Shown here one piece after another: positions 1 through 64,000 of a stretch of 64,000 nt of DNA. A program made the translations under genes and the position numbers. The notes under the pieces were generated by a model. The model saw only the letters and a program-made list of their open reading frames with translations, searched no databases and was not told the DNA's origin. The first letter of the stretch is position 1; the number at the start of each line of letters is the position of its first letter. Location of the stretch: positions 1-64,000 of the forward strand of contig JARLFZ010000007.1 of assembly GCA_031296305.1 (NCBI GenBank), written 5' to 3'. This DNA is from Occallatibacter sp. Lineage in GTDB: Bacteria; Acidobacteriota; Terriglobia; Terriglobales; Acidobacteriaceae.

Positions 1-2
1 TT

Positions 3-668
3 GCTTTGTTTGTGGTGCGATACGGCGGATTGGTTCTCACGCTTCTTGGAACACTCTTCCTGTTCGCGGTTCGTTTAGCAGGAGGGCCAGTCGCCGCATT
101 CTTCGAGCGCAGTTTTGGGATGATCTCAAAGAATCTCGGCCAAAGCGTCGGCGGCAAGATTCGCATGTTTCATTCCGGTCTCGACACCATGCGCTCTTTT
201 CGCGACTTTGCTGTCGTAGCCGGCCTTTCGCTCAGCATGTGGATGCTGATCTGCTTTGCCTACTTCGAAACGTGCCGAGCCTTCACCGCCAGTCCAGAGC
301 TGGCCGGAATCACCGTTTCGCAATCCGTCTTGCTCATGGTAGCCAGCGGCACGGCCAGCATTATTCAGCTCCCCGTAATCGGCTGGTTCTCGCAGATCGC
401 TCTCGTCGTGGTGGCGCTCACCGGCATCCTCGGCGCGAAAGCTGAAGCTGCGACCGCCTGCGCCGCAACGCTTCTGCTGGTCACGTTTTTGGGAATTATC
501 CCCGTGGGCTTGATCTGGGCTCGCTTCGAGCGCGTGAGCCTGCGCAAGGTGACCACGGAAAGCGAGTTGGCTGAAGAACGTGCGGAAGAAACCCTGGAGG
601 CAGGCGAGGCTGAAACCCGACCTGATCCTAAAAAGCGCGATACGGATGACGCATCAGTCGAGCGCTGA
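3..668 (+). CDS. Flippase-like/lysylphosphatidylglycerol synthase TM-region integral membrane protein, 5'-truncated by window edge
   Basis: Open frame runs to the window start; several hydrophobic segments with a charged C-terminal tail; family call from general resemblance only. Confidence 0.55.
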   Translation, partial: ALFVVRYGGLVLTLLGTLFLFAVRLAGGPVAAFFERSFGMISKNLGQSVGGKIRMFHSGLDTMRSFRDFAVVAGLSLSMWMLICFAYFETCRAFTASPELAGITVSQSVLLMVASGTASIIQLPVIGWFSQIALVVVALTGILGAKAEAATACAATLLLVTFLGIIPVGLIWARFERVSLRKVTTESELAEERAEETLEAGEAETRPDPKKRDTDDASVER

Positions 669-677
669 CGGGCCCGA

Positions 678-1427
678 TTACGGCGCTGCCGTCGTGGTTG
701 GCTTGATTGACCTGCTGTCTGCCTCCGGCGAGTAGCGAATCGTCTCCGGCCCCGCCGCTCCGCCGGTCATGATCATGCTCATCGCCTGTTCCATAGTCAG
801 ATCGGTCTCGATGACCCGTTCGGCGGGCAGAATTTGCAGGAAGGCCGAAGTGGGGTTGATGGCGTTCGGCACCAATACAGCGGCCAACGGCCGCCCAGTG
901 GTTGCGTCGCGAAGTGTTCGTGTCAGAAACCCGATACTTTTCTGACCCGCAATAGGGAAGTCGATCAGAACCACGCGCTGACTGGCGTCCTTCTTGGCCA
1001 TCATGGAATCCAAAAGCTGCCTTACAGAGGTGTAGATCTTGGCCACGAACGGCAAGCGCTCGAGCAGGGACTCAAAAAGACCGAACAACTGGCGTCCAAC
1101 AACCAGCGAAGTCACACGCCCAACTACATAGAGAACGGCCAGCGTGAGCAGGACCGCAAGCGCGGGCTGCAGCCATGGATTGCTGAACCATCCCCGTGGA
1201 AAGGTAGCCGCCAGGAACTGGACCGCCGGCAATCCCGCCTTGGCGAGAGATTCGAGAAGGAAGCTGAAGATCAGATACGTGACGAAAAGCGGGCCGATGG
1301 TGATGATTCCGGCCAGAATATTGCGCTGCAGACTGCGCAGCGTGTGGTGGATAGGTCCTTTCACGCGTGTCACCTCTTTACGATCCCACTTACGATCATT
1401 GTTATGAGCATATCCGGCCCGAGCCAC
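678..1427 (-). CDS. DUF502 family membrane protein
   Basis: N-terminal 'LRSLQRNILAGIITIGPLFVTYLIFSFLLE' and 'LLERLPFVAKIYTSVRQLLDSM' are typical of DUF502; true start may be slightly internal. Confidence 0.8.
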   Translation of the reverse strand: MARAGYAHNNDRKWDRKEVTRVKGPIHHTLRSLQRNILAGIITIGPLFVTYLIFSFLLESLAKAGLPAVQFLAATFPRGWFSNPWLQPALAVLLTLAVLYVVGRVTSLVVGRQLFGLFESLLERLPFVAKIYTSVRQLLDSMMAKKDASQRVVLIDFPIAGQKSIGFLTRTLRDATTGRPLAAVLVPNAINPTSAFLQILPAERVIETDLTMEQAMSMIMTGGAAGPETIRYSPEADSRSIKPTTTAAP

Positions 1428-1525
1428 GTGCGGAATGCGGCTAATAACACGAAAACTGTTTCCAATCGGCGCAAAATCAGCTATATATGGGGATTGCCGC
1501 CTCTAGTCACGGCGGAGAGAGTTCC

Positions 1526-2197
1526 ATGAACGAACGCGATCATTTCGACCTGCCCAGAAGTTTCGACTCGGTTGATCAAAACGACCAAGATCCGGCCGCG
1601 TCCCGGGCGACAGCGCCGCGCCCCCGCGCCGTGGGATCGCCCCTATCCACGGGCATGAGTCGGCACGCGTCGTATCCGTCTGCCGAGGGCGTCAAGCGGC
1701 TCACACCGCCTCCGCCCGGCCGCGCGCTGGGCGGCGCACCAGCCGCCGCTGAGGAATCTTCAAGCGTGCAACGTGCGGTGAGCATGCTGCGCAACGCACT
1801 TCCTTTCGTGCAGCGCCTCCTGCCTTTGCTCGACGGAAATATCGCCACGACTGTTAGCAGCCTGCTTTCGCCTCGCCATCACCCGCAGGCGCCGCCTTCA
1901 GCAAAGCTTGACCTGGTGCCGATTGAAGACGGCCTGGCCGAGTTGCAGACGCAGCATCAGAATTTGCGCGATCAGGTGATGGAGCAGAACACTTCGCTCA
2001 AGCGCGTTGAAGATCAGCTCGAGATGGTGCGCGAAGCCACCGACCGGAACACGCTGGAGCAGCAGGAACTCCTCGAAGATCTCAAGGCCTTCGGCAACAA
2101 GGTCAAGTTCGTCGTCGTCATCGCGCTGCTGCTCGTGGCAGTGGGTTTCGTTATGACGCTGGCGCTCTTTCTCCACATGCAGCGCGTACTGCCCTGA
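1526..2197 (+). CDS. Hypothetical protein with coiled coil and C-terminal TM helix
   Basis: ATG at 1526; low-complexity N-term, coiled coil, terminal hydrophobic helix FVVVIALLLVAVGFVMTLALFL. Confidence 0.6.
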   Translation: MNERDHFDLPRSFDSVDQNDQDPAASRATAPRPRAVGSPLSTGMSRHASYPSAEGVKRLTPPPPGRALGGAPAAAEESSSVQRAVSMLRNALPFVQRLLPLLDGNIATTVSSLLSPRHHPQAPPSAKLDLVPIEDGLAELQTQHQNLRDQVMEQNTSLKRVEDQLEMVREATDRNTLEQQELLEDLKAFGNKVKFVVVIALLLVAVGFVMTLALFLHMQRVLP

Positions 2198-2201
2198 CTC
2201 G

Positions 2202-2385
2202 GTCATCCTGAGCAAGTCCCGCCATGCCGGGACAAGTCGAAAGCCTGCCCTGAGCGGAGACCGCGCAGCGATCGGAGTCGAACGGGGACCTGCATTCATC
2301 TTCCAGAAACCCCCTCACCTCAACCTTGTCATCCTGAGCGACCCTGAGCGGAGTCGAAGGGGAGTCGAAGGATCTGCGGTTGCCT
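2202..2385. repeat. Two divergent copies of a GTCATCCTGAGC...GGAGTCGAA...-type intergenic repeat
   Basis: GTCATCCTGAGC at 2202 and again at 2328, each followed by (CCTGAGCG)GAG...GTCGAA motifs, in the non-coding gap between two genes. Confidence 0.6.
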
Positions 2386-2713
2386 TTCGCCTTGTATCAG
2401 GGCTTGGCTTCTAGCCAAGCCACAACCCGCCCACTCGTCCTTCAAAGAATCAAGTAAGCGGCGAAGCCGCGCCCAAACACAGGCGCGTACGCAATCGCTC
2501 ATCCCCCGCACACATCACACGCGCAAAGGTCATCACCAGCCGACCTTCGAGGACGTATCTTTGCCGGCAACAAGCGCGAAACCTAAGGCACGCCCCGCAA
2601 GACCGCGGAGTCGCAACCGAGCCTTTCTCTGTGGCAGCTGAACGAGCGACCCTTCTCCAGCCTAAAATCTCCTTGTTATGCAGGTCCGTTGGTGAGAAAA
2701 TCACTCCAAACAA

Positions 2714-4255
2714 ATGGCCAGCTTTGTTAGGGAGCTCAAATCCGACCTTAAACGGACCGGGCCAGGACTAGTTACACTGTTCATCTTAGAATTCGCGGCG
2801 CGATTGTTTGAGCACCGTATTCTCAGTGCGGTCAACGATTTTATCGACGCACATTCAAGCACGTTTTTCGCATCGATCAAGCCAATGCTGGTATGGTTTG
2901 TCGAGACTCCACTAGCTCTGCCAGCGGCTGCAATCTCGTTGATCCTGCTTCATGCCTATTTCAAGAGCGAGAGTGAACCTGGCAGGCGTTCTGACAGGCT
3001 GCCAAGGCCCAAAACCATGAATCGATTTGTCTCAGTAAGGCAGGAGGCAAATCCAGCTATTTCGGTCTCGCCGACAACCAACCCTTCTCAAGTTGTAAAC
3101 GCAAATCCGAAAATTGAGATTCACCACCATCTGGGTGCAGGGCCACCGTCGGCCGCGCGATTTGTTGGGGGGCAAACGGAAGCAGAGCGAGCGCAGCCAA
3201 ATATCGTCATGTGTGACGTAGCTGCCACCTATGCTGACGCTGCACTCGATATCGAACATTTTTCTGGTGAGAAGGAATCGTTCTTAGTCGTCAAGGCGTG
3301 TTTCCACAACAGGAGCGTAGTCGGCAGGCGCGGCGTAAGCTTTGATCACGTCCAAGCCAGTGTATCGTTTAAAAACGACAAGGGCACTGAGGTCGCTTTT
3401 ACCGATTCCCCAAAATGGTTTCACCACAAAATCGAAGAATCAGTCCATATTGAATTCAACCATCGCGAGTGCCTGATCCTCGCAGTTCAAAATCCCGAAC
3501 TAAAAGAGTGGCTCCTGCCTTTCGGCCGTTTTGCCACGGGCGATGATGGAACTAAGTACAAGGAACTCTCTGGAAGATCGATAGCATTAGGAGAACTGAC
3601 CGTCACTATCACCCTTACAAGTGACGACAATTTCGGCCTCGCCCCGTATACGATCAAGTTGGAATTGATGGCCGATGGCAAGGTTCACCTCCACGAATCA
3701 ACGGAAGAGACGACCCGAGACATACAACCAATACCCGCGCAGATCCCTGACTCGCATCCCCACAATGTTCTTTTTCTCGGTGGAACACGCTACGCGCCAG
3801 CAAAGCATGGATTGATTGGTATGGACTTTGAGGCTGAACACATTCGGATGGTCCTAGCGGAGTTTCGAAATAAGCACATAGTTGGCAGTACAGTTGGGAC
3901 CGTCCGAGACGTCCAAGCGGGCATTACGTATCAGGATGAGTCCGGGAAGGAAATTCTCTATCTTAACCCTGCAGAGTGGCTCAGGCGTAACACCGACACA
4001 GTAAAGCTCGGAAGCGGCGCTGAGTCTGAGTTTGTGGTACTGGCTGTTTATAACTATATCGACAAACGCTGGGAGTGTCATAAGGTGATCAGAGTTCGAC
4101 AGTATTGGGGACGGACCTACCACGATGAACCTCGACCATTACCATTCGGCACAATCACTGCCCAAATTGTGTTGCTTGAGGCCGATGGCACTGCCCTCAA
4201 AGGCGGAACTGTTAAGTTCGAGCTGAAAGAGAACGGAGAATTCGATCTAAAATGA
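2714..4255 (+). CDS. Hypothetical membrane-anchored protein with internally duplicated C-terminal domain
   Basis: 513-aa ORF, N-terminal hydrophobic segments, two similar segments (about aa 175-325 and 345-513). Confidence 0.6.
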   Translation: MASFVRELKSDLKRTGPGLVTLFILEFAARLFEHRILSAVNDFIDAHSSTFFASIKPMLVWFVETPLALPAAAISLILLHAYFKSESEPGRRSDRLPRPKTMNRFVSVRQEANPAISVSPTTNPSQVVNANPKIEIHHHLGAGPPSAARFVGGQTEAERAQPNIVMCDVAATYADAALDIEHFSGEKESFLVVKACFHNRSVVGRRGVSFDHVQASVSFKNDKGTEVAFTDSPKWFHHKIEESVHIEFNHRECLILAVQNPELKEWLLPFGRFATGDDGTKYKELSGRSIALGELTVTITLTSDDNFGLAPYTIKLELMADGKVHLHESTEETTRDIQPIPAQIPDSHPHNVLFLGGTRYAPAKHGLIGMDFEAEHIRMVLAEFRNKHIVGSTVGTVRDVQAGITYQDESGKEILYLNPAEWLRRNTDTVKLGSGAESEFVVLAVYNYIDKRWECHKVIRVRQYWGRTYHDEPRPLPFGTITAQIVLLEADGTALKGGTVKFELKENGEFDLK

Positions 4256-4781
4256 ACACCCCGGCCCGCGCCGCGGAGAAAATAAACCAACCCGGGTGGG
4301 CGGCCCCGGTCTCGAAGTCGCATAAACCACACTGAGGGTGCCCCGATCCCTCGCCCTAGGGGACCGGAGAGACTCTGGACCTCAATTGGCAGGAAAAAAG
4401 TCCACGGTCCAGCAGCATCGGTCCCGAAAGCGTCCATTCCAACCCGAGCCCACCCAAAACTTTCCCCCCGCCCTTTTGCATATAATTCCCCCCTCCCGGC
4501 GCACACTATTCCCATAACCCTTCAATGAGGCAGGGAGCGCGGTTCCGCGGACCCCGACCCTGAAACCTGACACCTGCCTCTAACCCCTTTGTTGTCTGAT
4601 TTCTGCAAGCAACTATATGTCTTTTCAGATATTTACGCGGCATCCCGTCGCGTAAAGGCAGCAATATATCTGGTTCATCAAGGCTGAAAAGGAAGAGGTT
4701 GCAGACCTGTGCCTCTTTTCCACGTTTCCCTGCGGCTTTGCGATGGGGTCGGCAAATGCTGGACGGTGCTAGACTTCGTGC

Positions 4782-5015
4782 ATGAAAACTCTTAGGGTAA
4801 TCGACACTTTTGGCAATAATACCGACTACGATACGGAATTCGTTCCCCGAATCGGAGAGCGAATTGAACTTACCTACAAGATCGGAGACGAGCCTTTTAG
4901 AGCACATCACTTCCGAGTTAAGGATGTGGTTTACAAGTTGCAGAACGCGCCCGATAGCCAGGTGGGTGTACTCGTAGAAGAAGAACAGAATGATCGGCGG
5001 GAATGGCCGAGTTAA
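4782..5015 (+). CDS. Hypothetical protein (77 aa)
   Basis: Short ORF with normal composition, followed by a strong hairpin at 5040-5071. Confidence 0.45.
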   Translation: MKTLRVIDTFGNNTDYDTEFVPRIGERIELTYKIGDEPFRAHHFRVKDVVYKLQNAPDSQVGVLVEEEQNDRREWPS

Positions 5016-5039
5016 GCTGGTGCTAATCTAGACACACGC

Positions 5040-5071
5040 AGAAAAGCCCCGGTTCCAGCCGAGGCTTTTCT
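5040..5071. terminator. Bidirectional intrinsic terminator-like hairpin
   Basis: AGAAAAGCC-C-CGG-ttccag-CCG-A-GGCTTTTCT; T-rich on both flanks when read on each strand. Confidence 0.75.
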
Positions 5072-5164
5072 ACAATCCGTTGCGCGTGGGGCGCTCCAAG
5101 AATCATCCCATGGAGTGTGCCTAAATGCAAACTGAAAATCCGCTCTCACCAGCCGAACAAGACT

Positions 5165-5371
5165 TTATTGAATTTTGTCGAACAATGAGCCGAAGTCTTG
5201 ATGTACGTCTTGCAACTGCACTTCGTGAAGAGCAGCCTGAAATTCCTTCCAAAGCTCAGGACGCCGTTTCAGAACAGTCTCCATTGCCCTTGCGCGGTTG
5301 AAGGCATACACGCTGTTATCGTGAATCCTCACTAAGACCGCCTTGAGTGCTTCCAAAAGCTCTGGACGCAT
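5165..5371 (-). CDS. Hypothetical small protein (68 aa)
   Basis: Amphipathic, helix-rich composition; same strand as and downstream of the transposase. Confidence 0.4.
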   Translation of the reverse strand: MRPELLEALKAVLVRIHDNSVYAFNRARAMETVLKRRPELWKEFQAALHEVQLQDVHQDFGSLFDKIQ

Positions 5372-5428
5372 GGTAAACCCTCCGCGTCCAACTATACCTG
5401 CCGACGCTTACCCCGGCCTTGGCGCTTC

Positions 5429-6439
5429 TTAGAACGGCTCGTCTTGCCTCGCATCGCCTTCGTTCGCTGCGGTTTTGCCGGTCAGTTCGTTGTACGTCAA
5501 GCGGCGTCCAAGAATCTGCGTAACCATCGCAGCGAAGCGGTCCCCATCGTTTAAAGGGTTGTCCTTGGTTGCACGGTTGTTGTACCGAAAAGCCTGTTCG
5601 TCCAAGTAGCGGCTCAAGTGAAACGGCTCCACGGCAATGTATGTTCCCCGGAGAGTCCGCTTCAAGAGGCTCCAATAGTTGTCGATGCCCTGAGTGTGTA
5701 CCTGGCCGTTCACGTATTCCTGCATGTGGTTCACGACTTTGTGAACGAAATTCTTCTCCAGTTTGTCGTACTGCACGGCCTCGTCTGTGTAGACCTTGGC
5801 GAACGGTGTCACATTGTCGAGAATCGTGTTCTGCAAAGTCTCCCGCTTTACATCGGGCAGTACCTTGGTCCGAATCTGCCGGTAATAGCGGTCTAAGACG
5901 CCTTGAACTGCGGTCTTGCCCACATAGGAATCGGTACGCAGACCGAGCGTCTGTTGCATTTGCAGCTTCGCCTTGCGCTTCCGGTGCATCTTCTCAGGCT
6001 TCGGCCCAATGAAGCATTCGTCCACTTCAACCGGCCCGCCAAAACCGAATTTGTGATCCCGCTCATCCTTCATTACCAGCCGGACCCGATGCAGCATGAA
6101 CCATGCGGTTTTCTGTGTGACCTTGAGCGCCCGGTGAATCTCCCAAGAGCTAATGCCGTTTTTGCAGTTGGCTATCAGCCACATCGCGGCCAGCCACTTA
6201 CTGAGGGGAATGGGGCTGTCCTCAAAGATCGTTCCGACCTTGATGGAAAACTGGCATTTGGGGTGGCGGCTCTTGCACTGCCAGACGCGGCGCTTTGGCA
6301 CATAAGACACGTCCGTGCGGCCACAGGTTGGGCACACGGCCACGCCATCCGGCCAACGGCTTTCCGCTAGATATGCGATGCAGCGGTCAGCGTCGGCAAA
6401 GTAGAGAATGGCTTCTTGGAGTGTCTTTGGCTCCTTCAT
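5429..6439 (-). CDS. IS1595/ISXO2-type transposase
   Basis: N-terminal zinc ribbon (CPTCGRTD...CKSRHPKC), 'FSIKVGTIFEDSPIPLSKWLAAMWLIANCKNGISSWEIHRALKVTQKTAWFMLHRVR', then 'VEVDECFIG' and 'VYTDE...Y' as in ISXO2-like DDE domains. Confidence 0.9.
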   Translation of the reverse strand: MKEPKTLQEAILYFADADRCIAYLAESRWPDGVAVCPTCGRTDVSYVPKRRVWQCKSRHPKCQFSIKVGTIFEDSPIPLSKWLAAMWLIANCKNGISSWEIHRALKVTQKTAWFMLHRVRLVMKDERDHKFGFGGPVEVDECFIGPKPEKMHRKRKAKLQMQQTLGLRTDSYVGKTAVQGVLDRYYRQIRTKVLPDVKRETLQNTILDNVTPFAKVYTDEAVQYDKLEKNFVHKVVNHMQEYVNGQVHTQGIDNYWSLLKRTLRGTYIAVEPFHLSRYLDEQAFRYNNRATKDNPLNDGDRFAAMVTQILGRRLTYNELTGKTAANEGDARQDEPF

Positions 6440-6492
6440 ATTTCGATTATGAAGGGGATTGAATTGAAGTCAATGGGGCTGGAATGGCTGCA

Positions 6493-6738
6493 CTATCGCC
6501 CGCTGCTACGTGGCTTTGGGTACTTCCTTGGATCGGGTTTTCTGGCCTTCTTGGAGCCATTACTTCCCGTGAGGCGGCGGTAGTCGATACGGGATTCACG
6601 AGCGGCGATGTTCGCTCGATCCTTAATCCCTCCCCAGTCGTCCCTCGCAACGGTTTCGGCTCTGTTGACCAATTTGCGCCCAAGATCGGCGGCAGTGTCG
6701 TATGCGCTCGATGCCATCGGAATCGTCCTCGATTCCAA
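6493..6738 (-). CDS. Possible small hypothetical protein (81 aa, basic)
   Basis: Protein-like composition; in line with the minus-strand operon 8456->6786; no recognisable family. Confidence 0.3.
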   Translation of the reverse strand: MESRTIPMASSAYDTAADLGRKLVNRAETVARDDWGGIKDRANIAARESRIDYRRLTGSNGSKKARKPDPRKYPKPRSSGR

Positions 6739-6785
6739 TTCTCCTGATTTTCTGGACGCCGCGCCACAAAAAAATAGTAACGGCC

Positions 6786-7322
6786 TTAGTTATCGTCGGG
6801 CTGGTCGTCGTCATCATCGCCGCAGTGAGGGCAATTCACGTGTCGAGCGTTGATTTTCTGATGCATGAAGTGTTCCGCACTGGCCGCCAGCATCAACATG
6901 GCTAACAGACAAATTCCGAACTTTAGCCAATCTAATTCCTTTGCGTAATGCCAAGCCATCGGGATGCAGATTACGAATGACACCACGCTAACAAGACACA
7001 GAAGGTACCAAAGACCTTCGGCAATTTCAACTTTGAACACGCCCGGCGTCAACATCAGGGCGCACAGAAGCACCAAAGCAATCGACGGAAACCATATAAA
7101 TCTCTTGGCATCGTGCCATTCTGCACACCGTTTGCTGCCCCATTCAAGGAATTCTTCTCCTTCCTCGCGGGTATCAAATGGCTTCTCAATCCGTATTAGA
7201 GCCGCCTTGCAGTCAGAACGCGAATCTAGGCATCTACGAACCGAATTCCAGAGCACGCCCGATGCGAGCAATATCAAAGGCAATAAAACTGCCAGGTCGA
7301 AATCTATTACGAGGCTTCGCAC
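6786..7322 (-). CDS. Hypothetical membrane protein (178 aa) with C-terminal HVNCPHCGDDDDD tail
   Basis: About 4 hydrophobic segments; Cys/His-containing acidic tail. Confidence 0.55.
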   Translation of the reverse strand: MRSLVIDFDLAVLLPLILLASGVLWNSVRRCLDSRSDCKAALIRIEKPFDTREEGEEFLEWGSKRCAEWHDAKRFIWFPSIALVLLCALMLTPGVFKVEIAEGLWYLLCLVSVVSFVICIPMAWHYAKELDWLKFGICLLAMLMLAASAEHFMHQKINARHVNCPHCGDDDDDQPDDN

Positions 7323-7343
7323 GGTCCTACCCCGTCGCTGTCC

Positions 7344-7520
7344 CTAGATTGCCTTAGGGGCGGTCTTTCTCGGCTTCGGGCCGCGCCTTTTGGGATCTGA
7401 TTTTGATTGCTCCTGGTACTCTTTTTCGCGCTGATCTATCACGGCCTTGGGGACCGAGATCACCTTACCCACAAGCGCGTTAAAACGCCTGAATTCTTCG
7501 GACGTTCGAGCCTTATCCAT
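7344..7520 (-). CDS. Small basic protein (58 aa), absent from supplied ORF track
   Basis: Reverse-strand translation MDKARTSEEFRRFNALVGKVISVPKAVIDQREKEYQEQSKSDPKRRGPKPRKTAPKAI*; sits between ORFs 7539-8456 and 6786-7322 on the same strand. Confidence 0.6.
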   Translation of the reverse strand: MDKARTSEEFRRFNALVGKVISVPKAVIDQREKEYQEQSKSDPKRRGPKPRKTAPKAI

Positions 7521-7538
7521 CGGCTCTATGATACCGCC

Positions 7539-8456
7539 TTACTCGTGCAAGCGGGTGGACAGCCGTTCCATAAAATGCCGAACATGCATCAGGATGCTGC
7601 GGGCGCTGTCTGGGTCGTATACCTCTCGATTATGGTCGACATGGTTTCTCCACGCATCCTTGAAGAATCCAAACTGAGCCGCACAATCTGAATAGAGGTT
7701 GTCATATTTGTCTCGTTGGCAATCCCCGCGTGGCAGATTCACATACGGTTTAATTTTGTCTTGAATCGCCCGCAAGATGTCACCCCACCCAGCAACTTCA
7801 ATCGGAAATTTCAGAGCGATCCCAACATCATCGGCCAGCGAATGTAGGCCCACTTGAAGAATCGCCATTGAGTGAAACACGCAAGCCGTGTACCTCTCCA
7901 AGGCGAAGCACTTGCAGGCTTCTTCAATATCGCGTGTGGCAGACGGAAACGAAACAAGCGTCTCAGGAAATCGCTTCTCCGGGCGGGTGTAAAAATCGGC
8001 CTCCTCGGTGGAGATGTGAAGGAAATGATGCTCCATCAATTCATGAAGGAGGCCATCACGGACACGTCGATAATCGCGGGCCAGAAGATCGGCCCGTATG
8101 TCGAATGTGCCATACCAGATAGACTCCTTTCCCAAAGAACGCACGCGCGTAATAACGTCCTTGCAGTCCGCCTCGAACCCACCGCCCGTGATCCCTAAAG
8201 CAGTAATCGCCTCATTCAGCAATTCCGCTGGTTGCCGAATAAACGTCAAGTCGTCTGCATTAAGCAGCCTGTCAGGGGGATTTACCTCTGGTGAAGTGAG
8301 CCAATCGGCGGCATCTGTCAGTTCGGCACATGCTAGGTAAAAGCGATGGCACTGGTGAAGGAGCATTGGCAGGCTCAGAATTTGGAGTCCGTCCAGTGTA
8401 CTCCCCAAAGGGAAAACTCCTTGGTCGGGGGGCCATAACACGGCTACTCTAGCCAT
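7539..8456 (-). CDS. Hypothetical protein with HEPN-like C-terminal region
   Basis: C-terminal helices 'ACKCFALERYTACVFHSMAILQVGLHSLADDVG' and 'AWRNHVDHNREVYDPDSARSILMHVRHFMERLSTRL' contain an R-N-x3-H motif. Confidence 0.6.
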   Translation of the reverse strand: MARVAVLWPPDQGVFPLGSTLDGLQILSLPMLLHQCHRFYLACAELTDAADWLTSPEVNPPDRLLNADDLTFIRQPAELLNEAITALGITGGGFEADCKDVITRVRSLGKESIWYGTFDIRADLLARDYRRVRDGLLHELMEHHFLHISTEEADFYTRPEKRFPETLVSFPSATRDIEEACKCFALERYTACVFHSMAILQVGLHSLADDVGIALKFPIEVAGWGDILRAIQDKIKPYVNLPRGDCQRDKYDNLYSDCAAQFGFFKDAWRNHVDHNREVYDPDSARSILMHVRHFMERLSTRLHE

Positions 8457-8494
8457 TCGTCACCCCCTCGATTAGATAGGCAAAACGCTTTAGA

Positions 8495-8890
8495 ATGAAT
8501 GGCGCGAAGCGCGGACCATCCTTGAACCCCGGAGGAATTGCCTTGATAGCCTTAGATGAGGCGTTGCTGGTAATTAACAAATGGGCGGACGAAGATACGC
8601 CGCTCCGCGCATCCTTTACGATCTGTGAGTGCGAAGTGTCCCTCGATGGCCGAATACACTCTTTCGAGGACGGCAAATTGCACTTCCGTGCTGATCCTTT
8701 AGGCTTCATAAAAATCCACCTCCCCGATGGGACTAGGTTTGATTACTGCCATCCTGATGCAATGGGCGTCCCTGAAGCTGAACGAATCGGCGAGGGACAC
8801 ATGGGGGAACGAGTGCGGCATGGTGCCGGTCTAGGCGTAGTCAGGGAAACGGGAGAGCGTTTCTTCTTTGTGGAGATTGAAAAGGTCTGA
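8495..8890 (+). CDS. Hypothetical protein (131 aa)
   Basis: Divergent from the HEPN-like gene; normal composition; no family recognised. Confidence 0.45.
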   Translation: MNGAKRGPSLNPGGIALIALDEALLVINKWADEDTPLRASFTICECEVSLDGRIHSFEDGKLHFRADPLGFIKIHLPDGTRFDYCHPDAMGVPEAERIGEGHMGERVRHGAGLGVVRETGERFFFVEIEKV

Positions 8891-9000
8891 AACCAGATAG
8901 TTTGGTTCTGATGAGCCAAGTATATTTTTGCCCGCGTAAAGCCATGAAAACAGAGTATTTGCTTACAGAAATAGGGGAGGGAGAGGGGGTAGGTGCCAAA

Positions 9001-9525
9001 ATGCACTCTGAATGTCGTCACATCATGCCCAGCGGAAAAAAGTGCCGCGCCGCTGCACTCCGCGGTACCCCCTACTGCTACTTCCATACCAGCGTGCACC
9101 ACGTCGCCAAAGCCAAACCTGAGCCCAAAAACGCGCCGCTCAAGCTCCCCGTCCTTGAAGATCGCTCCGCGATCCAGTTGGCCCTCGCCCAGATCTTCGA
9201 CGCCCTTGCCAGTACGCGCATCGATGCGAAGCACGCCGGCCTTCTCCTCTACGGCCTACAGATCGCCTCGACCAATATCTCCGGCGACGCCTCCGTCCCC
9301 TCCGGCACCGTGATGAATGTAACCCGCACACGCAACGGCGGCGAGTTGGCGCCGCAGAAACTTGATTGCGACAGGCCCGAAGACTGTAAGCAATGCATAG
9401 GCCGCAACAGGTGCCTCCATTACCGCATCGTCCGAGGCCTCAGCGGAGGCATCCACCCCAACGAAGATCCCAACCTGAATCCCCCACACGAAGAGGAACA
9501 AGAAAGCGACCCTGACCGCGCCTGA
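9001..9525 (+). CDS. Hypothetical protein with N-terminal Cys/His motif (CRHIMPSGKKCRAAALRGTPYCYFH)
   Basis: Internal ATG at 9001 gives the conserved-looking CxnCxnCxxH start; later second Cys cluster DCDRPEDCKQCIGRNRCLHY. Confidence 0.6.
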   Translation: MHSECRHIMPSGKKCRAAALRGTPYCYFHTSVHHVAKAKPEPKNAPLKLPVLEDRSAIQLALAQIFDALASTRIDAKHAGLLLYGLQIASTNISGDASVPSGTVMNVTRTRNGGELAPQKLDCDRPEDCKQCIGRNRCLHYRIVRGLSGGIHPNEDPNLNPPHEEEQESDPDRA

Positions 9526-9592
9526 TCCCGCAGTCCCCTGGAGCTGGTTGCATAAATGGTCTCGTGAAAGGGCGCCAGTTAAGTGGCGAGTT

Positions 9593-10570
9593 CTAGAGTT
9601 CCAGAACGTTGTCTTCGATCGCCAGCCGCACATTGCCGTCGGATTTGGCCAGGCGGCGGACTGCTTCAGGCTTGTCCACCCTGGCTTTCAGCATCACAAG
9701 CGCCACGGGAACGCTGCGCCCGGCGCTCTTGATGGTATCCACAGCGGTTGCGCGGTCGATATTGCAGGCGCGCATCAGAATGCGAATGCCGCGCTCCACC
9801 AGCTTCGAGTTCTGCATGTGCACGTTGACCATCAGGTTTTCGTACACATAACCCAGCCGCGTCATCGCGCCGGTAGTGATCATGTTCAGGATCATCTTTT
9901 GGGCGCTGCCGGCTTTCAAGCGCGTCGATCCGGAGACGACTTCGGGGCCAACTTCGGCCACGATGGTGATATCGGCGGCGCCAGCCAACGGAGTTCCCTG
10001 GTTGCAGGTGACGGCTGCAGTGTGTGCTCCGCGGGCGCGCGCGTATGCTACTGCCGCGACCACGTACGGCGTGCGACCCGAAGCAGAGACGCCGACCACG
10101 ACATCCTTGCGCGTGGGACGCCGCCGCGCGATGTCTCGCTGGCCCAGCTCTTCGGAGTCTTCATTCACTTCGACCGCGGAGGCCAGGGCCTTGGGTCCGC
10201 CAGCCATGATGTATTGCACCTGGCCGGGAGCAGTGGAGTAGGTAGGTGGACACTCTGAGGCGTCCAGCGCGGCAATCCGCCCGCTGGAACCGGCGCCGAT
10301 ATAGATCAACCGTCCGCCGTCGCGCAGGCTGCGCGCCACTTCGTCGATCACGTCAGCGATTTCAGGGATGGCTTTCTTGACCGCCGCTGCGACCTTGGCA
10401 TCTTCATGGTTGATGATGCGTGCAATTTCGAGTGCGGATTTCGTGTCGAGGCCTTGGGAGGCTTCGTTTTGGCTTTCCGTCGTCAGTTCTTGAAGCAGTG
10501 CGGCCTGGTCGTTGTTGTTATCTTTTATCCGGGAGCCGGCCATTTCCTGCATCGTGGTGCTGGGTAGCAT
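9593..10570 (-). CDS. murQ: N-acetylmuramic acid 6-phosphate etherase
   Basis: 'LTTESQNEASQGLDTKSALEIARIINHEDAKVAAAV', 'GGRLIYIGAGSSGRIAALDASECPPTY', 'GVSASGRTPYV', 'GSTRLKAGSAQKMILNMITT'. Confidence 0.95.
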   Translation of the reverse strand: MLPSTTMQEMAGSRIKDNNNDQAALLQELTTESQNEASQGLDTKSALEIARIINHEDAKVAAAVKKAIPEIADVIDEVARSLRDGGRLIYIGAGSSGRIAALDASECPPTYSTAPGQVQYIMAGGPKALASAVEVNEDSEELGQRDIARRRPTRKDVVVGVSASGRTPYVVAAVAYARARGAHTAAVTCNQGTPLAGAADITIVAEVGPEVVSGSTRLKAGSAQKMILNMITTGAMTRLGYVYENLMVNVHMQNSKLVERGIRILMRACNIDRATAVDTIKSAGRSVPVALVMLKARVDKPEAVRRLAKSDGNVRLAIEDNVLEL

Positions 10571-10664
10571 CGCGTCAGACCCCAGCCTTTATTGTATCTA
10601 TAAATTCGCGCAAGCTGAAACATTTGTTCTGCCGTACCCCGCTTTGCAACCCCTCAAAGACGTC

Positions 10665-11828
10665 CTAAAGCGCTTCGCGGACGGCGTCATGAAAAAGCGG
10701 TCTGACCTCGCGGATGGATTGGCTCTGCCGATCCGGCCAGGTGCGGTTGGTCAGCAAAACCACGGCGACAGCCGCGTCCAGGTCGATCCACAGGGAGCAG
10801 CCGCTATAGCCAAGATGCCCGATGGAATGCCTTGCAAAATGCCTGCCTGAAGACGAAGGCTCCGATGGCGTATCCCATCCCAGCGCACGCGAACTGCCCT
10901 CAGGCGGTTGCCGTTCAGCAAACTGTTTCAATACGGCGGGGTCGAACAGAGAAGGATTTTCCTCGGAGCCGGCAGATCCTGCGCTGCGCACGATTGCGCC
11001 GGCAAAGCGCAGCAGGTCAGGGACATTGGAGAACAGTCCCGCGTGTCCTGCCACTCCATTCAGGACCCATGCGTTCTCATCCTGCACCTCGCCCTGGATG
11101 CGGCGATGGCGGAAGGTCGAGTCCTCTTCTGTCGGCGGAATCGCGGGCCGCATCGCCGGCGATGGGCAGAATCCAGTGGACGCCATGCCCAGCGGCTGGA
11201 AGACTTCGCGGCGTGTCCAGGTAGCAAGGTCTTCGTGGATTAGTACTCCAAGCGCCTCGCCGAGAAGGATGAAGCCGGGGTCGGAGTACTCGGCGTGTGT
11301 GCCCGGCGCGCTTCGGAGAGGCAACTCGAGGCAGGCTTGGAAGAGTGCAGCCGGCGTGGCCGCAGTCCGGAAAAACTCCACGTATCCCGGTAAGCCGGAA
11401 TTATGGGCCAGAAGATGCTGCAATTGGACGGTGCGCGCCAAGTCTCCCGGTGCGCGACCGACCAAGAAGCCGGGCAGAAGTTCTCCCAGACGCGCCTCCA
11501 GTTCGAGTTGCCCGCGCCGGACCAGGAGCATGGCCGCAGCCGTAGTCGCCACAACCTTCGTCAAGCTCGCCACGTCATACACGGTCTCGGCGGCAACGGC
11601 AGGCGCGTCTTCTTCATAGCTGAATCGCCCCAAAGTTCCCTGGAGCACGATCTCATCGCCAAACAAAACACCAAACGCGCAGCCCGGAAAGGCTCGCGCC
11701 GCAATGGCATTCTCCAGGATCTGGAAGGCAGCGGCAAACCGGCCGGTCTGTCCGGAGGGCTTTTCGGCGGATGGAAGTCTTTCAGAAGTCATCGCTTTCT
11801 CGTAGGGTAACGCGCGCGGCTCTGGCAC
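10665..11828 (-). CDS. Serine hydrolase / class C beta-lactamase-like protein
   Basis: SxxK 'VASLTK', 'LLAHNSGLPGY', 'YSDPGFILLGE', 'HLGYSG'; start may be internal (11792). Confidence 0.88.
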   Translation of the reverse strand: MPEPRALPYEKAMTSERLPSAEKPSGQTGRFAAAFQILENAIAARAFPGCAFGVLFGDEIVLQGTLGRFSYEEDAPAVAAETVYDVASLTKVVATTAAAMLLVRRGQLELEARLGELLPGFLVGRAPGDLARTVQLQHLLAHNSGLPGYVEFFRTAATPAALFQACLELPLRSAPGTHAEYSDPGFILLGEALGVLIHEDLATWTRREVFQPLGMASTGFCPSPAMRPAIPPTEEDSTFRHRRIQGEVQDENAWVLNGVAGHAGLFSNVPDLLRFAGAIVRSAGSAGSEENPSLFDPAVLKQFAERQPPEGSSRALGWDTPSEPSSSGRHFARHSIGHLGYSGCSLWIDLDAAVAVVLLTNRTWPDRQSQSIREVRPLFHDAVREAL

Positions 11829-11918
11829 AGTGCAGGCTCTTTCACTTTTCGCCGCTGACGGTGCGATTTCAGGCTATCCTTGTGTCCGAGAGCGCCGTCT
11901 ATTCCATAGGAGGTTTGT

Positions 11919-12845
11919 ATGGCACCGCTGCGCGGATGGTTGCGGGCAGTTTGTTTCACGGGCCTTATCTCCGTTGGCATCGGCTACGGCATCGCCCAGA
12001 CCGACAGCCAGCCTGACGGAGCGCCTGCAGTTCCCCCGCCGGCCGCAGCACAACCAGCACCCACGCCTGCCGCGAGCCCCGCCGCGCAGCCCGCGACGCC
12101 AGACACGCCCGCAGTCGAACCCGCCGCCCCGGCAAAGAAAACCTACACAGTGCCTGCGGGCACCAAGGTTCTTTTGCAACTGAAGAGCGCAATCAACACC
12201 CGCAGCGCCAAGGCGGGCGACGGCGTATATCTCATTTCAACTTTTCCTGTCGTGGTGGGGAACCGCGTGATGATCCCCAATGGAGTCTATGTGCAGGGTG
12301 TCGTCGATCGCGTCGAGCGCGGCGGGCGTGTCAAGGGCAAAGCCCAGCTCGACATGCACTTTACCTCCATCATCTTCCCCAACGGCTCGGTGGTGGAGAT
12401 TCCCGGGGTTGTGGACAGTGTGCCGGGCGCAAAGAACCAAAGCGTGAAAGACAACGGGGAGGGAACCATCGAGCAGAACGGCGATAAAGGCCGCAATGCC
12501 GGGCGTGCGGCGGAAATCGCCCTCCCAACTGGTGCGGGTGCAGGCACAATCGGCGGAGCAGAATCAGGGCATCCCATTGAGGGCGGATTGACCGGCTTGG
12601 GCGTGGGTCTGGCTACCGTTGGAATCGTTTCGCTCTTCACGCGCAATGCCGATGTGGATATTCCTACAGGAACCCAGGTGGAGATGGTTCTGCAACGTCC
12701 GCTGCAATTGGAAGAGGAGAATCTGGCAGGAGTAGGCCCGCCTGGAGCCGCGCCGGCGCTGGTGCCGGCCTCCAAACAGCAAAAACCCATTACGTCGCAT
12801 CGCCCCCGCATTATGTGCCCGCCGGGAAGCCTCGGTTGCGAGTAA
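11919..12845 (+). CDS. Secreted/periplasmic hypothetical protein with Pro/Ala-rich N-terminus
   Basis: Signal-like N-terminus, PA-rich linker, then 'YTVPAGTKVLLQLKSAINTRSAKAGDGVYLISTFPVVVGNRVMIPNGVYVQGVV' beta-rich region. Confidence 0.65.
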   Translation: MAPLRGWLRAVCFTGLISVGIGYGIAQTDSQPDGAPAVPPPAAAQPAPTPAASPAAQPATPDTPAVEPAAPAKKTYTVPAGTKVLLQLKSAINTRSAKAGDGVYLISTFPVVVGNRVMIPNGVYVQGVVDRVERGGRVKGKAQLDMHFTSIIFPNGSVVEIPGVVDSVPGAKNQSVKDNGEGTIEQNGDKGRNAGRAAEIALPTGAGAGTIGGAESGHPIEGGLTGLGVGLATVGIVSLFTRNADVDIPTGTQVEMVLQRPLQLEEENLAGVGPPGAAPALVPASKQQKPITSHRPRIMCPPGSLGCE

Positions 12846-12856
12846 TCTAGATACAG

Positions 12857-13471
12857 ATGCCTACGTTTCCCGACGATCCCGCCGTCTCCGATTCCTGCGT
12901 GACCTCTCATTCCGCCGTTGCTTCGCAAGCCGTGAATCCAGCACCCGCGGCGCCGCGCAAATCCATGGGCCTCATGCTCTGGTTGCGCGACCTGCTAGTC
13001 GCCACGGTAGCATCCGTTCTCATCATTACCTTTCTTTATCAACCGGTCCGCGTGGAAGGCACCAGCATGTTGCCGCGCCTTGAAGACCGCGATCGTCTGT
13101 TCATCAATAAGTTCGTCTATCACATCGCTGCCATCGAACGCGGCGACGTGGTGGTCTTCCGCTATCCGCGCGATCCAGAGAAAAGCTATATCAAGCGCGT
13201 CATCGCGCTGCCGGGCGACACGCTCCGTGTCGACCGTGGTCATGTCTACGTGAACGGGAACCTTTTGCACGAGCCCTACGTCCCGGCGGAATATCGGGAC
13301 GACCAGTCCGTGCCGGAGATGGTAATTCCCGCTGAGAGCTATTACATGATGGGCGACCACCGGTCGATTTCGCAGGATAGCCGCTACTTCGGGCCCGTCG
13401 ACCGCTCCCTCATCTACGGAAAGGCCGTCTTCGTCTATTGGCCGGCTCGCGATGTGGGCGTGGTGCACTAG
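12857..13471 (+). CDS. lepB: Signal peptidase I
   Basis: 'VRVEGTSMLPRLEDRDRLFINKF', 'RGDVVVFRYPRDPEKSYIKRVIALPGD', 'YYMMGDHRSISQDSRYFGPV'. Confidence 0.95.
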   Translation: MPTFPDDPAVSDSCVTSHSAVASQAVNPAPAAPRKSMGLMLWLRDLLVATVASVLIITFLYQPVRVEGTSMLPRLEDRDRLFINKFVYHIAAIERGDVVVFRYPRDPEKSYIKRVIALPGDTLRVDRGHVYVNGNLLHEPYVPAEYRDDQSVPEMVIPAESYYMMGDHRSISQDSRYFGPVDRSLIYGKAVFVYWPARDVGVVH

Positions 13472-13510
13472 AAGCCATGGAGTGCGCCTCGACACGTTTG
13501 ATATTCGGAA

Positions 13511-13878
13511 TTCCCTTCTTATCTGTAAGGGAAGTGCACGGTTTAAATGAAGACATCGAGAATGGAGTTCCTGCCAACATGCGCGAGAATGCTGAGATGG
13601 CCTGGCAAAATCAGCAGGGATGGGCACACTCTAAGCTGGTCTGCCAGGCAAAGATCGCATCCGGCATGCCATGCGCATGCCGACCAATCCCGCAATGGGA
13701 CAATGCCCAAAAACACAATTGCATTACAAAAGTGATACTTTTCTCTTGCGACTCCCCACATTGCGTGCTAAGGTTCTCTCCATACTTCCCAGTATGCGTA
13801 GAGGTCAGGTGAAGAAGATCTCACCGGAACGTCAAACACCGTAATACGCCTTCGCCCCATGCGGGTGCGGCGGTGTTT
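13511..13878 (+). other. Hairpin-rich long intergenic/leader region upstream of the exopolysaccharide locus
   Basis: Inverted repeats TTCCCTT/AAGGGAA (13511-13533), CGGCATGC-catgc-GCATGCCG (13662-13682), CATACT-tccc-AGTATG (13781-13796), AAACACCG...CGGTGTTT (13834-13878). Confidence 0.45.
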
Positions 13879-14029
13879 ATGTTCGTTGATATCGATCCTG
13901 TGACATGGGACCGACAGGCGCGAAGCGCACTCCAAATGCAACTCTAGAAAGTCGCCTTCTCAGTCCTGGCACAAGGCCATTACTGCAGGTCAATCCCGCC
14001 AAAAGCATCCTGCAACAGCTCAATCTCCG

Positions 14030-14419
14030 ATGTCTGTTCTGATACCCCGAATTCGCACGATTAATGTCCGGCTCTCCGAAGAGGAATATCTGGAGTTGGA
14101 ACGGTTCTGTGTAGCCAGCGGCGCTCGCAGCATTTCGGATCTTGTGCGCAACACCATCAACAGCCTGGTCACAAGCAGGAATCAAGACAACTCGCTGGCA
14201 TCGAGCTTCATCAAGTATTCCGCGCATGTGAATGATTTGGAACTGAGGGTCAAGGAACTTGCCGCAGAGCTTGAATCGTTCCGGACCGGCGTCCAGCCTC
14301 ATCATGCAAATGCGCCCGATGAGACCAACGCGACTGCCGAAACGCGTCCCATGGATGCAACTGAAACCTCGTCGGGCGCGGACCTATTGGAGCAGCCGTC
14401 GTCGGAGACCGCTTCATGA
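14030..14419 (+). CDS. Ribbon-helix-helix-like protein with C-terminal coiled coil
   Basis: 'RIRTINVRLSEEEYLELERFCVASGARSISDLVRNTINSLV' resembles an RHH/CopG fold; followed by a coiled-coil-like segment. Confidence 0.6.
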   Translation: MSVLIPRIRTINVRLSEEEYLELERFCVASGARSISDLVRNTINSLVTSRNQDNSLASSFIKYSAHVNDLELRVKELAAELESFRTGVQPHHANAPDETNATAETRPMDATETSSGADLLEQPSSETAS

Positions 14420-14435
14420 CGATGGGGCAAAGAGT

Positions 14436-16286
14436 GTGAGGCAGCGGCCCGCCGCGGTACCCCCGCACTTCTACGGAATGGCCTTGAGCGGGCTTGTGCT
14501 CTTTGCCGCCAGTTCACTGTCCGCGGCGTCGTCAAGCGGACAACAGGGCGCCAATCAAGTAGCGAACGATTCCGATGCGTCGGCGCAAGCTTGCGATCTA
14601 TCCATGTCTGGTTCTCCCTACATCCCGGTGGACAGTTGGATCTACCCAGCCGTGCTGCGGCTGTATTCGCTGGGCTTTCTGGATCATGTTTTTCTGGGCC
14701 TGCGTCCGTGGACGCGCGCCAGTTTGAGCCACATGCTGGAAGATACCGGCGTCAAGATCGAGGATGCGAAAGAAGGGCCGGTCACGGACGAGGGGAGGGA
14801 ATTGTACGTTGCGCTGAATCGCGAGTTGCATCTCGATAGCGGCGATTCCTGTCCGGCGCGCGCGGGCGATTTGCATATCGAGTCAACTTATTCGGTGGTG
14901 CGCGCGATCAGTGGTACGCCCCTGCGCGACAGCTTTCATCTCGGCTCGACCATCGTCAACGACTACGGCCGGCCCTACGAGAACGGCTTCAACAACTATT
15001 CGGGCTTGAGTGGCTACGTGACCGCCGGCCGGTTCCTCCTCTACGCGCGTGGCGAGTTTCAGGGCGCGCCCTCAACCGCGGGTTATTCGGCGGCCTTGTA
15101 TCAGGCGTTGGCAATCGTAGACGCAACCGTCGACCCCATCACCGGTCTAGCCTACGGTAATCAAGCCACCATTCCTTTGGGTCCAATCGGCTCGGCTACC
15201 CAGGGACGCTTTCTCGAGGCATACCTTTCCTATCAAGTTCTGCATCATATCGTTTCATTCGGCAAGCAGGACGAGTGGCTGGGGCCGGCGCGGGGCGCCA
15301 GCATGGCCTACTCGAACAATGCCGCAAACATCTATGCGTTTCACATCAACCGCATCGAGCCGTTGTACATCCCATTTCTCTCAAGATTTACCGGGCCCTT
15401 CCGCTATGAGTTTCTGGTGGGCGCGCTACGCGGTCACACGTTGATGCCGAATCCGCTTTACGCCAACAACCCTGCGGTTCAACAAAACGTCATCAGCCCC
15501 GGCAACCCCTGGGTGCACCTGGAGAAGATCAATTTCCGGCCCACGAAAAACCTCGAGTTCGGCTTCGAGCGTACCGTCATCTGGGGTGGTAAAGGCCACT
15601 CGCCAGTCACTATTCACACTTTTTTAGTGAGTTTCTTCAGCACCTATTCTCCCGCCACCCCAGTAAAGGACGGCCGGGACGATCCCGGCGCCCGTTTTGC
15701 TTCGTTTGACTTCTCCTACCGGCTCCCTTTCGTACGCAACTGGCTTACGCTGTATAGCGACTCCGAACTGCACGACGACGTATCTCCCATCGACGCACCC
15801 CGGCGCGCCTCTTGGAGGCCGGGCCTCTATCTCTCGCATATACCCGGCGTGCCCAGGCTGGACCTGCGAATCGAAGCCGCCACCACCGACCCCTCCAATT
15901 CAAACTCCGCTAGTCAGTACGGTCACTTCATGTACTGGGAGGGCCTTGAGAGGCAGGGCTATACGAACCAGGGCCAGCTTTTCGGAGACTGGATCGGGCG
16001 CGAGGACAAAGGCGGCCAGGGCTGGATCACCTATCACTTGAGCGGCAATGAATGGCTTCAGGCGGGCTTCCGCAGTCTGAAGGCCACCACGTATTTCATC
16101 CCCGGCGGCACAACCCTGAATGACATTAACTTTCAGGCGGTCAAACGCATTGGCCGGGACTTTGAGATCAACGGCAACTTCGCTCTTGAGCACTGGAAAG
16201 CCCCGATCTATCTTCCCGGCCAGCACGCTGTGACCACCACAACCATCCAAATCACCTGGTTTCCGGAGCGCAAGATTGGCTTTTGA
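14436..16286 (+). CDS. Capsule assembly Wzi family outer membrane protein
   Basis: 'GSPYIPVDSWIYPAVLRLYSLGFLD', 'SFGKQDEWLGPARGASMAYSNNA', 'FRPTKNLEFGFERTVIWGGKGHSPVT', C-terminal aromatic beta strand; alternative start ATG 14478. Confidence 0.85.
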   Translation: MRQRPAAVPPHFYGMALSGLVLFAASSLSAASSSGQQGANQVANDSDASAQACDLSMSGSPYIPVDSWIYPAVLRLYSLGFLDHVFLGLRPWTRASLSHMLEDTGVKIEDAKEGPVTDEGRELYVALNRELHLDSGDSCPARAGDLHIESTYSVVRAISGTPLRDSFHLGSTIVNDYGRPYENGFNNYSGLSGYVTAGRFLLYARGEFQGAPSTAGYSAALYQALAIVDATVDPITGLAYGNQATIPLGPIGSATQGRFLEAYLSYQVLHHIVSFGKQDEWLGPARGASMAYSNNAANIYAFHINRIEPLYIPFLSRFTGPFRYEFLVGALRGHTLMPNPLYANNPAVQQNVISPGNPWVHLEKINFRPTKNLEFGFERTVIWGGKGHSPVTIHTFLVSFFSTYSPATPVKDGRDDPGARFASFDFSYRLPFVRNWLTLYSDSELHDDVSPIDAPRRASWRPGLYLSHIPGVPRLDLRIEAATTDPSNSNSASQYGHFMYWEGLERQGYTNQGQLFGDWIGREDKGGQGWITYHLSGNEWLQAGFRSLKATTYFIPGGTTLNDINFQAVKRIGRDFEINGNFALEHWKAPIYLPGQHAVTTTTIQITWFPERKIGF

Positions 16287-16358
16287 AATTTCGGGCGCAG
16301 GCTCTGGCTCTATCTCTTTTATCGAATCAACACTCTTGGCAGAGAAGCTTCTAAAACC

Positions 16359-18893
16359 ATGACCAATAAACTCCTGATCTTCTTGTTCCTATCCGGCTCC
16401 ATTTGCGCCGCGCAATCGGATTTCAACACGCCTCCGGCTCAAACGGTCACTTGTCCTCTCGCCGTGGGCCCGGTTTCCGCGGCCGAAGCAGATCAATGCC
16501 CTGCGGAGACCGACATGGCTCCCACAAATGGACCGGGGAAATATCCTGCTCGAACAAACACAAACCTCACCCCCGCTACCACTCCAGGTCCAACTGAAGC
16601 TGCACCCGCACCCGGTACGAGGCCTGTACCATCCACACGGGTGATTGGTCCGATCACCACGCGATCCGAATTCGAGATGTTCGCAGAAGATGCCGCCGGG
16701 CGCAGGCTGCACGTGTATGGCAGGCAGTTATTCGACGAAGGTCCCACGACCTTTGCTCCTATGGATCACATTCCGGTGCCCGCCGATTACGTGTTGGGCC
16801 CTGGCGACCAATTGCTAATACGGGTATGGGGAAAGATCGACCTTGATGGCGGCATGACCGTGGACAGGGATGGCCAGATTTTCATTCCGAAAGTGGGAAG
16901 CTTAAGGGTGGCCGGATTGCGCTATGAACAACTCGAGAGCTATCTGCGCGCGGCCATCGGCAATCTCTACAAAGGCTTCGAACTAAGCGTGACCATGGGC
17001 AAGCTTCGCTCTATCCAGATCTTCGTTCTGGGAAGCGCAAGGCAACCAGGAGCATATACGGTCAGCTCTCTCAGCACGCTCGTCAATGCGCTCTTTGCCT
17101 CCGGCGGCCCTTCCGCCACAGGGTCGATGCGGCACATTCAGTTGCGCCGTGACAATCGTGTCGTCGCCGACTTCGACATCTACGACCTCCTGCGAAGGGG
17201 CGACAAATCGCACGATGTCCAGTTACTCCCGGGAGATGTGATCTATATTCCGCCCGCCGGCCCGCAAGTTGCGATCATAGGGAGTGTCAACGAGCCGGGG
17301 ATTTACGAATTGAAGGGCGAAACTACGATCGCAGCCGCGCTCGGCGACGCCGGCGGGCTCACCAATCTGGCCGAGGTTGATCGCGTTCTCCTCGAAAAGA
17401 TCGAGAATCACAGAAGACGAGGGGTCGATGACTTCTCCCTGGATGCATCGGGACTCGAGCGCAAACTCAAGGATGGGGACATGCTGCGGATATTCCCCAT
17501 CTCGCCGCAGTTTGAGAACGCCGTAATGCTGCGCGGCAATGTCTTTCAGCCAGGCCACTTCCCCTGGCACGAAGGCATGCGGGTCTCGGATCTGATTCCG
17601 TCGCGCGATTTTCTGATTACCCGCAGTTATTGGTACCAGGAAGGCCATTTGACTGAGAGCGCACCCGCCGGCCGCAGTTGGGGGGAGGAAAACGGCGTTC
17701 GCCGTAATCTGCGAGGCGCGGGCGTTCCGAACCAGGAATACGGAGCGGATGGCAATCCGCACAATGCAGGCGCTCCGAACCAGGAATTCGGGACGGGCGG
17801 CAATGCGCGCGATGCAGGCGCTCCGGACCAGGAATACGGGACGGCCGGCAACGCGCCCGGCGGAAGCGAGCTTAACCCGCAAAACGGCACGCCGGTACAT
17901 GTACCAATCGATATCATGACCGATCTGGTCCGGAACACCGCGGAGATCAACTGGGACTATGCCTCTATCCAGCGTCTCGATGAGCAGGATTTGAGCACCC
18001 ACCTGATTTCCTTCAACCTGGGGAATGCCATTGGCAACCCTGCATCCGCCGATAACCAGTTCCTGAAGCCCGGCGATGTGATCACGATTTTTTCGCGAAG
18101 CGACCTGCCCTTGCCGACCGACAAACACGCGACATTTGTACGGGTGAGCGGGGAGGTCAATGCCCCAGGGGTATATCGCGTGGAACCGGGCGACACGCTG
18201 CGCAACGTGGTGGAACGCGCCGGGGGGCTCACTTCGCACTCCTATCTCTACGCCTCGCAGTTAACGCGCGTCTCGACCCGCCAGGCCGAGGAACAGCAAC
18301 TCCAGGTCTCCATCGCACAGATGCAGAGAGAACTCACGTCGCGCTATGCGGCCGCTCCCTCCGGAGGCACGACGAGCGCCGCCGAGCAGCAAATGCAGAT
18401 GAGCACTCAGCAGGCCGCCATCGCCCAGCTCGGGGCAGTGAAGCCCACGGGCCGGATCGTTCTCGACATGAAGCCCGGCGCCAGCACCGTCTCCGATATT
18501 CCAAACTTGACTCTCGAAGATGGCGACAGTTTCTATATTCCACCCCGGCTCAGCACGGTTCAGGTCGCAGGAGCGGTGTACAACGAGAATGCCTTTCGGT
18601 ATCAGCCCAGGAAGCACCTATCCGCGTATCTCAACGATGCCGGCGGCCCCACCCGGCAAGCCGACGCAAAGCGCATCTTCCTGGTCAGGGCGGACGGAAC
18701 CGTCATCAGCAGGCAAAGTCACGGCCAGTTCTGGCACACCGACTTTGAAAGCACGGTCCTTTTGCCCGGGGACGCAATCATTGTTCCCACCAAGCTGAAG
18801 TCGCCGAATAACTTCATGCAACAGCTTCCATACATGGTTCAGACGCTTTCGCAAACGGCCATGACGGGGGCCGTCATCGGCTCGACCTTCTGA
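16359..18893 (+). CDS. Polysaccharide export protein with multiple SLBB domains (Wza-like)
   Basis: 'YVLGPGDQLLIRVWGKIDLDGGMTVDRDGQIFIPKVGSLRVAGLRYEQLESYLR' plus several later 'V.G.V..PG.Y' SLBB-like repeats. Confidence 0.92.
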   Translation: MTNKLLIFLFLSGSICAAQSDFNTPPAQTVTCPLAVGPVSAAEADQCPAETDMAPTNGPGKYPARTNTNLTPATTPGPTEAAPAPGTRPVPSTRVIGPITTRSEFEMFAEDAAGRRLHVYGRQLFDEGPTTFAPMDHIPVPADYVLGPGDQLLIRVWGKIDLDGGMTVDRDGQIFIPKVGSLRVAGLRYEQLESYLRAAIGNLYKGFELSVTMGKLRSIQIFVLGSARQPGAYTVSSLSTLVNALFASGGPSATGSMRHIQLRRDNRVVADFDIYDLLRRGDKSHDVQLLPGDVIYIPPAGPQVAIIGSVNEPGIYELKGETTIAAALGDAGGLTNLAEVDRVLLEKIENHRRRGVDDFSLDASGLERKLKDGDMLRIFPISPQFENAVMLRGNVFQPGHFPWHEGMRVSDLIPSRDFLITRSYWYQEGHLTESAPAGRSWGEENGVRRNLRGAGVPNQEYGADGNPHNAGAPNQEFGTGGNARDAGAPDQEYGTAGNAPGGSELNPQNGTPVHVPIDIMTDLVRNTAEINWDYASIQRLDEQDLSTHLISFNLGNAIGNPASADNQFLKPGDVITIFSRSDLPLPTDKHATFVRVSGEVNAPGVYRVEPGDTLRNVVERAGGLTSHSYLYASQLTRVSTRQAEEQQLQVSIAQMQRELTSRYAAAPSGGTTSAAEQQMQMSTQQAAIAQLGAVKPTGRIVLDMKPGASTVSDIPNLTLEDGDSFYIPPRLSTVQVAGAVYNENAFRYQPRKHLSAYLNDAGGPTRQADAKRIFLVRADGTVISRQSHGQFWHTDFESTVLLPGDAIIVPTKLKSPNNFMQQLPYMVQTLSQTAMTGAVIGSTF
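17721..17864 (+). repeat. Three tandem 48-bp units (16 aa each) inside the SLBB export protein
   Basis: GGCG(T/C)TCCG(A/G)ACCAGGAAT(A/T)CGG... at 17721, 17769, 17817; encodes (G)(V/A)P(N/D)QE(Y/F)G(A/T)(D/G/A)GN... Confidence 0.9.
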
Positions 18894-19290
18894 CATTCGA
18901 ATCCAGCCGGCGCGAGCGGAACGAAAAAGCAAGCTCGCCAGCAACCTGGCCCCCTACGGGATCGCGGAGCGTGCATCGATCCATACCGGAATGAAGAGGC
19001 AATCCTGGCGCGAAGCCAAACCCATCGCGCGAGTGTCAGGAACACATTCTGCCCCTCAACTTGGGCCGGGCCGGATAGTACCTCAGTAATTAGCGTGTTC
19101 TAAGCGATCTTTCAGTTATTGCGAACTGCAGTTGCAACACTTTTCCTCATCGCGTTCGGTCAAGACGAGGAGCCGTCGCGTGCCTGAATTCGGCACTCGA
19201 CCCTCTCATTGGAGGAAACGGCCATCTGGCCCTCGTCTCACACACCAGATCATCCTTATCCAGAATCGCGAAAATGAAGAGGAACAAATA

Positions 19291-21243
19291 ATGCGCAGCA
19301 GATTTAGAAGCATGTTGAGGAGCAGCGCGATGCGTTGGCTCTTCGTATGGGCCGCACAAGGTTGCATCTTTGCACTCTCGGGATTCGTAGCTTTTCTGTT
19401 ACGGTTCGACTTCGGGCTTCCGCAGTCTTGCCTCCGTTATTTCGTTTATGCGCTTCCGGTCTGGATTGCCGTCAAAAGCGTGATATTCCAGGCCTCGAAT
19501 TTGAATCGCTGGGGACTGCGGTATGTAACGATTGCCGATGTCCACAGGATCGTCATTGCGAACTGTGCCGGATCGCTGCTGAGCTGGGCGATCATTGTTT
19601 ACATTGCCCCCGCGGGTTTCCCGCGTTCCATTTATCTAATCGACCTCATTATTTCTCTCTTGGGCACGGCTGGATTGCGTGTCGTGGTTCGCATGGTAGC
19701 TGAAGCCATACATGGCGGGCAGGGAATTGGACAGGAGAAGAGAACGCTCATCTACGGAGCCGGTGACGCCGGCATTACTCTGCTCAGGGAGATCCGCAAC
19801 AATCCCAAACTGGCGTATCACGTTTGCGGATTTCTCGATGACGGCCTGGACAAAAAGGGGTTACTCATTAGTGGTATAGAAGTGCTTGCAGGCGGGGACG
19901 AAATAAAGTCACTCGTAACCAAACACAATGTCGCGATCATTCTGATTGCCATTCCCTCGGCCACGGGCGTCGAGATGACCAGGATACTGGAGTTGTGCCA
20001 CGCCGCGGGTGTGGAGTCGAAGACCGTACCCGGACTCGGAGAGGTGGTCGAAGAGTGCGGCCTGGTTGGCCAGATTCGTGAAGTTGCAGTCGAAGATCTT
20101 CTTGGCCGCAACCCGGTCCGGCTTGAAGTAGGCCGAATTCGCGAAGTCCTCAAGGGCAAGGTCGTTCTCGTGACCGGGGCCGCGGGTTCCATTGGTTCCG
20201 AGCTTTGCCGGCAGATTGCGCGCTTTCAACCTGCTGGAATCGTAGGCTTTGAAATTGCCGAGTCTCCCCTGTTCGAGATCGATCGCGAAATGAAACAGAG
20301 GTTCCCGCAGATCCCCTTCTACCCCGAGATCGGGAACGTGCAAAACCGCGCCCGCCTGGACGATGTACTCCGCCAATACCGGCCCACTATCGTTTATCAT
20401 GCCGCAGCGTATAAGCACGTTCCCCTCATGGAGACGCACGTCTTCGAGGCCGTGGAGAACAATGTTCTGGGGACCTACAACCTCGCCCTCGCCGCGACCA
20501 AACACGGTGTCGAGGATTTCGTCCTGATTTCCTCCGACAAAGCCGTCCGCCCCACCAATATCATGGGCACCACCAAGCGCGTCGCTGAACTCATTCTGCT
20601 GGCGCTGCAAAACGGCCGAACCCGCTACGTTGCGGTGCGTTTCGGCAACGTGCTCGGCTCGAACGGCAGCGTGATCCCGATCTTCAAGAAGCAAATCGCG
20701 GCCGGGGGGCCGGTCACCGTGACGCATCCCGAGATGCGGCGCTTCTTCATGACCATTCCCGAGGCGTGCCAGCTGGTTTTGCAGGCATCGGCGGTGGCGA
20801 CGGGCGGCCAGATCTGTGTTCTGGATATGGGACAGCCGGTCAAGATCGTCGACCTGGCCCGGAATCTGATTCTGCTGTCCGGCCTGAAGCCGGAGAAAGA
20901 TATCAAAATCCAATTCACCGGAATGCGGCCCGGCGAAAAGCTCTACGAAGAACTCAGTACACTTCTCGAAGACACGATTCCAACCGAGCATGAGAAAGTG
21001 CGCATCTTCGTGGGCAACGGTGTGCCGGAAGGTAACGTCCACAGGTGGCTCGATGAACTTCGCGATCTATGTGCAGCGCGCGATACGGGCCGCCTCATGA
21101 TTGCCCTCAAAGAAATCGTTCTGGACTACAGCCCCAGCGCTGACTTGCTGAGACGCGTTGTTGAAGCCACGGACCACAGGCCGCACGTTTCCGTTCTTGA
21201 GCGGCCGCATATCGGCCATCAGGCAGAAGCGCCGATTTGTTGA
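19291..21243 (+). CDS. Membrane-anchored nucleotide-sugar 4,6-dehydratase (PglF/WbpM/CapD-like)
   Basis: TM N-terminus, 'YGAGDAGITLLREI', second Rossmann 'VLVTGAAGSIGSELCRQI', 'VYHAAAYKHVPLMETH', 'FVLISSDKAVRPTNIMGTTKR'; ATG 19291. Confidence 0.93.
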   Translation: MRSRFRSMLRSSAMRWLFVWAAQGCIFALSGFVAFLLRFDFGLPQSCLRYFVYALPVWIAVKSVIFQASNLNRWGLRYVTIADVHRIVIANCAGSLLSWAIIVYIAPAGFPRSIYLIDLIISLLGTAGLRVVVRMVAEAIHGGQGIGQEKRTLIYGAGDAGITLLREIRNNPKLAYHVCGFLDDGLDKKGLLISGIEVLAGGDEIKSLVTKHNVAIILIAIPSATGVEMTRILELCHAAGVESKTVPGLGEVVEECGLVGQIREVAVEDLLGRNPVRLEVGRIREVLKGKVVLVTGAAGSIGSELCRQIARFQPAGIVGFEIAESPLFEIDREMKQRFPQIPFYPEIGNVQNRARLDDVLRQYRPTIVYHAAAYKHVPLMETHVFEAVENNVLGTYNLALAATKHGVEDFVLISSDKAVRPTNIMGTTKRVAELILLALQNGRTRYVAVRFGNVLGSNGSVIPIFKKQIAAGGPVTVTHPEMRRFFMTIPEACQLVLQASAVATGGQICVLDMGQPVKIVDLARNLILLSGLKPEKDIKIQFTGMRPGEKLYEELSTLLEDTIPTEHEKVRIFVGNGVPEGNVHRWLDELRDLCAARDTGRLMIALKEIVLDYSPSADLLRRVVEATDHRPHVSVLERPHIGHQAEAPIC

Positions 21244-21434
21244 GGGTATCCGTACCGCGGCGAGGTCCGCAAAGAGAACGCTATCCGTTACGAGTTCCGC
21301 AAACGGCTCCACCAATATGTGAGCGGTTCCGGCAGAGCCGCCCGGCTGGCGAACGCGAATTGCATCTTCCTGATCAGCGCTGATAGAGCGTGTGCGGCCG
21401 GTGGAGCCACGGCTCGCGCTGGCCGGGCGGGCCG

Positions 21435-22778
21435 ATGGGAGAGACGTCCGTGATCACCGAGATCAATTCCCAAACTGCTATGAATGCCCATACTTACTCC
21501 GATCCAGAAGTCGATGTGCAGAAGATGCGCCAACAGAATCCTGCGACTGACCAATCCGAAGCTGTAAAGCAGCCGGTAACTCCGGGGACAGACAACGCCA
21601 CGATGTTCGGCGTCACCGCTCTGGTGATCGGTATTCTTACCCAACTCGCCAGCCGCAAGCGGATGATTCTAAGCGTGACCGGCGGGGCCATGCTCGTGGG
21701 CCTGCTCTCGAGCCTGCTGCTGCCTGTCCGGTATACGTCGGTGACCAGGATCATGCCGCCGCGGCAGACCCAGTCCACCACCGCAATAATGAACAGCGTG
21801 CCGGGTATCGCGGCGATGGGCGACGCCATGTCGGGCGGACTGAGCCTGCGCGATCCCAATGCAATCTATGTAGATCTGATGAAGTCCCGGCCGGTGGCGG
21901 ATGCCATCATCGATCGCTTCAACCTCATGCAGGTCTATCGCGACAAAAACCGCACCGACACGCGCCGGGATCTGGCGGAGAATACGGCGATCGTATCGGA
22001 GATGAGCGCTCTCATCTCTATATCCGTTACGGACAAGGACAAGAAGCGCGCGGCCGACATCGCCAATGCCTACACCGAACAGCTCCGCGCTCTGAGCAAG
22101 ATCATCTCGGTCACGGAGGCTTCCAAGCGGCGGCTCTTCTACGAAGAACAGTTGAAGAATCAGAAAGAAGTGCTGGTGGGGGCCGAACTTGCCTTCCAGC
22201 AGGTTCAACTCGAAAAAGGCGTAGTCCAGTTGGATGCCCAGGCCAAGGCCATGATCGAGGGGCTTGCCACGCTCCGCGCACAGGTCGCGGCCAAGCAGGT
22301 CGAAGTCCAGGCCCTGCGTTCCTATTCCACCGAACACAATCCGGACGTGCAGTTGGCAGAGCAGGAGCTGGCCGCGACGCAAGCTGAGGTTGCGCGCCTC
22401 GAACAGAGCAACCCCTCTCCCGAGATTGCCAGCCTAGGTTTCAAAAACATCCCCGGCGCTGGCGTGGAGTATCTTCGCGCCCAGCACGAACTGCTGTATC
22501 AGCAGGCCCTGTACGACATGCTGATGAAACAATACGAAGCCGCCAAGCTGGATGAAGCCAAGGAGGCGGCCGTCATCCAGGTCGTCGAGCCGGGGATCGA
22601 GCCGGAGCGGAAATCGTCCCCGCATCGCATGCAGATTGTCCTCCTGTCTGCGATAGGAGGCTTTCTGGTCTCCTGTTTCCTGACTTGGGCACTGTGGTGG
22701 CGAGGCGTGGCGCGAACGGACCCGGAAACCGCCGCCGCAATTCGCAATCTACAGTGTGCCCTGCGGAGACCGATCTAG
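21435..22778 (+). CDS. Wzz-type chain-length determinant protein without cytoplasmic kinase domain
   Basis: Two terminal TM segments flanking coiled coil; 'YTSVTRIMPPRQTQSTTAIM', 'VVEPGIEPERKSSPHRMQIVLLSAIGGFLVSCFL'. Confidence 0.88.
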   Translation: MGETSVITEINSQTAMNAHTYSDPEVDVQKMRQQNPATDQSEAVKQPVTPGTDNATMFGVTALVIGILTQLASRKRMILSVTGGAMLVGLLSSLLLPVRYTSVTRIMPPRQTQSTTAIMNSVPGIAAMGDAMSGGLSLRDPNAIYVDLMKSRPVADAIIDRFNLMQVYRDKNRTDTRRDLAENTAIVSEMSALISISVTDKDKKRAADIANAYTEQLRALSKIISVTEASKRRLFYEEQLKNQKEVLVGAELAFQQVQLEKGVVQLDAQAKAMIEGLATLRAQVAAKQVEVQALRSYSTEHNPDVQLAEQELAATQAEVARLEQSNPSPEIASLGFKNIPGAGVEYLRAQHELLYQQALYDMLMKQYEAAKLDEAKEAAVIQVVEPGIEPERKSSPHRMQIVLLSAIGGFLVSCFLTWALWWRGVARTDPETAAAIRNLQCALRRPI

Positions 22779-22937
22779 CCCGGCTGTCGCCCCATCGCGG
22801 GCAATGATCCAACCGCGGGCGGAGGCCGTTTCACAGCTCTCCGCCACTACCGTCAAATCGCTCCTGCGGCAGCATTCCGGTCCGGTTGCTGCCTGTTCCT
22901 TCAACGTGTCCGGCACGGGACCAGCCTGGGAGATGCA

Positions 22938-23975
22938 ATGAACTCACATACTTTTGCTGGTAAACGCCTGCTTATCACGGGAGGTACCGGCACCTTCGGC
23001 AACGCGGTGGTTGAGATGGCGAGCCATGCCGGCTTCGGTGAGATTCGCATCTTCAGCCGCGATGAGAAGAAGCAGGACGACATGCGGAGGCGGCTGAAGA
23101 ACAGCGCCATCAAGTTCTATCTGGGCGACGTACGCAATTACGACGGTGTTCTGCAGGCCATGCGTGGCGTAGACCTGGTCTTTCATGCGGCGGCGTTGAA
23201 GCAGGTTCCTTCCTGCGAATTCTTCCCCATAGAGGCCGTCCAGACCAATACCCTCGGCGCCGAGAATGTGATGAACGCAGCCCTCGCATCCCGGGTGAGC
23301 AAGGTCATCGTCCTGAGCACCGACAAGGCGGTGTATCCGGTCAACGCCATGGGGATGTCCAAGGCGCTGATGGAAAAGTGCATGGCGGCCAAGGCCCGCA
23401 TGCACCAGGACTCCCCGACCGTGTTTTGCGGCACCCGCTACGGAAACGTGATGGGCTCGCGGGGATCGGTGATACCGCTGTTTCTGAGCCAGATCCAATC
23501 CGGGGAACCTCTTACTGTAACCGATCCTGAAATGACCAGGTTCATGATGACCATCGAGGGCGCGGTGGAACTGGTGCTCTACGCATTCGAGCACGGCAGG
23601 CCGGGGGACATCTTCGTTCGCAAGGCTCCGTCGGCAACCATCGGCACCCTGGCCAAAGCGATCGAGCAGATCTTCGATACCGAGAAGAGCTATCGGGTCA
23701 TCGGCACGCGTCACGGCGAAAAACTGTACGAGACTCTGATGAACCGCGAGGAGATAGCGCGCGCCGAGGATCTTGGAGACTACTACCGGATATGCGCCGA
23801 TACGCGCGACCTGAACTACTCCTCCTACTTCAGCGAGGGCAAGCACGAGATATCCGAGGCCGAGGACTATCACTCCCATAACTCCGCGCGCCTCAATCTG
23901 GAGGCGATGACGGCGACGCTCCAGGGTCTGGCCTGCGTGCAGGAAGCACTGAGCGGAAGGATGTTGCCGGCGTGA
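22938..23975 (+). CDS. CapE-like UDP-N-acetylglucosamine 4,6-dehydratase/5-epimerase
   Basis: 'LLITGGTGTFGNAVVEMA', 'VFHAAALKQVPSCEFFPIEAVQTN', 'VVLSTDKAVYPVNAMGMSKALMEK'; followed by CapF- and CapG-like genes. Confidence 0.88.
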   Translation: MNSHTFAGKRLLITGGTGTFGNAVVEMASHAGFGEIRIFSRDEKKQDDMRRRLKNSAIKFYLGDVRNYDGVLQAMRGVDLVFHAAALKQVPSCEFFPIEAVQTNTLGAENVMNAALASRVSKVIVLSTDKAVYPVNAMGMSKALMEKCMAAKARMHQDSPTVFCGTRYGNVMGSRGSVIPLFLSQIQSGEPLTVTDPEMTRFMMTIEGAVELVLYAFEHGRPGDIFVRKAPSATIGTLAKAIEQIFDTEKSYRVIGTRHGEKLYETLMNREEIARAEDLGDYYRICADTRDLNYSSYFSEGKHEISEAEDYHSHNSARLNLEAMTATLQGLACVQEALSGRMLPA

Positions 23976-25117
23976 TCAGGGTTCTTGTCACCGACAGCCG
24001 CTGCTTTCTCGGCCGCAACCTGCTGGCGCATTTGCGCGAGCGGCGGGATTGCGACACCTTTGCCGCCGATCGGGAGACTTCTCCGGCCGAGCTCGAGCGG
24101 CAGTTGGCCGTCGCGGATGTGGTGTTTCACGTCGGCGGCGTTTGCCGGTCAGAGAACCACGCTGAGTTTGAGCGGGTGAACGCCGGACTGACCAGGCGGC
24201 TTTGCGTTTGCTTGCGGCGCGCAGGCCGCGCGGCGAAGATCGTGTTCGAGTCCTCGATCCAGGCAGATCTGCCCAATGCCTACGGAACCAGCAAGGCGCA
24301 TGCGGAAGATGCCTTAAGGGAGTTTGCCGCAGCTACCGGAGCCAGGGTCAGGATCTTCCGCCTCAAGGGTCTGTTCGGCAAGTGGTGCCCGCCCAATTAC
24401 AACTCGGTGACGGCGACGTTTTGCCATAACATTGCCCATGATCTGCCGATCGCCATCTCCGATCCTGCCCATGAGGTGGAGCTCAACTACGCCGACGACA
24501 TCGTCGCTGCGTTTCTCGAGGAACTGGAGAACGACGCTCCCGAGCTGCCGCAGATTGCCTGCACCCGGCTGCGCCTGGATGATCTGGCCGGCCGCATTCA
24601 GGCATTTCATGAGATGGGAGCGACCTTGAGACTGCCGGATTTCGCGGATCCCTTCTGCCGGGCTCTTTATGCAACCTATCTGTCCTACGTTCCCAGCCAC
24701 ACCAGGCAGCGGAATCTGGATGTCAGGACCGACACGAGAGGCAGTCTGGCGGAATTCATTAAGTCTGAACACAGCGGGCAGATCTTTGTGTCGCGAACGG
24801 CCCCAGGCGTGACCCGCGGCAACCACTATCACCATACCAAGGCGGAGAAGTTCCTGGTCGTCGAAGGCGAAGGTTTGATCAGGATGCAGCCGATGGAGGG
24901 CGGGCCGGTGGATGAGTACCAAGTGGAGGGAAGCAGGTATCAGGTGATCGATATTCCGCCCGGGTTCACTCACTCCATCCGCAATATCGGCCGGGGCGAA
25001 ATGGTGACTTTGTTCTGGTCGAGCGAAGTGTTCAACCCCGACCGTCCGGATACCTATTATCTTCCCGTTGGTGAAGGGCGGCTGGCGCTCGATGGACGGG
25101 TACCAGCCGGCAGTTGA
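23972..25117 (+). CDS. CapF-like bifunctional epimerase/reductase with C-terminal cupin
   Basis: SDR N-half with YGTSK; cupin 'DTRGSLAEFIKSEHSGQIFVSRTAPGVTRGNHYHHTKAEKFLVVEGEGLIRM...PGFTHSIRNIGRGEMVTLFWSSEVFNPDRPDTY'; GTG start overlaps previous stop. Confidence 0.9.
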   Translation: MIRVLVTDSRCFLGRNLLAHLRERRDCDTFAADRETSPAELERQLAVADVVFHVGGVCRSENHAEFERVNAGLTRRLCVCLRRAGRAAKIVFESSIQADLPNAYGTSKAHAEDALREFAAATGARVRIFRLKGLFGKWCPPNYNSVTATFCHNIAHDLPIAISDPAHEVELNYADDIVAAFLEELENDAPELPQIACTRLRLDDLAGRIQAFHEMGATLRLPDFADPFCRALYATYLSYVPSHTRQRNLDVRTDTRGSLAEFIKSEHSGQIFVSRTAPGVTRGNHYHHTKAEKFLVVEGEGLIRMQPMEGGPVDEYQVEGSRYQVIDIPPGFTHSIRNIGRGEMVTLFWSSEVFNPDRPDTYYLPVGEGRLALDGRVPAGS

Positions 25118-25151
25118 GAGAAAACATTCCAAGCGGCACCCTGGAGAAACC

Positions 25152-26276
25152 ATGAAAGTTGTGAGCATTCTTGGCACCCGGCCGGAGATCATCAAGATGT
25201 CGCGGGTGATGGCGGTTCTGGATCGATACACGGAGCACACCATTGTCCACACCGGCCAGAATTACGATTACGAGTTGAATCAACTCTTCTTTGAGGACCT
25301 GGAAGTACGCCGGCCCGACCATTTCCTTGAGGCGGCCGGAAAGACCGCGGCAGAGACCATCGGGTTGGTGATTGCAAAGTCAGACAACCTGTTCGCCGAG
25401 CTCCGGCCCGACGCGGTCCTGATCCTGGGCGACACCAACAGCGCCCTGGCCGCCCTGCCCGCCAAGAGGAGAAGGATTCCCGTATTCCACATGGAGGCCG
25501 GAAATCGCTGCTTCGACGACCGCTCGCCCGAGGAGATCAATCGGCGCATTGTGGACCATACCAGCGATATCAATATGCCCTACAGTTCCATCTCCCGGGA
25601 ATACCTGCTGCGCGAGGGCCTGGCGCCGGACCGCATCATCAAGACCGGGAGTCCCATGTATGAAGTGCTCCACCATTACCTGCCTAAAATCCGCGCGTCG
25701 TCGATTCTTGAGCGTTTCGGTCTGGAGAGCGGAAAGTACTTTGTTGTGAGCTGCCATCGCGAGGAGAATGTCGACCAGCCGCGCGCACTGGAACGGTTCG
25801 TGGCCCTGCTCAATTCGCTGGCCGCCGAATACGAACTGCCTCTGGTCGTCTCCACGCACCCCAGAACCAGGAAGCGGCTGAACGAACTCGGTGCGCTGCT
25901 GAGCCCTCTTGTGCAACTGCGGGAGCCCGTGGGTCTTTTCGATTTTGTGCATCTGGAGATGAACGCCAGGGCCACGCTCTCCGATAGCGGGACCATCACC
26001 GAGGAATCCTCCATTCTCGGATTTCCGGCGCTGAGTCTTCGCGAGATGCATGAGCGTCCGGAGGGCATGGAGGAGGGAGCTGTGATGATGACCGGCTTTA
26101 ACGCGACGCGGGTGCGCGAGGGGCTGAGGATTCTCGCCGATCAGTCCGATGCCCAACTGCGAACCGTGCTCGAATACACGGTTCCCAACGTCTCGCAAAA
26201 GGTTCTGCGCATCATCGTCAGCTATGTGGACTACGTGCACAGGAATGTGTGGCACGAGTTTACGCCCGGAAGTTAG
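25152..26276 (+). CDS. UDP-N-acetylglucosamine 2-epimerase family (WecB/CapG-like)
   Basis: 'VVSILGTRPEIIKMSRVM', 'HTGQNYDYELNQLFFEDLEV', 'HMEAGNRCFDDRSPEEINRRIVDHTSDINMPYS', 'SDSGTITEESSILGFPAL'. Confidence 0.93.
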   Translation: MKVVSILGTRPEIIKMSRVMAVLDRYTEHTIVHTGQNYDYELNQLFFEDLEVRRPDHFLEAAGKTAAETIGLVIAKSDNLFAELRPDAVLILGDTNSALAALPAKRRRIPVFHMEAGNRCFDDRSPEEINRRIVDHTSDINMPYSSISREYLLREGLAPDRIIKTGSPMYEVLHHYLPKIRASSILERFGLESGKYFVVSCHREENVDQPRALERFVALLNSLAAEYELPLVVSTHPRTRKRLNELGALLSPLVQLREPVGLFDFVHLEMNARATLSDSGTITEESSILGFPALSLREMHERPEGMEEGAVMMTGFNATRVREGLRILADQSDAQLRTVLEYTVPNVSQKVLRIIVSYVDYVHRNVWHEFTPGS

Positions 26277-26290
26277 GCGATGAAGATTCG

Positions 26291-27835
26291 ATGCAGAGAC
26301 CGATCAAGTTTCAAATGATAAGACGAAACATTCTCGCCAATATGATCGCCCGTGCCTGGGGCGTCATCTCGGTCTATCTGTTCGTGCCTCTGTATCTCCG
26401 CTTCCTGGGGATCGAAGCTTACGGAATTGTCGGGTTCTATTCCACGTTGCTGGCGGTGCTGGCCTTCGCGGACATGGGATTCACGGCGACCCTGAACCGG
26501 GAGATGGCGCGGCTTTCAGTGCGCAAAGACGCTGCCGCCGAAATGGGCGATCTGCTGCGCACCTACGAATCGGCCTATATCTGCATCTCTTCCGCTCTGG
26601 CCGTTGCCATCTGGGCCCTGGCGCCGGCCATTGCCACCCACTGGCTGCGCTCCCGGGTTCTGTTGCCGCACGAAATGGCGGCAGCAATCCGCTTGATGGG
26701 AGTCGCCATCGCGCTTCAGTTGCCCTCCGCACTTTATATCGGAGGGCTGATGGGGCTGGAGAAACAGGTCCGTTCCAATACCATCACCATTACAACCTCG
26801 ATATGCAGGAGTCTCGGCGCGGTTCTGGTGCTATGGCTGGTCTCTCCAACCATCTTCGCCTTCGCCGCCTGGCAGCTGATCTCGAACGTCGGCTATTGCT
26901 CTGCCGCGCGTTTCGGTCTGTGGCGCGCCCTGCCTCCCCGCGCCGACCAGTCCCGGCCACATTTTCGCTGGCAGGCGTTTCGCAACACCTGGCATTATGC
27001 CCTGGGCATGGCCGGAATGGCAGCCGTTTCCGCGCTCCTGGCCCAGGCCGACAAGCTGACGATTAGCAAGATGCTCCCCCTCGAGATGCTGGGATACTAT
27101 ACGCTTGCCGGCGCCCTGGCATCGGCTCCGCTGATACTGGCCAGCCCCATCGCTCTGGCCGTTTTCCCGCGCCTCACGGCGCTGGTTGCCTGCCAGAATT
27201 CCAACGGGGTTCGGCGCCTCTACCATCGCACCTGCGCTCTGGTTGCCGCGGCCGCCATTCCCGTGAGCATGACCCTGGCGTTGTTTGCGGGCGACTTCGT
27301 CCGCGCCTGGACCGGCTCGGCGGCGGCCGCGCAACGAGCAGCATTGCCCGCCTCCTTGCTGCTCGGAGGTCAACTGCTACAGGCCATTCAAGCTGTTCCG
27401 TGCTATCTCGCTCTTGCTCATGGCTACGTCAAGTTGAACTTGTATTTCAACATTGCCTCTCTGCTCCTGCTTGTGCCTCTATTGTTTTTCATGGTGACCA
27501 GATTCGGCATTGTGGGCGCGGGACTATCGTGGCTGATCGTGACGCTTTGCACGATGGCGCCCTTCATGGTTCTGCTGCACCGGCGCTTCCTGCCCGGTGA
27601 ACTTCGCAACTGGCTGCTCGGCGATCTGTTCCGCCCCCTGCTGGCCACGTTGCCTGTGGTTCTGCTGGCTCGCCTGCTCGTGCCCGTACCTTCGTCGCGA
27701 CTGCTCACCATGGGCCTGATCGGCGCGGTCTGCAGCATGGCGGTGCTGGCCGCGGGATGGTCCGTACCGGAGTTGCGCGCGGAATTCATCGCCAGGACCC
27801 GCGGACTGTTCTGGAGATCCTATGCCCACCAGTGA
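26291..27835 (+). CDS. Oligosaccharide flippase (Wzx-type)
   Basis: Polytopic; 'NMIARAWGVISVYLFVPLYLRFLGIEAYGIVGFYSTLLAVLAFADMGFTATLNREMAR'. Confidence 0.88.
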   Translation: MQRPIKFQMIRRNILANMIARAWGVISVYLFVPLYLRFLGIEAYGIVGFYSTLLAVLAFADMGFTATLNREMARLSVRKDAAAEMGDLLRTYESAYICISSALAVAIWALAPAIATHWLRSRVLLPHEMAAAIRLMGVAIALQLPSALYIGGLMGLEKQVRSNTITITTSICRSLGAVLVLWLVSPTIFAFAAWQLISNVGYCSAARFGLWRALPPRADQSRPHFRWQAFRNTWHYALGMAGMAAVSALLAQADKLTISKMLPLEMLGYYTLAGALASAPLILASPIALAVFPRLTALVACQNSNGVRRLYHRTCALVAAAAIPVSMTLALFAGDFVRAWTGSAAAAQRAALPASLLLGGQLLQAIQAVPCYLALAHGYVKLNLYFNIASLLLLVPLLFFMVTRFGIVGAGLSWLIVTLCTMAPFMVLLHRRFLPGELRNWLLGDLFRPLLATLPVVLLARLLVPVPSSRLLTMGLIGAVCSMAVLAAGWSVPELRAEFIARTRGLFWRSYAHQ

Positions 27836-29048
27836 ATTGGCAGCGCATGACGCGCTCGGGGAAACACGGAATGGCAGCCTGGGACTGCGGTCGCGTCCGA
27901 TCCACGCAGTCTGGTACGGGGGCCGCGGCGGCAGCGGCGGTTTGATCTGCTATCTCAAAGGAGTGCTCGCCATTCCCGCAGAGTCCTCCGGCGTCCGCAT
28001 CACCCTGGTGTGCAGCCCCGCCCTCGCAAGCGAACTCGGGGAATTGAACGCTGCCGTCCGCGTAATCACCGTGCCCTCTCTGGAGAAGGCCATCTCGGCG
28101 CAAATGTGGGAGCAGATACACCTGGGCAGATTCATGCGCAGTCTGGGGCCGGACGTGCTGTTCTGTGTGTCAGGCAGCCCGCGCTCGCTTCCCGCCGGCG
28201 TACCGGTGATCGCGGCATGCCACAACATTTTATATTTCGACAAAACGGAGTACCGCAAATACCGCTATTCCAGGCTTTGGTGGAGATTCATGCGGAGATT
28301 GAACCGCAAGCTCCGTGCGCTCTACCCCAAAACCGCTGGCGTCATCTTTACCTCGCCATATTCGCAGGAACTCGTGCTACGCCAGCTTCCCGGCATCAGG
28401 CGGCGGACCGTCATTGCCAATGGCGTGGAAGCGGCCTTCCTCGCCGACAGTCCGGTGCCAACCATCGATCGCGCGCCGCGCAACATTCTTTATGTGTCGA
28501 CCGTGTACCTCTACAAGTACCAGGGTAACGTGGTGAAGGCGGTCAAGCAGTTGCGCGAGTCTACGGGCGAAGATTATCAACTCTGGCTGGCCGGAAACGC
28601 CGATGAAGATCCGCTGGGCAGGAGAGAGCTTCTGCGGGTCATCGAGCAGGAGGGGGCGGACGCATTCACCCGCTTGCTGGGCAATATCAGCCACGATGCC
28701 TTGCCTGCCTTGCTCCGCAGAGCAGACCTATTCGTCTTTGCTTCATCATGTGAAGCCTTTGGCATTACTTTGCTGGAAGCCATGGCATCGGGGCTCCCGG
28801 TGGCCTGCTCGAACCGGTCCGGCCTGACTGGTCTGCTGCGTGATGCAGGCGAGTACTTCAACCCCGAAGACGCGACTGAGATCGCCTCCGCGCTCGCTCG
28901 CCTTTGCGGCGACAGTGCTATACGGCGCGAGTATGCGGAGCGCGCCATGCGCTATGCCCGCGAGTTCTCATGGTCCGGTTGCGCAGAGGAGACATTTGCC
29001 TTCCTGCGGGACATTGCAGTCTCTGCGCAGGATCACCGGCACGCTTGA
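27822..29048 (+). CDS. Glycosyltransferase family 4
   Basis: 'NILYVSTVYLYKYQGNVVKAVKQLRE', 'RADLFVFASSCEAFGITLLEAMASGLPVACSNRSGLTGLL'. Confidence 0.9.
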   Translation: MPTSELAAHDALGETRNGSLGLRSRPIHAVWYGGRGGSGGLICYLKGVLAIPAESSGVRITLVCSPALASELGELNAAVRVITVPSLEKAISAQMWEQIHLGRFMRSLGPDVLFCVSGSPRSLPAGVPVIAACHNILYFDKTEYRKYRYSRLWWRFMRRLNRKLRALYPKTAGVIFTSPYSQELVLRQLPGIRRRTVIANGVEAAFLADSPVPTIDRAPRNILYVSTVYLYKYQGNVVKAVKQLRESTGEDYQLWLAGNADEDPLGRRELLRVIEQEGADAFTRLLGNISHDALPALLRRADLFVFASSCEAFGITLLEAMASGLPVACSNRSGLTGLLRDAGEYFNPEDATEIASALARLCGDSAIRREYAERAMRYAREFSWSGCAEETFAFLRDIAVSAQDHRHA

Positions 29049-29073
29049 GGCAGACACGCCTACGAACCAACAC

Positions 29074-30435
29074 ATGTTGAATTCAGTCAATCCGAGAGTG
29101 CTGGTCATTAGTCACCGCGCGTTCAACGATAAGGGCGCAAGCGGCAACGCATTGGCCTCGTACTTCAAGCACTGGGACGCGGACGCGCTTGCGGAGCTCT
29201 ATTTTTACGCCGAGCTGCCCTGCGGCCCCATGTCCGGCAAGTGTCGCGAATATTATCAAATCACCGATTTCGACGCGCTGAGGAGCGCTCTGGGGCGGCC
29301 TGCCTGCGGCCGCACCCTGGGGGGCGCTGACATCGCCGCGGCCGTTGAGGAGAACGAATCCGGTCCCTCTCGCCTGCAGCAGTTGGTGTACGAGTTCGGC
29401 CGGAAGAAGCACCCGAGCGTAATGCTTCTGCGCGATGCGATTTGGCGGGCGGCTCATTGGCGAACTCCCGCATTCAACCACTGGGTGGACAAATTTCGGC
29501 CCGAACTGATCTTCCTGGTCGGGGGGGATTACACCTTTGCGTACGATATCGCAAGCCATGTTGCCAGACGATGCGACATCCCTCTGGTCGTGTTCATGGG
29601 CGATGACTGGTACGGTGTCTCGCGCTTTTCGCTCTCTCCGCTCTACTGGCTGCATAAGGCGCTCCTTCGCCGCACCATGCACCGCGTCGTGGGCTCCGCC
29701 GCAAGGCTCTTCACGGCCTGCGATCAAATGAGCGAAGAGTATCAGCGAATCTTCAATGTCGAATCGACGACCCTGCCCACGGCATGTGGCCCGATCGCAC
29801 CGGAGCCGGTATTGGGCGCCGGCACTCCAGTCGAGTTGTCGTATATCGGTAAAGTCTCTCTCGGCCGCTGGACCACGCTACGCAAAATCGGCGAAGCGCT
29901 CGCCGAAATCAACGCGCCACAGCAGCGAGCCAGGCTGCGGATCTACTCCACAGAGCGCCTCAATCGTCGCATGTTGAAGCGGCTAAGCATCCCTGGGGCG
30001 ATGGAGTTTATGGGGGGGCTTAGCGCATTGGAAGTCCGCCGGGTTATAGAGAGGTCCGACATCCTTGTACATGTCGAATCCATGGATAAGGTGAACCGTA
30101 AACTGACGCGGCTGTCTCTTTCCACCAAGATTCCGGAGTATCTGGCCAGCGGCAGATGTATCTTCGTCGCCGGGCCGGCTGAAGTGGGTTCGATCCGGTA
30201 TGTCCAGGATCACGAGGCGGGAGTGGTCGTTACCGACATGGAGGCGCTTCGCGAAAATCTGAAAGCTTTGATTGCCAACCCGGAACTGCGGCGGCGCCAT
30301 GCTCTCAATGGTCTGCGACTGGCGCACCAGAGACACGACGCCAAAGTCATTGGCGATCTTCTGGACGCCGCTCTCGGCGGCGTGGTCGGTAGCACGATCT
30401 GCGCCCCCTCAGCATTAGCCGCAGCGAGGCAGTGA
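29074..30435 (+). CDS. Glycosyltransferase (GT-B type)
   Basis: 'RPELIFLVGGDYTFAYDIASHVARRCDIPLVVFMGDDWYGV', C-terminal 'IPEYLASGRCIFVAGPAEVGSIRYVQDHEAGVVV'; ATG 29074. Confidence 0.78.
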   Translation: MLNSVNPRVLVISHRAFNDKGASGNALASYFKHWDADALAELYFYAELPCGPMSGKCREYYQITDFDALRSALGRPACGRTLGGADIAAAVEENESGPSRLQQLVYEFGRKKHPSVMLLRDAIWRAAHWRTPAFNHWVDKFRPELIFLVGGDYTFAYDIASHVARRCDIPLVVFMGDDWYGVSRFSLSPLYWLHKALLRRTMHRVVGSAARLFTACDQMSEEYQRIFNVESTTLPTACGPIAPEPVLGAGTPVELSYIGKVSLGRWTTLRKIGEALAEINAPQQRARLRIYSTERLNRRMLKRLSIPGAMEFMGGLSALEVRRVIERSDILVHVESMDKVNRKLTRLSLSTKIPEYLASGRCIFVAGPAEVGSIRYVQDHEAGVVVTDMEALRENLKALIANPELRRRHALNGLRLAHQRHDAKVIGDLLDAALGGVVGSTICAPSALAAARQ

Positions 30436-30606
30436 AGCCCGGCCGGCGACCAGTGCGAAGGCCCACATCGTGGCGATCGTCTGACTGTTTTGCTTCTCGC
30501 CTTCACTTTGGCCAGAAGCATAAGTACCTCAATCCGTCAGCCTTCCAACGTTCCATGAAAGAAAGGGCGAGAAACTCTGGACACCGCCTGTCCAGCGAAG
30601 AGAGAT

Positions 30607-31545
30607 ATGCAGAGTTTGTCTAGAAAGATACGCCAGCAACTGATTCCCAGCCTTCACGGTGTCTTTGCTCTGGGGCAGAGATTCGGGGTGGATATCCTTC
30701 CCCGGCATTTCTATTCGTCGATTCCCGATATCCGTCAACTGCGGCGCAGCGAGTCGTGGAAGCTGCCCTCTGTGATGACCGGCGTGGCCGGCGCCGATAT
30801 CGAATCGCAAATGTCGTTTCTTCAAGGGTGCTGTCTGCCGCCGCTTCAGGATCGCCTGAGTCAAGGTGGGATTTACGAGCATTCCTGTAGAGAGAACGCC
30901 GCGCCGGGCTATAGCCAGATCGACAGCGACTTTCTGTATTGCTTTATTGCGACCAAACGTCCCCGGAAGATTGTGCAGGTAGGCTGCGGAGTATCCACCG
31001 CAGTGATCCTGCTGGCGGCCAAAGAGGTGGGCTACAGCCCGCAGATCATCTGCATCGATCCATTTCCAAGCCAGTACCTGACACGCGCAGCAGAGCAGAA
31101 ACGCATTGAGCTGATCGCGATCCCCGCCCAGGAAGTGGACCTCGAAGTATTTACTGGTCTTGATGCCGGAGACTTTCTATTCGTCGACTCCACTCACACC
31201 GTGCGCACAGGCAGCGAAGTGAACCGGATCATTCTGGAAGTGCTCCCGCGTCTGTGCTCTGAGTGCTTTGTGCATTTCCATGATATCTACTTCCCTTATG
31301 ATTACGGGCCAACTGTTATGAACACGCTGTTCTTTTGGGAAGAGAGCTCATTACTACACGCATTCTTGATCGACAACAAGCGGTACGCTATTGCGGTTTC
31401 GTTCAGCATGTTGCACCACGCCTGCCCAGAGCGTTTACAATCGCAACTCCCTAACTACCGGCCCACTCCACTGCACCACGGGTTGCGCACGACCGCTGCG
31501 GGCTTTGGGCATTTCCCTGCTGCAACCTATCTCGCCGTTACGTAG
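30607..31545 (+). CDS. Class I SAM-dependent methyltransferase
   Basis: 'IVQVGCGVSTAVILLAAKEVG...IICIDPFPS', 'GDFLFVDSTHTVRTGSEVNRIILEVLPRL'. Confidence 0.75.
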   Translation: MQSLSRKIRQQLIPSLHGVFALGQRFGVDILPRHFYSSIPDIRQLRRSESWKLPSVMTGVAGADIESQMSFLQGCCLPPLQDRLSQGGIYEHSCRENAAPGYSQIDSDFLYCFIATKRPRKIVQVGCGVSTAVILLAAKEVGYSPQIICIDPFPSQYLTRAAEQKRIELIAIPAQEVDLEVFTGLDAGDFLFVDSTHTVRTGSEVNRIILEVLPRLCSECFVHFHDIYFPYDYGPTVMNTLFFWEESSLLHAFLIDNKRYAIAVSFSMLHHACPERLQSQLPNYRPTPLHHGLRTTAAGFGHFPAATYLAVT

Positions 31546-31658
31546 TGGAGAAGTGGAGGCTGGTCAGCAAAACTCCGGCCGCGCCGGCGCGCGTCGTCAG
31601 ACTCTGCGTCATCTCGCGCCCGCTGCTGACGACTTGATCTCCATCTCGGACACACGCT

Positions 31659-32996
31659 ATGGTCAGTGAGCACTGCTTGCCATTCCAACCCGCGCGAATT
31701 TCCGTTGCTCGGAGCGAAACCTCTCTGAGGCGTCGGGAAGCCTGCTGGCGTTTTTTCTATCGCCTGACCAGCATCCTTCCCGCGACCGCCATTGTGCTGA
31801 TGGTTGTACCGATCGCCCGGCAATTCCTCAGCGTCTGGCTGACCGTAACCATCTTCGCCGTTTGGGCGTTCTTTGCGATGATTCTGCGGCCGGGTTGGCC
31901 TTTGCAATTGACCCGCTGTCTTTACCTGGTTCCTCTTTGGCTGATGTATGCATTTTGCGAGGCCATGCGCGTGGGAATGGACGATCGCTTCATCGGAGGA
32001 TCTGTCCTCTTCCTCGCTCCCGCCTTTATTTATGAGTATTACGGCAAGGATCGCGGAATCCTGACCATGCTGACCACCGTGGGGATCATCAGTTTCATGG
32101 CAGGATCCATCATGTCCGTCAAGGTGTTGTGGGTCCATCCTCTGGCGGCCAGGCTGATGAGCACAAACTGGGTGATATCGGCCGCGTACGCGTACCTCGG
32201 CCATAGCGGGGTCGGCGATTTCCGATTCACGTATGGGGTAGCCATGCTGGCGCCGCTGATGGTCGCTATTGCCGCCGGTACTGACAGGGCAAAATGGCTC
32301 AGAGTTTCGATGGTTGTATGCGCATGCGTCTTCGTGTACTACCTATATCTGGCTGCCTTTGCTATGTCGATCTACATTGTGATCGCGGGAACTTTCCTCG
32401 CCGTGTTCTTCCATATCAAGCGCCTGCCACTCAAATTCGCTGCCTCGCTGCTGACCGTCGTTGCCGGCCTTCTCTTTCTGGTATTTGGCGCTGACCTGAT
32501 GCTTTATATAGCTAGAAATGTCAACAGTGAAGTCCTGGCAATCAAGGCGCGGGCGGCTGCCTCCTTGCTCCCGGGAGGCCAACATACGAAAGAGGGACAA
32601 TTCGCATCCGACCGGATATCGCTCTATGGTACTTCGTTCAAGACACTCCTCGAACATCCGATCGCTGGCGTTGGGGCCTACTACAGCGTTGCCGGAGTAG
32701 ATGTTGGATTGGAGCAGGGTATCGGCGGCCACTCCGATTTGCTCGACAATCTGGCGCGCTACGGACTGGTCGGCGCAGGTCTATATCTGCCCATCCTGTT
32801 CCCGCTGGCCTTTCGCGCGGTCTCGGAGGGGAAGGGAACCGCATACGGCAAATCCGCTCTTGCGATGTGGGTATTGTTCTTCCTCATGTGTTGTTCTAAT
32901 CCGGTATCGGGACAAACCGAAGTCGGCGTGAGCGTGTTCCTGCTTTGGCCGGCGCTGCCGAAGGTCTTCGCGGCGAGAGGGACTATTCAGTGCTAG
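31659..32996 (+). CDS. O-antigen polymerase/ligase-like (Wzy-type) membrane protein
   Basis: Polytopic with long periplasmic loop, 'RISLYGTSFKTLLEHPIAGVGAYYS...GGHSDLLDNLARYGLVGAGLYLPIL'. Confidence 0.82.
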   Translation: MVSEHCLPFQPARISVARSETSLRRREACWRFFYRLTSILPATAIVLMVVPIARQFLSVWLTVTIFAVWAFFAMILRPGWPLQLTRCLYLVPLWLMYAFCEAMRVGMDDRFIGGSVLFLAPAFIYEYYGKDRGILTMLTTVGIISFMAGSIMSVKVLWVHPLAARLMSTNWVISAAYAYLGHSGVGDFRFTYGVAMLAPLMVAIAAGTDRAKWLRVSMVVCACVFVYYLYLAAFAMSIYIVIAGTFLAVFFHIKRLPLKFAASLLTVVAGLLFLVFGADLMLYIARNVNSEVLAIKARAAASLLPGGQHTKEGQFASDRISLYGTSFKTLLEHPIAGVGAYYSVAGVDVGLEQGIGGHSDLLDNLARYGLVGAGLYLPILFPLAFRAVSEGKGTAYGKSALAMWVLFFLMCCSNPVSGQTEVGVSVFLLWPALPKVFAARGTIQC

Positions 32997-33308
32997 GCAG
33001 GAAATTTGGCGACCAAGGGAGGAGCCGTGCGAGCGACTGGCAAAGTGAACGGTGTCGAATTCGCGTAGGAACTCCACCGGGTTCGTCTTGAGAATAGACA
33101 AGACACCAGTGCCCGTCCACTGCACCCGCAAACCCACACTCTTCATAGTGGACGACGGACATCCCGGGCCGGGCCAACCGGAAAGCAAGTGCATAACCAA
33201 AGTCCCAATCGAAGTCACTCTTGGAAGCACCACCAATAGATTCTGGGTGAATTGCACCAACGGGCTTCGCTTCGGGGCGACTGACATGGCAAGTGTGAGG
33301 GGACACAT

Positions 33309-33911
33309 ATGCAACGCGTAGCCTTCTGTTTTGATTTAGACGGTACGGTGATAAGGGGAGAGATTCTCCCTCATCTTGCGCGATCGATCGATTTAGCCGA
33401 CGAGATGCAACTGCTGACAACCTTGACGATGCAGGGCGTTATTCCGTTTGAGCATTCGTTCAGGTTACGAGTCAAGCTCCTCTCGGAGATTCCTATCTCG
33501 ACGGCGCAGGAGATAGTCTCCAAACTCCCTTTGGAGAGCAACATCATACGGTTTATTCAGTCTCACAAGAACGATTCTTACTTGGTAACTGGCAATCTGG
33601 ATGTGTGGATTAAGCCGCTCATCGAGAGAATCGGATGTGAATGCTTTTCCTCGGAAGCGAACTACTCGGGCGACCGGCTTCTGGGAATTAAGTCGGTAAT
33701 GCAAAAGGAGCACGCCGTAAAGAGCCTGAGAGAGCGCTACGAAAGGATTGTCGCCATTGGCGATGGGATGAACGATGCCATGATGTTGCAGGGTGCGGAT
33801 GTCGCCATAGCCTACGGCGGATTTCGAAGCCCCGTGGAAAATCTTGTCCGCCTTGCGCATTATGTGGTCTATAACGGGAGCGGGTTATGTCACGTGTTAG
33901 ATACGCAATAG
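33309..33911 (+). CDS. HAD superfamily phosphatase (SerB-like)
   Basis: 'FCFDLDGTVI' motif I, 'YLVTGNLDVW' motif II, 'IVAIGDGMNDAMMLQGADVAIAYG' motif IV. Confidence 0.88.
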   Translation: MQRVAFCFDLDGTVIRGEILPHLARSIDLADEMQLLTTLTMQGVIPFEHSFRLRVKLLSEIPISTAQEIVSKLPLESNIIRFIQSHKNDSYLVTGNLDVWIKPLIERIGCECFSSEANYSGDRLLGIKSVMQKEHAVKSLRERYERIVAIGDGMNDAMMLQGADVAIAYGGFRSPVENLVRLAHYVVYNGSGLCHVLDTQ

Positions 33912-34546
33912 TGTCCTGTGCAGGTCTCGGCAGCAGGTTGGGCCTGAATAGTGCAAAATGCCTGGTGCACGTGGAGGGCAAACGGATCATAGACTACCTC
34001 CTTCCGCTGGTTGCCGACATTGAGGATCTTCGTGTCGTCGTCGGCTTTCAAGAAGCCGAAGTTATGGAGCACGTCTCGAAAATACGCCCGGATGCGGTGT
34101 TTGTAAGAAACCCGAGTTACGCCTCCACATCCAACAGTTACAGCGTTAATCTAGCCACGCACGACCTACACGAGCCATTCATGATCATTGACGGGGACAT
34201 GATCATCGAGCCGGCTTCATTCCGCCGGTTTCTTCTTGCAGCCGAATGCGGGGAGTCGATGGTGGGCGTTGCGCGCAGTAAGACGGACGAGGCAGTGTTC
34301 GTGAAATTGGACGAATCTGGGTATGTCCAGCAGTTTCACCGCTCCCCGCGGGCGCCTTTCGAATGGTGCGGGGTTGCCTACTTGGCCGGCATTCGAATCG
34401 AGCGAAGCTCAAAGTTCGTGTTCGACGATCTATCGAGGTATCTCCCACTTAAGTCCCATGAACTCGAGTGCGTCGAGATCGACACGCCCGATGACCTCAA
34501 AATGGCCCAGCGCGAGGTCCATAAATATAACTTCTCCTACGCTTAG
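33887..34546 (+). CDS. Sugar/alcohol-phosphate nucleotidyltransferase (LicC/IPCT-like cytidylyltransferase candidate)
   Basis: 'IVSCAGLGSRLGLNSAKCLVHVEGKRIIDYLLPLV', 'FMIIDGDMIIEPASF', 'VEIDTPDDLKMAQREV'; start overlaps the HAD gene. Confidence 0.82.
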   Translation: MSRVRYAIVSCAGLGSRLGLNSAKCLVHVEGKRIIDYLLPLVADIEDLRVVVGFQEAEVMEHVSKIRPDAVFVRNPSYASTSNSYSVNLATHDLHEPFMIIDGDMIIEPASFRRFLLAAECGESMVGVARSKTDEAVFVKLDESGYVQQFHRSPRAPFEWCGVAYLAGIRIERSSKFVFDDLSRYLPLKSHELECVEIDTPDDLKMAQREVHKYNFSYA

Positions 34547-34687
34547 CGATAGCGGAACGTGTAAGTAATCTTGGCTTCCCGTTAAGATGACCGCGAACTT
34601 CGTTTGCCCGCTCGGTTTGCGGTTCGCAGGCGACAAACATGTGCGTGAGATATACGGTTAGGGCTTTGCCCGGAAGGATTTTCGAGC

Positions 34688-35452
34688 ATGACTTATCAAC
34701 AGTTTCTTGAAGCTGCGCAGACGCCAGAATTTGTCGCCGCTACTGCTAAGCTGGGCGCAATTCGGAGAGGCATCACATGGGTTGGGGTTCGCGTGGGTTT
34801 CGTACTTTTTCGCCTGGGCCTCTCTGCCAACCAAGTGTCGCTGCTCGGCTGGCTCTTCGGTATCGGTGGATTGAGCCTGTTTTGCTGGTATGGCCAGCTG
34901 CCGCGGTGGTGTGCGGTCATCGCGGCCGTATGCTGCTACGCAGGCGCGTTCCTGGACTTTTGTGACGGTGCGGTGGCCAGAGCCCGCAAGTCTGCCAATG
35001 AGATCGGCGGAATCATCGATGGCATCACAACCGATTTCATTCGCTCCAGTCTGCTGGTTGTTCTGGGTATTGTGGCCCGGTCGGCTGCATTCGCAATTGT
35101 CGCATTGGTTTCGGCTTACATCGTTGTCTGGCTGCGAAACCAATTCATCTGGAGTGGACTCTATGCATCGGAAGCACGACCCAGCAAATCTTCGGCTTCA
35201 TCGATATTTCGTTGGGCATTTTCAGTACACGTGATGATTGCAGTGCTCCCGCTAGCATTCGCAGCAGCAATTGTCTTTGGCTGCGTCCAGAGCTTTGCGA
35301 GGAGCGTTTCTGCTCTGTACCTGGCGCTGTCGATCGCTTGGTTTTGGCTTGCGTGTAACGACTTTGGTTGCAAAGCATCGGCAAACCGCGAACAGGTGCC
35401 TATTGAGAAGCCGCTTGACCATCAGTCATGCCCTGTAGTGGAGCTCAAATGA
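34688..35452 (+). CDS. CDP-alcohol phosphatidyltransferase family membrane protein
   Basis: 'DFCDGAVARARKSANEIGGIIDGITTDFIRS' = DG-x2-AR-x8-G-x3-D signature; polytopic. Confidence 0.82.
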   Translation: MTYQQFLEAAQTPEFVAATAKLGAIRRGITWVGVRVGFVLFRLGLSANQVSLLGWLFGIGGLSLFCWYGQLPRWCAVIAAVCCYAGAFLDFCDGAVARARKSANEIGGIIDGITTDFIRSSLLVVLGIVARSAAFAIVALVSAYIVVWLRNQFIWSGLYASEARPSKSSASSIFRWAFSVHVMIAVLPLAFAAAIVFGCVQSFARSVSALYLALSIAWFWLACNDFGCKASANREQVPIEKPLDHQSCPVVELK

Positions 35453-37719
35453 CCGATACGAATGTTGTGCCAAGTGAGCCGCCCATGGTTTCGATGGTGG
35501 TCGTGTGCCGTAATGAATCAAACTGGATCTCACGCTGCCTCGATTCCGTGGTCGAGAACGATTATCCGGCGGATAGAGTCGAGATTCTCGTAGTCGATGG
35601 CGACAGCGAGGACGGAACTCAAGAAATCTTGCGCCAGTACGCAAGCCGCTATCCTCGAATCCGGGTGCTGCGCAATGAAGGCCGCTTTCTTCCCTTGGGA
35701 TTGAACATCGGAATCAGGGCGGCCCGTGGCGAAATCCTCATGAAGGTGGACGGCCATTCGGAATACCCCGTCAACTATATCTCCGAATGCGTGCATCATC
35801 TTGTTCGCTCCGGAGCCGCGAATGTAGGCGGAGGCTTCGATGGGGTCCCGGGTTCCGACACCTTGTTCGCAAGAGCGGCGGCCAAAGTACTATTTTCAGA
35901 ATTCGGGTCCGGGAACTCTCGTTACCGGTTCAGCACCGGACAGCCGATGTGGGCCGACACGGCTTACTCGGGGTGTTATTGGAAGAAGTCTCTGCTCGAG
36001 GTGGGCTTGTACGATGAAGCCATTCGGCGCAGCGAAGACATCAACTTGAACTGCAAGCTGAGGGCGATCGGAGGAAGAACGCTTCTGGTCCCCACGATTC
36101 GCGTCAAGTACCATGTGCGCGCTGCCTTCAGGCAGTTTTGCCGTCATGCCTTGTCGAACGGGTATTGGGTGACCTTTCCCGCGATCGCAAAAGGCACGCG
36201 TTTCTCGCTTCGCCATTTTGCCCCGCTCGCGTTTGTGACGAGCCTGTTAGCTTTGGCCGCCCTGTGCTTTTCCTCCTCAACGGCCCGAATTGCAATGGCC
36301 GTCATCGCAGCTGGTTACATCGCCTGCGCACTGACGGCCGCCGTTGTCGTCTGGAGGGACCGGCCATCTCCCGGCGTTGTATTGACGACGGCCTTCACAT
36401 ACGCCACATACCATACGCTCTACGGCCTGGGATCGCTCGCGGGCCTGGTCGCGGGCCTGGTCGCGGGCCTGGTCGCGGGCCTGGTTGCGGGCCTGGTTGC
36501 GGGCCTGGTCGCGGGCGTGGGCCATCTTGGCGGACGCTCTCGCAGCCTGCCAGTGGCGCCCGGGGCATGTGACGCGGCCATACCGGCGGGGACCGGCCCC
36601 GAACTCTGTGCGGGTGCACCGGCCGCAGGCGAGTCGGCGGCATCGGGCGCTGACCTTCCCTTCGTCTCGGTCGTTCTCACATGCAGGAACGAAGCGCGAT
36701 GGATCGAGCGTTGCCTCGAGTCAATTACTCAGAACGACTATCCCGCCGGCCTCATGGAAATCGTGGTCGTCGACGGAGAAAGCACGGACGGAACGCGCGA
36801 TATCATCGAGCGCCACAAGAGTGCACGATGCCCCGTCAGCCTGGTGAGAAACGCGCGTCTTCACACCGCATTCGGCATGAACCTGGGCATTCAAGCAGCC
36901 CGCGGCGACGTCATCATGAAGATCGATGGCCACTCGGAGTACCCTCCGAACTACATCTCCGAGTGCGTGCGCTACCTACGCCAGTATGGAGCCGCTAATG
37001 TCGGGGGAGTCGTGGATTGCGTGCCGGGAGCCGACACTACCTTCGCCAGGTCTGCGGCGAAGGTTATCTCCAGCCGTTTCGGAGTGGGCAACGCACTGTT
37101 TCGGGTTGGCACAAATATGCCTATATGGGCTGACACAGCATTTAGTGGTTGCTATTTGAAAAGCTGGCTGGAGAAGGCGGGGATGTACGACGAGAACGTC
37201 CGCCGCAGTCAGGACTTCGATCTGAATGGCAGGCTTTGGGCGCTCGGCGGGGGAACGCTTCTTGTCCCTTCGATCAGGGTGAAGTACCATGTGCGAGCTT
37301 CCGCAGTTGATTTCTTCCGGCACGGACTGTCGAACGGGTACTGGGTAACCTACCCCGCTTTAGATCGGGGAACGCGGTTCGCGGTCCGCCACTTCGTACC
37401 GTTGGCATTCCTGGTTTTCATGATTGCATTCGCCTCTTTGGCGATATCGTACGGACCGGCCCGGCCATTTTTTGCGGCGGGGGTTGCGGCCTACGCAATC
37501 TGCGCAATCGCTGCTTCCGCTCTCGCCTGGAAATCGGCGGGGACGCCCCGATTGATCTTCACCACCGCAGTCACTTTCGGGATACTGCATGTTCTTTACG
37601 GGTGCGGATCCCTGCTGGGCATCGCCGGTTGGGCAGCCTCGCATCGCCCCATTCGCGGATTGTGGCGGCATCTCTCCTCCTGGGTGTCAATGGCCGCGAA
37701 CATACGTTTCAGCCGCTAG
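35449..37719 (+). CDS. Tandem double family-2 glycosyltransferase (two ExoA-like GT2+TM modules in one ORF)
   Basis: Two similar modules: 'MVVVCRNESNWISRCLDSVVENDYPADRVEILVVDGDSEDGT...KVDGHSEYP' and 'VVLTCRNEARWIERCLESITQNDYPAGLMEIVVVDGESTDGT...KIDGHSEYP'; ATG overlaps preceding stop (ATGA). Confidence 0.9.
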   Translation: MTDTNVVPSEPPMVSMVVVCRNESNWISRCLDSVVENDYPADRVEILVVDGDSEDGTQEILRQYASRYPRIRVLRNEGRFLPLGLNIGIRAARGEILMKVDGHSEYPVNYISECVHHLVRSGAANVGGGFDGVPGSDTLFARAAAKVLFSEFGSGNSRYRFSTGQPMWADTAYSGCYWKKSLLEVGLYDEAIRRSEDINLNCKLRAIGGRTLLVPTIRVKYHVRAAFRQFCRHALSNGYWVTFPAIAKGTRFSLRHFAPLAFVTSLLALAALCFSSSTARIAMAVIAAGYIACALTAAVVVWRDRPSPGVVLTTAFTYATYHTLYGLGSLAGLVAGLVAGLVAGLVAGLVAGLVAGVGHLGGRSRSLPVAPGACDAAIPAGTGPELCAGAPAAGESAASGADLPFVSVVLTCRNEARWIERCLESITQNDYPAGLMEIVVVDGESTDGTRDIIERHKSARCPVSLVRNARLHTAFGMNLGIQAARGDVIMKIDGHSEYPPNYISECVRYLRQYGAANVGGVVDCVPGADTTFARSAAKVISSRFGVGNALFRVGTNMPIWADTAFSGCYLKSWLEKAGMYDENVRRSQDFDLNGRLWALGGGTLLVPSIRVKYHVRASAVDFFRHGLSNGYWVTYPALDRGTRFAVRHFVPLAFLVFMIAFASLAISYGPARPFFAAGVAAYAICAIAASALAWKSAGTPRLIFTTAVTFGILHVLYGCGSLLGIAGWAASHRPIRGLWRHLSSWVSMAANIRFSR
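36439..36510 (+). repeat. 12-bp tandem repeat GCGGGCCTGGTY x6 encoding (AGLV)6
   Basis: Six consecutive 12-bp copies, only C/T variation at position 12, partial seventh copy to 36522. Confidence 0.97.
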
Positions 37720-37839
37720 GCCCCCTCCGCATTCCGCGCTCCCACTACCAACTGGCCGCGCCGGACAAAGACACCAGGAACAAATAAACCGCCTGCAGCC
37801 ATGCGCGGCATTCAACATTATGGAGTTTCGAACCAAGCT

Positions 37840-38643
37840 ATGAGTCAACTTCCTTTCTGGACGATTACGGAGGCGCCGAACACAGGTGCGAGCGCCGAGC
37901 AGATGTCTATCCTCTACACCCGCTACAATCTCGCGCGGAGTTACGCCGCTGACCGGAACGTACTCGAAGTCGCCTGCGGAGCAGGTGTAGGGCTGGGCTT
38001 GATCGCTGGAGCCGCGAAAAGCGTGACTGGAGGCGACATCGATTCCAAAAACTGCGCGACCGCCCGGAGTACTTACGAGGGCCGTCCGGGGATCGCAGTA
38101 CGAGAACTCGATGCCAAGGCACTCCCGTTCGAAACCGGCTCGATGGGCCTGGTCATCCTCTTTGAGGCCATTTACTACCTCGAAGACCCCCATGACTTTC
38201 TCTTGGAGGCCGCGCGAGTGCTTGATTTCAGCGGCGTCCTGTTGATCTCCAGCGTGAACCCCCAGTGGGCAGGCTTCAATCCCAGTCCGTTCTCGACCAG
38301 GTATTTCCCGGCTGCGGAGTTGGCGGTCCTGCTGAGAGCGCATGGGTTCGAGGCCGAGGTCTATGCGGCCTTTCAAGAAGAAGAGGATGGCCCTGCCGCC
38401 GCCGCGATCCACGCGATCAAAGTCGCAGCCGTTAAGCTCCACTTAATCCCGAGGACAATGAAAGGGAAGGAGCTTCTCAAGCGCATCTTCTTTGGCCGGC
38501 TCACCCCGATCCCGCGCGAGCTCTCGCCGGGCATCGCCCCCATCGAGCCGCTGGTCCGCATCGAAGAAGCCGGAGACCTTACGAAGTACAAAATGATCTA
38601 CGCGGTAGCGCACAGAACAAAACAGCCGGAGGAGCTGAAGTGA
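37840..38643 (+). CDS. Class I SAM-dependent methyltransferase (Methyltransf_11-like)
   Basis: 'VLEVACGAGVGLGLIAGAAKSVTGGDIDSKN', 'LDAKALPFETGSMGLVILFEAIYYLEDPHDFLLEAARVL'. Confidence 0.85.
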   Translation: MSQLPFWTITEAPNTGASAEQMSILYTRYNLARSYAADRNVLEVACGAGVGLGLIAGAAKSVTGGDIDSKNCATARSTYEGRPGIAVRELDAKALPFETGSMGLVILFEAIYYLEDPHDFLLEAARVLDFSGVLLISSVNPQWAGFNPSPFSTRYFPAAELAVLLRAHGFEAEVYAAFQEEEDGPAAAAIHAIKVAAVKLHLIPRTMKGKELLKRIFFGRLTPIPRELSPGIAPIEPLVRIEEAGDLTKYKMIYAVAHRTKQPEELK

Positions 38644-39758
38644 TTTCAAAGAACGTACCGTTTTTCAATTATGGTTTTCTGTTCGGCTCCAGCGAAGCCG
38701 GATTTCTTGAGGTGGTAACCGATGTCGGCCGCCGTGGTGCATTTATTCTCCAGAAAGATCTCACGGATTTCGAGCAGCATCTTGCCGAATTCGTCGGCGC
38801 GCGGCGTGCCCTCGGGGTGGGCAATGCAACCGACGGCCTGCATTTCGCCGTTCGCGCAGCGGGCATTGGGCCCGGCGACGAGGTCATTCTCAGTTCTCAT
38901 ACCATGATCGCCACCGCCGCCGCAGTTCATTTTGCGGGTGCTGCTGTTATTCCCGTGGATTGCGGAACAGATCATCTGATCGACCCCAATGCTGTAGAGG
39001 CGGCGATCACGCCGCGCACGCGCGCCATCGTGCCCACCCAACTGAACGGTCGTACGTGCGACATGGATGCCCTCGGCGCCATCGCCAGGAAACACGGTTT
39101 GGTCATCATTGAAGACGCCGCACAGGCGCTTGGTTCCAGGTTCAAGGGCCAATGCGCCGGAACCTTCGGAATAGCTGCCGCCATCAGTTTCTATCCCGCC
39201 AAGGTTCTCGGCTGCCTGGGAGATGGCGGGGCCGCGATCACCAACGACGACGCGATCTACGAGCGTATCTATCAATTGCGCGACCACGGTCGAAGTACAA
39301 ATGGTGCGATCGCGTCGTGGGGGCTGAATTCTCGTCTCGACAACCTGCAAGCCGCCCTCCTTGACTTTCAGTTGAAGAAATTTGCAAAGGTAGTGGATCG
39401 CCGCCGCGCATTAGCAAGGCATTACACGGAGCGTCTGAAAGACGTTGCGGAGATCGTGCTTCCTCCTGCTCCTGATTCCGATCCCGACCACTTCGACATC
39501 TATCAGAACTACGAAATCGAAGTTGAGCGCCGCAACGAGCTCAAAGAGTATCTGTTGAAAAACGGTATCGGCACGCTCATCCAGTGGGGCGGCCAGGCCG
39601 TGCATCAGCTCAAGGCCTTGGGCTTTACGCAAGACCTTCCCAAGACCGATCTTCTGTTCCAGCGCATGCTCATGCTACCGATGAACATGGCGCTGTCGGA
39701 TGAAGACCTGGAATACGTCTGCGATACCATTCGCGCCTTCTACGGATACCGGAGATGA
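38640..39758 (+). CDS. DegT/DnrJ/EryC1/StrS family aminotransferase
   Basis: 'LGVGNATDGLHFAVRAAGIGPGDEVILSSHTMIATAAAV', '[15 protein letters not shown]', 'ISFYPAKVLGCLGDGGAAITND', 'GLNSRLDNLQAALL'. Confidence 0.93.
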   Translation: MISKNVPFFNYGFLFGSSEAGFLEVVTDVGRRGAFILQKDLTDFEQHLAEFVGARRALGVGNATDGLHFAVRAAGIGPGDEVILSSHTMIATAAAVHFAGAAVIPVDCGTDHLIDPNAVEAAITPRTRAIVPTQLNGRTCDMDALGAIARKHGLVIIEDAAQALGSRFKGQCAGTFGIAAAISFYPAKVLGCLGDGGAAITNDDAIYERIYQLRDHGRSTNGAIASWGLNSRLDNLQAALLDFQLKKFAKVVDRRRALARHYTERLKDVAEIVLPPAPDSDPDHFDIYQNYEIEVERRNELKEYLLKNGIGTLIQWGGQAVHQLKALGFTQDLPKTDLLFQRMLMLPMNMALSDEDLEYVCDTIRAFYGYRR

Positions 39759-40579
39759 TTCGGCCTACTACCGTCGATTCCGTTGCCCTGGCGCGGCGCA
39801 TCCGTGCCCACGCCTTGCGCATGACCAATGCCGGCGGCGGATCGCACATTGGCGCTATCTTTTCCTGTGCCGACATCCTTGCCGTTCTCTACGGCGGCAT
39901 TTTGCGTGTCGATCACGAAGCGCCTCGGCATCGGGACCGCGATCGCTTTGTCCTGAGCAAGGGCCATGCCGGAGGCGGACTCTACGCCGCGCTTGCGGAG
40001 CGAGGCTTCTTCCCGGTCGACAAACTTCTGACTCATTATCAGAACGGTTCTGACTTAAGCGGTCACGTGTCGCATAAGTTGCCCGGCGTAGAGGTGTCGA
40101 CCGGGGCACTGGGTCATGGTCTCTCGATCGCAGACGGAATCGCCTACTCCGGAAAGTTGAAAGGAGCACGGCATCGGGTCTTCTGCCTCCTCAGCGACGG
40201 AGAGTGCGATGAGGGGTCAACCTGGGAGGCCGTCCTGTTCGCCTCCCAGCACCGGCTCTCGAACCTCGTCGCGATCGTGGACTACAACCGGATTCAGGGT
40301 ATCGCGCCCATTTCGGAAGTTCTCGAACTGGAGCCCTTTGCGGATAAGTGGACTTCCTTTGGCTGGGCGGTTCGTGAAGTCGATGGACACGACCACGCTG
40401 CCCTGCGCAGCGCGCTCGCTGCAGTTCCTTTCATCCAGGGCAAGCCGTCGTGCCTGATTGCCCGCACCACCAAGGGTAAAGGCGTCAGTTTCATGGAGAA
40501 TTCAGTGCTCTGGCATTACCGGGTTCCGCGTGGAGAAGAATTCAATGCCGCACTCGCTGAACTGGAGGGTCAACAGTGA
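39755..40579 (+). CDS. Transketolase, N-terminal (TPP-binding) subunit
   Basis: 'LSKGHAGGGLYAALAERGFF', 'STGALGHGLSIADGIAYSGKL', 'LLSDGECDEGSTWEAVLFASQHRLSNLVAIVDYN'. Confidence 0.93.
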   Translation: MIRPTTVDSVALARRIRAHALRMTNAGGGSHIGAIFSCADILAVLYGGILRVDHEAPRHRDRDRFVLSKGHAGGGLYAALAERGFFPVDKLLTHYQNGSDLSGHVSHKLPGVEVSTGALGHGLSIADGIAYSGKLKGARHRVFCLLSDGECDEGSTWEAVLFASQHRLSNLVAIVDYNRIQGIAPISEVLELEPFADKWTSFGWAVREVDGHDHAALRSALAAVPFIQGKPSCLIARTTKGKGVSFMENSVLWHYRVPRGEEFNAALAELEGQQ

Positions 40580-41523
40580 GGGATGCTTTTGTCCGTGTGC
40601 TTACCGAGCTGGCTCCAAAGCACCCTGAGCTCATGCTGCTCACCGGGGATCTCGGCTTTGGTGTTCTGGACAATTTCTCTGCTCAGTTCCCACGTCAATT
40701 CTTGAACGTCGGAGTCGCGGAGCAGAACATGTCCGGACTCGCCGCCGGTCTTGCGCTCGAAGGCCATTCCGTTTTCACTTACTCGATCGGTAATTTTCCG
40801 ACCCTCCGCTGCCTCGAACAGATTCGCAATGACATCTGTTATCACGGCGCAAATGTCACCATTGTCTGCGTGGGTGGGGGAATGAGTTATGGGCCCGTCG
40901 GCATGTCGCATCACGCCACCGAAGATCTGGCTATCCTCCGCCCGCTGCCCGCAATGGAAGTGTTCGCTCCTGGTGATCTTTGGGAGGCGAGCGAAGCATC
41001 GCGATATCTGGCGTCGCGGCCCCACGGGCCGGCTTACTTGCGGCTCGATAAATCTGCGGCAAAGCCGACGGTGCGCCCTGGCGAAGTATTCCGGCCCGGC
41101 TCCATTCGCACTGTCCGCGAAGGTTCGGATGTAACCCTGGCCGCGACCGGTGGAATTCTGGGGGAGGCGCTTCTGGCCGCCGACCAGTTGGCAGAACATG
41201 GTGTTCGTTGCCGCGTGCTTAGTGTCCATACTGTCAAGCCCCTCGACACGGCCACACTCTCCATTGCCGCAGCAGAAACTCAGGGCATTGTAAGCATCGA
41301 GGAACATGCCGTGGACGGTGGGCTGGGCGGCGCCATTGCAGAGGCGCTTATGGAAGCTGGTATCTCTCCTGGCTTCTTTGTTCGCATCGGGCTCCGCAAC
41401 ACGTTCTCTTCCGTTGTCGGGTCGCAAGCGTATCTTCGCACCGTCTACTCGCTCGATGCTGCGTCCATCGTTCGAACCGTGTCGCTAAAGCTGGGCATTG
41501 CCGAGGAGGCTATCTCCCGATGA
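40576..41523 (+). CDS. Transketolase, C-terminal (pyrimidine-binding) subunit
   Basis: 'LLTGDLGFG', 'FLNVGVAEQNMSGLAAGLALEGHSVFTYSIGNF', 'AYLRLDKSAAKP', 'SVHTVKPLDTATL'. Confidence 0.93.
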   Translation: MRDAFVRVLTELAPKHPELMLLTGDLGFGVLDNFSAQFPRQFLNVGVAEQNMSGLAAGLALEGHSVFTYSIGNFPTLRCLEQIRNDICYHGANVTIVCVGGGMSYGPVGMSHHATEDLAILRPLPAMEVFAPGDLWEASEASRYLASRPHGPAYLRLDKSAAKPTVRPGEVFRPGSIRTVREGSDVTLAATGGILGEALLAADQLAEHGVRCRVLSVHTVKPLDTATLSIAAAETQGIVSIEEHAVDGGLGGAIAEALMEAGISPGFFVRIGLRNTFSSVVGSQAYLRTVYSLDAASIVRTVSLKLGIAEEAISR

Positions 41524-42248
41524 TTAAACGTACCTTCGATATTCTTGCCGCATCTTTTGGATTACTTCTTTTCTCGCCGCTCTTAGTAGCGGTGATGGTG
41601 GGGATTTGGTTGCAGGATCGCCAATCGCCGTTTTACATCGCTCCCCGCGTCGCTCGCGGCGGCGGCGAATTCCGCATGATCAAGTTCCGTTCCATGGTGG
41701 CGAATGCTGACAAAATCGGCGGCTCATCGACGGCCGCCAGTGACCGCCGCATCACTCCCATCGGCCACTTCGTCCGTGCATACAAACTGGACGAGTTGAT
41801 CCAGCTTTGGAACGTTCTCAAGGGTGACATGAGCCTGGTCGGACCGCGGCCGCAGGTGCTGAGCGATGCCGCACTCTACACCAGCGCCGAGAGGCGCATG
41901 CTTTCAGTCCGCCCCGGCATCACCGACCTGGCTTCAATCGTCTTCTCCGACGAAGGAGAAATCCTGAAAGGGAGCGCCGATCCCGATCTTCTCTACAACC
42001 AGATCATTCGTCCCTGGAAAAGCCGGCTTGCCCTGGCTTATATCGATCATCGCAGCCTTTCGATCGATCTTTGGCTGATCGTTTTAACTTTGCTCGTGGT
42101 GATCTCCAGAGACGCTTCCCTGGGGCGATTGGGAAAGTTGTTGCGAGCCTGGAAACTCGATCCCCTCGTGATCCGCATGGCGAAACGGCAGGCGCCGCTT
42201 CTGGCCTATCCGCCGCCCGGCGCGGAGTTTGTAGTTCAGCATCTGTAA
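41520..42248 (+). CDS. Initiating sugar-phosphate transferase (bacterial sugar transferase, PglC/WcaJ catalytic-domain type)
   Basis: 'KRTFDILAASFGLLLFSPLLVAVMVGIWLQDRQSPFYIAPRVARGGGEFRMIKFRSMV', 'DELIQLWNVLKGDMSLVGPRPQ', 'SVRPGITDLASI'. Confidence 0.93.
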   Translation: MIKRTFDILAASFGLLLFSPLLVAVMVGIWLQDRQSPFYIAPRVARGGGEFRMIKFRSMVANADKIGGSSTAASDRRITPIGHFVRAYKLDELIQLWNVLKGDMSLVGPRPQVLSDAALYTSAERRMLSVRPGITDLASIVFSDEGEILKGSADPDLLYNQIIRPWKSRLALAYIDHRSLSIDLWLIVLTLLVVISRDASLGRLGKLLRAWKLDPLVIRMAKRQAPLLAYPPPGAEFVVQHL

Positions 42249-42277
42249 AGTTGCGGCGTCTGACGCCCATGCGGCTT

Positions 42278-42303
42278 GGCCCAGGCGAATAAAAGCCTGG
42301 GCC
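42278..42303 (+). terminator. Strong hairpin downstream of sugar transferase
   Basis: GGCCCAGGC-gaataaaa-GCCTGGGCC (9-bp perfect stem), followed by ttactgttt. Confidence 0.55.
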
Positions 42304-42462
42304 TTACTGTTTCCGGGCATATCCAACGAGCTGATGCACCCACCGGTGCGCCTGACCGAATCTGGCCACGTCGCCACTGTGAATACTCGGGCAGGGGAAT
42401 GTGCAGAGGCCGACGAGCCAATCGAAACAACATTCGATTCATTGATTCAGTGTGTGTCAAAG

Positions 42463-42490
42463 AACGGCCGGCGCGTTTGCACCGGCCGTT
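42463..42490 (+). terminator. Second strong hairpin with downstream T-rich tract
   Basis: AACGGCCGG-cgcgtttgca-CCGGCCGTT followed by tctgtt. Confidence 0.6.
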
Positions 42491-42570
42491 TCTGTTAGGG
42501 GTGACCACGATCACATCTAGCGGCGAGCCCCAGGTATTTAATCGCCTACAGTCATCAAAATATTGCTCGT

Positions 42571-42744
42571 CGTAGTCTACTTCACTTTGGTCTGACTCTC
42601 AGATTCAGACCCTCCCTAAAAGCTCTCGCGTACGTTTCTGCGTCAACATTTTGCCATCGTGGTCTACTTCATTTTGGTCTGACTCCTGGATTCAGACCTT
42701 CCCAGACAGATCTCGCGCACGTTTCTGCGGTTGCAATTCCATGT
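42571..42744 (+). repeat. 87-bp tandem duplication, each copy with a 23-bp odd-centred palindrome
   Basis: Copy 1 from 42571, copy 2 from 42658; palindromes 42589-42611 (GGTCTGACTCTCAGATTCAGACC) and 42676-42698 (GGTCTGACTCCTGGATTCAGACC). Confidence 0.9.
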
Positions 42745-42846
42745 CCAAGAGCCGGAAAGATCATCGAGCAGCGTTCTCGATGACACCGGGGCACTCGGAA
42801 TGGAAAACCGCAAATCGTTCTGCACCTGAGAAACGGGGAATGAAAC

Positions 42847-43440
42847 ATGCACGAGAGTCCTTGGCAAGTTTTACATGTGATTGCGAATCATGAAAAGAGA
42901 GTGGCGCAGCATCTTTGTGCGCGTTCTTTGGAACATTACCTGCCGCTTTACACGGAGCGGTCAAAATGGACTGACCGGTCCGTCATACTGGATCGCCCGC
43001 TTTTCGCGGGGTATGTGTTTATCCGTTTCGCGCCTCATGCCAAACTCTCCGTCGTCTCCACGCCCGGTGTGATTCGCCTCCTGGGCGATCACGAGAGCGA
43101 TACGGTCAGCGCCGAGGAGATCGACAGAATCCGCAATGGGTTGGCGAGCGGCTGCCTTTTACGACCCCACGCGAATGTGACCCTGGGAACGGCAGTGCGC
43201 GTGCGCAGTGGCCCTTTTATGGGAGTAGAGGGCATCGTGACGGAGTTCCGCCATCGGTGCCGCGTGATCATCGCTCTTTCCTCGGTGAGACAGTGCTTTT
43301 CTCTGGAACTGGATCTTGAGGACATTCAGGTTCTCCGTGAAGCGCATGCAATAAGCGCGTCAGCTTTACCAGGGGTCCTTCAGAATCTTAATTTCATACG
43401 CGCAGACAACTCGATTCCGTGGCGGGTTTCAAGAACTTGA
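42847..43440 (+). CDS. UpxY/RfaH/NusG-like transcription antiterminator
   Basis: 'WQVLHVIANHEKRVAQHL...HYLPLYTERSKWTDRSVILDRPLFAGYVFIRF', 'VISTPGVIRLLG'-like region, KOW-like 'LGTAVRVRSGPFMGVEGIVTEFRHRCRVIIAL'. Confidence 0.9.
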   Translation: MHESPWQVLHVIANHEKRVAQHLCARSLEHYLPLYTERSKWTDRSVILDRPLFAGYVFIRFAPHAKLSVVSTPGVIRLLGDHESDTVSAEEIDRIRNGLASGCLLRPHANVTLGTAVRVRSGPFMGVEGIVTEFRHRCRVIIALSSVRQCFSLELDLEDIQVLREAHAISASALPGVLQNLNFIRADNSIPWRVSRT

Positions 43441-43980
43441 CCACATTCGCTGTCCAGAACCCTCGGAAAGCCACAACCGGGCCGCAGTCTTGAAGTTTTG
43501 GCTCACCGCGCCGTCGCCCGCATTATCTCGCCCATCTGAACTGCTCACTTCGGGATAAGCGCAGGGGACTACAAGAAGAAAGTCGTTCGCCAGGGTCGGC
43601 TTTCGACGAGAGTCCTCTAGCGCCTGGACGGTAACTCGCACTGCGACTTCCTTACCTTTCTTCCGCAGAGCAACGATCATCTGGTTCTCCAGCAGTTGGA
43701 GGCGCTCGGGTACTATCTCTTGTCATCTTCTTAAATCCGGGGAGACTCCTCGACTTGCGGGGCTTCCACTGTGGATTTTCTCGCTGAGAACGGTCGTCAG
43801 AGTGGCGTGCGAAAACTGATATAGTTATCGTGGTTGCGGCGGCATGCAAAGTCGCGTTCAGGTGGGATACCTTTTCAGCAGACATTTCAGCAATAACGTC
43901 TCCGGCGAAGCACTGAAATGTTGATATTAAAGAGGATCACACCTTGAAGCAATCGATTGAATCCACTCCTCGGAGAGGCA

Positions 43981-45132
43981 ATGCAGGCGATCCTGGCGCT
44001 CGAAGACGGGCGCATCTTCCGCGGCCACGGCCATGGGCACCCGGGCGAATGCCAGGGCGAAGTGGTTTTTAATACTTCTCTTACCGGTTACCAGGAAATT
44101 GCCACCGATCCCTCCTATGCCGGGCAGATCGTCGTCCTTACGAATCCCCAAATCGGCAACTATGGCACCAATCGTGCCGACAATGAGGCGTCTCGCCCGT
44201 ACATTGAGGGCCTGATCGTCCGCGAGTTCTCCACCATCAGCTCCAATTGGCGCTCCGAGCAGGTGACCGACGAGTACATGGAGCGCTACTCCGTACCGGT
44301 GCTCGCCGAGATCGACACGCGCGCCCTGGTGCGCCACCTGCGCAACCACGGCGTTATGCGTGGCGTGATTTCGACGACCGAAACCGACCCCGAGGTCCTC
44401 GTCCAAAAGGCCAGAAAAATTCGCAAGATGGACGGCACCGATCTGGCGCGCGTGGTTTCAACTAAGGCCAACTACGAGTTCGACGCCTCCGATCCGCGCA
44501 GCGAGATGGGGCAGTCGTTGCTTGCCGAGGGATTCGTTCACAAAGAGGAGTCTCACCGGAAGAACCTTCATGTAGTAGCTTACGATTTCGGGATTAAGCA
44601 AAACATTCTGCGCATGTTAGTGCGCGAGGAATGTCGCGTCACCGTGGTCCCCGCTGAAACCCCCGCCGACGATGTTCTTGCGCTCAAGCCCGACGGCGTC
44701 TTTCTCTCGAACGGCCCCGGCGACCCGGAACCGGTAGACTACGCGGTGCGCTCCATCCGGCAGATGATGGGCCGCGTGCCGGTGTTTGGAATTTGCCTGG
44801 GGCACCAGCTTTGCGGCCTCGCGCTCGGCGGCCGCACCTACAAGCTCAAATTCGGCCATCACGGCGGCAACCACCCGGTGCGCAACAATGCCACCGGCAA
44901 GGTGGAGATCACGGCGCACAACCACAACTTCGCCGTCGATCCCGACTCCATCAACGCTAATGAAATCGAGCTGACGCACGTTGACCTGAACGACCAAACG
45001 CTCGAAGGCCTGCGCCACAAGACTCTGCCGCTCTTCAGCGTGCAATACCACCCCGAAGCCGCTCCCGGCCCGCACGATTCGCACTACCTGTTCCGCGACT
45101 TCCGCCAAATGATGGAGGAGTGGAAGGGATGA
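43981..45132 (+). CDS. carA: Carbamoyl-phosphate synthase small subunit
   Basis: '[13 protein letters not shown]'-type start, '[33 protein letters not shown]', GATase '[18 protein letters not shown]...HNHNFAVD'. Confidence 0.97.
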
Positions 45133-45689
45133 AGCCTGCGGCGCACGAAATTTTCGGAATAGTAAAGCGGCGGGGCTTTTGGCTCCGCTGTTTTTTGGGA
45201 CTCTGTGCAACCATTGCTTTCCTCGCATCGCCGCTAGCAAGCTGGTCGCAGTTTCTCGGATTTCCATGCAATGGAAATAAGGCCGAATGCGTTGAGAAGT
45301 TCGATCAGTTCTGTAGGACAGCAGAGAACAGAGCACCGAACTTATTTGTTCCTAAGAGGACAAGGATCAGCGGAGTGCTCATAGATTCTTCGGGGGCCGT
45401 CTTTGCTCATCCAGAGAAAGGGTTGACGGTTGAACTCCACGATCTCAAGACTTCAGGCCTGATCGCATCCAGCCAGGTGAGCGAAATGGGAACCTTCGAC
45501 TTTGGCACGGTCGAACCCGGTTCTTACCGGCTGATAGTCGTCCTAATCGATCAGGGCAAAAGGGCCCGTTACCGCGGGTGGCAGCAGCCCGGTAAGCTGG
45601 CATGTCCAGATTCGGATGAATGCACCTTGGCAGCGCTGCTTCGGCCTGGTAGTACCGACAATCCAATCGATTTTTGTCCCCCGGAGTAG
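45120..45689 (+). CDS. Hypothetical secreted protein (189 aa), located between carA and carB
   Basis: Signal-like N-terminus and beta-sandwich-like '[58 protein letters not shown]'. Confidence 0.65.
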
Positions 45690-45704
45690 AAACCGAGAAA
45701 ACCA

Positions 45705-48998
<3,294 letters not shown>

Positions 48999-49021
48999 AG
49001 CGCGATCGACGAAGCTGTAGC

Positions 49022-49065
49022 GCCGGTCTCCAGACCGGCTGTCGTGCGGGCGTTCACGCCCGCAC
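49022..49065. repeat. Double palindromic (REP-like) element / convergent terminator
   Basis: GCCGGTCT-cc-AGACCGGC (49022-49039) followed by GTGCGGGCG-ttca-CGCCCGCAC (49044-49065). Confidence 0.75.
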
Positions 49066-49098
49066 ATTAGCACATTCGCGAGACATGCTTGTTTATTG

Positions 49099-49581
49099 CT
49101 ATTTCGTCCGCCGAAAGCCGAGCTTCGCGCCCATGGAGTAACCGACGAGCGCAACCGCAGGCCAGGTGCCGATGAACGGCCCGTCGTTATCGATGAGTCC
49201 GCTGGGGCCAGGCAAGCTGAAGAAGGTGCGCGTCAGCTTCTCGGTGGCCTCACACTGGAGGCATTGATTTGGCCCGGTCGGCATGTTCAGGACCCACAAG
49301 CAGACAATCAGAAACCAGATGATGCCCAGCAGCCAGACCAAGGTGGCCATTTCCGCGGGGTAAATGCGCGCGACCAGGAATCCGAAGACGAGCGGCACGG
49401 CGGCCGACAACAGAAGAATGACGAGTTGGGGTACTCCGGAAGGATTGATGGCATAGCCAAGCAGCATGAGCGCCATCCACGAGCCAAGCGCCAGCAGCGA
49501 GTGCAGGAAAAACGACAGCGCCTGCCTGGAAAGATTGGATGTGCTCTGTTCCTCGAGGTCAGTTTGCACCGACGAGTCCAC
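49099..49581 (-). CDS. Hypothetical polytopic membrane protein (160 aa)
   Basis: About 4 TM segments; convergent with carB. Confidence 0.6.
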   Translation of the reverse strand: MDSSVQTDLEEQSTSNLSRQALSFFLHSLLALGSWMALMLLGYAINPSGVPQLVILLLSAAVPLVFGFLVARIYPAEMATLVWLLGIIWFLIVCLWVLNMPTGPNQCLQCEATEKLTRTFFSLPGPSGLIDNDGPFIGTWPAVALVGYSMGAKLGFRRTK

Positions 49582-49728
49582 CTTCGCCGCTCCTGAAGTG
49601 AGAGTTGCTGCCGCGTCTGCGTTCTATCTAACCACTAACCATATACCGCCGCCGCCAAAGCAAACAATTTCGGCACGATGAAGCAGGGAAGAGCGCCGCG
49701 TAACCGTGCCGAGTCTTACAATAAGCAA

Positions 49729-50784
49729 ATGCTGCTGGAAGGCATTTTCGCCGCGACCACCACGCCGTTTTACTCGGACGAGCGCATCTATTTTCGCAAG
49801 ATTGAAGCCAACATCTCGCGCTACTCGCGCAGTTTGCTGGCAGGGATGGTGGTTTTGGGCTCAACAGGCGAGGCGCCGTTGCTCGACGATGCGGAATCGC
49901 GCGAGGTTCTGCGCGTGGCCGCCGAAGCTGCCTCGCCAGAGAAGGTGCTGATCGCGGGCGTAGGCCGTGAGAGCGTAAAAGCGACGCTAGAATTAGCTGA
50001 TGCAGCGGCAGCGCTCCAATATGATGCGGTCCTGGTGCGCCCGCCCAGCTACTATGCCGGGCAAATGTCTTCCGCAGCGGTGCTCCATTATTTCCGCAGC
50101 ATCGCGGACCGCTCTCCGCTCCCGATCGTGCTCTACAACATTCCCAAGTGCGTCCCGTACCAGATTCCGGTGGAGCTGGTAGGGGAACTTGCCGGTCACC
50201 CCAACATCATCGGGATTAAAGACTCGGCGGGGAAAGTGGAGCGCATCGGGGCGCAGGTTGCGGCCGCGCAGAATGCGCCACGGCGGAACGTGCTTGTGAC
50301 GCAGGTGTTCGAGGCGGCCACGGCGCGCATGCTCGAGCCTCGCACCGAAGCAGACGGCAGTTTTGTCTCCGCGGGCGACCTGGCCGGCGGTTCGGCGGTC
50401 GCCACGGCTGCCCCCGCTATTCCCATCAAAACCCGCAGCAGAGAAGTAGGTTTCCAGGTGCTGTGCGGATCGGGGAGCACGATCTTGGAGTCGTTGGAGG
50501 CCGGAGCGACGGGTGCAATTCTCGCTTTTGCCGCGTTCGCCCCACAGGCATGTCAGGAGATTTACCTTGCCTGGAGAGATCACGACCTGGCACTGGCCGC
50601 AGAGAAACAGAAGCGCATTGCGAAAGCGAATCAGAGGATCGTCGGCGATCTCGGCATCGCTGGCGTAAAGTACGCTTGCGACTTCAACGGCTACTACGGA
50701 GGCCACACCAGGGCGCCTTTGTTAGGCTTGACCGCCGGAGAGAAGGCCGAAATCGAGGCACTGCTGGTGGAAGTTAGGAACTAA
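49729..50784 (+). CDS. Dihydrodipicolinate synthase/N-acetylneuraminate lyase family protein
   Basis: 'GIFAATTTPFYSDERI', 'GMVVLGSTGEAPLLDDAESREVLRVAAEAAS', 'IVLYNIP' Tyr, 'IIGIKDSAG' Lys; start ATG 49729. Confidence 0.88.
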   Translation: MLLEGIFAATTTPFYSDERIYFRKIEANISRYSRSLLAGMVVLGSTGEAPLLDDAESREVLRVAAEAASPEKVLIAGVGRESVKATLELADAAAALQYDAVLVRPPSYYAGQMSSAAVLHYFRSIADRSPLPIVLYNIPKCVPYQIPVELVGELAGHPNIIGIKDSAGKVERIGAQVAAAQNAPRRNVLVTQVFEAATARMLEPRTEADGSFVSAGDLAGGSAVATAAPAIPIKTRSREVGFQVLCGSGSTILESLEAGATGAILAFAAFAPQACQEIYLAWRDHDLALAAEKQKRIAKANQRIVGDLGIAGVKYACDFNGYYGGHTRAPLLGLTAGEKAEIEALLVEVRN

Positions 50785-50930
50785 CCTAGCTAGATGCAAT
50801 GTCCGATAACAGATATTCTGTATACTGAATCCTTTCACAAAAGTAATGCAACCCCATGACCTGTAAGTTCTTAAGAGCGGCGGTTCTCTCACACCTCCCT
50901 TTCGAGGATTTGGGCTCTCTTGAGCCGGAA

Positions 50931-50949
50931 CTAATCCGGCGCGGATTAG
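50931..50949. terminator. Palindromic hairpin between convergent genes
   Basis: CTAATCCG-gcg-CGGATTAG. Confidence 0.4.
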
Positions 50950-51003
50950 GTATGCGCCTGCCCTCGAGAGAGCTGCAACCGAATTCTGGCGGGTTTGGCT
51001 GGA

Positions 51004-51492
51004 TCACATCTTGTAGCGGCCGAGGTCCTCGTCGTTCAATCCCTCGAGCCACCCGCGCAACTGCTCGGCAGTCGGCCCTTCCGGCGGGCCGGTTGTGTTG
51101 AGCTTGGCGCTCTCCATCACCTTCTCCGCGACAAAGATCGGGCAATCGGCGCGCAATGCGAGCGCAATTGCGTCAGAGGGCCTCGCGTCGATGACTACAG
51201 GTTCTTCCCCCTGCCGGAGCCACAACACCGCAAAGAATGTGTCATCTCTAAGCTCTGTAATAACAACACGTTCCAGTTCACCATTGAGATGACGGATTAG
51301 GTTGCGCGCGAGGTCGTGCGTCATGGGACGCGCAGCGGACATCTTCTCGATCTCGAGCGCAATTGCGTTGGCCTCAAAGATCCCAACCCAGATCGGCATC
51401 ACCGCGTCGGAGCCAACATCCTTCAGCACCACGATCGGCATATTGGTTGCCGGGTCCATCATCAGCCCGCGAATCCGCACTTCAATGTCCAT
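51004..51492 (-). CDS. Bifunctional nuclease family protein (DUF151)
   Basis: 'MDIEVRIRGLMMDPATNMPIVVLKDVGSDAVMPIWVGIFEANAIALEIEKMSAARPMTHDLARNLI', 'VVIDARPSDAIALALRADCPIFV'. Confidence 0.92.
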   Translation of the reverse strand: MDIEVRIRGLMMDPATNMPIVVLKDVGSDAVMPIWVGIFEANAIALEIEKMSAARPMTHDLARNLIRHLNGELERVVITELRDDTFFAVLWLRQGEEPVVIDARPSDAIALALRADCPIFVAEKVMESAKLNTTGPPEGPTAEQLRGWLEGLNDEDLGRYKM

Positions 51493-51521
51493 CAGTTCCC
51501 TCTTCAAGAACCTTTGCAGTT

Positions 51522-52841
51522 TTAGACGGCCTGACCCACGAGACTGTTGGGAAAAGCCCCGATTATTTTGACACGAAGATAGCTGCCTGGGGCTGGCGCT
51601 ATGGGTCCCGACCACTCAAAGTTGACCGGTTTATTCTGGCTGCTCCTGCCAGAGATCTGCCCGCGCGCCGGATTCGCACCCTCTACCATCACCTCAACAA
51701 TATCTCCGATGTGCTTGGAATAATTGATTCTTTGTATCTCGCGCTGCCGCTCAAGCAGTACTTGAAGCCACTGGGCCTTCTCGGCGTCGGGAATTGAGTC
51801 GATCATCACCAGCGCCGGTGTGTTGGGGCGGGCCGAGTACCTGAAGGCGAAGACGCAATCGTATTCCACCTCGGCAAGCAGGTCCATGGTCTTAATGAAA
51901 TCGTCCGCAGTTTCACCGGGGAAGCCGACAATGATGTCGGTCGAAATCGAAATGGGGCGCTTCGCCGATTTGATCCATGCAATGCGTTCGAGGTACCACT
52001 CCGGCGTGTACTCGCGGGCCATGCTTGCGAGAATTCTCGCCGAACCCGACTGCACCGGGAGGTGCACATGGTCGCAAAGGGTGGGCACACTATCGATGGC
52101 CTCAACAATATCGCGCGTAAAGTCGCGGGGATGGCTGGTGGTAAATCGCACCCTTCTGACGCCCGGCACCTCACCCACGGCGGCCAGCAATTCCGCGAAG
52201 CTGCGCTTCCCTTCCGGGTCCCGGTAGCTGTTCACATTCTGGCCCAGGAGCTGGATCTCGGTGTAGCCAAGGTCGGCGATGCGCCACGCCTCCGTCAGCA
52301 CCGATGACGAAGTCCGGCTGCGCTCCTTGCCACGCGTGTACGGTACCACACAGTAGGAGCAGAACTTATCGCAGCCCTCGATGATGGTGATGTAAGCCCG
52401 GTAAGGATTCTGGCGCGCCGTGAATTCGGTCTCGAAGGTCTCGTCCGTCTGCCGATCGTCGAGACCCGTAATGCGGCTCTCGCCCGCTTCCAGGCGGCTC
52501 AGCATCTCCGGCAATTTGCGGTACGAGGCCGACCCAGAGACCAGCGAAACGTACGGCGCACGATCGAAGATCTTCTCGCCTTCCTGCTGGGCGACGCAAC
52601 CCAACACGGCGAACCGCTTGCCTAGTTTGTAGAGCTTCTTGTAGTCGTTCAGGCGGTTAAAGACCTTCTGCTCCGCCTTGTCGCGAATAGAACAAGTGTT
52701 GTAGAGGATCAGACCGGCATCCTCCTCGGCTTCAACCTGCCGGTAGCCCTGTCGGCGCAGTGTGCCGATCACCTTTTCGGAGTCATGGGCGTTCATCTGG
52801 CAGCCGAAGGTCTCCAAATAGAATGTTTTTTCGGTTGCCAT
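51522..52841 (-). CDS. miaB: tRNA-2-methylthio-N6-dimethylallyladenosine synthase
   Basis: 'FYLETFGCQMNAHDSEKVIGTL', radical-SAM 'IIEGCDKFCSYCVVPYTRGKERSR', 'LLGQNVNSYRDPEG', C-terminal TRAM domain. Confidence 0.96.
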   Translation of the reverse strand: MATEKTFYLETFGCQMNAHDSEKVIGTLRRQGYRQVEAEEDAGLILYNTCSIRDKAEQKVFNRLNDYKKLYKLGKRFAVLGCVAQQEGEKIFDRAPYVSLVSGSASYRKLPEMLSRLEAGESRITGLDDRQTDETFETEFTARQNPYRAYITIIEGCDKFCSYCVVPYTRGKERSRTSSSVLTEAWRIADLGYTEIQLLGQNVNSYRDPEGKRSFAELLAAVGEVPGVRRVRFTTSHPRDFTRDIVEAIDSVPTLCDHVHLPVQSGSARILASMAREYTPEWYLERIAWIKSAKRPISISTDIIVGFPGETADDFIKTMDLLAEVEYDCVFAFRYSARPNTPALVMIDSIPDAEKAQWLQVLLERQREIQRINYSKHIGDIVEVMVEGANPARGQISGRSSQNKPVNFEWSGPIAPAPGSYLRVKIIGAFPNSLVGQAV

Positions 52842-52918
52842 AGAACTCCAAGTATACCGTGATGCGTCTTGCGATTGCCGCGCTGCGCACCTTGCGGCAA
52901 TAGTGCGCAAGCGCGCGG

Positions 52919-53278
52919 TCAATAGGTGTGCAAATAAGCCAGCAGCGCGTCCATCTGCTCTTTTGTCATCTGATACGCGAACGATGGCATCAGTCCCTTG
53001 CCTGCCAGCAGAATCCGCTCAACTTCCGCATCGGTCGCCGGCGCCCCATCCGGCAACGTTTTGTGGCTGAAGATCCCATGCAGATTCGGTGGAACCTTCT
53101 TCAAATGCAAGTCATTCTCTTCGTGGCAGTGGGCGCAACCCGTGTCGTAAAGGCGCTTGCCCTCCGCCTGTTGCGGGGTGAGCGCGGACCGGAAGTGACA
53201 TCCGGCGGGGATCGTAACTACGCAAGCTGTGAGCGCCAGACCCGAAGCCACCGTCGCAACCAGCTTTAGCAGTCGCAT
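52919..53278 (-). CDS. Cytochrome c family protein
   Basis: Signal/lipoprotein-like N-term, 'LYDTGCAHCHEEND' CxxCH haem motif, 'GLMPSFAYQMTKEQMDALLAYL'. Confidence 0.88.
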   Translation of the reverse strand: MRLLKLVATVASGLALTACVVTIPAGCHFRSALTPQQAEGKRLYDTGCAHCHEENDLHLKKVPPNLHGIFSHKTLPDGAPATDAEVERILLAGKGLMPSFAYQMTKEQMDALLAYLHTY

Positions 53279-53343
53279 CTTAAGTATGGTAGCCCAGCAC
53301 GGGTCGAACTACCGCTTCGATACTTACCGGGCCCACTGGGGGC

Positions 53344-53895
53344 CTACTGGACAATCACGCCGCAGGCAATGCGATCGCCAGAGTTGCCGGACGGATCATT
53401 GGTGAGGTCGTCTGGTTTGGCGTGAATCACCAGGGCCGTACCGCCCTCGTGGAAAAGAGAATTCGGGCCCTCGCTTATCGTGACGCCTATTGCGGTGAAG
53501 GTCAGTTTGCCGGTTCCCTTCTCTGATACAACAAGGTTCGGCAAGTCGCCGAGGTGCGGATGCGGGTCCATCGCGTTGTGCATTCCGTGGTGGGCGCCAG
53601 TCGGATTGAAATGGCCTCCGGCCGTGGTGAAAGCGGGAACCTCGCATTTGCCAATGTTGTGAATGTGGATCCCATGTTCGCCGGGAGAAAGTTGGGAGAC
53701 CGTTACGGAGACCTTGACCCCGTTGGAGACGGTAGAGAATTTGGCGTGGCCAATGGTGGCTCCCTGGGCATTGACGAGGTCAGCGTGTGCTGCCTGAGCC
53801 GCGGCGGGAGCGGGATGGGTGGCTAAAGCCAGGAGCGCGGCGCCTGCTAACACGCTCATTTGCACGAGTACAGATCTGCGATTGACGCTTGACAT
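53344..53895 (-). CDS. sodC: Superoxide dismutase [Cu-Zn]-family protein
   Basis: 'SPGEHGIHIHNIGKCEVPAFTTAGGHFNPTGAHHGMHNAMDPHPHLGDLPNLVV', 'HAKPDDLTNDPSGNSGDRIACGVI'. Confidence 0.93.
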   Translation of the reverse strand: MSSVNRRSVLVQMSVLAGAALLALATHPAPAAAQAAHADLVNAQGATIGHAKFSTVSNGVKVSVTVSQLSPGEHGIHIHNIGKCEVPAFTTAGGHFNPTGAHHGMHNAMDPHPHLGDLPNLVVSEKGTGKLTFTAIGVTISEGPNSLFHEGGTALVIHAKPDDLTNDPSGNSGDRIACGVIVQ

Positions 53896-54051
53896 GGGAA
53901 ATGTCCTCCGGGGATTCGCGGATGTTCCTGCGAACTCCGCCCCTTCAGTCTGCGCGGGCGATGCCGAGCAGGTCAAGAGAGCGGGTGCGGCGTGCTGGTC
54001 CCGCCCGGCGCAAATGCCGAAAATGCGAAGCAAAGCAAGTATTCTGAAATT

Positions 54052-54495
54052 ATGCAGCTTCACTCCCACGAACCTCTCACGCCTTTCGCTCACTCGTCCA
54101 GCAATCGCTGCTTTGGCTGCGGACCTGCCAATCTAAACGGGCTGCGCCTGGAGTTCCTGCTCGCCTCGGATGGCGCCGTCGTCAGTCTTCCCATTGTCCC
54201 GGAAGCCTTTGAGGGCCACCCCGGCTATCTGCACGGCGGCATCATTGCGACGCTTCTAGATGAGGCCATGAGCAAGGCAGTGCGCGCGCTGGGCCGGCCG
54301 TCGATGACGCGAAAGATGGAAGTGGAATACCTTCGCCCGGTACCGGGTGGCGCGCCGCTCCGGCTTGAGGGACGCGTGGTGCGGAGTGAAGGAAGAAAGC
54401 ACTGGGCAGAAGCTGTGATCGCCGATGCGAAGGAAACTGTGCTGGCGCACAGCAAGGGCTTGTTCATCGAAATTCGGCCAGAGGCGAAAAAATAG
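54052..54495 (+). CDS. PaaI-type hotdog-fold thioesterase
   Basis: 'FGCGPANLNGLRLEF', 'FEGHPGYLHGGIIATLLDEAMSKAV', 'KMEVEYLRPVPGGAPLRLEGRVV'. Confidence 0.85.
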   Translation: MQLHSHEPLTPFAHSSSNRCFGCGPANLNGLRLEFLLASDGAVVSLPIVPEAFEGHPGYLHGGIIATLLDEAMSKAVRALGRPSMTRKMEVEYLRPVPGGAPLRLEGRVVRSEGRKHWAEAVIADAKETVLAHSKGLFIEIRPEAKK

Positions 54496-54517
54496 GGCGG
54501 CCCGCGAAGGTCGCCCT
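54494..54517. terminator. Hairpin between convergent thioesterase and flgE
   Basis: AGGGCG-g-CC-cgcgaa-GG-t-CGCCCT. Confidence 0.45.
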
Positions 54518-54545
54518 CAAGGATCTGCAAACCGCAAAAGGCGTC

Positions 54546-57041
54546 TCAATGAACCATGTTGATGGTGTCCTGCGTAACCGTGTCGAATGTAGTCACTGAT
54601 TTCGCGTTGGCCTCGAAGGCGCGCTGCGCGACGATCAGATCGGAGAATTCGGTAGAGATATTGACGTTGGACGCCTCGAGCGCGCCGCCCTCCATCGTAC
54701 CGAGCCCAGCACTGCCTGAAGTACCGATGGCTGCCGCGCCGCTGGCTTGCGTGACGCCATAATCGCCGTTGCCTAGCATCGTCAGTCCCTGGAGATTGGC
54801 AACATTGGCAAGCGCAATCTGTCCCACGTTTTGCTGCTGGCCATTGTTGTAAGTTACCGTGACGGTACCATCGGAACCCACGGCGAAACTTTCATACTGG
54901 CCGGTCGCGTAGCCATTTTGGGTGGTTCCCGAAGCCGCGGAGGCCGTGTCGACCTGGCTGATCGTCGGAGTTCCGCTCGCACTGAGAATGTTCCACGTCA
55001 TCCCCAGAGCGGCAGCGCCGTCGGAGAGCCCGCCAAAGTTGATACCGCTGATGTTCGCGGCCGGGCTCGCCAGATTGCCACTGGAGTCGAAGGTCATGAT
55101 GCCGCTGGCGTTGGCCGGGGCTACCGCATCCTGTATCACGCTGCCGGCTGTGGTAACGTTAGCGCCGGTGATCGTCAATACGCCATTATTGCCTGTGACC
55201 GAAACGCCGCCGATGCCCGCGTTGTTGACGGCCAGTTGCAACGCCCCGGCGTAGGCGGATATCGATTCGTTGGCGGTTATGGTTGGCGCCGTGATGGTGG
55301 CCGTGCTGCCGGTTCCCGTCAGTCCCGTTATCGTCAGGTCGCTGCCGGAGTCTACACTCGTCTGCACGCCGCCGCTCGACCCGAAGGTATAAGTATTCTT
55401 GGTCGCCGACACGTCCTGCACCATGCTGTTCGCGACCGTCATATTGGCGCCGGTAAGGGTCACTTGCCCGCCACTGGAGGATACTGACACGCCAACAAGC
55501 GGAACGCCGGCGCCACCGGCATTGGCAATGGCCGTCTGCAACATTCCGATGTAGGTGGCCACCGACATGCCGGCGGTTACGGCTGGCGCGGCGACGGTGG
55601 CTGTGGCGCCAGTCGCGGTCTGTCCGGTGATGCTGAAATTTGTCGTCGGATCGACTGTGGCGCTCGGGTTGAAGTTGTATTTCGCCGTTGTTCCCGCCAT
55701 ATCTTCGCTGAGGGTGTTCGACATGGCGAGGTTGGAGCCCTTTATGGTTAATGTGTTGTTTCCGGCATTGGGCGTGACCGTCACGTTGGTGATGCCGGCG
55801 TTGCCGATGGCGGTGGTCAATGCATTTGCATAGGCGGTCAGCGATTCGCCACTTACGAACGTAGGCGGAATGATGCTGGCGACCGTGCCATCTGCCTTTT
55901 GTCCGGTAATTGTCAGGTTTGAATTCGCATTGACCGTGCCGCCGGTATTGAAGGTGTAAACGTCGGAGGTTCCAGTCAGGTTTCCCTTCATCGTAAGGGT
56001 TGTGTTCGCGGCGGCAGCCGTCGCGTCGGGCATGGTAATCGACAGCGTATTACCGCTGATGCTGTCTGAGACCAGAGTGCCGGCCGTCACCAGCGTATCC
56101 AACTGCGTCTTCAAGGCGGCCATCGTTTCGGGGTTGCCGCCGGCAGGAGTAATCGAGTTTCCGGCAATGGTGAGGTTTGTGCTGCCATCTACCGCGTTGG
56201 CGGCGCCACCGTTTGCGCCAAAGTTCCATGTGTAGGTCGTGTTCCCACCGGCGCTGCTCGATGACGGCGTAAGTGTTGCAAGCCAGGACGGCGTCGCGGG
56301 TGTTGCCGCCGTTAGCGGAGCGGTTACGGTGGTCGCAGTGGATGGAGTCGAGCCCACGTTCATCACCGCCGCCGCAGCAGGGCTACTCGCCACGGCCAGC
56401 GTATCCGGCACCGTGATGTTGTAGGACCACGTATTGGTTGCGGTCTTGGTGAAATTCACCGTGGCCTCATACGAGTTGCCCAGCGAATCGAATATCTTGA
56501 TCTGCGCCGGATAAGAGGTGCCCACAGTAGCAGACGAATCCAGGTTGGCGGTCATTCCGAAGGCGCTGGTGGCCTGCGGATTTTGCACCTGGCCGATCGG
56601 GATGTTGATCCCTTTCAACGCAGCGGCGGTATTCACCACACCTTTAACTGCCGGATATCCCATGACGTTTTCGCCGTTCGTTGTGATGAGATTTCCCGTC
56701 GAATCTGTTTGAAAATCTCCGTCCCGTGTCAGGAACTGCGTGCCGCCGTTATCCACGACAAAGAAACCGCTGCCCTGCAGTGCCACGTTGGAGGCCACGT
56801 CGGTCGAAGTCGGTGTGCCGGCCGTAAAATCAATCTCATTCGAGGCCACTTTTACGCCTGCCCCTACCTGAACCAAGTCACCGGCGCCATTGGTACCCAC
56901 CTGCTGATAGAAAAGATCGGAGAAATTTGTCGACTGCGCCTTGAAGGCCGTAGTGCTCATATTAGAAAGATCGTTCGCGACGGTGTTCAAAGCCGTCGAA
57001 TCGGCCTTAAGTCCAGTAAGCGGAATCGAGAAACTTGCCAT
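54546..57041 (-). CDS. flgE: Flagellar hook protein FlgE (enlarged, 831 aa)
   Basis: 'MASFSIPLTGLKADSTALNTVANDLSNMSTTAFKAQSTNFSDLFYQ', 'GSGFFVVDNGGTQFLTRDGDFQTDSTGNLIT', C-term 'GALEASNVNISTEFSDLIVAQRAFEANAKSVTTFDTVTQDTINMV'. Confidence 0.95.
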   Translation of the reverse strand: MASFSIPLTGLKADSTALNTVANDLSNMSTTAFKAQSTNFSDLFYQQVGTNGAGDLVQVGAGVKVASNEIDFTAGTPTSTDVASNVALQGSGFFVVDNGGTQFLTRDGDFQTDSTGNLITTNGENVMGYPAVKGVVNTAAALKGINIPIGQVQNPQATSAFGMTANLDSSATVGTSYPAQIKIFDSLGNSYEATVNFTKTATNTWSYNITVPDTLAVASSPAAAAVMNVGSTPSTATTVTAPLTAATPATPSWLATLTPSSSSAGGNTTYTWNFGANGGAANAVDGSTNLTIAGNSITPAGGNPETMAALKTQLDTLVTAGTLVSDSISGNTLSITMPDATAAAANTTLTMKGNLTGTSDVYTFNTGGTVNANSNLTITGQKADGTVASIIPPTFVSGESLTAYANALTTAIGNAGITNVTVTPNAGNNTLTIKGSNLAMSNTLSEDMAGTTAKYNFNPSATVDPTTNFSITGQTATGATATVAAPAVTAGMSVATYIGMLQTAIANAGGAGVPLVGVSVSSSGGQVTLTGANMTVANSMVQDVSATKNTYTFGSSGGVQTSVDSGSDLTITGLTGTGSTATITAPTITANESISAYAGALQLAVNNAGIGGVSVTGNNGVLTITGANVTTAGSVIQDAVAPANASGIMTFDSSGNLASPAANISGINFGGLSDGAAALGMTWNILSASGTPTISQVDTASAASGTTQNGYATGQYESFAVGSDGTVTVTYNNGQQQNVGQIALANVANLQGLTMLGNGDYGVTQASGAAAIGTSGSAGLGTMEGGALEASNVNISTEFSDLIVAQRAFEANAKSVTTFDTVTQDTINMVH

Positions 57042-57098
57042 GGATTATCTCCTTGTTGCGTCAATTGAAGTTGCGCCAAGCGGTGAGCCAGGCAAAGT

Positions 57099-57683
57099 TC
57101 ACTGATTTGCAGGCGAATTTCCCTGCACCGAGGTCGCATTCGTCCGGCCAGCCAACGCATGCCCCACGCGTCGCGCTGCAGGGCTGGCATTGGGAGCGCT
57201 CAAATTGCCCGACGTGCGCTCCGCAGAGCTCGTCTGCGAGGCGGCGGAGAGTGACGATCCGGTACCGTGGGCTGCTGCGCGCGGCGATGCGGTCAGGCCG
57301 GCCCCACTCGCCGCTGTGGTGACCACTGGCTTCGCGCCGCTGCCGGAGGAACTCGATGTGCTGTCCGCGGTCAGCGTCTGGTTGATGTCGATCAGTTGCT
57401 CCAGGCTGTTCACGTTAACAAGCTGGTTGATGTACTCGTTCGGGTCCGTATTCGCGGTCGGGTCCTGGTTCTTCATCTCGGTCACCAGCAACGTGAGAAA
57501 GTCGTTGGCCGAAACGGTGGCGGAATTGCCGTTCGAATCGGTCGAACTGCTGCTGCCACTGGTGCCGCTTGTGCCCGTTGGGGCGCTGGCCATAGGCGCC
57601 GCCGCGTTGCGCGTCAACGCCTGCCCGGCTGTGATTTGCTGATTGAAAATTCCCGCTGCTGTTGCCATCTTTCCTCCCTGCAT
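57099..57683 (-). CDS. flgD: Flagellar basal-body rod modification/hook capping protein FlgD
   Basis: 'VSANDFLTLLVTEMKNQDPTANTDPNEYINQLVNVNSLEQLIDINQTL'. Confidence 0.9.
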   Translation of the reverse strand: MQGGKMATAAGIFNQQITAGQALTRNAAAPMASAPTGTSGTSGSSSSTDSNGNSATVSANDFLTLLVTEMKNQDPTANTDPNEYINQLVNVNSLEQLIDINQTLTADSTSSSSGSGAKPVVTTAASGAGLTASPRAAAHGTGSSLSAASQTSSAERTSGNLSAPNASPAARRVGHALAGRTNATSVQGNSPANQ

Positions 57684-57708
57684 TGCCTCTGTCGTGTGCG
57701 CACAGGAC

Positions 57709-59778
57709 TTATGCCATCACGGAAATGTGCGTACCGCGTAGATCTCCTGTGTGCGTGAGCGAGTCCCGAGTTCCGGATTGCGCCGGGGCATCCAGAACAG
57801 ACGTGCTCGAAGCCGGCGGCGCATTTTCCTGTGCACCTGCTTGTGCTTCTTCGCGTGCGTTTCCCTGGGGATTTCCTTCCGCGCCCTGTTGCATGCGCTG
57901 GCCCATGCCGTTTTCGACTCCGCCATCGTTGGGCGCGGCCATGGTCACTGAGGCCACAGTTGATTGCTGCTCCACCAGGTGCGTGCTGAGCCCGGCCAGG
58001 TGCGCATTCAGTGCCTGAGCAGCTTCCGCGGAACTCGGCACAAGGGTGGCGTGAATGCCGCTGGCGTTCTGGTCCGCGCGAACACTTACCCATCCCAGTG
58101 CAGGATCGCGAAAGCCCGCCTCCGCGTGCTGGCTTCCCCCGTGGGTCCATGCCGGTGTACTTGGCGAAGTCCCCGTATCAAGCGCGGAGATCGTGTCCTG
58201 AGTAGTCGATGCCGCCGAAGTTGTCCCCGTCGAAGCCGCTGCGGCAATCGGCTGGTTGTGTGCTGTTGACGCCGTGGAAATTTGCGACGCTCCCGGATTG
58301 CGCAGCCCCGAAGATGCAGCCGCGTCCACCCCGGTCGGATGCACCGCGGAAATCTGCGGCGCGCCTGCGGCACTTTCTCCAGTTGCATCGCGATTTGTTG
58401 CATGTGTCGTGGCGCGATCCGCGGATGGCTTCAAAGGTTCCTGCACAGTATCGGGGCCGGTCTGAACCAGTCCGGTGACGGCCCCGGCGGGCGCCGCGTG
58501 ACGCGCGATGCTCTCGACGGTCACTGGACGAACGAGATTGCCTGGGCTAGAAGTCGGAACGGGCTGGCCCAAGAGTTCTTCGTTCGCTGGGGCGGCGTGA
58601 ACGATCGACGCCTGGTGCCACGATTCCGTGGACCCTGGGTCCGGAGAAGACAGCGAAGTGATCTGCTGGCTCGCAGTGGGCTCTTCGGCATCCTCTGTTG
58701 CAGACGCAGGAGCCTCGTGCGTCGCTGCGCTTTTCGTGGTATTGCGTAAATTAAACTCCGAATCCGCGTGCACTCTTTGCGTCCGGCCGCCCGCCGCCCC
58801 GTCGCTGCCGGGCGCGCCCGCCGCGAACTCACTTGTCGCGACGCTTACAGTCTCCTCTGCACTGGACGATTGCGGTCCCGGCAACTGCGACTGTCCTGAC
58901 GGCTGCGCCGATCTCGACGACGGCGCCGGTCCTGACAACTGTGCCGATCCCGAGTTCTGCGGCGATGCAGACAACTGCACCGATCCTCCCGACAATTGCG
59001 CCGATCTCGACAACGGCATCGACCCAGAAATCTCCGTCGAGCTCCAATTGGAAGGCGCGAGGTTCGGCCCAGGCACGGGAGTTGTCTCGCCCGTTTGCGC
59101 CAGCGTGGGAATCTGCAATTGGGCTGGAGCGGTCGGAAGCTGGACTGGCACTGCGATGGCAGGCGCAATAGCTTGTGCGCCCACAGTCGCTGCCGGTGCG
59201 GCATTTTCTTGGTTAACCGCTGGAGCTGCCGAGTCTGCGCGACTCCGTGTCGCTGATCCAGGATGCTCTGTAGCAGTTCCGTCTGCGCTCCCGCTTGACT
59301 CTATCTGAGTGAAAGGCTTTTCGACGGCCTTCCATGTGGAGCGGCCGGTGTCAGGCAAAGTTTTCTTCTGGCCGGTTACGTCGGGAATGGACTCGTTCTG
59401 TTTTGTTCCAGCAACAATCGATCGCAGTCTTGAGCTTGACCCCTGAGCTGCTGGCAAAGTTTGTTCAAGCTTCGCAGTAAGGCTCTTGGGAACGCCACTT
59501 ATCGTAATGACCGTGCCGGCTTCGCTCGTGTCTTGGCTCTCCACGCCATTGGTTCCGCGCGGCACCCCACGCCATGCATTCAATTGAGATTGCCAGCTCG
59601 AGCGAAAGCTCGGCGCTTCTGAAGCCAAACCGGTTGCAAGATTGCCGATCGCAGGTTTCAGCCAGTTTGCGCTCAGTTCCTTACCGAGCCCGGTCCCTGC
59701 CACCAGGCTTTGCCCCTTTCCAGCCTGCCCACCTGCTGCCAACTCTGCACCGAGGTCCATTTGAACTGCTGCGGTCAT
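57709..59778 (-). CDS. fliK: Flagellar hook-length control protein (FliK-like)
   Basis: Position between flgD and fliJ; Ala/Ser/Pro/Gln-rich low-complexity body; C-terminal FliK-like domain 'GGSQHAEAGFRDPALGWVSVRADQNASGIHATLVPSSAEAAQALNAHLAGLSTHLVEQ'. Confidence 0.8.
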   Translation of the reverse strand: MTAAVQMDLGAELAAGGQAGKGQSLVAGTGLGKELSANWLKPAIGNLATGLASEAPSFRSSWQSQLNAWRGVPRGTNGVESQDTSEAGTVITISGVPKSLTAKLEQTLPAAQGSSSRLRSIVAGTKQNESIPDVTGQKKTLPDTGRSTWKAVEKPFTQIESSGSADGTATEHPGSATRSRADSAAPAVNQENAAPAATVGAQAIAPAIAVPVQLPTAPAQLQIPTLAQTGETTPVPGPNLAPSNWSSTEISGSMPLSRSAQLSGGSVQLSASPQNSGSAQLSGPAPSSRSAQPSGQSQLPGPQSSSAEETVSVATSEFAAGAPGSDGAAGGRTQRVHADSEFNLRNTTKSAATHEAPASATEDAEEPTASQQITSLSSPDPGSTESWHQASIVHAAPANEELLGQPVPTSSPGNLVRPVTVESIARHAAPAGAVTGLVQTGPDTVQEPLKPSADRATTHATNRDATGESAAGAPQISAVHPTGVDAAASSGLRNPGASQISTASTAHNQPIAAAASTGTTSAASTTQDTISALDTGTSPSTPAWTHGGSQHAEAGFRDPALGWVSVRADQNASGIHATLVPSSAEAAQALNAHLAGLSTHLVEQQSTVASVTMAAPNDGGVENGMGQRMQQGAEGNPQGNAREEAQAGAQENAPPASSTSVLDAPAQSGTRDSLTHTGDLRGTHISVMA

Positions 59779-59897
59779 GCGGGAATCAGGTGCAGACGGC
59801 GTGCCAAAAGGAGGTTGGGAGGGGTTAGAAGAATGTCAGGGATGGAACTGATTTTTCCCAATTCGAGATGCGCTCCTGAACTGTTGCACATCTTCCC

Positions 59898-60410
59898 TCA
59901 AGATTTTCTGGTTTGCTGCGACGCGCAGCCCGCTGGCCGATGAGCATTCTCCATTATTTCGTCAGCTTGCGCCTCACCCGAGTTCGCTCGCCGGCTCAGA
60001 AACCAGTCATCGAGATCCCGTTGCGCACGCCGCCCTGCCTCGACGCGCTCCAGGGCTTCCGCCTCCTCGATAAGCGTCTCGGTCTGACGGCGTTCGATGC
60101 GCTTGCCGAGGAACTCGCGCTGCCGCAAGTTTACGGCCGACTCCGATTCCGCAATGCGCGGCGTCAGCGCTGCGGCGATGCGTTGGGCAACGTGGGTCTC
60201 CTCGATTCCAGCGATTCGATCCGTGATCTCGCCGGTCGCGGCACTGGCCGCAACCAGGCGCCTCCCGCCGCGCTCGCGTTCCACACTCCGGGTGAGCGCC
60301 TGCTCGAGCCGTTTCAGCTCCGCCCGCGCCGACTCCATGGCCGCACGACACTTCTCTTCCTGAATCTCGAGAACATGCAGCAGGCGTCGCATGGCGCGCG
60401 AGACGGCCAT
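59898..60410 (-). CDS. fliJ: Flagellar FliJ-like export chaperone
   Basis: Coiled-coil 170-aa protein between fliK and fliI; 'RRLLHVLEIQEEKCRAAMESARAELKRLEQAL'. Confidence 0.75.
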   Translation of the reverse strand: MAVSRAMRRLLHVLEIQEEKCRAAMESARAELKRLEQALTRSVERERGGRRLVAASAATGEITDRIAGIEETHVAQRIAAALTPRIAESESAVNLRQREFLGKRIERRQTETLIEEAEALERVEAGRRAQRDLDDWFLSRRANSGEAQADEIMENAHRPAGCASQQTRKS

Positions 60411-60413
60411 CGC

Positions 60414-61727
60414 TCAAACCTCCGCGGCCAGGGCAGCAAGACGGCGCAGGCATTCGGGAAAGCGAACCCGTTCGCCGGCGGTCTGCGCCAGGAAGGCCCG
60501 GATGGCGTCGTGCGCTCGCAGCGCGCGATCGAGATCGGGATCGGCGCCCGCCTTGTAAGCGCCGATGCGCACCAGATCTTCCGAGCGTGCATAGATTGCC
60601 AGCAACTTGCGCACCAGCGCGGCCTGCTCGCGGTGAGCCTCTCCAGCCACTGCGGGCATGAGTCGGCTGATCGAATCCAGCACCGCGATGGGGGGGTACC
60701 AACCCTCGGCCGCCATCGCGCGCGAAAGCACAATGTGACCGTCGAGCAGGGAACGCACCGCATCCACAATTGGATCCTGCTGGTCGTCGCCCTCCATCAG
60801 CACGGTATAGAACGCCGTGATCGAACCGGTCTGAAAACATCCGGCGCGTTCCACAAAACGTGCCAGGTGCGCAAACACCGAGGGCGTGTAGCCCTTGGCT
60901 GTCGGCGGCTCCCCTGCGGCGAGCCCGATCTCGCGCGCCGCCATGGCGAAGCGCGTAAGCGAATCGAGCACCAGCAGCACGTGCTTGCCCTGAGCGGCAA
61001 AGTACTCGGCCAATGTGGCAGCCGTGAGTGCGGCGCGCATGCGCAGCAGAGGGGATTGGTCGGAAGTGGACACCACAACCACTGCGCGCGCCAACCCCTC
61101 CTTGCCCAGAGAATCGCGCAGAAACTCGCCCACCTCGCGCCCGCGCTCGCCCACCAGGCCAACGATCGTCACTTCGGCCTCGGTATTGCGCGTCATCATT
61201 CCGATCAGCGTGCTCTTGCCCACACCCGATCCGCCGAAGATGCCCACGCGCTGGCCGCGGCCCACGGTAAGCATGGCGTCAATGGCGCGAATGCCGGTCC
61301 CAAGCGGCTCGCTGATGGGCACGCGGTCGAGCGCCGGGCGCACCGCGCCGTCCAAAGGCAACAGGTCCGCGAGGGCTGGGGGACGGCCTTCATCGATCGG
61401 CGCAGCCATCGCATCCAACACCCGCCCCATCAGCGCCTGGCCGACCTCGATTTCGGGCTTTGTTTCCTGCGCCCATACCGCGTCGCCGAAACGAATTCCC
61501 TCGGTAGTCTCGACAGGCATGGACAACACATTCGACCCGCGAAAGCCGATCACCTCGGCCTGATGACATCGGCCCATGCGGTCCTCGATCTCACAGCACT
61601 CGCCGACCGAAATGGGAGGGCCCGCCGACTCGATGGTCTGGCCTACCGATTCGAGAACATGCCCGCGCCAGCGCCAGGGCTGACGGCGCTCTAACCGGGA
61701 GAAGTAGCGTTCGAGCAGCGCTGTCAT
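60414..61727 (-). CDS. fliI: Flagellum-specific ATP synthase FliI
   Basis: Walker A 'GIFGGSGVGKSTLIGMM', 'GERGREVGEFLRDSLG', 'VLLVLDSLTRFAMAAREIGLAAGEPPTAKGYTPSVFAHL'. Confidence 0.97.
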   Translation of the reverse strand: MTALLERYFSRLERRQPWRWRGHVLESVGQTIESAGPPISVGECCEIEDRMGRCHQAEVIGFRGSNVLSMPVETTEGIRFGDAVWAQETKPEIEVGQALMGRVLDAMAAPIDEGRPPALADLLPLDGAVRPALDRVPISEPLGTGIRAIDAMLTVGRGQRVGIFGGSGVGKSTLIGMMTRNTEAEVTIVGLVGERGREVGEFLRDSLGKEGLARAVVVVSTSDQSPLLRMRAALTAATLAEYFAAQGKHVLLVLDSLTRFAMAAREIGLAAGEPPTAKGYTPSVFAHLARFVERAGCFQTGSITAFYTVLMEGDDQQDPIVDAVRSLLDGHIVLSRAMAAEGWYPPIAVLDSISRLMPAVAGEAHREQAALVRKLLAIYARSEDLVRIGAYKAGADPDLDRALRAHDAIRAFLAQTAGERVRFPECLRRLAALAAEV

Positions 61728-62551
61728 CCGCGCGCCTCGACGGGCGGCGTATCCGATGCTCGGCTCAATGCAGATGGGCTCGCCAACGCATCGGACGTGC
61801 CGGCACGGTCAAAGAACCCGCGCTCGATCTCGCCCAACTGCGAGCGAACTCCCAGATCGACGGTTCCGACTTTGCTTTCGATCGCGCATTCGCCAAGCAG
61901 CATACCTTCGTCTGCCACCACCAGCGGCTTGGCGGTCAGCTTGGGCAATAGAGCGATCGTCTCCTTCCACATGTCAGCTTCCTTGGCGGGCACGCGGAGC
62001 CGGATCTCCGAGGTTGCCGCCAGTTGCCCCAGCGCCACGCGCACTGCCCCCGTTAGCAGGAGCGGGTCCATCTGCGCTTCACGGCGCAGGATGCGCGCCG
62101 CCACGGCCAGCGCCAGGCGTACCACCTCCTGTTCGATGGCTTGGAGATAGCGGTCGCGCTCGCGGGCAAAATTTTCGACGAGTTCGGCTGTCTGCCGGCG
62201 GTGGCGCTCGGCCTCCGCCGCGGCGGTTGGAGCAAGTGCCTCGCGCTCGGCGCGGCGGCCTTCTTCGCGGCCCCGTTCACGGCCGGATTCGAACGCCTGG
62301 CGCGTCTCCGCGGCGAGCCGTTCTTCGAAGTTCATACTGGCGACGCGCCCTCCCGTCCGGACGGCACCGTCTGCTAACGGCTCTACGGCGGCGTCCTCAT
62401 CGGCTTCGGCCCAGCCGTCCCAGGCCAGCACGGGCGGCGCGTTGGGGCAGGCGGGATATTCAAGGCTCTCCACGCTCCTGTCGCCTCCGCCGCTGCCCTG
62501 CGATGCGATCCCCTGCTCGAAGCTTCCTATTCCCTGCGATGCGTCGTTCAT
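61724..62551 (-). CDS. fliH: Flagellar assembly protein FliH
   Basis: Overlaps fliI start; 'ARERDRYLQAIEQEVVRLALAVAARILRREAQMDPLLLTGAVRVALGQLA'. Confidence 0.88.
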   Translation of the reverse strand: MNDASQGIGSFEQGIASQGSGGGDRSVESLEYPACPNAPPVLAWDGWAEADEDAAVEPLADGAVRTGGRVASMNFEERLAAETRQAFESGRERGREEGRRAEREALAPTAAAEAERHRRQTAELVENFARERDRYLQAIEQEVVRLALAVAARILRREAQMDPLLLTGAVRVALGQLAATSEIRLRVPAKEADMWKETIALLPKLTAKPLVVADEGMLLGECAIESKVGTVDLGVRSQLGEIERGFFDRAGTSDALASPSALSRASDTPPVEARG

Positions 62552-62609
62552 TCCCCCGCCAACTGTCGTTGTTCCCCGCCCGCTTCCTTACTTGGCTCCT
62601 GTCGGTTCG

Positions 62610-63659
62610 CTACGCCATCATTTCGTCGCCTGTTTCCAGCTTCAAAATCACTTTGCCCTCGGCCTCAAGCCGCCGCGCCAGGTTTAGAATTTCCTGCTGC
62701 GCCTGCGCTACCTCGCGCGAACGCACCGGGCCCAGCACTTCCATGTCTTCCTTGAGCATCTCGACCGCGCGCGAGCTCATGGCCTTGAAGATCTGCGCAC
62801 GCAGGTCTTCATTGGCCCCGCGCAGAGCCAGTGCCAGTTGCCGCTTGTCGACGCCGGAAACGATCTCGCGAATCGTCGCCGGGGGAACGGTGATGAGGTC
62901 CTCAAATGTGAACATCAGATTGCGTATGCTCAGGGCCAGTTCCGGCTGATTCTCTTCGATGGTTTCGAGGATCTTCTTGGCTTCCTCGGCATTGAGCCGG
63001 TTCAGCAGATCCGCAACGGCCTTGAACCCGGAGTAGCTGCGGCGCGCCGTATCGCCCACGCTCTCGAGGCGCCGGTGCAGAATCAGCGCCACCTTCTGCG
63101 CCATTTCAGGGGAAAACTGCCGCATCTCCGCCAGTCGCTGCACGGCCACGACCTTGTGGTCCTCGCTCAGGTTGTCGAGCACGGTCGAGGCGCGCCGCGG
63201 GTCAAGATGAGCCAGCACCAGGGCGATGGTCTGCGGGTGCTCGGTGTCGAGCAGTTTGCCCAACTGCTGGGGATCGGTGCGCTGCAGCTTGGCCAGGTTG
63301 CCTTGCGCCGCCTCCTGCGACTGGCGCATCAGCGCCATCAGATCGTCGGCGCGCTCCTTGCCAAAGGTGCCGACCAGAAGCTGCCGCGCGTAGTCCAGGC
63401 CGCCATGCACGATGAAATGATGGGTGTCGAGCAGTTCCCAGAATTCTTCGATCACTCCTGCGGAAAGTTCCGGAGTGATGCCGCGCAGGTCGGCCAGCTC
63501 TTCGGTAATACGCTGCACGTCGGGTTCCGGGAGCGCGCGCAGCACCTCCTTGGCCAGCTCCTCGCCCACGGCAACCAGCAGAATCGCCGCCTTGCGCACC
63601 CCGGAGAGATTAGCTGTCTGGCGCCGCTTTGCTCCGCTCTCGATTCCCTGCTCTGCCAA
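62610..63659 (-). CDS. fliG: Flagellar motor switch protein FliG
   Basis: 'VRKAAILLVAVGEELAKEVLRALPEPDVQRITEELA', 'EHPQTIALVLAHLDPRRASTVLDNLS', C-term 'FEDLITVPPATIREIVSGVDKRQLALALRGANEDLRAQIFKAMSSRAVEMLKEDMEVLGPVRSREVAQAQQEIL'. Confidence 0.97.
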   Translation of the reverse strand: MAEQGIESGAKRRQTANLSGVRKAAILLVAVGEELAKEVLRALPEPDVQRITEELADLRGITPELSAGVIEEFWELLDTHHFIVHGGLDYARQLLVGTFGKERADDLMALMRQSQEAAQGNLAKLQRTDPQQLGKLLDTEHPQTIALVLAHLDPRRASTVLDNLSEDHKVVAVQRLAEMRQFSPEMAQKVALILHRRLESVGDTARRSYSGFKAVADLLNRLNAEEAKKILETIEENQPELALSIRNLMFTFEDLITVPPATIREIVSGVDKRQLALALRGANEDLRAQIFKAMSSRAVEMLKEDMEVLGPVRSREVAQAQQEILNLARRLEAEGKVILKLETGDEMMA

Positions 63660-63755
63660 GACCGGTTCCTTTCTCTGTCTCCCCGACCCGTCCCACTTCC
63701 TTGATGCTTCCCGCCTGTTGCACGTTCCTTGCGCAATAGGCCCGATCTTCGGCCA

Positions 63756-64000
63756 TCAATCCGAGTGAATCCAACTTTGCAGCAGCCGCGAGCTCTGCGT
63801 GGGCTCCCGTTTCAGATGCGTAGTCACCTGGTCGAAGATCTCCTGCGAACGCAACCGCTCGGGATCGATCTCCGCCGGTTCAGGTGGCCCCAGCGGGCCC
63901 TGCGGCGGGGCGGCTCCCGCACCCGCGGGCAGTTCCCGGCGCGCACTCTTCCCGGTGCCGGCTGTCGCGAGCGCCTTGCCGGCGTGGCGGATCGCCGGCC
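63756..64000 (-). CDS. fliF: Flagellar M-ring protein FliF, C-terminal part only (runs off window)
   Basis: Reverse-strand C-terminus ...RSQEIFDQVTTHLKREPTQSSRLLQSWIHSD*; immediately upstream of fliG. Confidence 0.8.
   Translation of the reverse strand, partial: PAIRHAGKALATAGTGKSARRELPAGAGAAPPQGPLGPPEPAEIDPERLRSQEIFDQVTTHLKREPTQSSRLLQSWIHSD

Follow-up and report, generated by a model that had tools for sequence, protein, structure and literature searches.

A tandem duplication with a compensated 23-bp dyad upstream of a UpxY-like gene in Occallatibacter sp.: control site or chance symmetry?

The spacer upstream of a UpxY-like antiterminator gene in Occallatibacter sp. contains a tandem duplication in which each copy carries a 23-bp dyad, and one base pair of the dyad has changed on both arms between the copies. 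Does this symmetry mark a control site kept by selection, or was a dyad of little consequence simply duplicated? The window is the whole stretch of DNA that was analysed, 64,000 nt in length. The spacer follows a polysaccharide cluster whose last gene encodes a bacterial sugar transferase (41520-42248, + strand), and a terminator-like hairpin lies after the cluster (42278-42303, + strand). A strong inverted repeat at 42463-42490, AACGGCCGGCGC/GCACCGGCCGTT followed by TCTGTT, forms a second terminator-like hairpin after the cluster. The gene downstream of the spacer (42847-43440, + strand) encodes a specialised paralogue of the NusG family whose nearest model is UpxY (Pfam NusG, 6.9e-16; NCBIfam antiterm_UpxY, 1.9e-26). 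The Pfam NusG domain passes, and the protein scores 93 bits against NCBIfam NF033644 (UpxY), for which the cut-off is 100. The LoaP model, which has a cut-off of 125 bits, gives 49.5, and the UpxY model is the top score. Carbamoyl-phosphate synthase genes follow downstream; a 189-aa ORF between carA and carB (45120-45689) has no Pfam match.

A repeat search of the window places two direct copies in the spacer, 85% identical and with a period of 87 bp. Copy 1 spans 42570-42642 and copy 2 spans 42657-42729, both on the + strand. The alignable part is 73 nt of the 87-nt unit, and the final 14 nt of each unit cannot be aligned between the copies. The 23-bp dyad has the form GGTCTGAC-TC(T/C)-N-(A/G)GA-TTCAGACC or, with the variable core written out, GGTCTGACTC(TCA/CTG)GATTCAGACC. 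It reads GGTCTGACTCTCAGATTCAGACC in copy 1 (42589-42611) and GGTCTGACTCCTGGATTCAGACC in copy 2 (42676-42698), neither dyad being assigned to a strand, and the stretches enclosed by the 7-bp arms read CTCTCAGAT and CTCCTGGAT. Ten of the 11 pairs are complementary in each copy and the same C/T pair is broken in both, while pair 11 is altered on both arms, from T-A to C-G. Copy 2 ends approximately 117 bp upstream of the UpxY-like gene. The earlier note, which was made from the sequence without database searches, had described the duplication, the palindrome, the compensated pair and their position in these terms, and its description is borne out. A third, unrelated 23-nt inverted repeat, TCATCGAG-N7-CTCGATGA, with 8-bp arms and no assigned strand, is found at 42761-42783, which is 63 nt upstream of the UpxY-like gene and 85 bp past the second dyad (start to start).

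The favoured explanation, which is given about an even chance of being correct, is that a non-coding segment with a chance or minor dyad was duplicated in tandem, recently and in this lineage only. The duplicated segment would simply be part of the spacer between the polysaccharide cluster and the UpxY-like gene. Replication slippage or unequal recombination may have produced the second copy, and the copies would then have drifted to 85% identity. The symmetric change at the axis of the dyad could have resulted from one template switch (quasipalindrome correction) or multinucleotide event and not from two selected substitutions. The element would then play no part in regulation, or have a minor structural role at most.

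The divergence between the copies supports this explanation. They differ at 11 of the 73 columns, with three differences in the 23 columns of the dyad and eight in the 50 columns outside it (P=0.52). The dyad has diverged as fast as its flanks, so the claim of a preserved dyad between degenerating flanks does not hold. The three differences in the dyad are contiguous (TCA to CTG), are all transitions and are centred on the axis. Since the changes are contiguous and symmetric, a single template-switch or multinucleotide event suffices to explain them without selection. Template switching has been proposed, from reconstructed histories of RNA genes, to give rise in a single step to hairpins, to loop changes and to compensatory changes of paired bases (PMC8794818), and therefore the covariation in the dyad is not proof of selection. 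A second report (PMC8604942) proposes it as a cause of multinucleotide mutations at inverted repeats. The dyads resemble quasipalindrome template-switch mutations in having clustered symmetric changes beside the axis of an imperfect inverted repeat; they differ in that two copies cannot give the direction of the change or its intermediate states.

Other observations count against the favoured explanation. The 14 outer arm bases, which make up both 7-bp arms, are identical in the two copies (P=0.08). In a simulation of neutral divergence by independent point mutations, at least 10 of the 11 pairs were kept with P ~0.04, and with a compensated pair the value was ~0.006; both values are post hoc, as the feature was picked for its striking look. 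The dyad is also rare for its spacer. When the spacer (42304-42846, second copy omitted) was shuffled, the exact dyad class appeared with P ~0.003 and any dyad of 21-29 nt with at most one broken pair with P of 0.01. At the scale of the window, no other 23-nt dyad reaches 10 of 11 pairs, and an arithmetic estimate gives approximately 0.5 such dyads in a random 64-kb sequence. Inverted repeats with arms of at least 7 and a gap of at most 9 number 41 in the window and 27-39 in shuffles, which is not a clear enrichment.

Comparison with relatives produced no further example of the dyad or the repeat. Neither a pattern search nor a sequence-plus-structure model found a third copy elsewhere in the genome, the window included, and there is no copy on plasmids. 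Orthologues of the downstream gene occur in approximately 20 same-genus genomes at 54-73% protein identity; the motif is present in 0 of the 20 leaders available and the direct repeat in none. Dyads of this quality number one in those leaders versus 2.3 in shuffles, which is no excess. Applied to the remaining 79 genomes of the genus, the same two methods gave no full match; one genome (G014) has a lone weak match with two mismatches, and the mismatch in the arm destroys the symmetry. A blastn search against 99 relatives found no copy, and the motif is absent from the other 395 of 396 phylum-wide genomes. Conservation upstream of orthologues, which would characterize a conserved cis-regulatory element, is therefore not seen. 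The earlier note had itself named absence from related genomes as grounds against its proposal, and the palindrome is absent from the orthologue leaders, the genus and the phylum. Viral contigs contain eight exact matches to a loose form of the dyad pattern; these fall into two sequence families with unrelated flanks and were taken as chance.

The spacer itself appears to be peculiar to this lineage. DNA similarity between the orthologue leaders and the window ends approximately 20 nt upstream of the start codon, so the leader is not shared. At the carA locus of same-genus relatives, DNA similarity begins only at the carA start (~43951); because it begins at carA itself, the spacer has no homologous counterpart at that locus. 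The region 41500-43951, with the end of the cluster and the UpxY-like gene, is not common to the relatives' carA locus. Since the region upstream of carA is unshared, the polysaccharide cluster is at a lineage-specific place. The absence from relatives is clear, but the nearest genomes available have diverged too far to allow a proper test for recent selection.

A possible but rather unlikely alternative is that the dyads form a tandem pair of operators to which a dimeric regulator of the UpxY-like gene binds, and that selection has kept them in this lineage only. A tandem pair of sites is a usual operator layout. As in the tandem dyad operators of bacterial repressors, two near-identical dyads lie upstream of a regulator gene, within intergenic DNA, their arms are identical in both copies, and the compensated pair is improbable under independent mutation. 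However, the motif is missing from the orthologue leaders and from the rest of the genome, so there is no regulon, and unlike the known operators these dyads are not conserved. The 87-bp spacing corresponds to 8.3 helical turns and is out of phase, which puts the two sites on different faces of the DNA. No consensus promoter was found near the dyads. The protein suggested as an RHH regulator (14030-14419) is not recognised by Pfam or NCBIfam.

It is less probable that the dyads work as hairpins in the 5' leader of the UpxY-like transcript, where the antiterminator itself, in the manner of LoaP, might for example bind them and tune its own operon. The change from T-A to C-G would preserve the RNA stem, and the centroid structure of each copy is a 7-bp stem. 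However, the fold z-scores (-0.1 to -0.75 across the copies and both strands) are not significant and are on par with shuffles, and in a joint transcript copy 1 prefers to pair with copy 2. No orthologue leader conserves the hairpin. The NusG paralogue LoaP recognises a small hairpin of the UNCG type, located upstream of a terminator in the leader of its target operon (PMC12691694). This hairpin, in the dfn/mln RNA of Bacillus velezensis, is similar to the dyads in that a small hairpin is near a NusG-paralogue system. In the window, by contrast, there is no UNCG-type loop and no leader terminator, and it is the regulator gene itself that lies downstream of the site. No intrinsic terminator was called at the dyads, whose stems are followed by CTCCC and TTCCC with no T-run, and 42730-42846 has no terminator-like site. 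The repeat region has no match in Rfam, and a small RNA or riboswitch was rejected for that reason.

The operator and leader-hairpin readings are thus possible, and the positive evidence for them is symmetry and location. Adjacency is what links the dyads to the UpxY-like gene. The proposal that selection acts on the dyad symmetry, through an operator or a hairpin, stands in part: the compensated pair is real, but the changes are adjacent, the folding is ordinary and the dyad is not conserved.

Hairpin-bearing direct repeats are typical of REP/MITE-like elements and of tandem small RNA genes. An origin of this repeat as a relic of a mobile or repeated element, or as two small RNA genes in tandem, is nevertheless very improbable, since no more copies occur in this or any relative genome (two in all, where a dispersed repeat has many), no Rfam family matches and the overlapping ORF has no Pfam domain. 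A coding repeat was also considered, as the period equals 29 codons and one of the frames stays open downstream. It is ruled out by a stop in copy 1; the differences between the copies are not mainly synonymous, and the overlapping ORF again has no Pfam match. The least probable proposal is a newly duplicated, lineage-specific recognition site through which the UpxY-like antiterminator would regulate its own gene, the dyad being kept by selection in a clade that does not have the ops-like leader of its relatives.

Under the favoured explanation the repeat itself is an ordinary local duplication, and the case is a reminder that a base pair compensated between no more than two copies can be misleading. 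Should close relatives become available, the repeat would have slight importance as a candidate site. An ops-like leader element conserved before UpxY-type genes of relatives offers a better testable starting point for asking how these antiterminators are recruited. The window shares with the RfaH ops element and the UpxY leader its setting, namely DNA upstream of polysaccharide-linked genes and a NusG paralogue, but the dyads do not have an ops-like pause sequence.

The leader element is 41 nt long and is common to many leaders of UpxY-type genes in other clades of the same genus. It was located in same-genus genomes, outside the window, at loci L088, L095-L099, L101-L110 and L112, near 1485-1525. 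The element consists of an imperfect hairpin, in its typical form CCTCAC-CCAA-GTGAGG, and then ATGGCGAAGCC-N-TGC, and the conserved part that is a candidate for the pause is written CTCACCCAAGTGAGG-ATGGCGAAGCCATGC. The ops pause element of RfaH is GGCGGTAGCNTGC. The sequence GGCGAAGCCNTGC resembles the RfaH ops layout, including a GG ten to eleven bases before the T-G step. The element may be a recruitment or pause site of UpxY-type antiterminators, as far as sequence resemblance and position can suggest. It has no match in Rfam. The window does not contain it, and the best match in the remainder of that genome (E 0.007) is not convincing. The main stem keeps its pairs in 83% of cells, mostly via G-U changes, and its formal covariation does not exceed that of shuffles. 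A model was built from 19 examples, with an E value below 1e-4 taken as strong; about half or more of the 40 genomes sampled from the genus have strong matches to it. By comparison of coordinates, approximately 18 of some 30 strong matches are at most 300 nt upstream of a NusG-family gene. Among the strong matches that lie elsewhere, three that were checked precede polysaccharide genes, encoding Polysacc_synt_2, a glycosyltransferase and Wzz.
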